From a virus: 35,781 bases of DNA. The notes beneath the pieces were generated by a model that saw only the letters and a list, made by a program, of their open reading frames with translations, was not told the DNA's origin and did no database searches. Where the stretch lies: IMG/VR virus record IMGVR_UViG_3300007735_000670, positions 1 through 35,781 of that record; one strand, 5' to 3'. The position numbers and the translations under genes are program-made. Position 1 is the stretch's first letter, and each line of letters begins with the position of its first letter. This document shows, one piece after another, positions 1 to 35,781 of this stretch.

Positions 1-5
1 AAAAA

Positions 6-350
6 ATGGCATTAGTAAACAGACTTTCCAAGGGTGAAGTAGCAGTAGGCGCATTACAAGTTGGCGATAACGACACCGTTTACGGTATCGAATTTGGAAC
101 TGTATCAATCGACCCTGCTTCAATCAATGCAACAACCCGTGGTGGAACAACCTTTACTTTGACTGGTGCGGCTACAACCGACATCATTATTGTGAATCCA
201 CCATCAGACTTAAATGATGACTTAATTTATTGTGGCGCCGCAGTTACAGCCGCAGATACAGTCACCGTTTATCTTTACAACCCAACCGCAGGTTCAATTA
301 ACCAAGCGGCGGCAACATTCTCATATTGCTGGATTGACACAACTGCATAA
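6..350 (+). CDS. small phage structural protein, beta-rich
   Basis: This 114-residue protein is rich in Thr, Ala, Asn and Val with alternating hydrophobic residues, as expected for a beta-sandwich virion protein. It has no signal peptide or membrane segment. It begins at the first ATG of the window, six bases in, so its ribosome binding site lies outside the window. Its composition resembles the proteins at 2314-2643 and 3453-3812, which suggests a decoration or fibre-associated role downstream of a capsid gene that is not visible. No specific family is recognised; the structural assignment comes from composition and position. Confidence 0.6.
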   Translation: MALVNRLSKGEVAVGALQVGDNDTVYGIEFGTVSIDPASINATTRGGTTFTLTGAATTDIIIVNPPSDLNDDLIYCGAAVTAADTVTVYLYNPTAGSINQAAATFSYCWIDTTA

Positions 351-351
351 T

Positions 352-558
352 ATGAAAGCACAAATTCTTAAATCAATGATTGTTGAAGGTCGCAAACTTG
401 TGGCTGGAGACATTGTAGAAGTCAAAGGGTGGCGCCACGCTAAGTCTTTGGCTAATAATCGCTACATCAAATTGATTGAAGATGATGTAGTTGAAGAAAA
501 AGTAGCAGAGGCTACAAAGCCAAAGGCTACAAAGAAAACAAAAGAAGTCGCTGAATAG
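352..558 (+). CDS. small protein with Lys/Glu-rich tail, head-region hypothetical
   Basis: A 68-residue protein beginning MKAQILKSM, whose ATG lies one base after the stop of the previous gene. The N-terminal ~45 residues look like a small compact domain (LVAGDIVEVKGWRHAKSLA), and the C-terminal ~20 residues are charged and low in complexity, rich in Lys, Glu, Ala and Thr. The layout resembles the 83-residue protein at 13000-13251, which also has a short ordered N-terminus and a charged disordered tail. Small proteins of this type are common beside capsid genes in actinobacteriophages. The function is unknown. The ATG at 352 is preferred to the upstream frame start at 232 because the latter overlaps the first gene heavily. 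Confidence 0.6.
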   Translation: MKAQILKSMIVEGRKLVAGDIVEVKGWRHAKSLANNRYIKLIEDDVVEEKVAEATKPKATKKTKEVAE

Positions 559-561
559 TGC

Positions 562-602
562 GGAGGGCGATTCGCTAAAATGGGTCGCCCTTCCTTTTCT
601 TA
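562..602 (+). terminator. hairpin with T-rich tail, possible terminator or attenuator
   Basis: A perfect 7-bp stem (AGGGCGA at 564-570 with TCGCCCT at 585-591) encloses a 14-base loop and is followed by the pyrimidine-rich stretch TTCCTTTTCTT. It fills the gap between two genes and ends just before the ribosome binding site of the gene at 612. The loop is long and the T tract is interrupted, so partial termination is more likely than full termination. Confidence 0.45.
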
Positions 603-611
603 GGAGTTTAT

Positions 612-884
612 ATGGCAGTATCACACGCAAGAGTTTCAGTAGGAACTACCGCTACTAAACTTACTTCAGATTATGATGGCAAAGACGGTCAGACCATCAA
701 TGTTCAAAATCCCGCTGGTGGAGCAGATGTATTTCTTGGCGGAGAGGGCGTAACAACTACCTCTTATGGTTATCTTCTTAAGGCTGACACAAGTTTTTCT
801 GTTGAATTACAAGATGACGAAAAACTATATGGAGTCGTTGCTTCAAGCACACAAACTGTAAACATTATTCGTCAAGGCACCTGA
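612..884 (+). CDS. conserved small virion protein (head/decoration-like hypothetical)
   Basis: A 90-residue protein with the pattern TINVQNPAGGADVFLGG, then YGYLLKADTSFSVEL, then LYGVVAS and a terminal VNIIRQGT. This pattern is familiar from small hypothetical proteins in actinobacteriophage structural clusters and is consistent with a small all-beta fold. An AGGAG-type ribosome binding site lies at about 602-606. It follows the 562-602 hairpin, so its expression may be separated from that of the upstream genes. The virion assignment is inferred from neighbourhood and composition; no catalytic motif is present. Confidence 0.6.
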   Translation: MAVSHARVSVGTTATKLTSDYDGKDGQTINVQNPAGGADVFLGGEGVTTTSYGYLLKADTSFSVELQDDEKLYGVVASSTQTVNIIRQGT

Positions 885-887
885 TAA

Positions 888-1433
888 ATGGCTTTACCAA
901 CGACATTATCTACCTGTACGGTTGTTGGGACTTATGTAGATTTGAGCGGTAACCCTGTTCGTGGCTCAATCAATATCACCCCGCAGACGATTCTTAAAGA
1001 GGTTACACAGAATGTAATTATCATTCCTGTTGTAATCCAAAAGACATTTGATGCCACAGGTTCTTTTTCTGTCGTTCTTCCTGTAACTAGCGATACAGAT
1101 GTAACACCTCAACCTTTTATTTATACTTTTGAAGAAAATTTCACAGGCGGACGCACAATCGAATTGGCTTTGCCTTTATCGGTAGCAGGAACAACTCAGA
1201 ACTTAGCCGATTTACTGCCAGCCTTGGGTTCAGCAGAAGCGGCCGCTTATGTATCTGTGGACGCTTATCAGGCTTTATTGGCTCGATATAATGGTGCAGA
1301 AAATATCCGAGTTCTTGTTGTTGATGCAGATGAGAAAGCCGATGATGCAGGAACTTATGCCACCGATGCTTCCAAAGCGGCGGGTGCTTTAGCCAATTAC
1401 AACACCAACCAGTTGATGATGATGGGAGTCTAA
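888..1433 (+). CDS. tail fibre-associated protein, transthyretin-like N-terminal domain
   Basis: A 181-residue protein. Residues about 8-115 form a beta-rich domain opening TVVGTYVDLSGNPVRGSI, like the prealbumin/carboxypeptidase-regulatory-like domains found at the start of phage tail-fibre proteins. Residues about 120-170 are Ala/Asp-rich and probably helical, and the chain ends in a hydrophobic tail, QLMMMGV. The gene at 1632-2309 is a paralogue, with TVTITGNYVNYEGTAIQGQV at the matching place and the same closing pattern. It starts four bases after the preceding stop and probably belongs to one fibre operon. The fibre role is inferred from domain type and neighbours. Confidence 0.6.
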   Translation: MALPTTLSTCTVVGTYVDLSGNPVRGSINITPQTILKEVTQNVIIIPVVIQKTFDATGSFSVVLPVTSDTDVTPQPFIYTFEENFTGGRTIELALPLSVAGTTQNLADLLPALGSAEAAAYVSVDAYQALLARYNGAENIRVLVVDADEKADDAGTYATDASKAAGALANYNTNQLMMMGV

Positions 1434-1434
1434 A

Positions 1435-1632
1435 ATGGCTGAACCGTATGTACCCATTGCCCGATACAACACCGCTAATACTTTATTAACAGATTTAGAA
1501 GTTGCAACAAATGAGGCTTCAACAAATACTGCTCTATTATCAACCGCAGTTAGTAATGCTTTAACATCTAAGCAAACAGCCGAAAATCTTGTTGCTAATG
1601 GTTTTGATTTATTCTTTTTGGTAGGTGCCTAA
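1435..1632 (+). CDS. short helical fibre-region protein
   Basis: A 65-residue protein that looks like the helical stalk portion of its neighbours without their N-terminal beta domain. It is Thr/Ala/Asn-rich (ATNEASTNTALLSTAVSNAL) and ends in the hydrophobic tail LFFLVGA. Its stop codon shares a base with the ATG of the next gene (TAATG), which suggests coupled translation. It may be an accessory oligomerisation subunit or a remnant of a duplicated fibre gene. No family is recognised. Confidence 0.5.
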   Translation: MAEPYVPIARYNTANTLLTDLEVATNEASTNTALLSTAVSNALTSKQTAENLVANGFDLFFLVGA

Positions 1633-2309
1633 TGGCTCTTGCCTCATCAATAACCACGGTAACCATTACAGGTAATTATGTAAATTACGAAGGCACCGCT
1701 ATCCAAGGTCAGGTTCGTTTTACCCTTGGGGAAGTTCTCCGTAACGGTACAGATGACCAAATGGTTGCTCCGTCTAGCATTGTGGTTCCCTTGAACGCAG
1801 GTGCTTTTTCGGTCACTCTACCCGCTACAAACGACCCTGATGTTATTCCTAACCCTTTTGTCTACACCGTCGAGGAATCCTTTGCAGGAGGGCGCACATA
1901 CACCATTGCGGTGCCTTATACGACTGCTGGTTCACTAGATTTAGCCGACCTTAGCCCTACGCCAACACTTTCAGAAAACTTTGTACAGGCTATTGATGAA
2001 ACAAGTTTTACAAGCCTTGAAACTAACATTACTGCTTTAGATGTGTTAATCAATCAAGCAACAGACAAGATTCTTGCTTCAGGAAAGTATTGGTATATCG
2101 GCAGTACCTACGCTACTTATACAGCGTTAGATACGGCTTTTGCTACATATACTGCTTTAACCGCTGGTACTTATAGTTTGGATGGCGCAGATGTTTCCCC
2201 CTTTGTCACCTTGGCTCAAGCCTCAGCGTCAAGTGCTTCAACAAGTGCTACAACAGCCACAAATAACGCGACTGGTACAATCAGTCCATTACTTCTAATC
2301 GGAGGATAA
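1632..2309 (+). CDS. tail fibre-associated protein, paralogue of the 888-1433 product
   Basis: A 225-residue protein whose first ~115 residues match the 888-1433 product in pattern: TITGNYVNYEGTAIQGQVRF, then VVPLNAGAFSVTLPATNDPDV, then FVYTVEESFAGGRTYTIAVP. The middle carries an extra ~45-residue Tyr/Thr-rich segment. The C-terminal ~30 residues are Ser/Ala/Thr repeats ending ISPLLLIGG. I infer a duplicated fibre or fibre-adaptor gene. The ATG overlaps the previous stop by one base. Confidence 0.6.
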   Translation: MALASSITTVTITGNYVNYEGTAIQGQVRFTLGEVLRNGTDDQMVAPSSIVVPLNAGAFSVTLPATNDPDVIPNPFVYTVEESFAGGRTYTIAVPYTTAGSLDLADLSPTPTLSENFVQAIDETSFTSLETNITALDVLINQATDKILASGKYWYIGSTYATYTALDTAFATYTALTAGTYSLDGADVSPFVTLAQASASSASTSATTATNNATGTISPLLLIGG

Positions 2310-2313
2310 CCGC

Positions 2314-2643
2314 ATGGCAACTACTTACAAGGTATTGGGACAATCCAATCCCTCAGCCACGACGAACACCACTCTGTATACCTGCCCTGCCTCAACACAA
2401 ACGGTTATTTCAACAGTCACAATCTGTAACCAAGCGGCGTCATCAGGAACATACAGAATCGCTGTTCGCCCAAACGGAGCAACAATCGCTCCTGAACACT
2501 ATGTTGTATACGACGCAACAATTCAAGCCAATACCACAGCGGCTTATACACTCGGTCTTACCATTGATGCTTCAGATGTTGTAACAATTTACGCATCAGC
2601 ATCAACTATGTCATTCAACGCGTTCGGAAGCGAGATAGCATAA
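2314..2643 (+). CDS. small beta-rich virion protein
   Basis: A 109-residue protein with recognisable blocks: TLYTCPASTQTVISTVTICNQ, YRIAVRPNGATIAPEHYVVYD, and AYTLGLTIDASDVVTIYAS. It appears to be a single-domain beta-sandwich with no membrane segment. Similar small proteins occur among phage fibre and baseplate genes. A GGAGG ribosome binding site overlaps the end of the preceding gene. A virion-surface or fibre-accessory role is inferred from position between two fibre genes. Confidence 0.6.
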   Translation: MATTYKVLGQSNPSATTNTTLYTCPASTQTVISTVTICNQAASSGTYRIAVRPNGATIAPEHYVVYDATIQANTTAAYTLGLTIDASDVVTIYASASTMSFNAFGSEIA

Positions 2644-2644
2644 T

Positions 2645-3442
2645 ATGGCAATTACCACTAATGGTGGCGCTGGAGTCACCGCAGATGCAGTAGCAACACT
2701 TTCAAATAAAACTTTAGCCGCTCCAGTCATTACTGGTGGAGTTGGCATTACTGGTACAACCACAATCACAGGTGACTTGACCGTTACTGGTACAACTACC
2801 AATATCAACACAACTAACCTTGTAGTTGAAGATAAGAACATTGTTCTTGCAGATGTAGCAACTCCTACTGATGTAACAGCCGATGGTGGCGGTATCACAC
2901 TTAAGGGTGCAACAGATAAAACTCTTAACTGGGTAGATGCCACAGATGCGTGGACTTCTTCAGAAGATTTTAACCTGCTAACTGGCAAGGTTTATGAAAT
3001 CAACGGCTCAACAGTATTGTCCTCAACACAGGTTCTTGGTAAAGCAGTCCCAAGCGGAACAATCGTTGGAACAACAGATACACAAACGCTTACAAATAAA
3101 ACTTTAACAACTCCAGTAATTTCAACAATTTCAAATACTGGAACAGTAACTCTTCCAACAGCAACGGATACTCTTGTTGGTCGCGCTACAACAGATACAT
3201 TAACTAACAAAACAATCAGCGCTACAAGCAATACTTTGACTGGTGTAATTAACAATACTCTTACATCAACAACTGGCGATACTATTTACGCATCAAGCGC
3301 AAATACACCTGCTCGCCTTGCAGTAGGAACAACAGGACAAGTTTTAACAGTCGCAGGAGGAGTTCCAACATGGGCAACTCCAGCGGCAGGTACAACAGCC
3401 AACGACCAAGCCTTCGCCTTCGCGGTGCAGGTATTCGCATAA
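2645..3442 (+). CDS. tail fibre protein with TNKTL-type repeats
   Basis: A 265-residue protein. It carries repeats of the kind seen in phage fibres: LSNKTLAAPVI near residue 20, QTLTNKTLTTPVI near 145 and DTLTNKTISATS near 180, interleaved with Gly/Thr-rich beta-helix-like sequence (GITGTTTITGDLTVTGTTTN). The ILADVATPTDVTADGGGITLKG block resembles the region that often precedes the repeats in cyanophage and pelagiphage fibres. It probably forms a trimeric fibre shaft. The 7651-8196 product shares the LTNKTL repeat. Confidence 0.75.
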   Translation: MAITTNGGAGVTADAVATLSNKTLAAPVITGGVGITGTTTITGDLTVTGTTTNINTTNLVVEDKNIVLADVATPTDVTADGGGITLKGATDKTLNWVDATDAWTSSEDFNLLTGKVYEINGSTVLSSTQVLGKAVPSGTIVGTTDTQTLTNKTLTTPVISTISNTGTVTLPTATDTLVGRATTDTLTNKTISATSNTLTGVINNTLTSTTGDTIYASSANTPARLAVGTTGQVLTVAGGVPTWATPAAGTTANDQAFAFAVQVFA

Positions 3443-3452
3443 GGAGAAATAA

Positions 3453-3812
3453 ATGCCAACAACAGTAAGCCGAATCCCACTATCGGGTTCAACTCATGGG
3501 CGTGGAATTAAAGTTGCCGCAACTGCCTCCGCTGGCGATACCATCCACACCGCAACATCATCAACAACTGATTGCGATGTTATTACACTATACGCATATA
3601 ACTCAAGCGCATCAGCAGTAAACTTAACAGTTCAATGGGGTGGAACAACCTCAGTAGATGATGACATCAAGTTATCTATTCCAGCAACATCAGGTTTAAC
3701 CCTTGTTCTTCCTGACCTTGTTCTGCGTAACTCTTTAGTTCTAAGGGCTTATGCTGGCACAACAAATGTTGTAACAATTCACGGATTTGTAAACAGAGTA
3801 GCGACTACCTGA
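3453..3812 (+). CDS. small beta-rich virion protein
   Basis: A 119-residue single-domain protein with the blocks VITLYAYNSSASAVNLTVQWGG, LSIPATSGLTLVLPDLVLRN and VVTIHGFVNRV, a pattern met in small proteins of phage tail-fibre clusters. A clear AAGGAG ribosome binding site lies at about 3441-3446. It directly precedes the first glycine-rich adhesin and may be a fibre or baseplate accessory. No catalytic features are seen. Confidence 0.6.
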   Translation: MPTTVSRIPLSGSTHGRGIKVAATASAGDTIHTATSSTTDCDVITLYAYNSSASAVNLTVQWGGTTSVDDDIKLSIPATSGLTLVLPDLVLRNSLVLRAYAGTTNVVTIHGFVNRVATT

Positions 3813-3825
3813 TAGGAGTTAGTGC

Positions 3826-5550
3826 GTGTCACTTCCATCACGACTTCTTGGTGCTAACCCGTCAGTTCAAGTTTCATCTTTATTGACGGGTGCTATCACC
3901 ACGCCTTCTGCTAAAGGTAAAACCATTATTCCAGTTGATTTTCTAGTTGTCGCTGGTGCTGGCGGTGGTGGAACTAATCACGGTGGTGGCGGTGGTGCTG
4001 GCGGACTTCGCTCAAGCGTAACTGCTACTGGCGGTGGCGCAAGTTTAGAATCTTCTCTTGCTCTTTTACCATCAACTTCATACACAGTAACCGTAGGTGG
4101 TGGTGGAAGTGCTAACACAAGTGGCAGTAATTCTGTATTTTCAACTATCACCTCAACTGGAGGTGGGCGTGGACAACAACCTTCCGTAAATAGTGCGGCA
4201 AGTGGCGGTTCAGGTGGCGGTGGTGGTTCTTATGGCGATGGTAATTCATCGCAAACTGGTGGTGCTGGGACAGCAAGTCAAGGTTTTTCAGGTGGTAGCG
4301 GTTCTAATAATGCTGAACCACAAAGAGGTGCTGGCGGTGGTGGCGCTGGAGCGCAAGCGGCAAATGTTGTTGGTGGTGGTAGTGGTGCGGCAGGAGCAGG
4401 TGGAGCAGGTGTAGCCGTTGCTATTTCAGGTTCTTCAGTAACTTATGCTGGTGGCGGTGGTGGAGGTTCACAAAATACAGTTGCTGGTGGTGCTGGAGGT
4501 TCAGGTGGCGGTGGCGCAGGTGGTGGATTTGGAACTGAAAATGGAACTGCTGGAACTGCTAACACAGGCGGTGGCGGTGGTGGTGGTTCAGGTAATAGCC
4601 GCACAGGTGGTGCAGGTGGCTCAGGCGTTGTAATCCTTCGCGCTCTTACTTCAGAAGGAACATTTATTGGTGGAACTCAAACCACTTCAGGTTCATACAC
4701 AATTTATACATTCAATTCGTCAGGAACTTTCTATACAGGTTCGGCTTATGCCACAGGTGGAACTGTTGCTTATGACGGAACTTATTTTTATCACGCATTT
4801 ACTTCATCGGGAACATTTACACCAACACGGTCTTTATCCGTTGATTATTTAGTAGTCGCTGGAGGCGGCGGCGGCAATTCAGGCGGCGGTGGTGCGGGCG
4901 GTTATCGCACAGCAACTTCACAATCTGTTACTGCTACTAATTACACAATTACAGTTGGCGCTGGCGGTGCTTGGGGTAATCAAGGTACTAGCAGTAGTTT
5001 TGCTTCTTTTGCCGCAACTGGTGGTGGTTCGGGTGGAAATTCATCACCTACTAATCGCGGTGGCTCAGGTGGTGGTGGAGCGCGTGATGGAGGTTCTTCA
5101 CCTGGAACGGGAAACCTTGGTGGTTATACCCCTTCTGAGGGTAATAACGGAGCGGGCAATAACAACACAGGTTGGTGCGGTGCTGGTGGTGGTGGTGGTA
5201 TAGGTGCCGCTGGTTCTGCTGGCTCAGGTAATGGCTCTCCAAGCGGCGAAGTTGGTGGCGCTGGTGGTATAGGTACTTATACAGCAATTTCAGGTGGGGC
5301 GACGACTGGACTCGGTGAACTTTATTCAGGTAATTATTACTTCGCTGGTGGCGGTGCTGGAGCAGTTGGAAGCAGTAACGGTTCTGCCGCACAAGGAGGA
5401 AAAGGTGGCGGTGGTCGTGGTGGAAATAACGCATCCATTACCGCTGATAATGGAACTGCTAATACAGGCGGTGGCGGCGGTGGTGGTGCTAGTGGCAGTA
5501 ACTCAGGCTCAGGTGGCTCGGGTGTTGTTATAGTTCGGTACGCGGCATAA
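3826..5550 (+). CDS. glycine-rich tail adhesin 1 (two tandem glycine-rich domains)
   Basis: A 574-residue protein starting at a GTG with an AGGAG upstream. After a ~35-residue N-terminal segment come two copies of a glycine-rich domain. Each opens with D-(F/Y)-LVVAG and a Gly run, passes through YTVTVG or YTITVG and many GGGGGG stretches, and closes with GSGVVI-(L/V)-R. The linker contains TYFYHAFTSSGTF. Such domains are widespread in phage fibres; in the structurally known S16-type adhesin, glycine runs form a polyglycine II helical sandwich that displays host-binding loops. I infer a distal receptor-binding adhesin. It is a paralogue of the 5964-7640 product. Confidence 0.8.
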   Translation: MSLPSRLLGANPSVQVSSLLTGAITTPSAKGKTIIPVDFLVVAGAGGGGTNHGGGGGAGGLRSSVTATGGGASLESSLALLPSTSYTVTVGGGGSANTSGSNSVFSTITSTGGGRGQQPSVNSAASGGSGGGGGSYGDGNSSQTGGAGTASQGFSGGSGSNNAEPQRGAGGGGAGAQAANVVGGGSGAAGAGGAGVAVAISGSSVTYAGGGGGGSQNTVAGGAGGSGGGGAGGGFGTENGTAGTANTGGGGGGGSGNSRTGGAGGSGVVILRALTSEGTFIGGTQTTSGSYTIYTFNSSGTFYTGSAYATGGTVAYDGTYFYHAFTSSGTFTPTRSLSVDYLVVAGGGGGNSGGGGAGGYRTATSQSVTATNYTITVGAGGAWGNQGTSSSFASFAATGGGSGGNSSPTNRGGSGGGGARDGGSSPGTGNLGGYTPSEGNNGAGNNNTGWCGAGGGGGIGAAGSAGSGNGSPSGEVGGAGGIGTYTAISGGATTGLGELYSGNYYFAGGGAGAVGSSNGSAAQGGKGGGGRGGNNASITADNGTANTGGGGGGGASGSNSGSGGSGVVIVRYAA

Positions 5551-5577
5551 ATAAACAAACAAGAAAAGGAGAAATAA

Positions 5578-5943
5578 ATGGCACACTTCGCAGAAGTAGA
5601 TGAGAACAACATCGTTCTTCGCGTTCTTGTTGTGGATGATTTACACGAATCAAACGGACAAGAATTTTTAGCAACAACACTAGGTCTTGGTGGTACTTGG
5701 ATTAAGACCTCATACAACACACACGCAGGAGTTCACAACAAAGGTGGAACACCTCTAAGAAAGAACTATGCAGGAATCGGATATACATACGATTCAGGTC
5801 GTGATGCTTTTATTCCTCCAAAGCCTTATCCATCATGGGTTCTTAATGAAACCTCTTGTGTATACGAAGCCCCAGTTGCAATGCCAACTGAAGGTCGGTA
5901 CACATGGAATGAAGAAACAACCTCTTGGGACGAAATCGCCTAA
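5578..5943 (+). CDS. conserved fibre-cluster protein (MAHFA...LRKNYAGIGYTYD family)
   Basis: A 121-residue protein of a family common in cyanophages, pelagiphages and environmental phages, recognised by the opening MAHFAEVDENNIV, the core WIKTSYNTHAGVHN and LRKNYAGIGYTYD, and the C-terminal PYPSWVLNE and TTSWDEI. In other phages this gene also sits beside tail-fibre genes. Its molecular role is not established; a fibre-assembly or structural role is the usual guess. It lies between the two adhesins, with AAGGAG about 10 bases upstream of the ATG. Confidence 0.7.
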   Translation: MAHFAEVDENNIVLRVLVVDDLHESNGQEFLATTLGLGGTWIKTSYNTHAGVHNKGGTPLRKNYAGIGYTYDSGRDAFIPPKPYPSWVLNETSCVYEAPVAMPTEGRYTWNEETTSWDEIA

Positions 5944-5963
5944 CTAATTAAGGGACTATCACC

Positions 5964-7640
5964 ATGACAACACATCTCGGCTTACAGCGCATCATGATTC
6001 CTGGGTCACAAGTTTCGGCTTTGACCACAGGTAATATCACGCTGACTGGAGCGCGAGGTCAATTTGGAATTTTTCTTTCTCAAGTTGATAACCTACTTGT
6101 AGTTGCAGGTGGTGGCGGTAGCGGTGCTGAAGGTGGCGGTGGCGGTGGTGCTGGAGGTTATAGAACAGCAACTAATCTTGCAGTAACTCCCGATACTTCC
6201 TACACGGTTACAGTTGGAGCAGGTGGAGCGGGTTCTGCTAACTCAGGAGCGCAGGGTTCAAATTCTACATTTTTAACAATTACATCTACTGGTGGCGGTG
6301 GTTCTAACGCTTTTGCTAATGGAAGCGCTGGTGGTTCAGGCTCAGGTGGTGGTGGTGCGGTAACAACTGGTGGCGCTGGTAACCAAGGTGGATTTACACC
6401 CGTAGAAGGTTACGCTGGTGGTAACGGAGCGTTTCCATCCTCTCGTTCAGGTGGCGGTGGCGGTGGTTCAAGTGCTGTCGGTAGTAATGCTAGTGGAACA
6501 AATGGCGGTGCTGGCGGTGCTGGTACTGCTAACTCAATCACAGGAACATCTGTAACTTACGCAGGTGGCGGTGGTGGTGGTAATAATGGTGCTGGAACTG
6601 GCGGTGCTGGCGGTGCTGGCGGTGGTGGTCTTGGCGGTGGCACTAATCAAACACAAACAAGCGGAACTATAAACACAGGCGGTGGTGGTGGAGGTCAGGG
6701 TCCTGACAATTACCCAGGCTCAATGGATGGTGGCTCAGGAGTAGTCATTCTTGCTTACGCTGGTACACAAAAAGCCATAGGTGGATTTATTTCATCATCA
6801 GGCGGAAATACAATTCATAGATTTGTTTCAACATCAGTTTTTCGTACAAATTTACTTGGGGCTAAAGCAACTGGTGGAATGGTTACGACAGATGGAACTT
6901 ATTATTATCATGCTTTCCCATCAACTTCAGCGTTTGTTCCTACTGAAAGTTTAACTGCCGACATTCTTGTTGTCGCAGGTGGCGGCGGTGCTGGAAACAA
7001 CGGTGGCGGTGGTGGTGGTGCTGGAGGTTTACTTTATTTCTCTAGTCAATCACTTACAACTACAAGTTACACCGTAACAGTTGGCGCGGGAGGTACTACT
7101 CACCCTACTGCTAGTGGTGCTGGTAATACTGGTTCAGACTCACAGTTTGGTGCTTTGACCCTTGTTAAAGGCGGCGGCGGTGGCGGTTCTAACATCGGAC
7201 CTACAAACGGAAAAACAGGTGGTTCAGGTGGCGGTTCACACGCATCAAACGGTGGTACAGGTGGCGCGGCAACATCAGGTCAAGGTTTTGCTGGTGGTGA
7301 TTATGTTGTTTCTAACTCAGGTGGCGGTGGTGGTGGTGCTGGTGAGGCAGGAAATACAGATGGCGGTTCTCAAGGTGGAGATGGTCTAAGTACCTATTCT
7401 TCTTTTGGTGCGGCAACTGGTTTTGGACACAATGTAAGCGGAACTTATTGGTTTGCTGGTGGCGGTGGTGGTGGTTCTAATAATTTGAACGCTACTGGTG
7501 CTGGCGGTACTGGCGGTGGTGGTGGAGATGGTCAAGATGGACTACCGAATACAGGCGGTGGTGGTGGTACCACATGGAGCGCTTATAGAAGATTAGGTGA
7601 TGGCGGTTCAGGTATTGTCATCGTTAGATACGCGGTTTAA
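5964..7640 (+). CDS. glycine-rich tail adhesin 2 (two tandem glycine-rich domains)
   Basis: A 558-residue paralogue of the 3826-5550 product with the same architecture: a short N-terminus (SQVSALTTGNITLTGARG), glycine-rich domain one opening NLLVVAGGGG, a linker with TYYYHAFPSTSAF, and domain two opening DILVVAGGGG and closing GSGIVIVRYAV. The N-termini of the two adhesins are only loosely alike, while the domain boundaries are well kept. I infer that both are mounted on the tail and recognise different or variable receptors. The GGT/GGC-rich coding DNA is repetitive at nucleotide level and could promote recombination between the copies. Confidence 0.8.
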   Translation: MTTHLGLQRIMIPGSQVSALTTGNITLTGARGQFGIFLSQVDNLLVVAGGGGSGAEGGGGGGAGGYRTATNLAVTPDTSYTVTVGAGGAGSANSGAQGSNSTFLTITSTGGGGSNAFANGSAGGSGSGGGGAVTTGGAGNQGGFTPVEGYAGGNGAFPSSRSGGGGGGSSAVGSNASGTNGGAGGAGTANSITGTSVTYAGGGGGGNNGAGTGGAGGAGGGGLGGGTNQTQTSGTINTGGGGGGQGPDNYPGSMDGGSGVVILAYAGTQKAIGGFISSSGGNTIHRFVSTSVFRTNLLGAKATGGMVTTDGTYYYHAFPSTSAFVPTESLTADILVVAGGGGAGNNGGGGGGAGGLLYFSSQSLTTTSYTVTVGAGGTTHPTASGAGNTGSDSQFGALTLVKGGGGGGSNIGPTNGKTGGSGGGSHASNGGTGGAATSGQGFAGGDYVVSNSGGGGGGAGEAGNTDGGSQGGDGLSTYSSFGAATGFGHNVSGTYWFAGGGGGGSNNLNATGAGGTGGGGGDGQDGLPNTGGGGGTTWSAYRRLGDGGSGIVIVRYAV

Positions 7641-7650
7641 GGAGAAATAA

Positions 7651-8196
7651 ATGGCTGGTACAACAAGTAAAGGTTTACGCTATCCAACAGCGGGGGATAA
7701 CCCTGCCGTACATACCGATTTCCTTAATTTAGCGACAGATATAGATACAGAGTTAGATGACTACATTCTAAAATCTGCTCCATCTTTTACCGCAACAGTA
7801 ACCCTTGGTGCTGGCGCTGACATTATTTTTGAAGGTACAACTAACGATGGTTTTGAAACAACCCTCACAGTTACCGACCCAACAGCAGACCGAATTGTAA
7901 CTCTGCCTAACGCGACTACTACTTTGGTCGGACGCGATACGACTGACACTCTTACTAATAAGACTCTGACTTCGCCAATTATTACTAACGCAACATTTAG
8001 TGGTCAGCAATCAGGGTTAGAAATTGCCTTTAATAACTCAATCGTCTTTGAAGGTACAACAGCCGACGCTTTTGAATTGACCCTATCTGCGGGTAATCCA
8101 ACTTCAGATGTAACAGTCACTCTCCCTGATGAAACAGACAAACTAGCAAACGAAAACTTTGTTCGAACATCTGTTCTAATGCTAGGTGGAATGTAA
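7651..8196 (+). CDS. tail fibre protein with LTNKTL repeat
   Basis: A 181-residue protein. The N-terminus (MAGTTSKGLRYPTAGDNPAVHTDFLNLATDID) is typical of short phage fibres. It contains two copies of an IIFEGTTNDGFETTLTV / IVFEGTTADAFELTLSA motif (residues about 54 and 130) flanking DTLTNKTLTSPIIT. It ends in the hydrophobic-glycine tail SVLMLGGM. An AAGGAG ribosome binding site is present. It is the last member of the fibre block before the connector genes, and its stop overlaps the next ATG by one base. Confidence 0.75.
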   Translation: MAGTTSKGLRYPTAGDNPAVHTDFLNLATDIDTELDDYILKSAPSFTATVTLGAGADIIFEGTTNDGFETTLTVTDPTADRIVTLPNATTTLVGRDTTDTLTNKTLTSPIITNATFSGQQSGLEIAFNNSIVFEGTTADAFELTLSAGNPTSDVTVTLPDETDKLANENFVRTSVLMLGGM

Positions 8197-8642
8197 TGAC
8201 CTTTACCTACTCGGGTGACCCAAGCACATCTACTCGTAATTATGTGCGCTTTCTTATTCACGATACTGATTCAACCGATGCGCTATTTAGCGATGAGGAA
8301 TTGAATTATGTAATCAGCGAATGGAGCGGGGATGCCTATAACGCGGCGCGTGAATGTGCCGAAATTCTAATTGCCCGTTTTAGTCGTTTAGCCGATAGTA
8401 GTTCTAAGAGTGTTGGCGACATTTCCGTATCCGAGTCTTATTCATCCAAGGTTACCCATTACAAAGAATTGGCTGAAAGTTTGATTCGTCGTCAGATGCG
8501 TAAGTCTCCTCCACGACCATTCGCAAACGCTCAGGCTCTTAAATCCACAAATGACAGAATTGTTGATGACTTCAATACTGACTTTTATGCGGGTATTCAC
8601 GACAACCCAAATAATGTATCTGATAAACGCATAGAAGAGTAA
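8196..8642 (+). CDS. head-tail connector protein (adaptor-like)
   Basis: A 148-residue, mostly helical protein opening MTFTYSGDPSTSTRNYVRFLIHDTD and DALFSDEELNYVIS, followed by a helix containing AARECAEILIARFSRLADSSSKSVGDISVS. This is the usual pattern of head-tail adaptor proteins of siphoviruses (HK97 gp6 / SPP1 gp15 type): a residue-counting N-terminus, then long helices and the 'vgdis' turn. It is expected to bind below the portal ring. Its position first in a connector-stopper-gp10-terminator run fits. Confidence 0.75.
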   Translation: MTFTYSGDPSTSTRNYVRFLIHDTDSTDALFSDEELNYVISEWSGDAYNAARECAEILIARFSRLADSSSKSVGDISVSESYSSKVTHYKELAESLIRRQMRKSPPRPFANAQALKSTNDRIVDDFNTDFYAGIHDNPNNVSDKRIEE

Positions 8643-8650
8643 GGTAGCCA

Positions 8651-8980
8651 ATGGACGCTATCTATACCAAGGTCGCGGAGTTCATGACTGACTCCGTGGT
8701 ATTTACCGCCAAGGCTTCAGTTGATAAATACAACAAACCTACTTTTGCTAATACCAGTACAACCGTTACTGGTCGTCTTATTTATGACACAGTTAAATCC
8801 AAAGATGTTCAAGGCGTTGAAGTTGTTGATATTGGACGATTCATCACCTATGGTCCCGCAACCTCTATCACGGTGGGTCATAGGATGGTCGTCGGGGCGG
8901 ACACCTTTACCATCAATGGCGTAGATAACATCGCAGACGAAAACGGAGCGCATCACACCGTCATCAGATTTGGGCGTTAA
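8651..8980 (+). CDS. head-tail stopper / head closure protein
   Basis: A 109-residue beta-rich protein (VTGRLIYDTVKSKDVQG, VVDIGRFITYGPATSITVGHRMVVG, FTINGVDNIADENGAHHTVIRF). Size and position between the adaptor and the gp10-like protein match head-closure proteins of the SPP1 gp16 type, which seal the connector after DNA packaging. The family call is made by position and fold pattern. Confidence 0.65.
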   Translation: MDAIYTKVAEFMTDSVVFTAKASVDKYNKPTFANTSTTVTGRLIYDTVKSKDVQGVEVVDIGRFITYGPATSITVGHRMVVGADTFTINGVDNIADENGAHHTVIRFGR

Positions 8981-8982
8981 TC

Positions 8983-9393
8983 ATGGCGAAGTCGTCTTTC
9001 AAACTCGACTTATTTGGCGATGAAGAGTTAGTTAAGGCTCTCAAGGCTGGCAAAGAAAATACCCCTCAAGCGATAGCCCAAGCAATATGGGAAGAAGCCA
9101 ATGTCATCTTTGCTAAGTCACAAATTTTAGTTCCAGTAGATACGGGTGTTCTTCGTGGCTCAGGTGGAGTATCTGCCCCACAAATGGGAAACCAAGGCTA
9201 TTTTGTAGATATTTTCTACGGTGGTCCCGCCGCACCTTACGCTTTATATGTTCATGAAATTATCGGCAACTACCACAATCCACCAACACAGGCTAAATAC
9301 CTTGAGCAACCAGTCATGGAAGCAATGTCTACTATCCAAGAAAACATAAAGGGTAGAATAATCGACATCATAGAGAAAGGTCACAGGGGCTAA
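8983..9393 (+). CDS. HK97 gp10-like neck protein
   Basis: A 136-residue protein with the hallmark of HK97-gp10-type proteins: a helical N-terminus, then ILVPVDTGVLRGSGGVSAP, a beta segment (YFVDIFYGGPAAPYALYVHE) and a final helix with PVMEAM. In the family this protein acts at the head-tail neck. It begins two bases after the preceding stop, and its own stop shares a base with the next ATG, so the four neck genes form a tight unit. Confidence 0.8.
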   Translation: MAKSSFKLDLFGDEELVKALKAGKENTPQAIAQAIWEEANVIFAKSQILVPVDTGVLRGSGGVSAPQMGNQGYFVDIFYGGPAAPYALYVHEIIGNYHNPPTQAKYLEQPVMEAMSTIQENIKGRIIDIIEKGHRG

Positions 9394-9818
9394 TGGCAAC
9401 GATTCTTGAATCAGTAGGCGACTACCTACAAAACACAGCGAGCGCTTTTGGCGCCCATGCTAGTCAAGGCACCCTCGGCACATCTATTTTTCTTGGCACA
9501 CTTCCTGAGACCCCTGATGCTTGCGTAGCAATTTATGAGAACGCTGGAAGTTCCCCAACATTTACTATGGGTTCAGGCGGTATCAGGATTGACTATCCAA
9601 TGCTTCAAATTATTACTCGCGCAGGTCGTGAAGATTATCCAACGGCTAGAGACAAGGCAGAAAATATCCGCGTTTTGCTCGCGTCGGTGCTTGAACAAAC
9701 TGTCTCAGGGGTGCATATTATGAGGATTGAACCAATGGGTTCAGTAAACTTGTTAGGAGTAGACCCGAAGTACCGTCCACTAATCTCGGTGAATTTCCGA
9801 TGCCTAGTGCGAATGTAA
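9393..9818 (+). CDS. tail terminator protein (minor-capsid family)
   Basis: A 141-residue protein with an N-terminal helix (ILESVGDYLQNTASA), the pattern FLGTLPETPDACVAIYENAGSSPTFTMG and IDYPMLQIITRAGREDYPTARDKAENIRVLL, ending in beta strands (YRPLISVNFRCLVRM). This matches the tail-terminator / phage minor-capsid family, which caps the tail tube and binds the neck. It follows the gp10-like gene, as in many siphoviruses. Confidence 0.8.
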   Translation: MATILESVGDYLQNTASAFGAHASQGTLGTSIFLGTLPETPDACVAIYENAGSSPTFTMGSGGIRIDYPMLQIITRAGREDYPTARDKAENIRVLLASVLEQTVSGVHIMRIEPMGSVNLLGVDPKYRPLISVNFRCLVRM

Positions 9819-9988
9819 ACGAGGAGCCACAGGCTCCACAAGAGAGAGTGGTAGACCCGTATGGCAGAAACGCAACAACCGATGAGTTCCAGCGATGCTG
9901 GAAATGCGACAGGCTCCTCTTCGAAAGCGCAACGCGCCCGTGGAGTATCCGATGCCCAAGATGTAAGTCCAAAAATAAATCAGGATGA
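9800..9988 (+). CDS. Com-like zinc-ribbon protein, overlapping gene
   Basis: A 62-residue protein with two CxxC pairs: C33-x2-C36 within CWKCDRLLF and C52-x2-C55 within IRCPRCKS. The pattern RCxKCxRLLF ... IxCPRCK is that of Com, the phage Mu zinc-finger protein that activates translation of the mom DNA-modification gene. It overlaps the tail-terminator gene by 19 bases and the next gene by 128 bases in another frame. The start has no strong ribosome binding site, so coupling to the terminator gene is likely. A metal-binding RNA- or DNA-contacting role is inferred from the family. Whether it controls translation here is unknown. Confidence 0.65.
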   Translation: MPSANVNEEPQAPQERVVDPYGRNATTDEFQRCWKCDRLLFESATRPWSIRCPRCKSKNKSG

Positions 9989-10247
9989 CTTCTTCAAAGA
10001 TTTAGATTCCTTAGTTGGCTTTGGGCGTGAACAGGCTGGATGCTCAATCGGTAGGTTAGTTTCAAAATTAGATGAACCTATGCGTTCTAAACTTATTGAA
10101 ATCATGAAGAATGAAAAAGTAAACTCTGCTCGTCTTGCTGAGGTTATGTTAGCCTATGGGCTTCAAGTATCTTCCAGCGATGTCTTGCGTAGACACCGAC
10201 GAAGGCTTATAGGAAAAGACGGGTGTAAGTGTCCGAATGAGTCTTGA
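9861..10247 (+). CDS. helix-turn-helix-like protein with disordered N-terminus
   Basis: A 128-residue protein. Residues 1-45 are Ser/Ala/Gln-rich and probably disordered. Residues about 48-118 are helical, with a CSIGRLVSKLDEPMRSKLIEI segment and SARLAEVMLAYGLQVSSSDVLRRHRRR, which looks like a homeodomain-type DNA-binding helix-turn-helix. It ends in a Cys-containing tail. Its N-terminal coding region is shared with the Com-like frame. No in-frame start exists between the ATG at 9882 and the middle of the domain, so 9861 or 9882 are the only sensible starts. The target is unknown. Confidence 0.65.
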   Translation: MAETQQPMSSSDAGNATGSSSKAQRARGVSDAQDVSPKINQDDFFKDLDSLVGFGREQAGCSIGRLVSKLDEPMRSKLIEIMKNEKVNSARLAEVMLAYGLQVSSSDVLRRHRRRLIGKDGCKCPNES

Positions 10248-11430
10248 TGACGCTTTAGATAATCTGCTCAGAACTAGCGAGATGAATTCAGTTCAAAAGA
10301 CTGAACCTCGTCAGAGACAAGCAGAATGGTTGCCTGGGGTTACTTGGCAAGGTGAAGAAGGAACCGTAACAACTCAACCAATGGAGGGCGATAACGCGCC
10401 CGATTGGTCGGGAGTTCTTCGAATGTGGGGCTTAGACCCCGAACATTTTCAAGTAGTAGAACCAGTTCTTTTCAATGTGTGGGGCGATACTTTAGGAATT
10501 CTTAATCGCCAATGGAAGGGCAAAGTAGTACGCAAGGGCAAGCAAGAAGTTGCCGACATTGAATCTCTCATTCAAGAAATTAAGAAACATAAACCCCGTG
10601 AGCGCAAGCCTATTGTTGGCGGTGCAAGTCTTGTCGTCTGTGCCTCTGATTGGCAAACAGGTAAACGAGATGGTGATGGGCTTAAAGGTTTAGTAGGTCG
10701 ATGGCTTCAGGCTATTGATGATGTTGAATTTAGAATCAAAGAGTTAAAAAAGATTGGTCGTCCGATTGACTCAATCACCGTTCTTTGTCTTGGTGATTTA
10801 GTTGAAGGATGCGACGGTCACTACGACATTCAGACTTTTACAGTTGAAGTTGATAGAAGAGACCAAGTAAAGATTGCCCGTCGTCTTTTAAGAGATGCCC
10901 TTATCCGTTGGTCAAAGGTTGTCCCTGATATAACAGTTGCGGCGATTGGCGGAAACCATGGCGAGAACCGCAAAAATGGTAAAGCCTATACAACTTTGAA
11001 CGATAACGACGATGTAGCCCTAGTTGAATCTGTGGCTGAAATCTTCCAAGCAAACCCTGAAGCCTATGGTCATATCCGTTTTGCTATTCCAAAAGATGAA
11101 TTAAGTTTGACAGTAGAAGTCCACGGGAAAATTATCGGGATTACCCATGGACATCTAGCCCGTAGTTCAGGAAGCCCTGAACAAAAACTTCGTCGATGGA
11201 TTGCTGACCAAACTCTCGGGCGTCAATCCATTGGCGATTGTGACATTTTGGTTTCGGGTCATTATCATTCGTTTCGTCTAGCAGATTGGGGAGGAGTCAA
11301 ATGGCTACAAGCACCAGCCCTCGACGGAGGAAGCGTGTGGTGGAGACAATCAACGGGGGAGATTGCGGATGTGGGAGTCCTGACCTTTGTTGTGAGCAGT
11401 CAGGGAGTGTCGGACATCCAACTATTATGA
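10237..11430 (+). CDS. calcineurin-like metallophosphoesterase
   Basis: A 397-residue protein. Residues about 130-390 are a metallophosphoesterase domain with the metal-ligand motifs in order: ASDWQTGK (D138), GDLVEG (186-191), GGNHGENR (238-245), THGH (303-306) and GHYHS (341-345). The N-terminal 120 residues are a separate, partly disordered region. Such enzymes are common in actinobacteriophages next to structural genes; their substrate (nucleic acid, nucleotide or protein phosphate) is not known. The start overlaps the preceding gene by 11 bases, and the stop overlaps the next ATG (ATGA). Confidence 0.85.
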   Translation: MSLDDALDNLLRTSEMNSVQKTEPRQRQAEWLPGVTWQGEEGTVTTQPMEGDNAPDWSGVLRMWGLDPEHFQVVEPVLFNVWGDTLGILNRQWKGKVVRKGKQEVADIESLIQEIKKHKPRERKPIVGGASLVVCASDWQTGKRDGDGLKGLVGRWLQAIDDVEFRIKELKKIGRPIDSITVLCLGDLVEGCDGHYDIQTFTVEVDRRDQVKIARRLLRDALIRWSKVVPDITVAAIGGNHGENRKNGKAYTTLNDNDDVALVESVAEIFQANPEAYGHIRFAIPKDELSLTVEVHGKIIGITHGHLARSSGSPEQKLRRWIADQTLGRQSIGDCDILVSGHYHSFRLADWGGVKWLQAPALDGGSVWWRQSTGEIADVGVLTFVVSSQGVSDIQLL

Positions 11431-11711
11431 ACGACCCAAGGGACATAGCCTTATACGCCGCTGAATTGGTCTCAGGAGACCGTCAGGACGCGTATGGACA
11501 TCCTTTGGATAACTTAACTAGGGCATCAAAGATATGGTCTGTAATCCTCGGCTGTGAGGTTTCTGCCGAGCAAGTAGCCCTCTGCATGGTCGGAATGAAG
11601 ATAGCCCGTGAGGTCAATCAATCCAAGCCTGACACGGTGGTAGACGGGATTGGCTACTTCCTGACCCTAGGAATGATTCAAGAAGAGCGCCTCAGAAGAG
11701 AGAATAACTAA
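11427..11711 (+). CDS. DUF6378-like phage protein
   Basis: A 94-residue helical protein with the pattern SGDRQDAYGHPLDNLTRASKIWSVIL, then VSAEQVALCMVGMKIAREVNQ and PDTVVDGIGYFLTLG. This matches the DUF6378-type proteins common in phages, whose helical layout resembles the MazG/NTP-pyrophosphohydrolase superfamily; enzymatic activity is not established. I chose the ATG at 11427 because it forms an ATGA overlap with the stop of the phosphoesterase. Longer in-frame starts upstream would overlap it by over 100 bases with poor sequence. Confidence 0.75.
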   Translation: MNDPRDIALYAAELVSGDRQDAYGHPLDNLTRASKIWSVILGCEVSAEQVALCMVGMKIAREVNQSKPDTVVDGIGYFLTLGMIQEERLRRENN

Positions 11712-11729
11712 CCCTAGTTGTGATATACT
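11710..11729 (+). promoter_or_regulatory. phage promoter core, copy A
   Basis: The core reads AACCCTAGTTGTGATATACT: an extended -10 element (TG-A-TATACT) with the upstream block AACCC-N2-GTT. The same 20-bp layout occurs at 35563-35582 and 34858-34877 on the minus strand, each time followed by a TTGT block and a GAGAGG-type ribosome binding site. No good -35 hexamer is visible 17 bases upstream, as expected for extended -10 promoters. It drives the Zn-finger/OB-like gene. Confidence 0.7.
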
Positions 11730-11732
11730 TGC

Positions 11733-11754
11733 CTTGTCCCGAGAGGAGGGCAAG
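11733..11754 (+). promoter_or_regulatory. hairpin with Shine-Dalgarno sequence in the loop, copy A
   Basis: CTTGTCC (11733-11739) can pair with GGGCAAG (11748-11754), including one G-U pair, leaving the loop CGAGAGGA that contains the ribosome binding site. The ATG follows at once. The same arrangement is seen downstream of the two minus-strand promoters. It supports the start at 11755 rather than the upstream TTG. Confidence 0.5.
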
Positions 11755-12891
11755 ATGAGAGAGTTCAGAATCTCTGAAATAGGAGTTGAGAAAACTCTTG
11801 CCAAGGCACAGAAACTTGCTCAACGCGCTCAGAAAAAAGGTTTGAGCGGTGGGTACCAAGTTCGCATCGAAAAGCGTTTTGAAGAAATAGAAGGCATCAG
11901 CCACGAATATCAAGTCTTAGTTATTGAAGGCGAGCCAGTTAAGTTCAATGGCTGGCAGTTCATTGGCGTTGCTGAGTTTGTTGAAGGCAAGGCAATCACA
12001 AAGACAATCGCAGGTGGTCGTGAAGTTAAGCCATCTGAGGTCAAGGTTGGATATTGCGAGCATTGCCAAAAGGTTCGCGCTCGCTCAACAGTTATCTTTG
12101 TACAGAATGAAGAAGGCAAGGTTTGTCAGGTCGGTTCAAGTTGCGTCAAGGATTACATCGGATGGCAGTTCAGCGCTTCTTACTTACCAACAGAAGAAAC
12201 TTTTGAAGAAGAATTTGGTGGCTATTCAGGCAATGGCTGGACAGGTCACTCAACAGTTGGAGTCTTGGCTCACGCAATCACTCAAGTTGAAAAGGGTGGT
12301 TACCTTCCTTCAGGTACAGGAATCTCTACCAAGTCTCTTGTTTGGGAATACTTAAGCGGTGGCTATCACGCTAAAAACAACTGGAAAGAATATGTAGGAG
12401 AAAACCCAACTGAGGTTGAATATCAAAAGGCTAGAGAGTTAATTGAGTACGGCAAGAACTTTGAAGGCGAATCTAGTTATGCCGAGAATGTGAGAGTCGT
12501 TTGCGGTTTGGAATATCAGACTCACAGCACAGTCGGAATTTTGGTCTCAATAATCAGAGCAAAGCAAAAGAGCCAAGAGCAGGAAGTTGCTCGCCAAGAG
12601 GCTAAGGTTTACAAGGCTGAGCAGTTTGCTCCAACAGGCGAGCGCATTGAGTTAGAAGTTACAGTCCTTAGCGAAAACACCTTCGAGACTCAGTTTGGCT
12701 GGACAACTCTTTATACATTTGCAAGTGGTGAGTACCAGTTCAAGTGGTTTGCTTCAAGCGGTACAAACTTAGAAGTTGGCGATAAGGCAGTCATCAAGGG
12801 AACAATCAAGGGTTCTGACGAGTACAAAGGAAGTTTTTCAACATTGCTTACTCGTTGCAAAGTGCTTCAGATTGCCGAAAAAATAGCCTGA
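11755..12891 (+). CDS. zinc-finger and OB-like single-strand nucleic-acid-binding protein, putative
   Basis: A 378-residue protein. Residues about 100-145 hold a four-Cys element (GYCEHCQKVRARST, then CQVGSSCVKDYIG) known from phage hypothetical proteins. The C-terminal ~85 residues (IELEVTVLSENTFETQFGWTT, then LEVGDKAVIKGTIKGSDEYKG and LTRCKVL) resemble an OB fold. A role in nucleic-acid binding is inferred. It has its own promoter and strong GAGAGGAGG site and is isolated between the phosphoesterase group and the tail genes, like a moron inserted in the late region. The start at 11755 is fixed by the ribosome binding site. Confidence 0.65.
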   Translation: MREFRISEIGVEKTLAKAQKLAQRAQKKGLSGGYQVRIEKRFEEIEGISHEYQVLVIEGEPVKFNGWQFIGVAEFVEGKAITKTIAGGREVKPSEVKVGYCEHCQKVRARSTVIFVQNEEGKVCQVGSSCVKDYIGWQFSASYLPTEETFEEEFGGYSGNGWTGHSTVGVLAHAITQVEKGGYLPSGTGISTKSLVWEYLSGGYHAKNNWKEYVGENPTEVEYQKARELIEYGKNFEGESSYAENVRVVCGLEYQTHSTVGILVSIIRAKQKSQEQEVARQEAKVYKAEQFAPTGERIELEVTVLSENTFETQFGWTTLYTFASGEYQFKWFASSGTNLEVGDKAVIKGTIKGSDEYKGSFSTLLTRCKVLQIAEKIA

Positions 12892-12999
12892 TACACTAGA
12901 CCTACTGTGCGCTAGTCGCCCGAGTTTTTCGTCTCTTCCGTGTCCGAGTGACCTGACGGTTACTTGGGTTACCCATGTGCTGTCACGGAGGAGGTTTAG
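12892..12999 (+). other. 108-bp non-coding gap with weak terminator-like signal
   Basis: After the preceding stop, an inverted repeat (ACTAG 12895-12899, CTAGT 12912-12916) is followed by TTTTT at 12925-12929, a weak terminator candidate. Further on, GTGAC and GTCAC form a possible outer stem around an inner ACTTGGG/CCCATGT pairing, just before the GGAGGAGG ribosome binding site of the next gene. I see no gene here. It may insulate the upstream moron-like gene from the tail operon. Confidence 0.35.
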
Positions 13000-13251
13000 A
13001 TGACTCGCTATCGAGTCCTATCGGGTATTGATTACCCACCAAACAAACGCGCTGAGGCTGGAAAAATCGTAGACGATTTACCTGCGACCTCAATCAAATG
13101 GCTTTTGGAATCAGGCATCATCGAAGATGCTGACAAACCAGCCAAGGTAGATGAAGAGCCTAAAATTGAGGCTCCTAAAGTAGAAGAACCAATCCAAGAA
13201 GAAACTCCAGCAGAAGCCTCACCCGCTGAAGCAGAAGAGGGTGATGAGTAA
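13000..13251 (+). CDS. small acidic protein before the tail tube genes
   Basis: An 83-residue protein with an ordered N-terminal ~40 residues (TRYRVLSGIDYPPNKRAEAGKIVDDLPATSIKWLLESG) and an acidic, Pro/Glu/Ala-rich disordered tail. The N-terminal pattern is widespread in actinobacteriophages for small proteins near the capsid or tail genes. It resembles the 352-558 product in layout. A very strong GGAGGAGG site precedes the ATG. The stop shares one base with the tail-tube ATG (TAATG). Confidence 0.65.
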   Translation: MTRYRVLSGIDYPPNKRAEAGKIVDDLPATSIKWLLESGIIEDADKPAKVDEEPKIEAPKVEEPIQEETPAEASPAEAEEGDE

Positions 13252-13982
13252 TGCCTACATTTCGCCATGGTAAAAATATCAATGTCTTTATCGACCAGTA
13301 CGATTTCTCAACTTACTTCAATGATGTAAGTGCCTCTACTGCCGTTGATACCGCTGAGACCAGCGCTTTCGGAACAAGTGCCAAGACTTATGTAGTCGGT
13401 CACCGCGATGGAACAGTATCGCTTGGAGGTATGTTTGAATCAACAGCCTCAACAGGTACCGACCAATACTTCGCAAGCGTTCTTGGTTCAGCCACAAGGC
13501 AAAAAGTAATTGTTGCCGTTGAAGGTCATTCAAACGGAACTGGAGCAATCATGCTCCAAGCAGACGACACATCCTACGAGGTATCAAGTGCCATCGCGGA
13601 TATTGTCCAAGCAAGCGCAGAATTCCAATCAACAGATGCAGTTGAACACGGGAAGATTCTTTCTTCAGGTTCGACTGTAACTGCGACTGGAAATGGAACA
13701 AGCGTAGACAACGGAGCCTCAACCGCTAATGGTGGAGCAGGATTCTTGTCAGTTCCAACAAATACACGCAATGGAAACATCACAGTAAAAATCCAACACT
13801 CAGCAGATAACTCAACTTTTGCTGACTTGGTTACCTTTACCGTGGTGAGCAGTACAACCAAAACTTCGGAAAGAATCGTAGTTGCGGCTGGCACAACAGT
13901 TAATAGATACCTGCGAGTCAATTACACAGTTGCAGGTTCAACAGGCTCGGCTACCCCTGTGGTGGCTTTTACTAGGAGGTAA
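13251..13982 (+). CDS. tail tube protein 1 with C-terminal beta domain
   Basis: A 243-residue protein. Residues 1-~140 share a full-length pattern with the next gene: MPTFRHGK at the start, VDTAETSAFGTSAKTYVVGHRDGTVSLGG, and an end with DIVQASAEFQSTDAVEHGK. Residues about 160-243 are an added beta domain (NITVKIQHSADNSTFADL, RIVVAAGTTVNRYLRVNYTVAG) like the Ig-like decorations of major tail proteins. It is inferred to build the tail tube with its C-terminal domain exposed outside. The position just before the chaperone and tape measure agrees. Confidence 0.75.
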   Translation: MPTFRHGKNINVFIDQYDFSTYFNDVSASTAVDTAETSAFGTSAKTYVVGHRDGTVSLGGMFESTASTGTDQYFASVLGSATRQKVIVAVEGHSNGTGAIMLQADDTSYEVSSAIADIVQASAEFQSTDAVEHGKILSSGSTVTATGNGTSVDNGASTANGGAGFLSVPTNTRNGNITVKIQHSADNSTFADLVTFTVVSSTTKTSERIVVAAGTTVNRYLRVNYTVAGSTGSATPVVAFTRR

Positions 13983-13990
13983 AACAAACA

Positions 13991-14407
13991 ATGCCTACAT
14001 TTCGTCATGGTAAATCCACCGTATTCAAAGTAGATAATTCAGGTGGCACACTTACCGATATTAGTAACACCCTTACAGATGTGTCATTCCCACAATCAGT
14101 AGACACCGCTGAAACTTCAACTTTTGGAAGTTCTGCAAAGTCTTATGTAGTTGGTTTGACAGATTCAACAATCAGTATTTCAGGAAACTTCGACGCAACA
14201 GTCGATGCTCACTTGGCAGGAATTCTTGGTCAAGCGGCTTCTGTTTCTTTCGAATACGGTCCTGAAGGTTCAACAAGCACCTATGTCAAGTATTCAGGAG
14301 AGTGCTACCTAACTTCTTACGAGAAGAGTGGTGCTATCGGAGATGTAGTGACATACTCTGCTGAATTCCAAGTAACAGGTTCCGTTACACGCGGTACCTA
14401 CGCTTAA
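13991..14407 (+). CDS. tail tube protein 2 (major tail protein)
   Basis: A 138-residue paralogue of the preceding product without the extra C-terminal domain: MPTFRHGKSTVFKVD, VDTAETSTFGSSAKSYVVGLTDSTISISG, and VVTYSAEFQVTGSVTRG. The AGGAGG site lies at the end of the previous gene. Two adjacent tube genes suggest a main subunit plus a minor or decorated variant; which is the major one cannot be decided from sequence alone. Confidence 0.75.
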   Translation: MPTFRHGKSTVFKVDNSGGTLTDISNTLTDVSFPQSVDTAETSTFGSSAKSYVVGLTDSTISISGNFDATVDAHLAGILGQAASVSFEYGPEGSTSTYVKYSGECYLTSYEKSGAIGDVVTYSAEFQVTGSVTRGTYA

Positions 14408-14472
14408 TAGGAATTGATTCAAAAAAACTTAATAAATTATCGTGACCAACCTAGTGTCCCAAGGAGAATGAA

Positions 14473-14835
14473 ATGACAGATTTACGCGGAAAGATTTTTG
14501 CATCTGACGATATTACGAAGGAATTATTGGAAGTCCCTGAATGGGGAGTTTCAGTAGAAATTCGTTCTATGACAGCAGGGCAGAGAGCAACACTTACTGA
14601 AGGAGCAACCTCCGCAGATAAAGTGGATGTTTCCAATATGTACGCAAAGACTGTTATCGCAACCGTGTTTGACCCTGAAACGGGTCTACCAGTCTTTACA
14701 GAACAAGACCGTGAAGCCATCCTTTCAAAGAATGGTGCAGTCATTGAGCGTTTGGCAACAAAGGCTCTTGGCAGTTCAGGTCTAGGCGAAAAGGCGGTAG
14801 ACGAGTCACAGGCGCGATTTCCTAAAGAATCCTGA
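14473..14835 (+). CDS. tail assembly chaperone, upstream (G-like) frame
   Basis: A 120-residue protein between tail tube and tape measure, the canonical place for the tail assembly chaperone. Its pattern (DLRGKIFASDDITKELLEVPEWGVSVEIRSMTAGQRATL, then MYAKTVIATVFDPETGLPVFTEQDREAI) matches the G-like family that coats the tape measure during tail assembly. An AAGGAG site precedes the ATG. The gene has a second overlapping frame directly downstream that is reached by a frameshift. Confidence 0.85.
   Translation: MTDLRGKIFASDDITKELLEVPEWGVSVEIRSMTAGQRATLTEGATSADKVDVSNMYAKTVIATVFDPETGLPVFTEQDREAILSKNGAVIERLATKALGSSGLGEKAVDESQARFPKES
14801..14835 (+). other. programmed frameshift region (+1, or -2) of the tail chaperone
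   Basis: The downstream frame is closed by a TAG at 14798-14800, and the upstream frame ends at the TGA 14833-14835, so the shift must occur between. The frame relation is +1 (or -2), not the -1 of lambda G/GT. Two candidate sites are visible: CGA-TTT-C at 14815-14821, where TTT can slip to TTC, and TCC-TGA at 14830-14835, where a stop codon could stall the ribosome and TCC slip to CCT. Confidence 0.6.
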
Positions 14836-15013
14836 GAGACGGTTTCTTTTTGAATTAGCAGAAAAGTTAGGTCGGACGGTGGGTGAACTTCTTTACGGAA
14901 GTGAAACCCACCGCCCACTTAGCAGTATGGAATTAACTGAGTGGAACGCGTTTTATCTTCTCAAAGAAAAAGAACGCGAGAAAGCCGAGAGAAGAGCAAA
15001 GGCGAGGAGATAA
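14816..15013 (+). CDS. tail assembly chaperone, downstream (T-like) frame made by frameshift
   Basis: An open frame without its own good start that reads DFLKNPERRFLFELAEKLG, then RTVGELLYGSETHRPLSSMELTEW and a Lys/Arg/Glu-rich C-terminus. The pattern 'FELAEKLGRTVGELL ... SSMELTEW' is diagnostic for the T-like extension of siphovirus tail assembly chaperones. It ends in a TAA at 15011-15013, immediately before the tape measure ATG. It is expected to be joined to the 14473 product in a minority of translations. Confidence 0.8.
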   Translation, partial: DFLKNPERRFLFELAEKLGRTVGELLYGSETHRPLSSMELTEWNAFYLLKEKEREKAERRAKARR

Positions 15014-18000
15014 ATGGCTGAGTCACCAACCATGGAAGTCCGCGCTCGGTTATCGGCGGATTCAGCCCAGTTCACTCAAGGTATGGACAAAGCCGTTAAA
15101 TCGGCTAATGAGTTCCAACAGGCTTCATCTAAATTACAAAGTTCCTTAGTAGCCATCGGCGTTGCCTCGGGTGCGGCGATGGCTGGACTTATTGCTTTTG
15201 GCGTTAAATCTTTCAAAGCGGCCGCAGAGGTTGAGCGTTTAGATTTAGCCCTTGAAGCAGTTGGCGCCTCGAGCGGTAAGGGATATGAAGCCCTTAAATC
15301 AACAGCCGACGGTATGCGAGCGCTTGGCATCAATGCGGCTGCCGCACAAAAAACAACACTTAAGTTTGCTCAATCTAATATCGATTTATCGCAAGCAACA
15401 CTATTAGCAAAAACCGCTCAAGACCTTTCTGTTGCATCTTCAATGACAGCCGAAGAAGCGCTTCAATCAGTTACCTTTGCGGTGACAACTGGTAACACAA
15501 GAGTTCTGCGTCAGATTGGTATTACAACTGGAGCCTCTGACGCTTATCAAGCCTACGCTCGTTCAATCGGAAAAGCGGCTAAAGATTTAACAATGGCAGA
15601 ACGCCGTCAAGCGGTAGTCAATCTTGTCATGAAAGAAGGAACCAAAGCGGCGGGTGCTTATGCCTTGGCTATGGAATCACCAGCAAAACTAATCACAATG
15701 TTTGGTGATTTACACGATGACCTTCAAGTAAGTATGGGTGCAGTTTTAGTTAAAGGCTTTGGACCAATTATTAAGTCAGCCTTTAAGTTTGAAAAATCTC
15801 TTGTTACCGCTATTAGTTCAGGCGGAAAACTTGCTCCAATTCTTGAAGCCATTCAAAAAGTAATGGTAAAACTTACTGCACCTATTTCTATGGCTATTGA
15901 CAAATTTACCGAATTTATTGATGGCATGGATATGACTGGCATTAAGGTAAATGACCTTGCTGGAAAGATTGAAATGATTTTGCCAGTAGTTGCTGGTTTC
16001 GGTGCGGCTTTTGCAACCATGGCTGGTAAGTCAGTATTTAGTGCCGTGCCTATTTTTGGCAAACTACTTGGATTCTTAAATCCAGTTGCAGTTGGTTTTG
16101 TCGCAATGGCTTTGACTTCAACTCAAGTCCAAACAGCCGTGGGTAGATTGCTTGCCTCACTACGCCCATTGCTTGATGTTGCTAAGAATATCGGGGATGT
16201 ATTTAGCAAAGTCCTAGCAGTTGCCGTAATGATTTTTGCTAAGGCTATTACTGGAGTTGCAGTAGTTGTTGAACGAGCCACTAAATTCCTACGAGACCAT
16301 AAGACTATTGCCTATGCTTTAGTAGCAACTTTAGCGGCGGTCACCCTTGGAGTGATTGCTTATACAGTTCAGACTAGACTTTCTACCGCGGCTACTACAC
16401 TAAAAGCCACAGCAGTTAAAGCCCTTAACAAAGCAATGTTAATTTTGAAAAGCACAATCTTTTTGTATGTAGTTGCTATCGCGGCTCTTGTAGCGGCGTT
16501 TGTTTACGCGTGGAAGAATAGCGAAACTTTCCGCGAAGTATTTACAAATGTATTTAATTCAGTTGCTCAAGTTGTAGGGACAGCCTTATCATTTATTTTG
16601 ACAGGCTTAGGCAACCTCCTTATTGCTTTTGGTCAAACTATGTCTCCTGCTACATCTTTTGGTCAGACCATGATTGCCGTATTCCAGTTTATTTATACAG
16701 CCACACTTACAGCAATTACAGGAGTTGTTAAAACTCTTATTATGTTGCTTAGCGCCTTGCGTTATGTGACCAGCGGACAGACAGCCTTTGGCAAAGTAGT
16801 TCGAGCAGTCCTCAACTTTGTATTCAAAGCCTTTGCCACAGTTGTAGGTGGCATCTTAAAGTTCATTGGATTCTTCCTTGAGGGTCTAGGTATGTTGCTT
16901 GATACTCATGGGTTAGTCGGCAAGATTATTGGAATGATTCTTGACTTCCTATGGAAATCTTTTGCTACCGTAATTGGTGGAATCATTAAGTACATCGGAA
17001 TGTTTATTGAGTTCCTTGGTAACTTGCTTGACACAAATAACCTTGTAGGTATGTTAATTGCTAAGATTCTTGATTTCTTGATTGATGCCTTCGCCACAGT
17101 CTTTGGCGGTATCTTCAAATATATTGGAACATTTATTAGTTTCTTAGGCGACCTGCTTGATGCTAATTCTTTAATCGGACAAGGCATAGCCAAGGTTATT
17201 AACTTTATTGCCAGCGTTTATTTCACTTTAGTTGAAAAAGTTAGCGGTTTCTTAGCAACTTTAGTAGGGGCTTTAGTAAATTGGCTCAAGGGTAACCGTA
17301 ATACTCTCGAGGCTGGTATTGATTTATTTAATAACTTTGCCGAGGGTGTGGGTAAAGCCTTTGCTTTTATTCCATCAACTTTAGCCTTGCTTCTTGAAAA
17401 ATTTGGTGATTTCTTTAAGTCTGCTTCAAAAGGAGTAGCAGATTTTATTACTGAGATTGCTAACGGCTTGCGCCTAATTCCTAAGATTGGTGCGGCTCTA
17501 GCGGCGCCACTTGATGCGGCCGCCGCAAAAATTACAAGTTTTGGTGGGCGCGTAGAAGCGGCGTTTGATAACGCGGCTAAACCTTTGCGTTCTTTTGCAA
17601 CAACTATTACCAATGCTACAAAGCAAGTCATATCAGATGGGTCTTTTGATAAGTTAGTTACTAAAGTTGAAACAGTTCAAAAGGCTCTTGTTGCAGTTAG
17701 CAAGACCGCCAATACATTAAAAGAAAAAGAATTTGGAACTGACCTGATGAATTTTATATCAGGAGGTTTAACAAAAATTGGTACAGCATCTAGCAAGATT
17801 GGTAACACAATTCTTGAAGTCACCAAAGTTCCTATTGCCGAGGGATTAGTTCAGGCTATTTCTGACGCTTTGACTAAGGTAGGCGGGTTTGCTAAAAAGG
17901 CTGGAGAAACAGTTCTTGAGGCTGGCGATATTAAATTAGGAACTGAGTTAGTTCAGTTGCTTGCTGATGCTTCTAAGATAATTGGTGGAGCAGTTAGTAA

Positions 18001-19057
18001 GGTTGGTTCATTTGTTACCGAACTTAAACAGTTTGAAGTAGGAGATATTCTTGGCGACTTAGTTGAAAATGTAGTTGATTTTGCAATTCCACAACTTGAG
18101 AAGTTAGTCAATGTTATGGAAGGACTTAAAGATGTTGAGGTCGGTAAGTTCCTTGTTGAGAATTTAAGTTCACTAAGCCTTAAGGCTGGCGAGACAATTC
18201 TTGGCTTTGCCTCAGCAGTTAAATCATTTACTACTGGCAATGTGCTTGGCAAAATTACAGATGCTTTTGGCGCTCTTGGAGATAAACTCAAAGAAGGCTT
18301 AGGCTTTGGCGATATTCTTGAAGAAGAAAGAAAACGCGCCAAGGCTTTAGAAGGTATGAATGGCGAAGATGATGCCACCCTTAACGAACTTCAGAACTCG
18401 GCAGACTTGATGAAGAAGATTCGTGATGCGATGACTGCTGGTATTGAATCTATGCGTGATGTGCTTACAGATTTACAAGATGCGGCTAAACAGTTTGCTG
18501 ATTCCCTTAAAGACACAATCTTAAGTTTTGCAGGTCTTAAGGGAGTAGAACTTCCTGATGGGTTCATTCCAAAGGCTAAGTCGCTTATTGAAAATATGCG
18601 GATGCGTTTGGATAAGAGCGAACAATTTGCTAATCAAATCCTTACTCTTCAGGGATTGGGTCTTGATGCTAAAGCAATTCAAGACTTAGTTGAATCAGGA
18701 CCAATCAAGGGCGCTCAACTTGCGGCGTCAATCCTTGGCGGTGGCGCTGACGCGATTGCTCAAATCAATGAACTTCAACAAAAAATTGGGTTCACAGGTG
18801 CGGCGATTGGTAAGTTCGGTTCTGAAGCGGCGTTTGGTCAAAAGATTGCTAACGCTCAATTAGGCATCGCTCAGGTAACAGATGCTCAAGCAAGAATTAG
18901 CGGAGTTAGCGGAAACAACATTGTTATTGAGCAAGGCGCTTTTGTTGTCAATGTTGATACAACTGGTGCCAAGGACATAGATGAAAAGGCTGACATAATT
19001 ACTCAGCGTATTCAAGAGACATTCGCTATTTTGGCAAAGGAGTTGGCTAACAAATAA
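15014..19057 (+). CDS. tape measure protein
   Basis: At 1347 residues this is the longest gene. The N-terminus (MAESPTMEVRARLSADSAQFTQGMDKAVKSANEF) is typical of tape measure proteins, followed by hydrophobic segments (for example SGAAMAGLIAFGVKSF and LYVVAIAALVAAFVYAWKN) and long helices. Residues 605-733 contain three 43-residue repeats opening (K/D)-x-FATV-x-GGI. Residues 906-1075 contain five 34-residue repeats. It sets tail length and is thought to leave the virion with the DNA. By the usual rule of about 0.15 nm per residue, a tail near 200 nm is expected. The stop shares one base with the next ATG. Confidence 0.95.
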   Translation: MAESPTMEVRARLSADSAQFTQGMDKAVKSANEFQQASSKLQSSLVAIGVASGAAMAGLIAFGVKSFKAAAEVERLDLALEAVGASSGKGYEALKSTADGMRALGINAAAAQKTTLKFAQSNIDLSQATLLAKTAQDLSVASSMTAEEALQSVTFAVTTGNTRVLRQIGITTGASDAYQAYARSIGKAAKDLTMAERRQAVVNLVMKEGTKAAGAYALAMESPAKLITMFGDLHDDLQVSMGAVLVKGFGPIIKSAFKFEKSLVTAISSGGKLAPILEAIQKVMVKLTAPISMAIDKFTEFIDGMDMTGIKVNDLAGKIEMILPVVAGFGAAFATMAGKSVFSAVPIFGKLLGFLNPVAVGFVAMALTSTQVQTAVGRLLASLRPLLDVAKNIGDVFSKVLAVAVMIFAKAITGVAVVVERATKFLRDHKTIAYALVATLAAVTLGVIAYTVQTRLSTAATTLKATAVKALNKAMLILKSTIFLYVVAIAALVAAFVYAWKNSETFREVFTNVFNSVAQVVGTALSFILTGLGNLLIAFGQTMSPATSFGQTMIAVFQFIYTATLTAITGVVKTLIMLLSALRYVTSGQTAFGKVVRAVLNFVFKAFATVVGGILKFIGFFLEGLGMLLDTHGLVGKIIGMILDFLWKSFATVIGGIIKYIGMFIEFLGNLLDTNNLVGMLIAKILDFLIDAFATVFGGIFKYIGTFISFLGDLLDANSLIGQGIAKVINFIASVYFTLVEKVSGFLATLVGALVNWLKGNRNTLEAGIDLFNNFAEGVGKAFAFIPSTLALLLEKFGDFFKSASKGVADFITEIANGLRLIPKIGAALAAPLDAAAAKITSFGGRVEAAFDNAAKPLRSFATTITNATKQVISDGSFDKLVTKVETVQKALVAVSKTANTLKEKEFGTDLMNFISGGLTKIGTASSKIGNTILEVTKVPIAEGLVQAISDALTKVGGFAKKAGETVLEAGDIKLGTELVQLLADASKIIGGAVSKVGSFVTELKQFEVGDILGDLVENVVDFAIPQLEKLVNVMEGLKDVEVGKFLVENLSSLSLKAGETILGFASAVKSFTTGNVLGKITDAFGALGDKLKEGLGFGDILEEERKRAKALEGMNGEDDATLNELQNSADLMKKIRDAMTAGIESMRDVLTDLQDAAKQFADSLKDTILSFAGLKGVELPDGFIPKAKSLIENMRMRLDKSEQFANQILTLQGLGLDAKAIQDLVESGPIKGAQLAASILGGGADAIAQINELQQKIGFTGAAIGKFGSEAAFGQKIANAQLGIAQVTDAQARISGVSGNNIVIEQGAFVVNVDTTGAKDIDEKADIITQRIQETFAILAKELANK
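16826..17212 (+). repeat. three 43-residue coding repeats in the tape measure
   Basis: Residues 605-647, 648-690 and 691-733 align without gaps. Shared features per unit are FATV-x-GGI at positions 3-10, a (K)-(F/Y)-IG turn at 12-15, LG-x-LLD at 21-26 and a terminal hydrophobic helix. Each unit looks like a pair of hydrophobic helices, possibly membrane-associated. They are diverged at DNA level, so this is an old duplication. Confidence 0.8.
17729..18238 (+). repeat. five 34-residue coding repeats in the tape measure
   Basis: Residues 906-939, 940-973, 974-1007, 1008-1041 and 1042-1075 fit a strict 34-residue period. Units open with E-F/P-I/K-L/E-V followed by G or A and a helix with L at position 6, and several have KxG near positions 22-25. 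A sixth, weaker unit may follow at 1076-1109. The period is unlike the 11-residue repeat usual in tape measures. Confidence 0.7.
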
Positions 19058-20625
19058 TGGCTACTTATACACTTCGCCCCAACGCTAATTGGAACAACGC
19101 TTCAGCCTTTACCATCTCAGGTGGCTCAGGCTCAGTCCACGCGGCTCTTTCAGATTCAAGCGACACTACCTACATCACTCGTACAAGTACAACAGTCCCC
19201 GCTTCTTATGAAGCAGAGTTTGGCACACAGACCCTTGCGGCTACCGAAAAAGTTGCCTATGTAAATTTACGAGCAAGAGGAACTATCGGTACAACTGGAA
19301 GCATTGAGTTGAGTCTTGGTGTTATTACAGACCGTAATGGTAGAACAGTTAGTTACTCAGTTCCTTTCTCTAAAGCCAATACCCTTGCTTTGACTACCCT
19401 TGATACTGCTTTGAAATTGACTAGCGCTCCCAACGGAGAGGCTTGGAGTCAAACTCTCATAGACAATCTTGTAGTTAAGTTCACCGACAACGCAACGGCT
19501 TCAGGTGACCGTGCTGGTCTTTATGAGTTGTATGTAGATGTAATTACTACGGCTCAACCTTCAGTTACCGTAACAGCACCAAGCGGGACAATCACAGATA
19601 CAACATTCCCGTCAGTTACTTGGACTTATTCAGACGCCGATGGTGACCCACAAAGCGCTTATGAAGTCAAAGTCTTTGATTCGACCACATACGGCGGTGG
19701 CAGTTTTAGTGCTGATACTTCTACTCCAGCGGTACAAACTGGAATCGTCACATCAAGCAATGACGGTCAAACCCTTGAAGCAGACTTAGCAGATGGCACA
19801 ACTTACCGAGCCTATGTCCGAGTTGCTCAATTATTAAATGGCTCTAATTACTTTAGTAATTGGGCATACAGTCAGTTTACTATCGATGTTGATGCTCCAG
19901 CCACGCCATTGATTACAGCGTTCTATGATTCTCAAGAAGGTGCCGTAACAGTTACAGTCTTTGGTAGAACTAATGCCTTGTCTCCAAACCAAGCCTCTCT
20001 TGAAACTAATACAACTGGATGGGCGGCGGTTACAAACTCAGCGATTGCTCGTTCAACAGCACAGGCGTCAAGCGGTAGCGCCTCTCTTGAAATCACAGCA
20101 AGTTCAAGCGGTGATGCAGTTGCCTCAACCACAACAGCAACTAAGTTCACAGTCACAGCAAACCAAAAGTTCTCTGCTATTGCCGACTTCAGGGCAGGTA
20201 CAACAACTCGCTCGGCTTCAGTTGGTATTCGTTATTTATCCTCGACTGGTTCAACTATCAGTACAACATTTGGAACAGCGGTTAGCGCAACGAGTTCAGC
20301 CTTTGTCACAGCAAGTGTCACGGTGCTTGCTCCGCCTACCGCTACTCATGCTCAGGTGTTTGTAAAAATTACAAGCGCTGGCGCAGGTGAAGTTTTCTAT
20401 TTAGACAAGATTGCTTTCCACTCAGGTGATACACCAGTCTTTACCCGTGGCGGATTCAGTTCTTTTGCTTTTGATGTTGAGCGCTCAGATGATGGCGTAA
20501 ATTACACAACAGTTCGTAATAGTCCAATCACAGCAGATAGCACACAAATTGCTGAACTCAATGATTATGAAGTCCCACTAGATACAACAGTTACTTATCG
20601 TGCGAAAGCGAGGGCTGATATTTAA
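19057..20625 (+). CDS. minor tail protein with FN3/Ig-like and carbohydrate-binding-like domains
   Basis: A 522-residue protein directly after the tape measure, in the place of the distal tail protein or tail-tip decoration. The N-terminal ~165 residues are a beta domain (YTLRPNANWNNASAFTISGG). Residues about 170-280 look like an Ig/FN3 domain (TVTAPSGTITDTTFPSVTWTYSD). Residues about 310-460 look like a carbohydrate-binding-type jelly roll, with ASLETNTTGWAAV, SSGSASLEIT and EVFYLDKIAFHSG. A glycan-binding role at the tail tip is inferred. Confidence 0.65.
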   Translation: MATYTLRPNANWNNASAFTISGGSGSVHAALSDSSDTTYITRTSTTVPASYEAEFGTQTLAATEKVAYVNLRARGTIGTTGSIELSLGVITDRNGRTVSYSVPFSKANTLALTTLDTALKLTSAPNGEAWSQTLIDNLVVKFTDNATASGDRAGLYELYVDVITTAQPSVTVTAPSGTITDTTFPSVTWTYSDADGDPQSAYEVKVFDSTTYGGGSFSADTSTPAVQTGIVTSSNDGQTLEADLADGTTYRAYVRVAQLLNGSNYFSNWAYSQFTIDVDAPATPLITAFYDSQEGAVTVTVFGRTNALSPNQASLETNTTGWAAVTNSAIARSTAQASSGSASLEITASSSGDAVASTTTATKFTVTANQKFSAIADFRAGTTTRSASVGIRYLSSTGSTISTTFGTAVSATSSAFVTASVTVLAPPTATHAQVFVKITSAGAGEVFYLDKIAFHSGDTPVFTRGGFSSFAFDVERSDDGVNYTTVRNSPITADSTQIAELNDYEVPLDTTVTYRAKARADI

Positions 20626-21050
20626 TGGCAACTATTTCCTCGGGGTATACAACCACCGTACCTATTCAGATTACTAATCCTGCTACTTGGTCTTTTGTTG
20701 CACCTGAAAGTCCAACAATCAAAGCAGTTGGTATTGATGTCTTGCAACCTCTTAACTCAACGATTGTTGAATCTTATGGAGTTTTTAAGCCACTTGGCGC
20801 ATCTAAGACAGTTGTTGTTTCTCAGTCAATCTATGGCGTAGATGGCACTTATGAATTTGTTACTACTGGAGAAGATGAGTGGGATACTCTCTATCCAGTT
20901 TTAACCTATCAAGGAACGCTTCATGTGCATGACCCACTTGGACGCCAAAAGTATGTGCGCTTTGTAGATAGAAACTGGACAGAATCAGGAAACATAAATG
21001 CTTTAGTTCGTCGAGTTAAAGTCACTTACTTTGAGGTATCGGCGCCATAA
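20625..21050 (+). CDS. minor tail protein
   Basis: A 141-residue beta-rich protein with TIKAVGIDVLQPLNSTIVESYGVFKPLG, QSIYGVDGTYEFVTTGEDEWDTLYPVL and a C-terminus in KYVRFVDRNWTESG. The pattern suits a small tail-tip hub component of actinobacteriophages. Its ATG shares a base with the previous stop and its stop shares a base with the next ATG. The precise role is unknown. Confidence 0.65.
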   Translation: MATISSGYTTTVPIQITNPATWSFVAPESPTIKAVGIDVLQPLNSTIVESYGVFKPLGASKTVVVSQSIYGVDGTYEFVTTGEDEWDTLYPVLTYQGTLHVHDPLGRQKYVRFVDRNWTESGNINALVRRVKVTYFEVSAP

Positions 21051-22168
21051 TGTATCCAGTCTCCGAAGCGTTCAAATCAGCAGTTCGGAAGTCTCACTCA
21101 ACCACAGTCAAAATTGAGATTTACGATATGGCTAATGGAACCATTATCAGCACAGCATCTCCTATCAGCGGAGAAGTCACCATTGATAATCGTCGCTCCA
21201 TTCGCCGTGAATGTTCTTTGGAGTTTGTTGATACAGATGGAACGCTTGTTCCTACAAATAACATCTCTTCAGTTCTTCTTCCCTATAACCGTGAAGTAAA
21301 GATTTATAGAGGTGTTGTTTTTGGAGATGGCACCGAGGAGTTAGTTCCTCTTGGTGTATTCATTATTACGAGCGTTGATGTGAGTGAGTCTGCACAGGGA
21401 GTTAAAGTCTCGATTAAAGGTTCAGACCGAAGCCTTCTTTTGGCTCGGGCTAAGTTCACTAATCATGAGTTCTATATTGAAGATGGCACCGCTAAAGAAA
21501 CAGCGATTGAAAACATTCTTAAGTATCGCTACCCCCAAGTTAAAACTATTTTTCCAGCAACTAATCAAGTAACAACTTTGCTTTATCCAACCCTTGACCA
21601 GTCAAGCGACCCTTGGCGCGAGGCTCTAAAGATTGCAGAGTCCGCATCTATGGACTTGTACTTTGACGAGAATGGCATTGCTCGCATGAGACCAATTCCC
21701 GACCCTGACAAGGGAACAGCGGTTGCCGAGTACACAGATGGCTCTGATTCAGTTTTGATTCAGATGAATCGTTCTTTAAGTATTGATGAATCATATAACG
21801 GAGTTATTTATACAGGCGAAGGAACTAACCTAAGTATTGGCGTTATAGGTGAGGCTTGGGACGATAATCCAAGTTCGCCTACATATCGTAAGACCTATGG
21901 CGAAGTCCCTAAGTTCATGAGTAGTCCAACCGTGCTTACAGTTGCAGAGGCGAAAGAAGCGGCGGCCGCTGAGTTAAAGAAAGTTATTGGCGCTTCAGAA
22001 AAAATTACTTGGGATTCCATCGTCAATCCTGCTCACGATGTTTATGATTTAGTAAAGGTAACTCGTTCACCAATCGGGGTTGATAAAATTCTAACGCTTG
22101 ACGCAATTTCCATTCCGTTGAGTGCCAGCGGTAGTATGAACGCAATCGGTAGAAGTAGGAGATTCTGA
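21050..22168 (+). CDS. DUF5047-like tail tip protein
   Basis: A 372-residue protein opening MYPVSEAFKSAVRKSHSTTVKIEIYD, then IRRECSLEFVDTDGTL and VPLGVFIITSVDVSESAQGVKVSIKG, and in the second half WREALKIAESASMDLYFDENGIARMRPIPD. This fits the DUF5047 family of siphovirus minor tail proteins, which probably form part of the baseplate hub. In actinobacteriophages it usually stands after the distal tail protein, as here. Confidence 0.8.
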   Translation: MYPVSEAFKSAVRKSHSTTVKIEIYDMANGTIISTASPISGEVTIDNRRSIRRECSLEFVDTDGTLVPTNNISSVLLPYNREVKIYRGVVFGDGTEELVPLGVFIITSVDVSESAQGVKVSIKGSDRSLLLARAKFTNHEFYIEDGTAKETAIENILKYRYPQVKTIFPATNQVTTLLYPTLDQSSDPWREALKIAESASMDLYFDENGIARMRPIPDPDKGTAVAEYTDGSDSVLIQMNRSLSIDESYNGVIYTGEGTNLSIGVIGEAWDDNPSSPTYRKTYGEVPKFMSSPTVLTVAEAKEAAAAELKKVIGASEKITWDSIVNPAHDVYDLVKVTRSPIGVDKILTLDAISIPLSASGSMNAIGRSRRF

Positions 22169-22413
22169 TGGACTTGAGTTACTTAGTTAATCAAATCAAA
22201 GGTACGAGTACCTTTCCAACTCTTAGGCTTCGTCAGGCTTATGTTGTTGCAACCAGCAACAGTCCAAAGACTATCGATATTCAAATAGCAGGAGATACAA
22301 ACACTCTGCCTTCAGTAAAGTACATACATAGTTATGCGCCACAAGTGGGGGATACCGTTTTTATCCTTACAAATGGGGCTGATATTTTGTGCCTCGGAGA
22401 CATAGCAACCTAG
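22168..22413 (+). CDS. small OB-like tail tip protein
   Basis: An 81-residue protein with a short N-terminal helix and a five-stranded pattern (LRLRQAYVVATSN, TIDIQIAG, VKYIHSYAPQVGDTVFILTNGADILCLGDIA) like the small OB-fold proteins found after DUF5047-type genes. It is likely the tail spike hub or plug. Its stop codon lies inside a possible hairpin at 22407-22431. Confidence 0.65.
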   Translation: MDLSYLVNQIKGTSTFPTLRLRQAYVVATSNSPKTIDIQIAGDTNTLPSVKYIHSYAPQVGDTVFILTNGADILCLGDIAT

Positions 22414-22431
22414 GTTCAGAAACCATAGGTT
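22407..22431 (+). terminator. hairpin at the end of the tail genes, weak terminator candidate
   Basis: AACCTAGGTT (22407-22416) pairs with AACC (22421-22424) plus TAGGTT (22426-22431) around a CAGA loop, with one bulged A: a 10-bp stem. The sequence after it (ATTATTTACC) is only moderately T-rich. It may separate tail genes from lysis genes or stabilise the 3' end. Confidence 0.4.
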
Positions 22432-22463
22432 ATTATTTACCTACCTACAATTAGGAGAACACA

Positions 22464-22745
22464 ATGGACAAAAAGACAAAAGCATTGCTCGCTTCATACG
22501 GACGGTCATTTTTAGCGGCAGTTACAACAGCCTTCATGATTACAGGTGGGGACATCCTTGCTCTTGATGGCGATTCACTTAAGGCAATTTTAGCGGCGGG
22601 TATCTCTGCCGTTCTCCCAGTCGCAATCAGAGCGGCTAATCCTAAAGACCCTGCGTTTGGCAAAATTGCCGACGGAGTTACTGAAGCCGTAGTTGGAAAA
22701 CTAACAAAGAAGGCTCCAGCGAAAAAGGCAACGGCTAAAAAATAA
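22464..22745 (+). CDS. holin (r1t-like)
   Basis: A 93-residue protein with two hydrophobic segments (about residues 16-32, FLAAVTTAFMITGG, and 41-58, AILAAGISAVLPVAIRAA) and a Lys/Ala-rich basic C-terminus (KKAPAKKATAKK), as in r1t-type holins. It directly precedes the endolysin, with stop and start overlapping by one base. It is expected to insert in the cytoplasmic membrane and time lysis. A TTAGGAG site precedes the ATG. Confidence 0.85.
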   Translation: MDKKTKALLASYGRSFLAAVTTAFMITGGDILALDGDSLKAILAAGISAVLPVAIRAANPKDPAFGKIADGVTEAVVGKLTKKAPAKKATAKK

Positions 22746-23269
22746 TGTCAGTAGAAAAAGTTCTTGCGTCCGCCAAAGCCGAAGTTGATGCTGGATACCG
22801 TGAAGGTGCCAACAACGACACAAAGTTCGGCAAGTGGTTCGGACTAAACAACCAACCTTGGTGCGCCATGTATGTTTCTTGGTGTTTCAAGGAGGCAGGT
22901 CTTTCAGACTTAATCGCGGCTCAATCTAAAAAAGGTTTTGCTTCATGCGATGTAGGTTTGAAATGGTTTGCCAAGAAAGGTCAGATTGTTCCAGTCGGTC
23001 AAGCAAAGGCTGGCGACATTGCTTTCTTCCAATTTGATGATGATGCCCAAGCAGACCATGTAGGCATAGTTCAAAAGAACGACGGTAAAGGAACTCTTTG
23101 GGTTTACGAAGGAAATACAAGTGGCGATACAAAGGGAAGTCAGTCAAATGGTGACGGTGCTTTCCTTAAGAAGAGAGCCTACAAACTCATCATGGGTGTG
23201 GCTCGTCCAGCATATCCAGCAACCCCAGTCGCTTCAAAGACTGCTGACGAAGCAAGAGCAAAGGCATAA
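22745..23269 (+). CDS. endolysin, CHAP domain
   Basis: A 174-residue protein with a CHAP amidase/peptidase domain. The catalytic Cys40 lies in QPWCAMYVSW, His105 in ADHVGIVQ, and the acidic/Asn partner in YEGNTSG (E122, N124). AKAGDIAFF before the histidine is also typical. The C-terminal ~20 residues are a short Ala/Lys tail rather than a clear cell-wall-binding domain. It should cleave peptidoglycan once the holin opens the membrane. No lysin B is seen, which fits a host without a mycolate outer layer. Confidence 0.9.
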   Translation: MSVEKVLASAKAEVDAGYREGANNDTKFGKWFGLNNQPWCAMYVSWCFKEAGLSDLIAAQSKKGFASCDVGLKWFAKKGQIVPVGQAKAGDIAFFQFDDDAQADHVGIVQKNDGKGTLWVYEGNTSGDTKGSQSNGDGAFLKKRAYKLIMGVARPAYPATPVASKTADEARAKA

Positions 23270-23271
23270 AA

Positions 23272-23553
23272 ATGAGCGAGGAGGTAAAGCCAAGTTTAGG
23301 AGAGATTATGCGTCGGCTTGATGACCTGACTATGGAAGTCAAGCAGATGAACCTAAATGTTAGCCAAACCTATCTTCGCAAAGATGTTTACGACTCTGAC
23401 TCTGAAAGAGTTACGCAAGCCATGGAACACATTACAGACCGTCTTGCAAAAATGGAGAGTCGCTCCGAATGGGTCATTCGTACCGTCGGGGCGCTCTTCA
23501 TTGCCACAGTTGTCGGTGCCTCCATGTATGTTGGACAAATCATTGGGTTGTAG
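23272..23553 (+). CDS. lysis-cassette coiled-coil protein with C-terminal membrane helix
   Basis: A 93-residue protein: N-terminal ~60 residues form a coiled coil (GEIMRRLDDLTMEVKQMNLNV, SERVTQAMEHITDRLAKMESR), followed by one membrane segment (TVGALFIATVVGASMYVGQII) at the C-terminus. Proteins of this layout (DUF2746-like) follow the endolysin in many actinobacteriophages and are called second holins or lysis accessory proteins. The lysis role is inferred from position. Confidence 0.7.
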   Translation: MSEEVKPSLGEIMRRLDDLTMEVKQMNLNVSQTYLRKDVYDSDSERVTQAMEHITDRLAKMESRSEWVIRTVGALFIATVVGASMYVGQIIGL

Positions 23554-23556
23554 GGC

Positions 23557-23586
23557 TTGACAATCTAAACCCCCGTTTAGTACCCT
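23557..23586 (+). promoter_or_regulatory. promoter, variant copy B
   Basis: TTGACA (23557-23562) and TACCCT (23581-23586) are separated by 18 bases. The AACCCCCGTT block found in the other phage promoters lies between them. It differs from the other copies by having a canonical -35 and a poorer -10. It stands at the boundary of lysis and DNA-metabolism genes and probably starts the early operon beginning at 23610. Confidence 0.6.
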
Positions 23587-23602
23587 CTCCCTTAACGAGA
23601 GG
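23584..23602 (+). promoter_or_regulatory. hairpin that can hide the ribosome binding site of the Gam-like gene
   Basis: CCTCTC (23584-23589) is perfectly complementary to GAGAGG (23597-23602), part of the GAGAGGAG ribosome binding site. Transcripts that read through from the lysis genes would contain both arms. Transcripts starting at the adjacent promoter (predicted start about 23592) would lack the left arm and leave the site free. Confidence 0.45.
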
Positions 23603-23609
23603 AGTCCAC

Positions 23610-24152
23610 ATGGACAACACAGCAAAAACAGTACCAGTCGATGATTTTGAAATCATTGAAGAACCAGCCCGTGAGCCATTCGTCGTTGATGACGATTCAA
23701 AGGCAGATTGGGCGATGCGAAAACTTGCCTCTATTCGACGCAAGCAAGCAGATAACAAAGCCATCTTTGACCGCGAGTTACAAAGAGTCACAGATTGGCT
23801 TCAGAAGGTCAATACAGACCTCGAAAGAGATGCTGAGTGGTTTGAGGCTAACCTACGCCCATACGCCCTTCAGGAGCGCTCTAAAGACCGTAAAAGCATA
23901 GTTCTGCCCCACGGCACCATCAAGACTGTTTCAGGTCGAGTCAAGTTCGATATTGAGGATGAGTCTAAGTTCCTCGATTGGGCTGAGACCAACGCCCCTG
24001 AATTAGTACGAGTCAAAAAAGAAATTGATAAAAAAGCCCTAGGTGCTTTGAATCAGTCCGAAGATAAAGTAATATCAACCCAAGGTGAAATTGTTCCAGC
24101 AGTCAAAGTTGTACCTGCTGAGATTTCAGTTTCATTTGTAATCGCAGAGTAG
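23610..24152 (+). CDS. Mu Gam-like host-nuclease inhibitor
   Basis: A 180-residue protein: a disordered acidic N-terminus, a helical DWAMRKLASIRRKQADNKAIFDREL segment followed by a long coiled coil (TDWLQKVNTDLERDAEWFEANLRPYAL), then a beta portion (SIVLPHGTIKTVSGRVKFDI) and a C-terminal pattern. These fit Mu Gam-type proteins, which bind DNA ends and shield them from host exonuclease. It precedes an ERF annealase, a frequent pairing in recombination modules. The start is fixed by GAGAGGAG. Confidence 0.8.
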   Translation: MDNTAKTVPVDDFEIIEEPAREPFVVDDDSKADWAMRKLASIRRKQADNKAIFDRELQRVTDWLQKVNTDLERDAEWFEANLRPYALQERSKDRKSIVLPHGTIKTVSGRVKFDIEDESKFLDWAETNAPELVRVKKEIDKKALGALNQSEDKVISTQGEIVPAVKVVPAEISVSFVIAE

Positions 24153-24163
24153 AGAGAGGGAAC

Positions 24164-24835
24164 ATGGAAAACAATCTACCTATCGCTCAAGCGTTGAGCG
24201 AAATCATGAAAGCAGTTGGAGCAATCGCCAAGAAAGATAAAAACACTTCACAAGGTTTTAACTTTCGAGGAATTGATTCAGTTGTAAATGCTGTATCACC
24301 AGCACTTCAAAAGTTCGGAGTAGTCGTCGTACCTTCAGTCGAAGAGTATGAATACCAAACAGTCGAGATAGGACGGAACCGAACTGCTATGGGTCATGTC
24401 AAAGTTAAAGTAACTTACACATTCATCGGAGCAAACGGTGATGCAATTAAAGCAACAGTAGTTGGCGAAGCAATGGACTCAGGCGATAAGGCAACAGCCA
24501 AAGCCATGTCAGTTGCTTTTCGTACTGCGCTACTTCAATCGCTTGCACTTCCAACCGATGAGGTAGACCCTGATGCAAGTTCTTATGAACGCTCAAGTGC
24601 TAATGATGTTTTAGCGCCTTCAGCAATCCTGATAAAGATTGAACAATCAACCACGATTGAAACACTATCTGAAATCGGTCAGTACATAACAGCGAACAAG
24701 GACGCTTACCCAGTTGGACTTCTTGACCAATTCCGTGCCAAGTTCAAAGAGCAACAAATGAAATTGAACCCACCAAAGTTGGAAGAGGAAATCGATGAAG
24801 TCGTCACTACTGAACCAGCCCGAGTTACCGTATAG
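24164..24835 (+). CDS. erf: ERF-family single-strand annealing recombinase
   Basis: A 223-residue protein with the ERF signature near the N-terminus (IAKKDKNTSQGFNFRGIDSVVNAVSPALQKFGVVVVPSV), then VTYTFIGANGDAIKATVVGEAMDSGDKATAKAMSVAFRTALLQ. ERF proteins anneal complementary single strands in phage recombination and genome circularisation. The C-terminal ~70 residues are variable, and a partner-binding tail is possible. Located after the Gam-like gene; the 3' end overlaps the next gene by 41 bases. Confidence 0.9.
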   Translation: MENNLPIAQALSEIMKAVGAIAKKDKNTSQGFNFRGIDSVVNAVSPALQKFGVVVVPSVEEYEYQTVEIGRNRTAMGHVKVKVTYTFIGANGDAIKATVVGEAMDSGDKATAKAMSVAFRTALLQSLALPTDEVDPDASSYERSSANDVLAPSAILIKIEQSTTIETLSEIGQYITANKDAYPVGLLDQFRAKFKEQQMKLNPPKLEEEIDEVVTTEPARVTV

Positions 24836-25175
24836 CGGAACTTCAGGACATAGCGGAACAGATACTTCAAGAGCGCGAGCGCTTAACGCAGATAGGTCAG
24901 GTAAGACCGCTTTGCGTCAAGCGCAAGCCCTTGAGTTATTACGGCAGATGGGAGATAGCGGTTTAACTTGGAAAGAGTTTAGTGTCATTACTGGACTTCA
25001 CCATGGCACCGCTTCGGGTGTATTGTCCGTCCTTCATAAAGCAGGGCGCATTGCTCGGCTCAAAGAGAGCCGTGATGGTTGTAAAGTCTATGTCGATGTA
25101 ACTTGTATTGAAGGTCGAGTTATTGAAAAACAGGGGCGCAAAAAGTGTTGTCCCCATTGCGGAGGAGATTTGTGA
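24795..25175 (+). CDS. winged-helix DNA-binding protein with C-terminal Cys motif
   Basis: A 126-residue protein. Residues about 45-100 have the pattern LTWKEFSVITGLHHGTASGVLSVLHKAGRIARL and CKVYVDV, a winged helix common in actinobacteriophage DNA-metabolism regions. The C-terminus KCCPHCGGDL looks like half of a zinc ribbon. The N-terminal ~30 residues are disordered. Its stop overlaps the GTG of the next gene (GTGA). Probably a replication-associated or regulatory DNA-binding protein. Confidence 0.7.
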   Translation: MKSSLLNQPELPYSGTSGHSGTDTSRARALNADRSGKTALRQAQALELLRQMGDSGLTWKEFSVITGLHHGTASGVLSVLHKAGRIARLKESRDGCKVYVDVTCIEGRVIEKQGRKKCCPHCGGDL

Positions 25176-25888
25176 GTATCAGGTGGATTACAAAAGTTTG
25201 GTCGGACTCGCCTTATGACGGGACTCGCCTACTCATCCACCTAGCGCTCGCAGATATTTCTCATGATGATGGTCGTTTCTTTGCATCTCAATCAAACCTT
25301 GCCTCAAAGGGTCGGTGTTCGGTTGAGTATGTCCGAAAGGTTATCAACGAGATGATTGCCGATGGTCACTTGAAGATTATTACCAAGGGAAACTCCCGAG
25401 GTAACGCAACCGTCTATCAGTTGATATGGAAGAAACTACCCAACACAGTTGGGGAGGAACAAAGTTTAGGAGAGGTAGAACTCCCCAACTCAGATACCCC
25501 CAACTCCCCAACTTTGGAGCCTCAACTCCCCAACGCCACTCCGTACCATCCGTCCTATACATCCGTCCTATCTACAACAAAGAGCGACGAAACTGCTGTC
25601 GCAGTTGTCGCGCTCTCTGAGGCAGTTGCTCGAAGATGGTGGGAGAAGCAAAGAGTTAAACCGTTAGGTAAAGGCGCTTGGCACTCATTACTTCAAATAA
25701 CGAAAGCGGCTGAAGCAAGAGGATATTCAGAGCAACAGATTGAACAGGCTTTGGATTACATCGGGACAGTTCCCACAATGCGTCAAATGGATTTAGTTCT
25801 CAGAGGAGTAGGAGTTAAAACCAAACATGAACAATCAGCAATTAGAGCAATCGACTTGGCAGAGAAGTTCCGCAATGACTCTATCTGA
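25172..25888 (+). CDS. replication-initiator-like winged-helix protein
   Basis: A 238-residue protein with an N-terminal winged helix (TRLLIHLALADISHDDGRFFASQSNLASKGRCSVEYVRKVINEMIADGHLKII), a Pro/Ser/Thr-rich linker and a C-terminal helical domain (AVARRWWEKQRVKPLGKGAWHSLLQITKAAEARGYSEQQIEQALDYI). The layout is that of phage replisome organisers / DnaD- or O-like initiators. I choose the GTG at 25172, which has GGAGGAG six bases upstream and a GTGA overlap with the previous stop, over the ATG at 25145. Confidence 0.7.
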   Translation: MSIRWITKVWSDSPYDGTRLLIHLALADISHDDGRFFASQSNLASKGRCSVEYVRKVINEMIADGHLKIITKGNSRGNATVYQLIWKKLPNTVGEEQSLGEVELPNSDTPNSPTLEPQLPNATPYHPSYTSVLSTTKSDETAVAVVALSEAVARRWWEKQRVKPLGKGAWHSLLQITKAAEARGYSEQQIEQALDYIGTVPTMRQMDLVLRGVGVKTKHEQSAIRAIDLAEKFRNDSI

Positions 25889-26264
25889 CCTCGCCATGCT
25901 TTTAGGATTTGTAGGTATCTATGACCTACGCATACAAGTCGATGAGTTAAAGGTTCGCGCTTGGGCTGAGTCCCTTGATTCAGATGTGCCTTTAGATGAA
26001 GCGAAGAAAATTGTTTCTTGGCATTATTCAAACTTTGACACAGCGATTACTCCATCCCATATAAATCGGGAATGGCGTCGTAGACTAGCCGATGCTCGAG
26101 AGCGCGAGCGCTCGCGGTTGATGTCGCTTGAGTTTGAAGAGAACGAAAAGAAAAAAGCGTCACCTGAATTTGTAGCACAGATTAAAAAAGAATTGCTAGA
26201 AAAGTTACGAGGTAAAGATGCTCCGTTGGAAAAAGATAATGGAACGGTGGCACCTGACCTATGA
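25875..26264 (+). CDS. helicase-loader-like or replication-associated protein
   Basis: A 129-residue protein. The N-terminal ~70 residues (LSDLAMLLGFVGIYDLRIQVDELKVRAWAESLDSDVPLDEAKKIVSWHY, then ITPSHINREWRRRLADARERE) follow a pattern common in actinobacteriophages after replication-initiator genes. The C-terminal half is charged and helical. A role as helicase loader is a guess from position. The ATG at 25875 overlaps the previous stop by 14 bases; the ATG 16 codons upstream would overlap more. Confidence 0.65.
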   Translation: MTLSDLAMLLGFVGIYDLRIQVDELKVRAWAESLDSDVPLDEAKKIVSWHYSNFDTAITPSHINREWRRRLADARERERSRLMSLEFEENEKKKASPEFVAQIKKELLEKLRGKDAPLEKDNGTVAPDL

Positions 26265-26412
26265 GGATATTTCCGTTTGTAGGTTGGTACAGCAGATGGC
26301 GGTTCAAACGAACTCAGAGGTATGCCCTGCTTGCTTGGACGCCATCGCGGATGAAAGACTCCAATGGCAAAGGCTAAACCAAACAGAGTTTCAGAACCGA
26401 CACGATGGTTAG
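26218..26412 (+). CDS. possible small Cys-containing protein, alternative frame
   Basis: A 64-residue open frame with VCPACLDAIADERLQWQRL in its second half. It overlaps both neighbours by about 47-49 bases and competes with the 38-residue frame at 26261-26377. A GAGG sits just upstream of the ATG, and an internal ATG at 26239 is also possible. The Cys pair could be half of a metal site. I cannot decide which of the two frames is used. Confidence 0.35.
   Translation: MLRWKKIMERWHLTYEDISVCRLVQQMAVQTNSEVCPACLDAIADERLQWQRLNQTEFQNRHDG
26261..26377 (+). CDS. possible 38-residue basic protein, alternative frame
   Basis: A short frame beginning MRIFPFVGWYSRWRFKRT whose ATG overlaps the stop of the preceding gene as ATGA, the coupling used repeatedly in this genome. 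The sequence is strongly basic and aromatic (WYSRWRFKRTQRYALLAW). Similar very short Arg/Trp-rich proteins occur in actinobacteriophages, but I do not recognise a function. It ends within the first codons of the HNH gene. Confidence 0.4.
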   Translation: MRIFPFVGWYSRWRFKRTQRYALLAWTPSRMKDSNGKG

Positions 26413-26753
26413 TTCTTGCCCGTGCTTCTTACAAGTGCGAAAGATGTAATCGAGATTTCTTAGGCTATCCCGTATCAGTTCATCACCGTCGCCCAAGAAT
26501 GATGGGCGGGTCAAAGAATGAGATGCTTCATGAATCAGCGAATCTTATTGTTCTTTGCGGTACAGGAACTAGCGGTTGTCATGGATGGGTTGAATCCAAT
26601 AGAGCAAAAGCCCGTGAACTCGGCTATCTAATTCAAAAGGTTGAATCGGCTGAAGAGATTCCGTTTCAAGATGAAAGCGGACTTTGGTGGAAGATAGACA
26701 ACTACGGACAAAAAACGCAACTGGACATGAAGTGGAGTATCCCTCATGCTTGA
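26364..26753 (+). CDS. HNH endonuclease
   Basis: A 129-residue protein with an HNH fold: the zinc-type pair C25-x2-C28 (YKCERCNRDF), the H40-H41 motif in VSVHHRRPRMMGGS, N60 in ANLIVLCG, and C65 and the C72-H73 pair (CHGWVE) completing the site. It lies in the replication/recombination region rather than beside the terminase, so it may be a recombination or replication nuclease or a homing-type enzyme. Confidence 0.85.
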   Translation: MAKAKPNRVSEPTRWLVLARASYKCERCNRDFLGYPVSVHHRRPRMMGGSKNEMLHESANLIVLCGTGTSGCHGWVESNRAKARELGYLIQKVESAEEIPFQDESGLWWKIDNYGQKTQLDMKWSIPHA

Positions 26754-26756
26754 GTC

Positions 26757-27164
26757 ATGGAATGTTTTTGTCAGATTGATGAGACCGAGCAAACGATTTA
26801 TCGTCTCGAGTTCGAACAGCGTCCTTGGACGACTAATGCCGAACGCGCTGGCAATCGGTGGGAACGAGCGAAACTTACAAAAGAATGGCGAACGGGTTTT
26901 CAACTCTTGGCTAAATATGAGAAGATACCTCCTATGGTTTGGATTACCGTCACGGTGGAGCCACATCAGAAAGGTGGTCGCTTACAGGATGTAGGGGCGT
27001 GTAATCCCTCAGTCAAAGCGGCGATTGATGGACTCGTAGACGCGGGAGTTCTTCCCGATGATTCTCCGCAGTTTGTGAAGTCGTTGGTTTTTCTGCCACC
27101 AAAGAAAGATAAAAATTCGTTAGTGATTTACATTCGAGGAGTTGAGAAGGAGAGGACATATTGA
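26757..27164 (+). CDS. RusA-like Holliday junction resolvase
   Basis: A 135-residue protein with a RusA-like arrangement: an N-terminal beta strand (YRLEFEQRPWTTNAERAGNRWERAKLTKEW), a central WITVTVEPHQKGGRLQDVGACNPSVKAAIDGLVDAGVLPDDSP and a C-terminal beta strand (SLVFLPPKKDKNSLVIYI). The acidic residues D98 and those in DGLVDAGVLPDDS correspond to the family's metal site. The enzyme cuts four-way junctions before packaging. It lies three bases after the HNH gene. Confidence 0.75.
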   Translation: MECFCQIDETEQTIYRLEFEQRPWTTNAERAGNRWERAKLTKEWRTGFQLLAKYEKIPPMVWITVTVEPHQKGGRLQDVGACNPSVKAAIDGLVDAGVLPDDSPQFVKSLVFLPPKKDKNSLVIYIRGVEKERTY

Positions 27165-27367
27165 ACTGGAACTTAATTTGGACAGCAGTTGGTTTAGCAA
27201 TCGCTAGTTTTTTCATACTACCGTTTTATATTGCTATGCTCATTGCTTACAAGAAATCTATTATGAAAGTTGAACTTGAGTTTGTGGCTACTGCCAATCA
27301 GATTCAAAAGAAGGTGAAGTTTGATGATGCAGTCGAACGCCTGTTCGAAGAAGGAGAAGCGATATGA
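27161..27367 (+). CDS. small membrane protein
   Basis: A 68-residue protein with an N-terminal membrane helix (about residues 5-30, IWTAVGLAIASFFILPFYIAML) and a charged C-terminal helix (QIQKKVKFDDAVERLFEEGEAI). It starts at TTG, with a strong GAGAAGGAGAGG upstream and a TTGA overlap with the resolvase stop. Its 3' end carries a perfect LexA-type palindrome (27333-27348), encoding VERLFE. Function unknown. Confidence 0.65.
   Translation: MNWNLIWTAVGLAIASFFILPFYIAMLIAYKKSIMKVELEFVATANQIQKKVKFDDAVERLFEEGEAI
27333..27348 (+). promoter_or_regulatory. LexA/SOS-box-like palindrome inside coding sequence
   Basis: TCGAACGCCTGTTCGA is a perfect inverted repeat (TCGAAC-N4-GTTCGA), the form bound by LexA in actinobacteria and close to the Bacillus consensus CGAAC-N4-GTTCG. 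It lies 15 bases before the ATG of the helix-turn-helix gene at 27364. The position suits repression of that gene and the downstream methyltransferase genes, but the sequence also encodes protein and could be coincidental. Confidence 0.5.
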
Positions 27368-27663
27368 GTACGGTTATGGAAGCAACAGAGTTAGACGGCA
27401 AAGGGTTAGATGAGGTCAAACTCTTAACCGATGCTATCCGCACACACCAAACACAGATTCAGGATTTAGGAAAGCGTCGTAAGCAGTTGATTCTTCGACT
27501 ACGCAAACAGCGCATTACCTATCGTGAAATTGCTGAAGCAATGGGAGTATCCGAGCAGTTGATTTACAAAATTATTCGTAATGATATTTCTCGAACACCT
27601 GAGTACGATGCTGAAGGCAACCTAATTCGTAGACGAGGACGACCAGCGAAACCAGTTGTCTAA
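27364..27663 (+). CDS. small helix-turn-helix regulator
   Basis: A 99-residue protein. Residues about 30-75 contain a long charged helix and a helix-turn-helix of the sigma-70 region 4 / resolvase type (ITYREIAEAMGVSEQLIYKIIRND). The C-terminus has an AT-hook-like RRRGRPAKP. The ATGA overlap with the upstream stop and the shared base with the methyltransferase ATG (TAATG) put it in one translational unit. It may regulate the modification genes, and a LexA-like box just upstream could control it. Confidence 0.75.
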   Translation: MSTVMEATELDGKGLDEVKLLTDAIRTHQTQIQDLGKRRKQLILRLRKQRITYREIAEAMGVSEQLIYKIIRNDISRTPEYDAEGNLIRRRGRPAKPVV

Positions 27664-28733
27664 TGAAGTTCATAGAACTTTTTGCTGGTATCGGAGCCTT
27701 CCGCTTAGGACTTGAAAGAACAGGTCATGAGTGCGTGTGGGCTAATGAATGGCTTGAGAGACCTAGGAGTATTTATGCCCGAAACTTCGGAGAACAACCT
27801 GACGGACGAGATATTAGAGATGTTTCCGCTGGAGACCTTCCTGATGCCGACCTCCTCGTTGGAGGATTCCCTTGTGCGACTTTTTCAGTTGCAGGAAAGC
27901 GAACTGGCTTCTCCTTGGATGACACCCGCGGGACACTCGCTTTTGAAATGTTTAGACTCGCTCACGAAAAATCCATACCGTATCTCCTCTTTGAGAATGT
28001 CAAAGGACTCCTCAACCACGACGGAGGAAGAACCTTTGAAATCATCCTCGAAGTCTTGGATGGCTTGGGGTATGACTGTCAATGGGAATTGCTTGACAGC
28101 CAAAATTTCGGAGTCCCGCAACACCGAGAAAGGGTATTCCTTATCGGACATCTTAGAGGAAAACCCCGACCAAAAGTATTTCCTATCGGAGCAACAGGTA
28201 GAAGCAATGATGGCGCGAACTCGGAAGAACGAGAAGGAAGGCAGGGGCTTTTCTCCGACATTTCTCCGACCCTCGACGCTCACTACTACAAAGGAGGAAA
28301 CTCTCGACAGTATGTAGTTGAGCAGTTCATTCGTAGAGAGAATTCTTTTAGAACTTTCGAGAATGTGGCTCCAACACTATTGGCTCACATGGGAACAGGT
28401 GGAAACAATGTTCCATTTGTTAGACCAGTTCTTGATGTAGCAAGAGTAAACAAATCACCAAACGGGCGACTCATTAAAGATGATGGCGACCCGATGTACA
28501 CGATAACAGCGCAAGACCGCCACGGAGTTCAAATTGGGGATGAGGACGGCTTTGCGATTAGAAAACTAACTCCCTTGGAGTGCGAGCGCCTTCAAGGATT
28601 ACCCGATGGATGGACGGAGTTTTATCACGATGGACGACGAGTTTCAGATTCCGAAAGATACGAACGGTGCGGACGGACAATCACTATCCCAGTCGTGGAA
28701 GCGATTGGTAGAAGGCTTCATGAGTTCTACTGA
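27663..28733 (+). CDS. cytosine-C5 DNA methyltransferase, candidate carboxymethyltransferase
   Basis: A 356-residue protein with all main C5-methyltransferase motifs in order: I (ELFAGIGAFRLGLE, 5-18), IV (GGFPCATFSVAGKR, 67-80, catalytic C71), VI (ENVKGLL, 111-117), VIII (QHRERVF, 153-159), a ~140-residue target-recognition region, IX (RKLTPLECERLQGLPDGW, 300-317) and X (CGRTITIPVVEAIG, 336-349). Two positions are unusual: PCA for the normal PCQ, and R338 where the family nearly always has Asn (GN-S/A-V). Because the next gene is CmoA-like, I infer that it may use carboxy-SAM to make 5-carboxymethylcytosine. Ordinary methylation, for example to evade restriction, is the conservative reading. 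Confidence 0.9.
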   Translation: MKFIELFAGIGAFRLGLERTGHECVWANEWLERPRSIYARNFGEQPDGRDIRDVSAGDLPDADLLVGGFPCATFSVAGKRTGFSLDDTRGTLAFEMFRLAHEKSIPYLLFENVKGLLNHDGGRTFEIILEVLDGLGYDCQWELLDSQNFGVPQHRERVFLIGHLRGKPRPKVFPIGATGRSNDGANSEEREGRQGLFSDISPTLDAHYYKGGNSRQYVVEQFIRRENSFRTFENVAPTLLAHMGTGGNNVPFVRPVLDVARVNKSPNGRLIKDDGDPMYTITAQDRHGVQIGDEDGFAIRKLTPLECERLQGLPDGWTEFYHDGRRVSDSERYERCGRTITIPVVEAIGRRLHEFY

Positions 28734-29367
28734 GCCATTCTCATTCGAGACGATTGAGAACTTTGATGAACATATTGCACAATCAATTCCAAACTATCAC
28801 ACATTAACTGAGGCAATCTGTGACTTGAGTACATACTTCATGACTGAAGATACTCAGGTGATTGACCTTGGCTGTTCAACTGGAACGCTGTTAGAGCGAC
28901 TTCCTCATCGTGGCAAGAAAATCGGAATCGATATAGCCGATAACTTATTGCCTGAGTCCCATGATGAAACTATCTATGTTCGCAAAGACCTACGCGCTTT
29001 CAATGGATTCGGTAAGTCCAGTTTAATCATTTCAAACTTCACACTTCAGTTCTTGCCCTATGAGGACAGACCGCGCATCCTCGAGGTCATCTATGAATCT
29101 CTAGTTGAGGGTGGGGCTTTTATATGGGCAGAGAAGGTACGAGAAGAATCGGGCGAACTTGAGCAGGTAATCAACGGCGCTCACTATGACTTCAAGCGTA
29201 AGTCTTTTAGCCCTGAACAGATACTTAACAAAGAGCGCGACCTTCGACCTATGATGAAGGTGAACTCATCAATGCGAAATCAGATATTGGCAGAGAACGC
29301 AGGGTTCACAGTAGGCACAATGTTTTGGAAGTTCTTCAACTTCGAGGCGTGGATATACATTAAATGA
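28720..29367 (+). CDS. cmoA: CmoA-like carboxy-S-adenosyl-L-methionine synthase
   Basis: A 215-residue class I SAM-binding protein that follows E. coli CmoA (247 residues) along its length. Landmarks are FDEHIAQSIPNYHTLTEAI (15-33), the SAM loop VIDLGCSTGTLL (47-58), SNFTLQFLPYEDR (105-117), WAEKV (136-140) and HYDFKR (155-160). R173 falls at the place of the CmoA Arg199 reported to hold the carboxylate of carboxy-SAM. CmoA uses SAM and prephenate. CmoB, which passes the group to tRNA, is not encoded here. I chose the ATG at 28720 (AGAAGG upstream, 14-base overlap with the methyltransferase) over the one at 28606. Confidence 0.85.
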   Translation: MSSTEPFSFETIENFDEHIAQSIPNYHTLTEAICDLSTYFMTEDTQVIDLGCSTGTLLERLPHRGKKIGIDIADNLLPESHDETIYVRKDLRAFNGFGKSSLIISNFTLQFLPYEDRPRILEVIYESLVEGGAFIWAEKVREESGELEQVINGAHYDFKRKSFSPEQILNKERDLRPMMKVNSSMRNQILAENAGFTVGTMFWKFFNFEAWIYIK

Positions 29368-30551
29368 AAGCAAAGATAAAAGTTGGGCAGGTTGCCTCAG
29401 TTGCTATCTCATCGCTTGAGGCATATCCAACAAACCCTCGTCGTGGTGATATTGAAGCGATTGCTCAATCACTTAAAGCCCATGGGCAGTACAGACCGAT
29501 TGTGGTTCAGTACGGCTCAAACTTTATCTTGGCGGGAAACCACACATACAAAGCGGCAAAGAAACTTGGCTGGAAGAAAATCAAGATTACTTATGTAGAT
29601 GTAGATGAAGAGAGCGCTCGCAAGATTGTTTTGGCTGATAATCGCCTGACTGACCTAGCAAGTTACAACGAGCCTCTTCTCAAATCTCTCCTTAACGCTT
29701 TACCTGAACTTGAGGGTACGGGCTTTACTCAATCTGAGGTTGAGACTTTAGATAGATTGATAAGCGGTAAAGACAAAGACAACATAACCGACTCTAAGCC
29801 TTTACCTAGTGACCCTGAAGTAAAGATTAGCGCTTGGAAGTTTACAGTCGAGATGGAGGCTTACAAGGCTTGGAAAGAGCAACTATACGCGGAGGCTCCG
29901 ACAAAGCAGAAAGCAATCAAAGCAATCAAGGAGCGCCTAGGTTTTCCTGAGCGTAAGCCCGTCGAGCCTGACACACAGCCTGAGCGAAGCGAGAGTTCAC
30001 CCGAGGACATTGAGACAGTTGCAATCAATGAGATTAAAGTTCACCCTCTCAACCCGCGTGAGGGCGATGTAGGCACAATCATTCAGTCCCTTGAGGTAAT
30101 GGGTCAGTACCGACCTATCGTGGTCAATAAGCGCACCAAGCACATTCTTTCGGGGAATCATACTTATCAAGGAGCAGTTCAATTAGGGTGGGAAAAGATT
30201 GCCGTGCATTGGGTTGATGTTGATGATGTGGAGGAAATCAAAATTCTTATCGTCGATAACCGAACTTCTGACTTGGCAACTTACGACCCACAGGAGTTAA
30301 ACAAACTTCTAACCAGTACGGGCTTGCGGGGAACAGGCTTTACTGCTGAAGAGGTTGCTGAAATCTTGGGCGGGGGAAAATCCAAGCCTGGGCATATTCC
30401 TGTGGGTCGTACAACTATCCGAGTAGGCGAACATTCAATGCGAGTTCACACAGAGGACTTAAACGAATGGGCGAATTCTATTTATGGCTGGAAAGATATT
30501 GCTGAGTTATTATTTATACCTATTGAGGCTTGTACAACCGAGGTAGAATAA
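29364..30551 (+). CDS. tandem ParB-like domain protein
   Basis: A 395-residue protein with two ParB N-terminal-like domains. Domain one has NPRRGDIEAIAQSLKAHGQYRPIVV, then ILAGNHTYKAAKKLGW and VLADNRLTDLASY (25-~115). Domain two has NPREGDVGTIIQSLEVMGQYRPIVV, then ILSGNHTYQGAVQLGW and VDNRTSDLATY (228-~315). GNHTY stands where chromosomal ParB has GERR. Between them is a helical and Pro/Glu-rich linker. The fold family includes CTP hydrolases, nucleases and kinases. It is coupled to the cmoA-like gene by an ATGA overlap. Its role could be DNA binding, packaging marking or base hypermodification; none is shown. Confidence 0.8.
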   Translation: MKAKIKVGQVASVAISSLEAYPTNPRRGDIEAIAQSLKAHGQYRPIVVQYGSNFILAGNHTYKAAKKLGWKKIKITYVDVDEESARKIVLADNRLTDLASYNEPLLKSLLNALPELEGTGFTQSEVETLDRLISGKDKDNITDSKPLPSDPEVKISAWKFTVEMEAYKAWKEQLYAEAPTKQKAIKAIKERLGFPERKPVEPDTQPERSESSPEDIETVAINEIKVHPLNPREGDVGTIIQSLEVMGQYRPIVVNKRTKHILSGNHTYQGAVQLGWEKIAVHWVDVDDVEEIKILIVDNRTSDLATYDPQELNKLLTSTGLRGTGFTAEEVAEILGGGKSKPGHIPVGRTTIRVGEHSMRVHTEDLNEWANSIYGWKDIAELLFIPIEACTTEVE

Positions 30552-30555
30552 AGAC

Positions 30556-30684
30556 ATGGAAAAGAAAATAGGACGATACTGGTTCGCTTGGGGACGCAAC
30601 AGCGGATTCGCTTTAGGGTTCTCGATTGATAAATACCATTGGACTATTGACTTGGGATTTTGGTACATAGGGCAGGAGTTCTAG
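30556..30684 (+). CDS. 42-residue phage protein (GFALGFSIDKYHWTIDLGFWYIG type)
   Basis: A short gene missed by length cut-offs: MEKKIGRYWFAWGRNSGFAL, then GFSIDKYHWTIDLGFWYIGQEF. It is aromatic and beta-strand-like. Small proteins with a GxGFSIxxYxxxIDLGFWYIG pattern recur in phages, function unknown. It sits between the ParB-like gene and the small terminase gene, and its stop TAG shares a base with the terminase GTG (TAGTG), which supports both. Confidence 0.65.
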   Translation: MEKKIGRYWFAWGRNSGFALGFSIDKYHWTIDLGFWYIGQEF

Positions 30685-31202
30685 TGGCGACGGCAGTAGT
30701 GAAGAAGCAACCCGCTAAACCAAAGGGACGACCTAAAGGAACAACAGTTCTCCTTGATGATACTAAGCGCGAAGAGTTGCTGAACCTGATTGTGCTTGGC
30801 TTGCCAATAAATAAGGCAGTAGCAATGGTGAACATTGCTGAGTCCACTTTCTACAACTGGATGAGCCGTGGAATGGTTGAACGGGATAGATTGGCGACGC
30901 TTCCTGATGCTAAACCTAAACCCGAGGAGAAAATATATTTAGATTTTTTGGAGTCTCTCACACGGGCGCGAGCGGAAGCAATCGCTAAAAAGGTGGCAGT
31001 CGTATCAAGTGCGGCGAGTCAAGGAGATTGGAAAGCATCGGCTTGGTGGTTAGAGCGTCAAGTCCCTGAAGATTTTGGTCGGATAGATAAGCAAGAGGTT
31101 CTATCTCATTCCGTGTCAGAGGTCAGAGTTACAGTCACCATGGGAGAACTTCAAGAGAAGATAGCCAAAGTCCTCGAGTCCCGTAAGACAAAGAGCGCTT
31201 AA
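30684..31202 (+). CDS. terS: terminase small subunit
   Basis: A 172-residue protein starting at GTG with AGGAG 7 bases upstream. The basic N-terminus (KKQPAKPKGRPKG) is followed by a helix-turn-helix (LGLPINKAVAMVNIAESTFYNWMSRG), a long helical centre with FLESLTRARAEAIAKK, and the segment ASAWWLERQVPEDFGRIDKQEV, which is typical of small terminases of actinobacteriophages. It recognises the phage packaging site and recruits the large subunit. A GTG start is chosen because the upstream ATG overlaps the 42-residue gene. Confidence 0.85.
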   Translation: MATAVVKKQPAKPKGRPKGTTVLLDDTKREELLNLIVLGLPINKAVAMVNIAESTFYNWMSRGMVERDRLATLPDAKPKPEEKIYLDFLESLTRARAEAIAKKVAVVSSAASQGDWKASAWWLERQVPEDFGRIDKQEVLSHSVSEVRVTVTMGELQEKIAKVLESRKTKSA

Positions 31203-31205
31203 GCC

Positions 31206-32807
31206 ATGACCGAGAGACTTCTCGATAAGTTCCTCGAAAGTGATTCCATGAAGCAAGCCGAGTTGCTTGCCATGCTTACACCTGAAGAGCGTCATGCCTT
31301 ATTAGTAATCCTTGATGCTGAGTTAGATAACCCTTGGGCTAGATGGCAGAACGACCCAGTTGGATTCGTTGAGCAAGGGCTAGGCGAAACCTTATGGAGT
31401 AAACAAAAAGAGATTCTCACTTCATTAACACAAAATAAAAGAACGGTAGTTCCTGCTTGTCACGCGCCTGGGAAATCTCACTTAGCGGCGAGAGCGGTAG
31501 CGTGGTGGTTATCTACACATCCCGCAGGTACAGCAGTTGCAATTACAACAGCGACCACACACCGACAGGTGAGAAACATTATGTGGCCGCATATTAGAAG
31601 AGTTCACGCTAAACATAATCTGCCTGGGGAAGCCGATACGGTTCAATGGAAAATAAATGGCACCGTAGTTGGATACGGATTTAGTCCAAGCGCTCATGAT
31701 GAAACAGCGGTTCAGGGTATCCACGCACCTAACTTGCTCGTAGTAGTTGATGAGGCTGGTGGTTTATCGGACACAATCGGTGGCGCACTTGAATCTCTTA
31801 TGACGGGTGGCAATACCAAACTTCTTGTACTTGGTAACCCGCCAACAGACACAGAGCAAACTTGGTTCGAGCGTATCTGTTCGAGTCCGCTCTATAACAT
31901 CATTTCGATTGGCGCTTATGACACACCAAACTTTACGGGTGAGCCAACAGGCAGATGTCGCTCATGCCCTGATTACATTGAAGAGCATGAAGTTAAGACG
32001 CACCTCGTAGACCAAACTTGGGTCAATGATGTTATCTCTGAATTCGGTGAGGATTCTCCATTCGTTGAAGCCCGTGTTATGGCGCAGTTCCCTAAGTCGA
32101 GTACGGGCAAGGTCATTCCTTTTGCTTGGGCTGAATTAGCAACAGAGAACGAAGAGCCACTTGAATCACAGATAATTAAACTTGGAGTAGATATTGCATC
32201 AGATGGCGGAGATGAGTTTGTTATCGCTCGCCTAGATGGTTATGCAGTTAGCATCGTTCACCGTTCATCAGGTAAACAAAACGCTAACGCAGTTGATGTC
32301 GCAGGTGTGGTCATGCGAGAGATTGAGAATTGCATCAAGATACATAGCGAGCGCGGATTACGAGACCGAGTTCGAGTTAAGGTCGATACCATCGGATTAG
32401 GTTGGGGCGTTGTCTCCATGTTGGATAGATGGGTCAAGGAGCGCCAATTACCCGCTGACATCATTGGAGTCAATGTTGCCGAGAAGCCTAAAGACCAAGC
32501 CAAGTTCAAGAATCAAAGAGCCGAGATGTGGTGGAACGCTCGTCAGATGTTGCAACCCAAAGAGGGTAAACAAGATGTGCGATTGAATGTAGATAGGTTC
32601 GTGCTATCACAGTTGGCAGGACCAACTTATACATCGGATGCGTCGGGTCGAGTTGTTATTGAGTCGAAGATAGATATGAAGAAACGGGGCGTCGCTTCCC
32701 CTGACCGCGCTGAAGCAATACTCTTAGCGCTCTATGAAAACAAGTCAGTCATTCAAAGCATTGCGCCAATATCCATTGGTCAATCAAATCAATGGGGAAC
32801 ACTATGA
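31206..32807 (+). CDS. terL: terminase large subunit
   Basis: A 533-residue packaging motor. ATPase: Walker A ACHAPGKS (84-91), a Q-rich/His stretch TATTHRQVRNIMWPHIR, Walker B LLVVVDEAG (177-185) and coupling motif LVLGNPP (207-213). Nuclease: D329 in GVDIASDGGDEFV, D393 in VDTIGLGWGV and the C-terminal acidic ASPDRAEAILL. Length and motif order are normal. Three bases separate it from the small subunit, and the next ATG overlaps its stop (ATGA). Confidence 0.95.
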   Translation: MTERLLDKFLESDSMKQAELLAMLTPEERHALLVILDAELDNPWARWQNDPVGFVEQGLGETLWSKQKEILTSLTQNKRTVVPACHAPGKSHLAARAVAWWLSTHPAGTAVAITTATTHRQVRNIMWPHIRRVHAKHNLPGEADTVQWKINGTVVGYGFSPSAHDETAVQGIHAPNLLVVVDEAGGLSDTIGGALESLMTGGNTKLLVLGNPPTDTEQTWFERICSSPLYNIISIGAYDTPNFTGEPTGRCRSCPDYIEEHEVKTHLVDQTWVNDVISEFGEDSPFVEARVMAQFPKSSTGKVIPFAWAELATENEEPLESQIIKLGVDIASDGGDEFVIARLDGYAVSIVHRSSGKQNANAVDVAGVVMREIENCIKIHSERGLRDRVRVKVDTIGLGWGVVSMLDRWVKERQLPADIIGVNVAEKPKDQAKFKNQRAEMWWNARQMLQPKEGKQDVRLNVDRFVLSQLAGPTYTSDASGRVVIESKIDMKKRGVASPDRAEAILLALYENKSVIQSIAPISIGQSNQWGTL

Positions 32808-33184
32808 GTCGCTCTGATTGGGATTTAGATTTACGCTTCGGGCAAGAAGGCGAGGTTATAGTGAATTCACTATTGACCGCACCGATTGAAACAGTTGAAG
32901 TCAAACGAGATAGGCGCTGGAAAGAAACAGGCAATCTCTACATTGAAACCGAGTGCTGGTCAAATGTCTTAGATTGCTGGTACGCATCAGGCATCAGTAC
33001 GAGCAAGGCAAGTCATTGGTCATTTATCCTTGAGGATTCCGTGCTGACAGTACCTACCGAAAGAGTTAGCAAGGCAGTAGCGTTTTACGGGGTAAGGCGT
33101 GAGATGAATCGCCCTGAGTATTCAACCAAGGGATTCACAATCACAGTTGCAGATTTATTAAAGGTTACTTCTCTTCATCCTTAA
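32804..33184 (+). CDS. PD-(D/E)XK-like nuclease-fold protein
   Basis: A 126-residue protein with the beginning FGQEGEVIVNSLL (12-24), then VEVKRDRRWKETGNLYIETE (31-50) and ASGISTSKASHWSFIL. This order (an acidic residue in the first helix, then ExK and a GN-x-YIE strand) is that of small PD-(D/E)XK proteins common in phages. It could be a resolvase-like or packaging-associated nuclease. It overlaps terL by 4 bases. The 3' end overlaps a minus-strand gene by 20 bases. Confidence 0.7.
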   Translation: MSRSDWDLDLRFGQEGEVIVNSLLTAPIETVEVKRDRRWKETGNLYIETECWSNVLDCWYASGISTSKASHWSFILEDSVLTVPTERVSKAVAFYGVRREMNRPEYSTKGFTITVADLLKVTSLHP

Positions 33185-33278
33185 AGTTCCAGTCAATCTC
33201 AATCCACTTGGAATCGTAGTAAGCCTTGATGGAAAATCCAAGAGCAACAAGGCTTACTACAAGAGCCAACTTATCCAT
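33165..33278 (-). CDS. 37-residue single-span membrane protein
   Basis: A short gene (MDKLALVVSLVALGFSIKAY, then a charged/aromatic tail YDSKWIEIDWNFKDEEK). Residues 4-18 form a membrane segment. Its ATG lies 8 bases inside the end of the upstream minus-strand gene, so translation is probably coupled. The 3' end runs 20 bases into the convergent PD-(D/E)XK gene, with no terminator visible between them. Confidence 0.55.
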   Translation of the reverse strand: MDKLALVVSLVALGFSIKAYYDSKWIEIDWNFKDEEK

Positions 33279-33456
33279 TAGGCAGTTCGGTTTTATCAAT
33301 CAAGAAAGTATCTCTCTTGCTGACAAATCCTCCTTCTGCATCTAACTTATCTTTAGCCTGTGGTTCATTATCGGCAAAGACATGAACAATCATTTCAACC
33401 TTATATGAAAATAGTTCCTTCTTTGCTGGCTTTATTTCCTTTACTTCTTTTGCCAT
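33271..33456 (-). CDS. small protein with Lys-rich N-terminus
   Basis: A 61-residue protein. Residues 1-14 are Lys/Glu-rich; the rest has FSYKVEMIVHVFADNEPQAKDKLDAEGGFVSKRDT, a short beta-alpha-beta-like pattern seen in many small phage proteins. An AGGAG sits at 33463-33467 on the minus strand before the ATG. Function unknown. It belongs to the leftward operon. Confidence 0.6.
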   Translation of the reverse strand: MAKEVKEIKPAKKELFSYKVEMIVHVFADNEPQAKDKLDAEGGFVSKRDTFLIDKTELPNG

Positions 33457-33521
33457 TACTTGCTCCTAACTCGAGAGAGTCTGAGTTTCCCACGCTTTCG
33501 GTAAATAGACCAGTTACGCAT
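33456..33521 (-). CDS. possible 21-residue basic leader peptide
   Basis: MRNWSIYRKRGKLRLSRVRS plus a final Lys. Its ATG lies 8 bases inside the end of the upstream minus-strand gene and its stop shares a base with the next ATG (TAATG), so it exactly bridges the two genes. Highly basic. It could be a true micropeptide, a coupling device or chance. Confidence 0.35.
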   Translation of the reverse strand: MRNWSIYRKRGKLRLSRVRSK

Positions 33522-33696
33522 TTTTGTTTGCATGGATTTTCTTCCATCTTTTGACTATCTCAGTACCTTTTTCAAGCCCGTACTTGTTATACAAAATCTG
33601 ACATTGCCTCAGAGTTAAACCTGTATGCGGATGAGATGACGAGAGAATCCCCTTGCCAAACTCATCCACTAGGTCATTGAGTATCTCGTCGCTCAC
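33514..33696 (-). CDS. small helical hypothetical protein
   Basis: A 60-residue helical protein (ILNDLVDEFGKGILSSSH, LTLRQCQILYNKYGLEKGTEIVKRWKKIH). The middle (LTLRQCQILYNKYG) resembles small helix-turn-helix-like segments but is too short to call. It overlaps the upstream gene by 4 bases. Function unknown. Confidence 0.55.
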   Translation of the reverse strand: MSDEILNDLVDEFGKGILSSSHPHTGLTLRQCQILYNKYGLEKGTEIVKRWKKIHANKNA

Positions 33697-34088
33697 GCTA
33701 AGACACTCTCAGGCTGGATGTCATAAACTGATTCATAGAGCAGTTGTCCGCTTTCCCAATCTGACCAGTCGCCATCGCTGGAGATTTTGATATTGTCCCC
33801 AAAGATTTTCTTAGCAAGGATTAGTGAAGCAGTCACCGCTGTGTCGTAAGGCTTTTGAGCAGTTTTACAGAAGTTGAAATCAACCCCGTCAGCGCTCACA
33901 AAGAATGATTCATGAGCATTGGCTCCGACTCCATTGAATACAATTTTGTCATCGCCGTACTCTTCATCGGCAATCTCGATTCCTGCTTCTTGAGCAGTAG
34001 CCACTAATTGCTTGACACCTTCAGCGAACTCAATGAACTTTTCTTGGGATGGTTCCTCAATAAAGTTCCAGTAATGTGTGTACCCCAT
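33693..34088 (-). CDS. conserved phage protein, MGYTHYW family
   Basis: A 131-residue protein with MGYTHYWNF at the N-terminus and FCKTAQKPYDTAVTASLILAKKIFGDNIKISSDGDWSDW toward the C-terminus. This family is recognised from phage and bacterial genomes as a conserved hypothetical; no activity is established that I know. The conserved Cys/Lys/Tyr/Asp pattern could be a binding site. It is a likely early accessory or host-interaction gene by position. Confidence 0.75.
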   Translation of the reverse strand: MGYTHYWNFIEEPSQEKFIEFAEGVKQLVATAQEAGIEIADEEYGDDKIVFNGVGANAHESFFVSADGVDFNFCKTAQKPYDTAVTASLILAKKIFGDNIKISSDGDWSDWESGQLLYESVYDIQPESVLA

Positions 34089-34089
34089 T

Positions 34090-34458
34090 TTATGCGTTCT
34101 CCTTTTCTGAGTTCTTCTCTAGGCATTGTTGCCTCCACCAAGCACCGCCATAAGTTGATGCTGGAGTTAAAACATTGATGAATGATTCAGGAGCCTCGTA
34201 GTACAAAGGCTCGGCTGATTCGCCGATGACCTTTGTGAACACCTGACCATTCCTGCGCTGAGTTAGAAACACAGACGCAAAGATTGAATTGTCCTCAAGT
34301 TTCTTTAGGGCTACATAGAAAGCCTTTTGACCATCTACATTCTTGCCCTCAAAAATCTTGACGCTCTCATAGATTCCGTCATAAGTACGACGGATGTAAT
34401 ACTCAATAAATGCTCGAGTTGTAATGTTGCTACCTACTGGAGTTACATCCCACCCCAT
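34090..34458 (-). CDS. conserved phage protein, MGWD-type (DUF6927-like)
   Basis: A 122-residue protein opening MGWDVTPVG, then YDGIYESVKIFEGKNVDGQKAFYVALKKLEDNSIFASVFLTQRR and LYYEAPESFINVL. The order (MGW start, FYVALKK, SVFLTQR, PESF) resembles DUF6927-type proteins common in phages and plasmids. The family is of unknown function. The next gene starts one base later. A GGAGAA ribosome binding site for the next gene lies in its end. Confidence 0.65.
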   Translation of the reverse strand: MGWDVTPVGSNITTRAFIEYYIRRTYDGIYESVKIFEGKNVDGQKAFYVALKKLEDNSIFASVFLTQRRNGQVFTKVIGESAEPLYYEAPESFINVLTPASTYGGAWWRQQCLEKNSEKENA

Positions 34459-34830
34459 TTATGCCACCGCCTTTTCTTTGATGATGTTTTCAACAGTTTG
34501 AGCGTGTTGCTTGAAGATTGATTTGAACAATTCTTCTTCGCCAACAATCCACTTGCCAATATCCTTGATGCCAAATTCGCGCTTGTCGTATCTATCTCCA
34601 GCCTTGCCATTCTTTAAGATAGATACATAACTGACTTTGATGTATGGCTCAGGAATATAAGCGCCATCTTCCCAAACGCTTTGAATGTAGACATAGTTCA
34701 AGTAAAACTCCTTGTCAAAGATTTTGACCTTGACTGGGTTTTCCTCAGTTGAGAAACTCAAACTTGTGTTTGCTTCATGATGAACAGTTGTGACAGTTTT
34801 GCCACTTGATTCAATCTCATATTTACTCAT
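34459..34830 (-). CDS. hypothetical protein, first gene behind promoter D
   Basis: A 123-residue protein, mostly beta (TTVHHEANTSLSFST, VKVKIFDKEFYLNYVYIQSVW, IKVSYVSILKNG) with a helical C-terminus. I do not recognise it. It directly follows a copy of the phage promoter and a hairpin with the ribosome binding site in its loop, which fixes its ATG, so it is expected to be strongly expressed. Confidence 0.65.
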   Translation of the reverse strand: MSKYEIESSGKTVTTVHHEANTSLSFSTEENPVKVKIFDKEFYLNYVYIQSVWEDGAYIPEPYIKVSYVSILKNGKAGDRYDKREFGIKDIGKWIVGEEELFKSIFKQHAQTVENIIKEKAVA

Positions 34831-34831
34831 T

Positions 34832-34853
34832 TTGTTCTCCTCTCTAAGAACAA
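34832..34853 (-). promoter_or_regulatory. hairpin with Shine-Dalgarno sequence in the loop, copy D
   Basis: Read on the minus strand: TTGTTCT, loop TAGAGAGG, then AGAACAA, a perfect 7-bp stem holding the ribosome binding site in an 8-base loop, ending two bases before the ATG. It has the same layout as 11733-11754 and 35540-35558 but a different stem sequence. Confidence 0.55.
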
Positions 34854-34857
34854 GTCC

Positions 34858-34877
34858 AGTTTATCATAACTGGGGTT
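34858..34877 (-). promoter_or_regulatory. phage promoter core, copy D
   Basis: On the minus strand it reads AACCCCAGTTATGATAAACT: the AACCCC block, GTT and an extended -10 (TG-A-TAAACT). The spacing between blocks is identical to copies A and C. It lies in the gap between the 136-residue gene upstream and the 123-residue gene it drives. Confidence 0.65.
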
Positions 34878-34891
34878 AATAATCCAATCTA

Positions 34892-35302
34892 TTAGTGACC
34901 AGTTGAAGCCTGTTTTGGCTGACCGTCCCACAACCATGCGTTCACCACAGAATTGATTCTGATGGCAGGGTCACCGTAACCGTACTGAATACGGTGCTGA
35001 GTAATTGGCGGATACTTGATGTCGTACTCGCCTGTTTCGCGGTTGTAAACCGCACGACCCTTGATTTCACCTGTTGATTTAGTTGTCCAGTAATCGCCAC
35101 CGCCATAAGTCGCATCTTCTCTAGTCTGACCTGTTTGCTGAACCCATACAGTTGCCTTTGTAGCGCGTACTACTTTGTAAAACTCAACATTAGTTTGGTC
35201 ATAGCCCCAAGATGTGTAGAAGATGTCTCCTACTTTGACTTCTCGCTTTTCAGGCTCAACAACTATTGAACCGCCTTCGTTTAGATAGTCACTTGTACTC
35301 AC
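34892..35302 (-). CDS. conserved small phage protein (VGDIFYTSWGYDQTN type)
   Basis: A 136-residue protein beginning at GTG (GTGA overlap with the upstream stop). The core VKVGDIFYTSWGYDQTNVEFYKVVRATKATVWVQ is a pattern I recognise from small phage and plasmid proteins of unknown function and could be an SH3-like barrel. The C-terminal half (ITQHRIQYGYGDPAIRINSVVNAWLWDG) is also beta-rich. It is the second gene behind promoter C. Confidence 0.6.
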   Translation of the reverse strand: MSTSDYLNEGGSIVVEPEKREVKVGDIFYTSWGYDQTNVEFYKVVRATKATVWVQQTGQTREDATYGGGDYWTTKSTGEIKGRAVYNRETGEYDIKYPPITQHRIQYGYGDPAIRINSVVNAWLWDGQPKQASTGH

Positions 35303-35538
35303 TTGATTATCTCCCCTCCGTTTTGAATGATGATGTCTCTGACGCGTTCTCTATCGACGCTATCGCCACCGCCCCATGTGGTTTGCTGGTGAATTGCTCC
35401 GACATAAGTTTTAACCGCTTTCGTAATCGCCTCAACAGTTGCGCCCTTGATTGGGAAAACACCAGTTTCAGGATTGTAGAAAGTGTGAACATATTCAACG
35501 AAATCTAATATCTCGTTGTTTTCTATCTGAATCGCCAT
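35299..35538 (-). CDS. small hypothetical protein, first gene behind promoter C
   Basis: A 79-residue protein beginning MAIQIENNEILDFVEYVHTF, then GVFPIKGATVEAITKAVKTYVGA and DSVDRERVRDIII. The sequence is unfamiliar. The start at 35538 is fixed by GAGAGGAGGACGAG just upstream; a longer in-frame start would lie within the -10 region and cannot be used. It leads the leftward operon. Confidence 0.65.
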   Translation of the reverse strand: MAIQIENNEILDFVEYVHTFYNPETGVFPIKGATVEAITKAVKTYVGAIHQQTTWGGGDSVDRERVRDIIIQNGGEIIK

Positions 35539-35539
35539 C

Positions 35540-35558
35540 TCGTCCTCCTCTCGGACAA
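35540..35558 (-). promoter_or_regulatory. hairpin with Shine-Dalgarno sequence in the loop, copy C
   Basis: On the minus strand: TTGTCC, loop GAGAGGA, GGACGA, a 6-bp stem with one G-U pair. The loop again contains the ribosome binding site, and the start codon follows one base after the terminal G. Weaker than copy D. Confidence 0.45.
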
Positions 35559-35562
35559 CACC

Positions 35563-35582
35563 AGTATAACACAACGGGGGTT
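35563..35582 (-). promoter_or_regulatory. phage promoter core, copy C
   Basis: On the minus strand: AACCCCCGTTGTGTTATACT, with an extended -10 (TG-T-TATACT) and the AACCCC block at the same spacing as copies A and D. It drives the leftward genes from 35538. It is adjacent to the direct-repeat tract and SOS-like box on the right. Confidence 0.7.
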
Positions 35583-35604
35583 AGAAATCATCCCCAAATA
35601 GGGC

Positions 35605-35657
35605 TAAATTTGTCCCTAAATTTGTCCCTAAATTTGTACGCACAATGTACGCACAAT
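35605..35657 (+). repeat. short tandem direct repeats (iteron-like)
   Basis: Two perfect 12-bp units TAAATTTGTCCC (35605-35616 and 35617-35628) and a third partial one (35629-35637) are followed by two copies of GTACGCACAAT (35636-35646 and 35647-35657). They lie between divergent transcription units: the minus-strand operon and the gene entering from 35690. They may be operator sites, replication iterons or packaging-recognition repeats. Confidence 0.6.
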
Positions 35658-35673
35658 TCGAACAGATGTTCGC
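35658..35673 (+). promoter_or_regulatory. LexA/SOS-box-like palindrome
   Basis: TCGAACAGATGTTCGC contains the perfect CGAACA-GA-TGTTCG palindrome, matching the Gram-positive SOS consensus CGAAC-N4-GTTCG. It is placed in the divergent gap 17 bases upstream of the ATG at 35690. It may link expression of the adjacent genes to the host SOS response. Confidence 0.55.
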
Positions 35674-35689
35674 CTGATACCCTTAGCGC

Positions 35690-35781
35690 ATGACCCTTAC
35701 GCCAGCAGTCTCCAAACTTTTGAAGGCATCCTGCCCAACCGCGACTCAGGATGTAAGGGCTAACCTTGAGAACCGTGTAAG
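35690..35781 (+). CDS. partial gene running off the right edge
   Basis: An ATG-started frame, MTLTPAVSKLLKASCPTATQ followed by DVRANLENRV, open to the end of the window. A stop codon two codons upstream closes the frame on the left. The N-terminal pattern resembles small proteins near portal genes in actinobacteriophages, but too little is visible to be sure. No strong ribosome binding site precedes it. Confidence 0.45.
   Translation, partial: MTLTPAVSKLLKASCPTATQDVRANLENRV

Follow-up and report, generated by a model that had tools for sequence, protein, structure and literature searches.

Does a phage that encodes a cytosine-C5 methyltransferase (MTase) together with a CmoA-like protein place a carboxymethyl group on its DNA? 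The question is raised by a gene pair in virus record IMGVR_UViG_3300007735_000670, whose 35,781 bases were analysed in full and are referred to here as the window. A preliminary description of this DNA proposed that the pair makes 5-carboxymethylcytosine (5cxmC), as a rare natural use of carboxy-SAM (Cx-SAM). The idea was right in kind but is no longer new, because natural DNA carboxymethylation by the CmoA–CmoX system of Synechococcus phage S-B43 was published in December 2025 (Yang et al. 2025, PMC12783734). In that system, SpCmoA synthesises Cx-SAM, SpCmoX forms 5cxmC at GC and gives resistance to HhaI, and SpCmoY adds glycine to 5cxmC (PMC12783734). In the crystal structure of CmoX (8YF3), Arg350 replaces Asn304 of HhaI and contacts the Cx-SAM carboxylate; wild-type CmoX uses only Cx-SAM, and the R350N variant is inactive (PMC12783734). 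A filter on SPPC and R350 retained 5,615 CmoX candidates, and the paper, at least in its main text, makes no mention of GFPC (PMC12783734). The chemistry considered here is therefore already published; the enzyme lineage is new.

A C5-methyltransferase gene overlapping a CmoA-like gene

The MTase ORF encodes 356 amino acids (Table 1), of which residues 1–352 are covered by PF00145 (E = 6e-71), and it also matches NCBIfam dcm (E = 8e-77). Motifs I, IV (PC), VI (ENV) and VIII (QxRxR) of HhaI-like C5-MTases are present, and alignment places the catalytic residues at Cys71, Glu111 and Arg157, confirming the full cytosine-C5 methyltransferase first described at this position. In the PDB, M.HhaI was matched at 1e-46 versus 7e-11 for CmoX 8YF3, to which the identity is ~30%. 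An AlphaFold model built from 20 sequences was weak (pLDDT 56). A 132-aa minus-strand ORF also lies inside the MTase gene.

Table 1. Features of the MTase–CmoA-like locus, in window coordinates
Feature	Position	Strand	Basis
Small HTH protein gene, directly upstream	27364..27663	+	ORF; HTH_23 E=1e-8; conserved neighbour in related contigs
Cytosine-C5 methyltransferase homologue, proposed DNA carboxymethyltransferase (HhaI-like lineage)	27663..28733	+	ORF, PF00145, NCBIfam dcm, PDB match
Motif IV GGFPCATFS (Cys71 nucleophile; Ala72 in place of usual Gln after Cys)	27861..27887	+	alignment
Variable target-recognition region, three 'T-(L/I)' type units (SPTLDAHYY, APTLLAHMG, YTITAQDRH)	28191..28559	+	alignment of relatives
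Arg338 codon CGG, motif X 'ERCGRTITIPV' (M.HhaI N304 / CmoX R350 position)	28674..28676	+	alignment
CmoA-like carboxy-SAM synthase (putative), 14-bp overlap with MTase	28720..29367	+	ORF, NCBIfam, structures, tree
Protein with two ParB-N-like repeats, directly downstream, 4-bp overlap	29364..30551	+	PF02195; phrog_8071 E=5e-167

The second ORF encodes 215 residues; 17 relatives have an invariant Met1, which supports its ATG start. NCBIfam CmoA matches residues 11–214 (E = 1.3e-29), bearing out the earlier remark that the gene follows CmoA along its whole length. Sequence matches to the solved CmoA structures 1im8, 4iwn and 4gek ranged from 4e-24 to 2e-20, and the best match of the predicted fold was 4iwn, E. 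coli CmoA with bound Cx-SAM. The score of 101–104 bits against TIGR00740 does not reach the curated cut-off of 193 bits, but this cut-off is not decisive, because the biochemically proven SpCmoA also falls below it (116 bits); we therefore dropped the shortfall as evidence against CmoA identity. For residue comparisons, E. coli CmoA was represented by an approximate sequence (248 letters versus 247 for the protein), which served only as alignment reference and outgroup and on which the binding-site positions fall on the expected residues. On this approximate reference, the binding residue R199 aligns with a Glu in the window CmoA, and an Arg lies four residues on (R176). The same arrangement was common to the aligned CmoAs of S-B43, S-CRM01, the staphylococcal phages and the window phage (window residues 171–176), the proven SpCmoA included.

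The two ORFs overlap by 14 bp (28720–28733), as originally reported. Among related phage contigs, the CmoA start overlaps the MTase by exactly 14 bp in 63 of 63 distinct MTase genes with downstream sequence, a recurrence that argues against a chance arrangement. The preliminary description had also proposed a search of sequence collections for the pair, and viral contig scans with either protein returned the same pair. A scan of genome contigs with the MTase yielded one relative only (39%), in a Chitinophagales MAG.

An arginine at the motif X position

Motif X of the MTase is ERYERCGRTITIPV, in which Arg338 replaces the Asn of the usual GN(S/A)V. This key residue, absent from the preliminary description, occupies the position of a near-invariant Asn (N304 in M.HhaI), so that the window MTase lacks the Asn of methylating C5-MTases, and it aligned on R350 of SpCmoX. 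Residues F7, E29, W30, D50 and C71 of the window MTase likewise aligned on F25, E47, F48, D69 and C98 of SpCmoX. The Arg is present in all 64 distinct MTase C-termini, of which 63 had the downstream sequence used for the overlap count, and the motif IV sequence was identical in 62 of 62 readable copies. Among comparison C5-MTases without an adjacent cmoA, nine carry Asn at this position (Streptococcus Javan64, MM1 and 11865; Lactobacillus SAC12B; Citrobacter Margaery; ct2os315; Parageobacillus; Bacillus SPBc2; and Fusobacterium Fnu1) and two, from Bacteroidota phages, carry Met.

Every Arg lineage has a CmoA in the same genome; for the Arg enzymes of Streptomyces phage TurkishDelight and Erwinia phage SNUABM_16, this is a CmoA match. 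Not every CmoA partner has the Arg: CmoA-linked C5-MTases of staphylococcal phages carry Gly, not Arg or Lys, at this position (L085, 8669–9667, and L086, 9488–10495, one of them with a CmoY homologue); if these enzymes use Cx-SAM, the carboxylate must be bound in another way. Nor is Arg at this position alone proof of Cx-SAM use, because mammalian DNMT3A has Arg there (GRSWSVP) and uses SAM.

The linked CmoA homologue and the Arg at the HhaI N304 position are both hallmarks of the CmoA–CmoX type. The window motif IV, GGFPCATFS, does not pass the SPPC filter, which places the enzyme outside CmoX as defined, although it very probably works like CmoX.

Evolution of the two enzymes

A maximum-likelihood MTase tree was built without the trait columns Arg338 and Ala72 and without the Chitinophagales relative, represented by only a 116-aa fragment. 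The window group fell with Asn-type GFPC enzymes, and CmoX fell with SPPC enzymes. With the trait columns excluded, a single clade for all Arg enzymes was rejected (dlnL 88.9, AU p = 5e-51); the Arg enzymes thus have more than one origin, and the window MTase does not share with SpCmoX a descent that excludes methylating enzymes. The exact placement of ct2os315, Fnu1 and the Erwinia enzyme is unsure because of several long branches. In the CmoA tree, the window protein is sister to SpCmoA and S-CRM01 CmoA (support 99/98). Because its closest kin include the proven S-B43 CmoA, the synthase seems to have been retained, whereas the partner MTase had a second origin. Most simply, a single phage CmoA lineage joined up with two different C5-MTase lineages that each acquired the Arg, and the window MTase appears to be a second, independently derived carboxymethyltransferase lineage.

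Neighbourhood, target recognition and host

The stop of the HTH gene shares one base with the MTase start, placing both in the same operon. A ParB-like gene lies at most 2.2 kb downstream in 43 of 47 related loci, and ParBc genes are frequent around published CmoX loci too (PMC12783734). HTH, RusA-like, HNH, Erf-like and terminase neighbours are kept in most relatives. In L130, L142 and L143, the pair adjoins unrelated, glycosyltransferase-like genes (judged by eye), so it appears to move as a unit. One related contig, G002, has a 127-base end overlap through which the MTase reads intact, indicating a complete circular genome of ~58.7 kb. No ligase of the CmoY fold (Asn_synthase type, PF00733), which is usual but not essential for CmoX, was found in 16 related contigs including this complete genome, in a search that recovered the S-B43 positive control, and a comparison of conserved neighbours across related loci showed no ligase-like gene. 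CmoB was absent from 10 of 10 records searched, which disfavours a tRNA role for the CmoA-like protein.

In the relatives, the region between motifs VIII and IX holds two to four short units built around a T-L/I/V core, which together span 87–162 residues. These units differ in number and order between close relatives (the window, L133, L139, L142, L144 and L050), and L139 and L144 have the same short version yet different CmoA genes. The layout resembles that of the multi-specific C5-MTases of SP-beta type phages, which suggests an exchangeable, possibly multiple, target specificity.

The window phage is a freshwater phage. Its terminase is nearest to those of Arthrobacter phages of ~60 kb (52%), making an actinobacterial host likely. 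The curated CmoA cut-off was passed by only 1 of 14 control genomes; if actinobacterial hosts have no CmoA of their own, the phage would have to supply one.

An overlapping +1-frame ORF in the MTase gene

The MTase gene contains a conserved +1-frame ORF of 201 aa (27712–28317, plus strand; ATG at 27775), which matches phrog_16143 and stays free of stops over at least 172 codons in 64 of 64 distinct copies. Across 39 non-redundant copies, it had 0 stops versus 159 expected from synonymous codon usage, and main-frame divergence at fourfold sites was 0.48–0.60 at the start of the gene, 0.13–0.38 within the ORF and 0.45–0.53 downstream. Similar stretches occur in 197 phage records; those checked for frame sit within a C5-MTase gene in its +1 frame, and in the record of phage MM1 1998 the nested ORF carries the annotation 'C5 methyltransferase beta subunit'. 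The similarity score between the window and MM1 ORFs was 252, compared with a mean of 88.7 (sd 25, maximum 156) over 200 codon shuffles. Shuffling the codons of the window gene alone gave an ORF this long in 32 of 2,000 draws, so the case rests on conservation and not on length. The ORF is probably a genuine gene overlapping those of HhaI-like phage MTases, a matter apart from Cx-SAM use.

Proposed chemistry and alternatives

From the sequence we infer the following course for both enzyme activities, the product, its target motifs and its protective effect. The CmoA-like protein would make Cx-SAM from host SAM and prephenate. The MTase, as a HhaI-type C5 enzyme, would flip cytosine out, with Cys71 attacking C6 and Arg338 binding the carboxylate of Cx-SAM, and the carboxymethyl group would be moved to C5, yielding 5cxmC at short motifs read by the target-recognition units. 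The bulky, negatively charged mark would then block host restriction enzymes. Because no CmoY-type ligase was found in the 16 contigs, free 5cxmC is the probable final product and may be the final mark.

We conclude with considerable confidence that the pair is a phage module for DNA carboxymethylation that makes 5cxmC, a second lineage beside CmoX that draws on the same CmoA lineage. Support for the original proposal of this product is strong, if indirect: Arg338 falls at the CmoX R350 position, the CmoA is sister to that of S-B43, the linkage is fixed in 63 of 63 genes, the Arg enzymes are spread over more than one clade, and a CmoA accompanies each of their lineages in the genome. The alternative that weighs most is that 5cxmC is a mere intermediate, an unrecognised ligase (a phage gene of another family or a host enzyme) attaching an amine to the carboxyl group in the way that CmoY attaches glycine. 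Virion DNA of S-B43 showed only the glycine amide, and AMP-forming ligases occur in many published CmoX contigs (PMC12783734); in TurkishDelight, moreover, a glutamine-amidotransferase-type protein separates the Arg enzyme from CmoA. Given that neither the 16 contigs nor the conserved neighbours yielded a ligase candidate of the kinds sought, we regard an amide end product as possible but doubtful.

Much less probable is an ordinary 5-methylcytosine methyltransferase accompanied by a CmoA-like protein with a separate role, as a drain on SAM or prephenate or in tRNA modification. The MTase fold is that of a standard HhaI-like enzyme, and DNMT3A uses SAM with an Arg at the same position; the fixed overlapping linkage, the absence of CmoB from the records searched, the Arg where ordinary relatives carry Asn, and the repeated pairing of Arg and CmoA across separate lineages all speak against it. 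We give a marginally smaller chance to the view that the window MTase simply belongs to the published CmoX family and that its motif IV has diverged. It shares with CmoX the Arg, the CmoA lineage and a ParBc neighbour, but its low identity to CmoX, its closer match to HhaI and the rejection of one Arg clade favour a separate carboxymethyltransferase lineage, as does the long +1-frame ORF, which is common to Asn-type streptococcal and Parageobacillus MTase genes and has no long counterpart in CmoX genes.

Discussion

Compared with the CmoA–CmoX–CmoY locus of S-B43 (L082), the window has the same CmoA lineage, Arg at the HhaI N304 position, ParBc genes and no CmoB, but it pairs a GFPCA enzyme of another C5-MTase lineage, not an SPPC CmoX, with its CmoA. 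The gene order is X–A with the 14-bp overlap, as opposed to A–Y–X; the CmoY of S-B43 has no counterpart found in the window group; the target-recognition region is variable and multi-unit, unlike that of S-B43; and the host is probably actinobacterial, not cyanobacterial. M.HhaI and HhaI-like phage C5-MTases (Streptococcus Javan64 and MM1; Parageobacillus phage) share fold and motifs with the window enzyme and provide its closest solved structures, and the phage relatives share the long +1-frame ORF, but these enzymes keep the motif X Asn and the Gln that follows the catalytic Cys; the window has Arg and Ala instead, and a linked CmoA gene. Engineered M.MpeI N374K, which makes 5cxmC (as cited in PMC12783734), has a basic residue at the same motif X position, although there it is an engineered Lys in an enzyme with a CG motif and no dedicated synthase, whereas the window Arg is natural. 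The bacterial CmoA/CmoB pathway to cmo5U in tRNA uses the same CmoA fold and family (4iwn, 4gek and 1im8); the phage has no CmoB in the records searched, and the proposed acceptor is DNA cytosine. TurkishDelight (genes 121–125; L234, 1778–6806) similarly brings together two ParB-like genes, an Arg-type C5-MTase and a CmoA-like methyltransferase in a compact cluster but differs in its SPPC-type enzyme and its glutamine-amidotransferase-type protein, and this cluster is a candidate carboxamide hypermodification system.

The fullest account, to which we assign roughly even chances, is that DNA carboxymethylation arose at least twice: a HhaI-type lineage outside the SPPC filter would have been converted by Asn-to-Arg and Gln-to-Ala changes, the latter beside the nucleophile, with the same CmoA lineage, exchangeable target-recognition units, free 5cxmC as the final mark, freshwater and probably actinobacterial hosts, and a second gene in the +1 frame. 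A newly discovered natural DNA base would be extended beyond the CmoX lineage to a second one, to phages whose hosts are probably actinobacterial and to a different design of target recognition. The locus would also provide independent evolutionary evidence that one basic motif X residue and a nearby CmoA mark the switch from methyl to carboxymethyl transfer, and the published SPPC-filtered census would miss part of the diversity. GFPC-type carboxymethyltransferases, possibly with other target motifs, may serve as tools for DNA labelling and sequencing chemistry.

Follow-up and report, generated by a model that had tools for sequence, protein, structure and literature searches.

A CmoA-like gene overlapping an arginine-type C5-cytosine methyltransferase homologue: a probable phage cassette for DNA carboxymethylation

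The DNA analysed here (the window) is a linear IMG/VR record of 35,781 bases, which may or may not be a full genome. A C5-cytosine methyltransferase (MTase) homologue, a CmoA-like protein and a tandem ParB_N protein are encoded one after the other on the same strand (Table 1), and no tRNA genes are present in the window. Megablast of positions 10000-34000 against the GenBank phages gave no match; the best matches of the large terminase are Arthrobacter phages, with 51-53% identity. CmoA-like genes were found, at E ≤ 1e-3, in 72 GenBank phage records, two of them from Streptomyces phages, and Gordonia phage Evaa appeared as a further carrier at a laxer threshold. Because of the terminase and of the occurrence of CmoA-like genes in Streptomyces and Gordonia phages, the actinobacterial host proposed in the initial annotation is plausible, and the presence of CmoA in an actinophage is not unique to the window. 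Elsewhere in the window, two proteins with glycine-rich Gly_rich_2 domains (PF21722), both phrog_2295, are encoded at 3826-5550 and 5964-7640 and are perhaps tail-fibre parts.

Table 1. Features at the CmoA-like locus of the window.
Feature	Position	Strand	Remarks
HNH gene and HTH gene			upstream of the C5-MTase gene
C5-cytosine DNA methyltransferase homologue, 356 aa	27663-28733	+	predicted DNA cytosine carboxymethyltransferase
Catalytic Cys71 codon, GFPC motif	27873-27875	+	equivalent to HhaI Cys81 and SpCmoX Cys98 (in SPPC)
Arg338 codon, CGG	28674-28676	+	place of M.HhaI Asn304 / SpCmoX Arg350
CmoA-like Cx-SAM synthase (predicted), 215 aa	28720-29367	+	TIGR00740, phrog_4752 and PDB matches
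E172-R173-D-L-R176	29233-29247	+	R/E pair swapped relative to E. coli R199/E203
Tandem ParB_N protein, 395 aa	29364-30551	+	start overlaps CmoA stop; PF02195, two stretches
Small and large terminase genes			downstream of the ParB_N gene

The CmoA-like protein matched TIGR00740 along residues 11-214 of its 215 (E = 1.3e-29, 103.6 bits), about 70 bits above the next unrelated family, BioC (31.8 bits), and was also recognised by phrog_4752, 'tRNA methyltransferase' (E = 1.8e-57), and by the CmoA/YecO chains 1im8, 4iwn and 4gek of the PDB (E = 4e-24 to 2e-20). With the CmoA models far ahead of any other family, the first assignment to CmoA, and not to the ordinary SAM methyltransferases, was confirmed; the motifs reported there are also present, with NFTLQFLP starting at residue 106, HYDFKR at 155 and KERDLR, which includes R173, at 171. 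The score lies, however, below the equivalog cut-off of TIGR00740 (193.3 bits), and we therefore classed the product as a phage CmoA-like protein and not as the bacterial equivalog. For comparison, the Rheinheimera CmoA scored 319.6 bits and the CmoA of Synechococcus phage S-B05, near kin of the biochemically proven S-B43 enzyme, 115.6 bits, which is also under the cut-off. A longer frame for this gene opens at 28606; the likely start is nevertheless 28720, because in the relatives L068, L128 and L136 the equivalent Met is closely preceded by stop codons.

In E. coli CmoA, Arg199 forms a salt bridge to the carboxylate (PMC3663124). The proposal that R173 takes this place in the window protein did not hold, as R173 aligns with E. 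coli Ser200 and is not conserved; the Arg199 column is occupied by E172, and R176 falls in the column of E. coli E203, one helical turn on. The Arg equivalent to R176 is common to the enzymes of S-B05 and S-CRM01, which have the same E/R arrangement, and, in 55 aligned CmoA rows, Arg was observed at 199 only in 11, at 203 only in 26 (these two phages included), at neither position in 18 and at both in none. R176 is probably the carboxylate-binding Arg of the window protein. Moreover, nine of the ten cofactor and active-site residues checked are kept (E. coli = window: Y39=Y26, D62=D49, G64=G51, S66=S53, D89=D71, D117=D90, N132=N106, F137=F111 and E164=E138), the sole exception being E. coli N90, which corresponds to I72. 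A further type of CmoA-like protein, found in L302, L323, L363, L370, L309, L350 and similar loci, has Asp at the place of E164 and is devoid of Arg at both the 199 and 203 columns. The genes beside them encode Arg-type MTases, belonging either to the clade of the window enzyme or to others, and the manner in which these CmoA-like proteins bind or produce the cofactor may be different.

The CmoA-like gene had been described as lone, which was wrong: its start overlaps by 14 nt the 3' end of the C5-MTase gene, a partner that had been overlooked because only CmoB was looked for. The encoded protein matched PF00145 (E = 6.4e-71) and TIGR00675 (259 bits) and, by phmmer, M.HhaI (E = 1e-46) and SpCmoX (8YF3, E = 7e-11). 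A pair of this kind has already been published by Yang et al. (2025; PMC12783734) for the Synechococcus phage S-B43, in which CmoA makes carboxy-SAM (Cx-SAM) and CmoX, a C5-MTase homologue, uses it to produce 5-carboxymethylcytosine (5cxmC), while a further enzyme, CmoY, adds glycine. As reported in the same paper, Arg350 of SpCmoX replaces Asn304 of HhaI and contacts the carboxymethyl group, the wild-type enzyme takes only Cx-SAM and rejects SAM, and a survey retrieved 5,615 sequences having both SPPC and R350. Among the open PubMed Central papers, a scope that takes in few subscription papers and little of bioRxiv, no second report on natural 5cxmC was found.

In the window MTase, Arg338 was assigned by alignment to residues 271-315 of M.HhaI, plus the motif columns of wider alignments. 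Thus, three of the published features of CmoX, namely the C5-MTase fold with the catalytic Cys71, the Arg (R338) and a CmoA on the same contig, are found here, and the fourth, SPPC, is replaced by GFPC. Judging from its sequence, the window MTase would work like CmoX, yet it falls outside the published sequence definition, and the pair is a variant that escapes the SPPC criterion. The AF2 model of the MTase (pLDDT 66.3, with a catalytic core mostly >90 and a target-recognition part, residues 178-287, under 50) was closest to M.HhaI (Z 27.0, rmsd 2.2, 228 aligned residues), and the comparison with SpCmoX 8YF3 gave Z 23.0 and rmsd 3.2 over 263.

To what extent the two genes go together was evident from the loci collected. 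Of the 80 found with the window CmoA, 75 have both a C5-MTase and CmoA, always in the order MTase-CmoA on the same strand and always with the Arg, and in the other five the contig starts inside or right at CmoA. The search was then widened to queries with more distant alignments of CmoA and with the window MTase, and GenBank phage loci were added; altogether, the two genes occurred together in 332 loci, the CmoA-like gene alone in 71 and the MTase alone in 2. The CmoA-only loci include 31 of the 33 from bacterial or archaeal genomes, many of which are probably ordinary chromosomal CmoA, as well as contig-edge cases and some phages. In the remaining two genome loci, L373 (Spirosoma arboris) and L392 (Nonomuraea cypriaca), which are perhaps prophages, a C5-MTase lies close to the CmoA-like gene.

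Since the same contigs occur several times in the 405-sequence set, sequences were counted as clusters at 90% identity. The 299 loci of the CmoA-first set with readable motifs formed 82 clusters, 76 with Arg (SPPC/Arg 37, GFPC/Arg 35, GSPC/Arg 3, GTPC/Arg 1), five with Gly (GSPC/Gly 3, GFPC/Gly 2) and one, L354, read by the script as Met and relabelled by eye as Asn (QANGMTV). Therefore, Arg is not universal in the CmoA-linked MTases. Gly at the place of HhaI Asn304 was observed in L004, L139, L279, L286 and L287, which belong to Staphylococcus-type phages and IMG/VR contigs. In the control that started from the MTase, the query alignment joined five Asn-type MTases with that of the window, and the 80 loci found were taken together with 14 GenBank phage loci, for a total of 94: all five MTases with CmoA had Arg, and of the 89 without CmoA 85 had Asn, three were unreadable and one was a poorly aligned Lys. 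Fisher's test on the 90 readable R/N loci gave p = 2e-8, a value that overstates the association because related sequences are not independent.

Five phages without a nearby MTase were searched over the whole record. Erwinia phage Y3 proved to have an Arg-type C5-MTase about 17 kb away, and PF00145 gave no match in the whole records of Alcaligenes phage Afa-NA1, Gordonia phage Evaa and fecal phage MT835562, nor in the short Salmonella phage contig OR851014. In Y3 (vB_EamM_Y3, L565), the C5-MTase frame is 742 aa long (about 30.4-32.7 kb of the record), has Arg in motif X and contains an intein-like stretch from the Cys of SPPC to just before a second Cys; the genes about 17 kb from it encode CmoA and a CmoY-like protein.

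Loci anchored on the terminase allowed us to follow the region independently of the pair. In this set of 80 loci, 34 extend more than 3.3 kb upstream, and here MTase, CmoA and ParB were all present in 25, ParB without both in nine, and only one member of the pair in none. In the 11 loci with 2.5-3.3 kb upstream, seven have all three genes, two have ParB only and two have CmoA and ParB, the short piece of contig that remains there containing no MTase. The ParB_N gene is constant with or without CmoX-CmoA, which are not in view in 11 relatives having it, and therefore it is not specific to carboxymethylation; its AF2 model, of low confidence (pLDDT 65.5, pTM 0.33), shows a repeated two-part layout. 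The place of CmoX-CmoA upstream of ParB_N is filled in L547 (102-2441) and L556 (1343-2554) by N6_N4 DNA methylases, which point to an exchange of DNA-modification cassettes, and in L536 (3139-3492) by an AdoMet decarboxylase-like gene (PF02675, E = 5.5e-14), that is, by a SAM-altering enzyme. Different DNA-modification genes seem able to replace one another at this site.

The history of the Arg was analysed on a tree of 91 MTases from which the motif columns had been removed, a sample with Asn-type SPPC enzymes outside it and without the badly aligned L459 (read as Lys). The window clade consists of 13 GFPC/Arg enzymes (support 100/99) and sits inside a group of 32 rows (100/98) that also holds Asn enzymes; a second, distinct group comprises the 21 SPPC/Arg enzymes (100/99). 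Five changes between Arg and not-Arg were required, gains and losses being counted alike, and L360, with Arg, is sister to L417, with Asn (100/94). Placing all 40 Arg rows in one clade was rejected (delta lnL 211.9, p 3e-87); the union of the window and SPPC (SpCmoX) clades alone was not (AU test, p 0.079). Hence, more than one change at this residue is in general well supported by the sequences, and an origin of the window clade separate from that of SpCmoX is only favoured; although the two lie apart in the tree, the AU value led us to drop a firm claim of separate Arg gain. A tentative scenario, which may well turn out otherwise, is that Arg replaced Asn repeatedly beside CmoA and that the window group is one of these origins, leaving bare 5cxmC and not an amide.

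We also considered whether restriction sites tell something about the target of the MTase. The window has no AGCT, GATC, CCGG or ACGT (71-161 expected for each), five GGCC and 124 GCGC; in 33 terminase-anchored loci (484 kb), AGCT is absent against about 2,026 expected, and GCGC is not avoided. The observed/expected ratio of GCGC was 1.32 in 23 of the 32 loci with CmoX-CmoA and 1.33 in 10 of the 11 without, L555, in which ParB starts at the contig end, being left out. As the loci with and without the pair do not differ, the idea that the window MTase protects GCGC as its target was dropped; moreover, the loss of palindromes is not explained by the presence of CmoX-CmoA.

The overlap of the CmoA-like gene with an MTase having a carboxymethyl-permitting Arg led us to conclude that the DNA modified by the pair is probably that of the phage itself. 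We consider it very probable that the two genes form a DNA base-modification cassette in which a CmoA-like Cx-SAM synthase and a C5-MTase homologue generate 5-carboxymethylcytosine. The CmoA-like enzyme would convert SAM into Cx-SAM with host prephenate as the carboxyl donor, the use of prephenate and its supply by the host being presumed from the CmoA family. The MTase homologue would then flip a cytosine out of the phage DNA, Cys71 would attack C6, and Arg338 would hold the carboxymethyl group that is transferred from Cx-SAM to C5. In published work, both reactions were demonstrated with a distant homologue of the pair, and by analogy the window proteins should catalyse the same ones; the enzyme would recognise a target sequence of its own, and the benefit would most likely be that the phage DNA is hidden from host restriction. 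Against carboxymethylation we counted the CmoA score under the cut-off and the missing Arg199, the lack of SPPC in the MTase, the partners with Gly or Asn, the L302/L323 type of CmoA and the target-recognition part of the MTase model with pLDDT under 50.

It could be asked whether 5cxmC is only a handle that some enzyme not yet recognised, perhaps the tandem ParB_N protein, extends to a larger base, as suggested by the addition of glycine by S-B43 CmoY and by the position of ParB_N, which is the usual downstream neighbour here; ParBc genes were also often seen by Yang et al. (PMC12783734). Such an extension appears unlikely: in the 15 related records, which may be incomplete, the CmoY-type ligase family PF00733 (Asn_synthase) was found in none, and the same holds for PF13535 (ATP-grasp_4) and PF00501 (AMP-binding), in a search that covered these three families. 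Furthermore, phmmer with two CmoY queries against the window ORFs of at least 80 aa gave no match, and ParB_N also occurs where CmoX-CmoA are not in view. Bare 5cxmC would thus be the simplest reading of the product, given that no CmoY-type ligase was found, other ligases being possible.

Much less probable is that the MTase is an ordinary SAM-dependent enzyme producing 5mC and that the CmoA-like protein serves otherwise, for instance by draining SAM from those host defences that depend on it. The MTase retains the PF00145 and TIGR00675 matches of the C5-MTase family, and SAM depletion is raised as an open question by Yang et al. (PMC12783734); however, the replacement of Asn by Arg tracks the presence of CmoA almost perfectly, the presence of one gene goes with that of the other in the terminase-anchored loci, and SpCmoX, with the same Arg, rejects SAM (PMC12783734). 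It is just as hard, if not harder, to maintain that the CmoA-like enzyme makes a SAM derivative other than Cx-SAM for the Arg-type MTase: the replacement of R199 by E172, with the Arg shifted to 176, and the L302-type partners devoid of both Arg would fit such a product, but the E/R arrangement of the window is also that of the enzymes from S-B05 and S-CRM01, which are related to the proven SpCmoA, and Glu164 and eight of the nine other cofactor residues checked are kept. Finally, that the phage feeds Cx-SAM to the CmoB-dependent tRNA wobble pathway of the host, tuning translation, agrees with membership of the CmoA family at the level of homology and is the least credible option, also doubted in the initial annotation, as CmoB (TIGR00452) was found neither in the window, a linear record, nor in any of 15 related records and nine named CmoA-bearing phages, there are no tRNA genes in the window and the overlapping gene encodes a DNA MTase.

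With carboxymethylation of DNA as the preferred reading, a 'tRNA gene' that seemed puzzling for want of a partner becomes part of a testable DNA-modification pathway. The published filter of SPPC plus Arg would miss whole groups of likely carboxymethyltransferases, and an HhaI-like carboxymethyltransferase would bring a target specificity of its own, of use in labelling DNA enzymatically. Should the Arg have arisen several times, a new base chemistry would lie one substitution away from methylation, given a phage CmoA.

Compared with known systems, the window shares with the bacterial CmoA-CmoB pathway (E. coli 4iwn/4gek) a homologous Cx-SAM synthase in which most of the residues in contact with the cofactor are conserved; it differs in the lack of CmoB, in the swap of R199/E203 to E172/R176 and in the score below the equivalog cut-off. 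Streptomyces phage TurkishDelight (L140) and Gordonia phage Evaa (L141) are likewise actinophages with CmoA-like genes near ParB_N genes, but their CmoA is more distant (26-28% identity to the window); a gene annotated 'glutamine amidotransferase domain' adjoins the CmoA-like gene of TurkishDelight, and Evaa is without a PF00145 match. The M.HhaI-type MTases are the closest solved structures to the window enzyme by both sequence and fold and have the GFPC motif, whereas the window has Arg338 in place of Asn304 and a target-recognition part of low confidence in the model. The engineered carboxymethyltransferase M.MpeI N374K, as cited in PMC12783734, has a basic residue that mirrors the CmoX Arg; unlike the window enzyme, it is a laboratory variant, with Lys instead of Arg and CG specificity. 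The S-B43 CmoA-CmoX-CmoY system differs from the window in having SPPC and not GFPC, in its branch of the C5-MTase tree and in its CmoY, none being found in the window, where the order is MTase-CmoA-ParB and CmoA is 38% identical to that of S-B43; the two have in common a CmoA beside an Arg-type C5-MTase, the absence of CmoB and a ParB_N gene often near.
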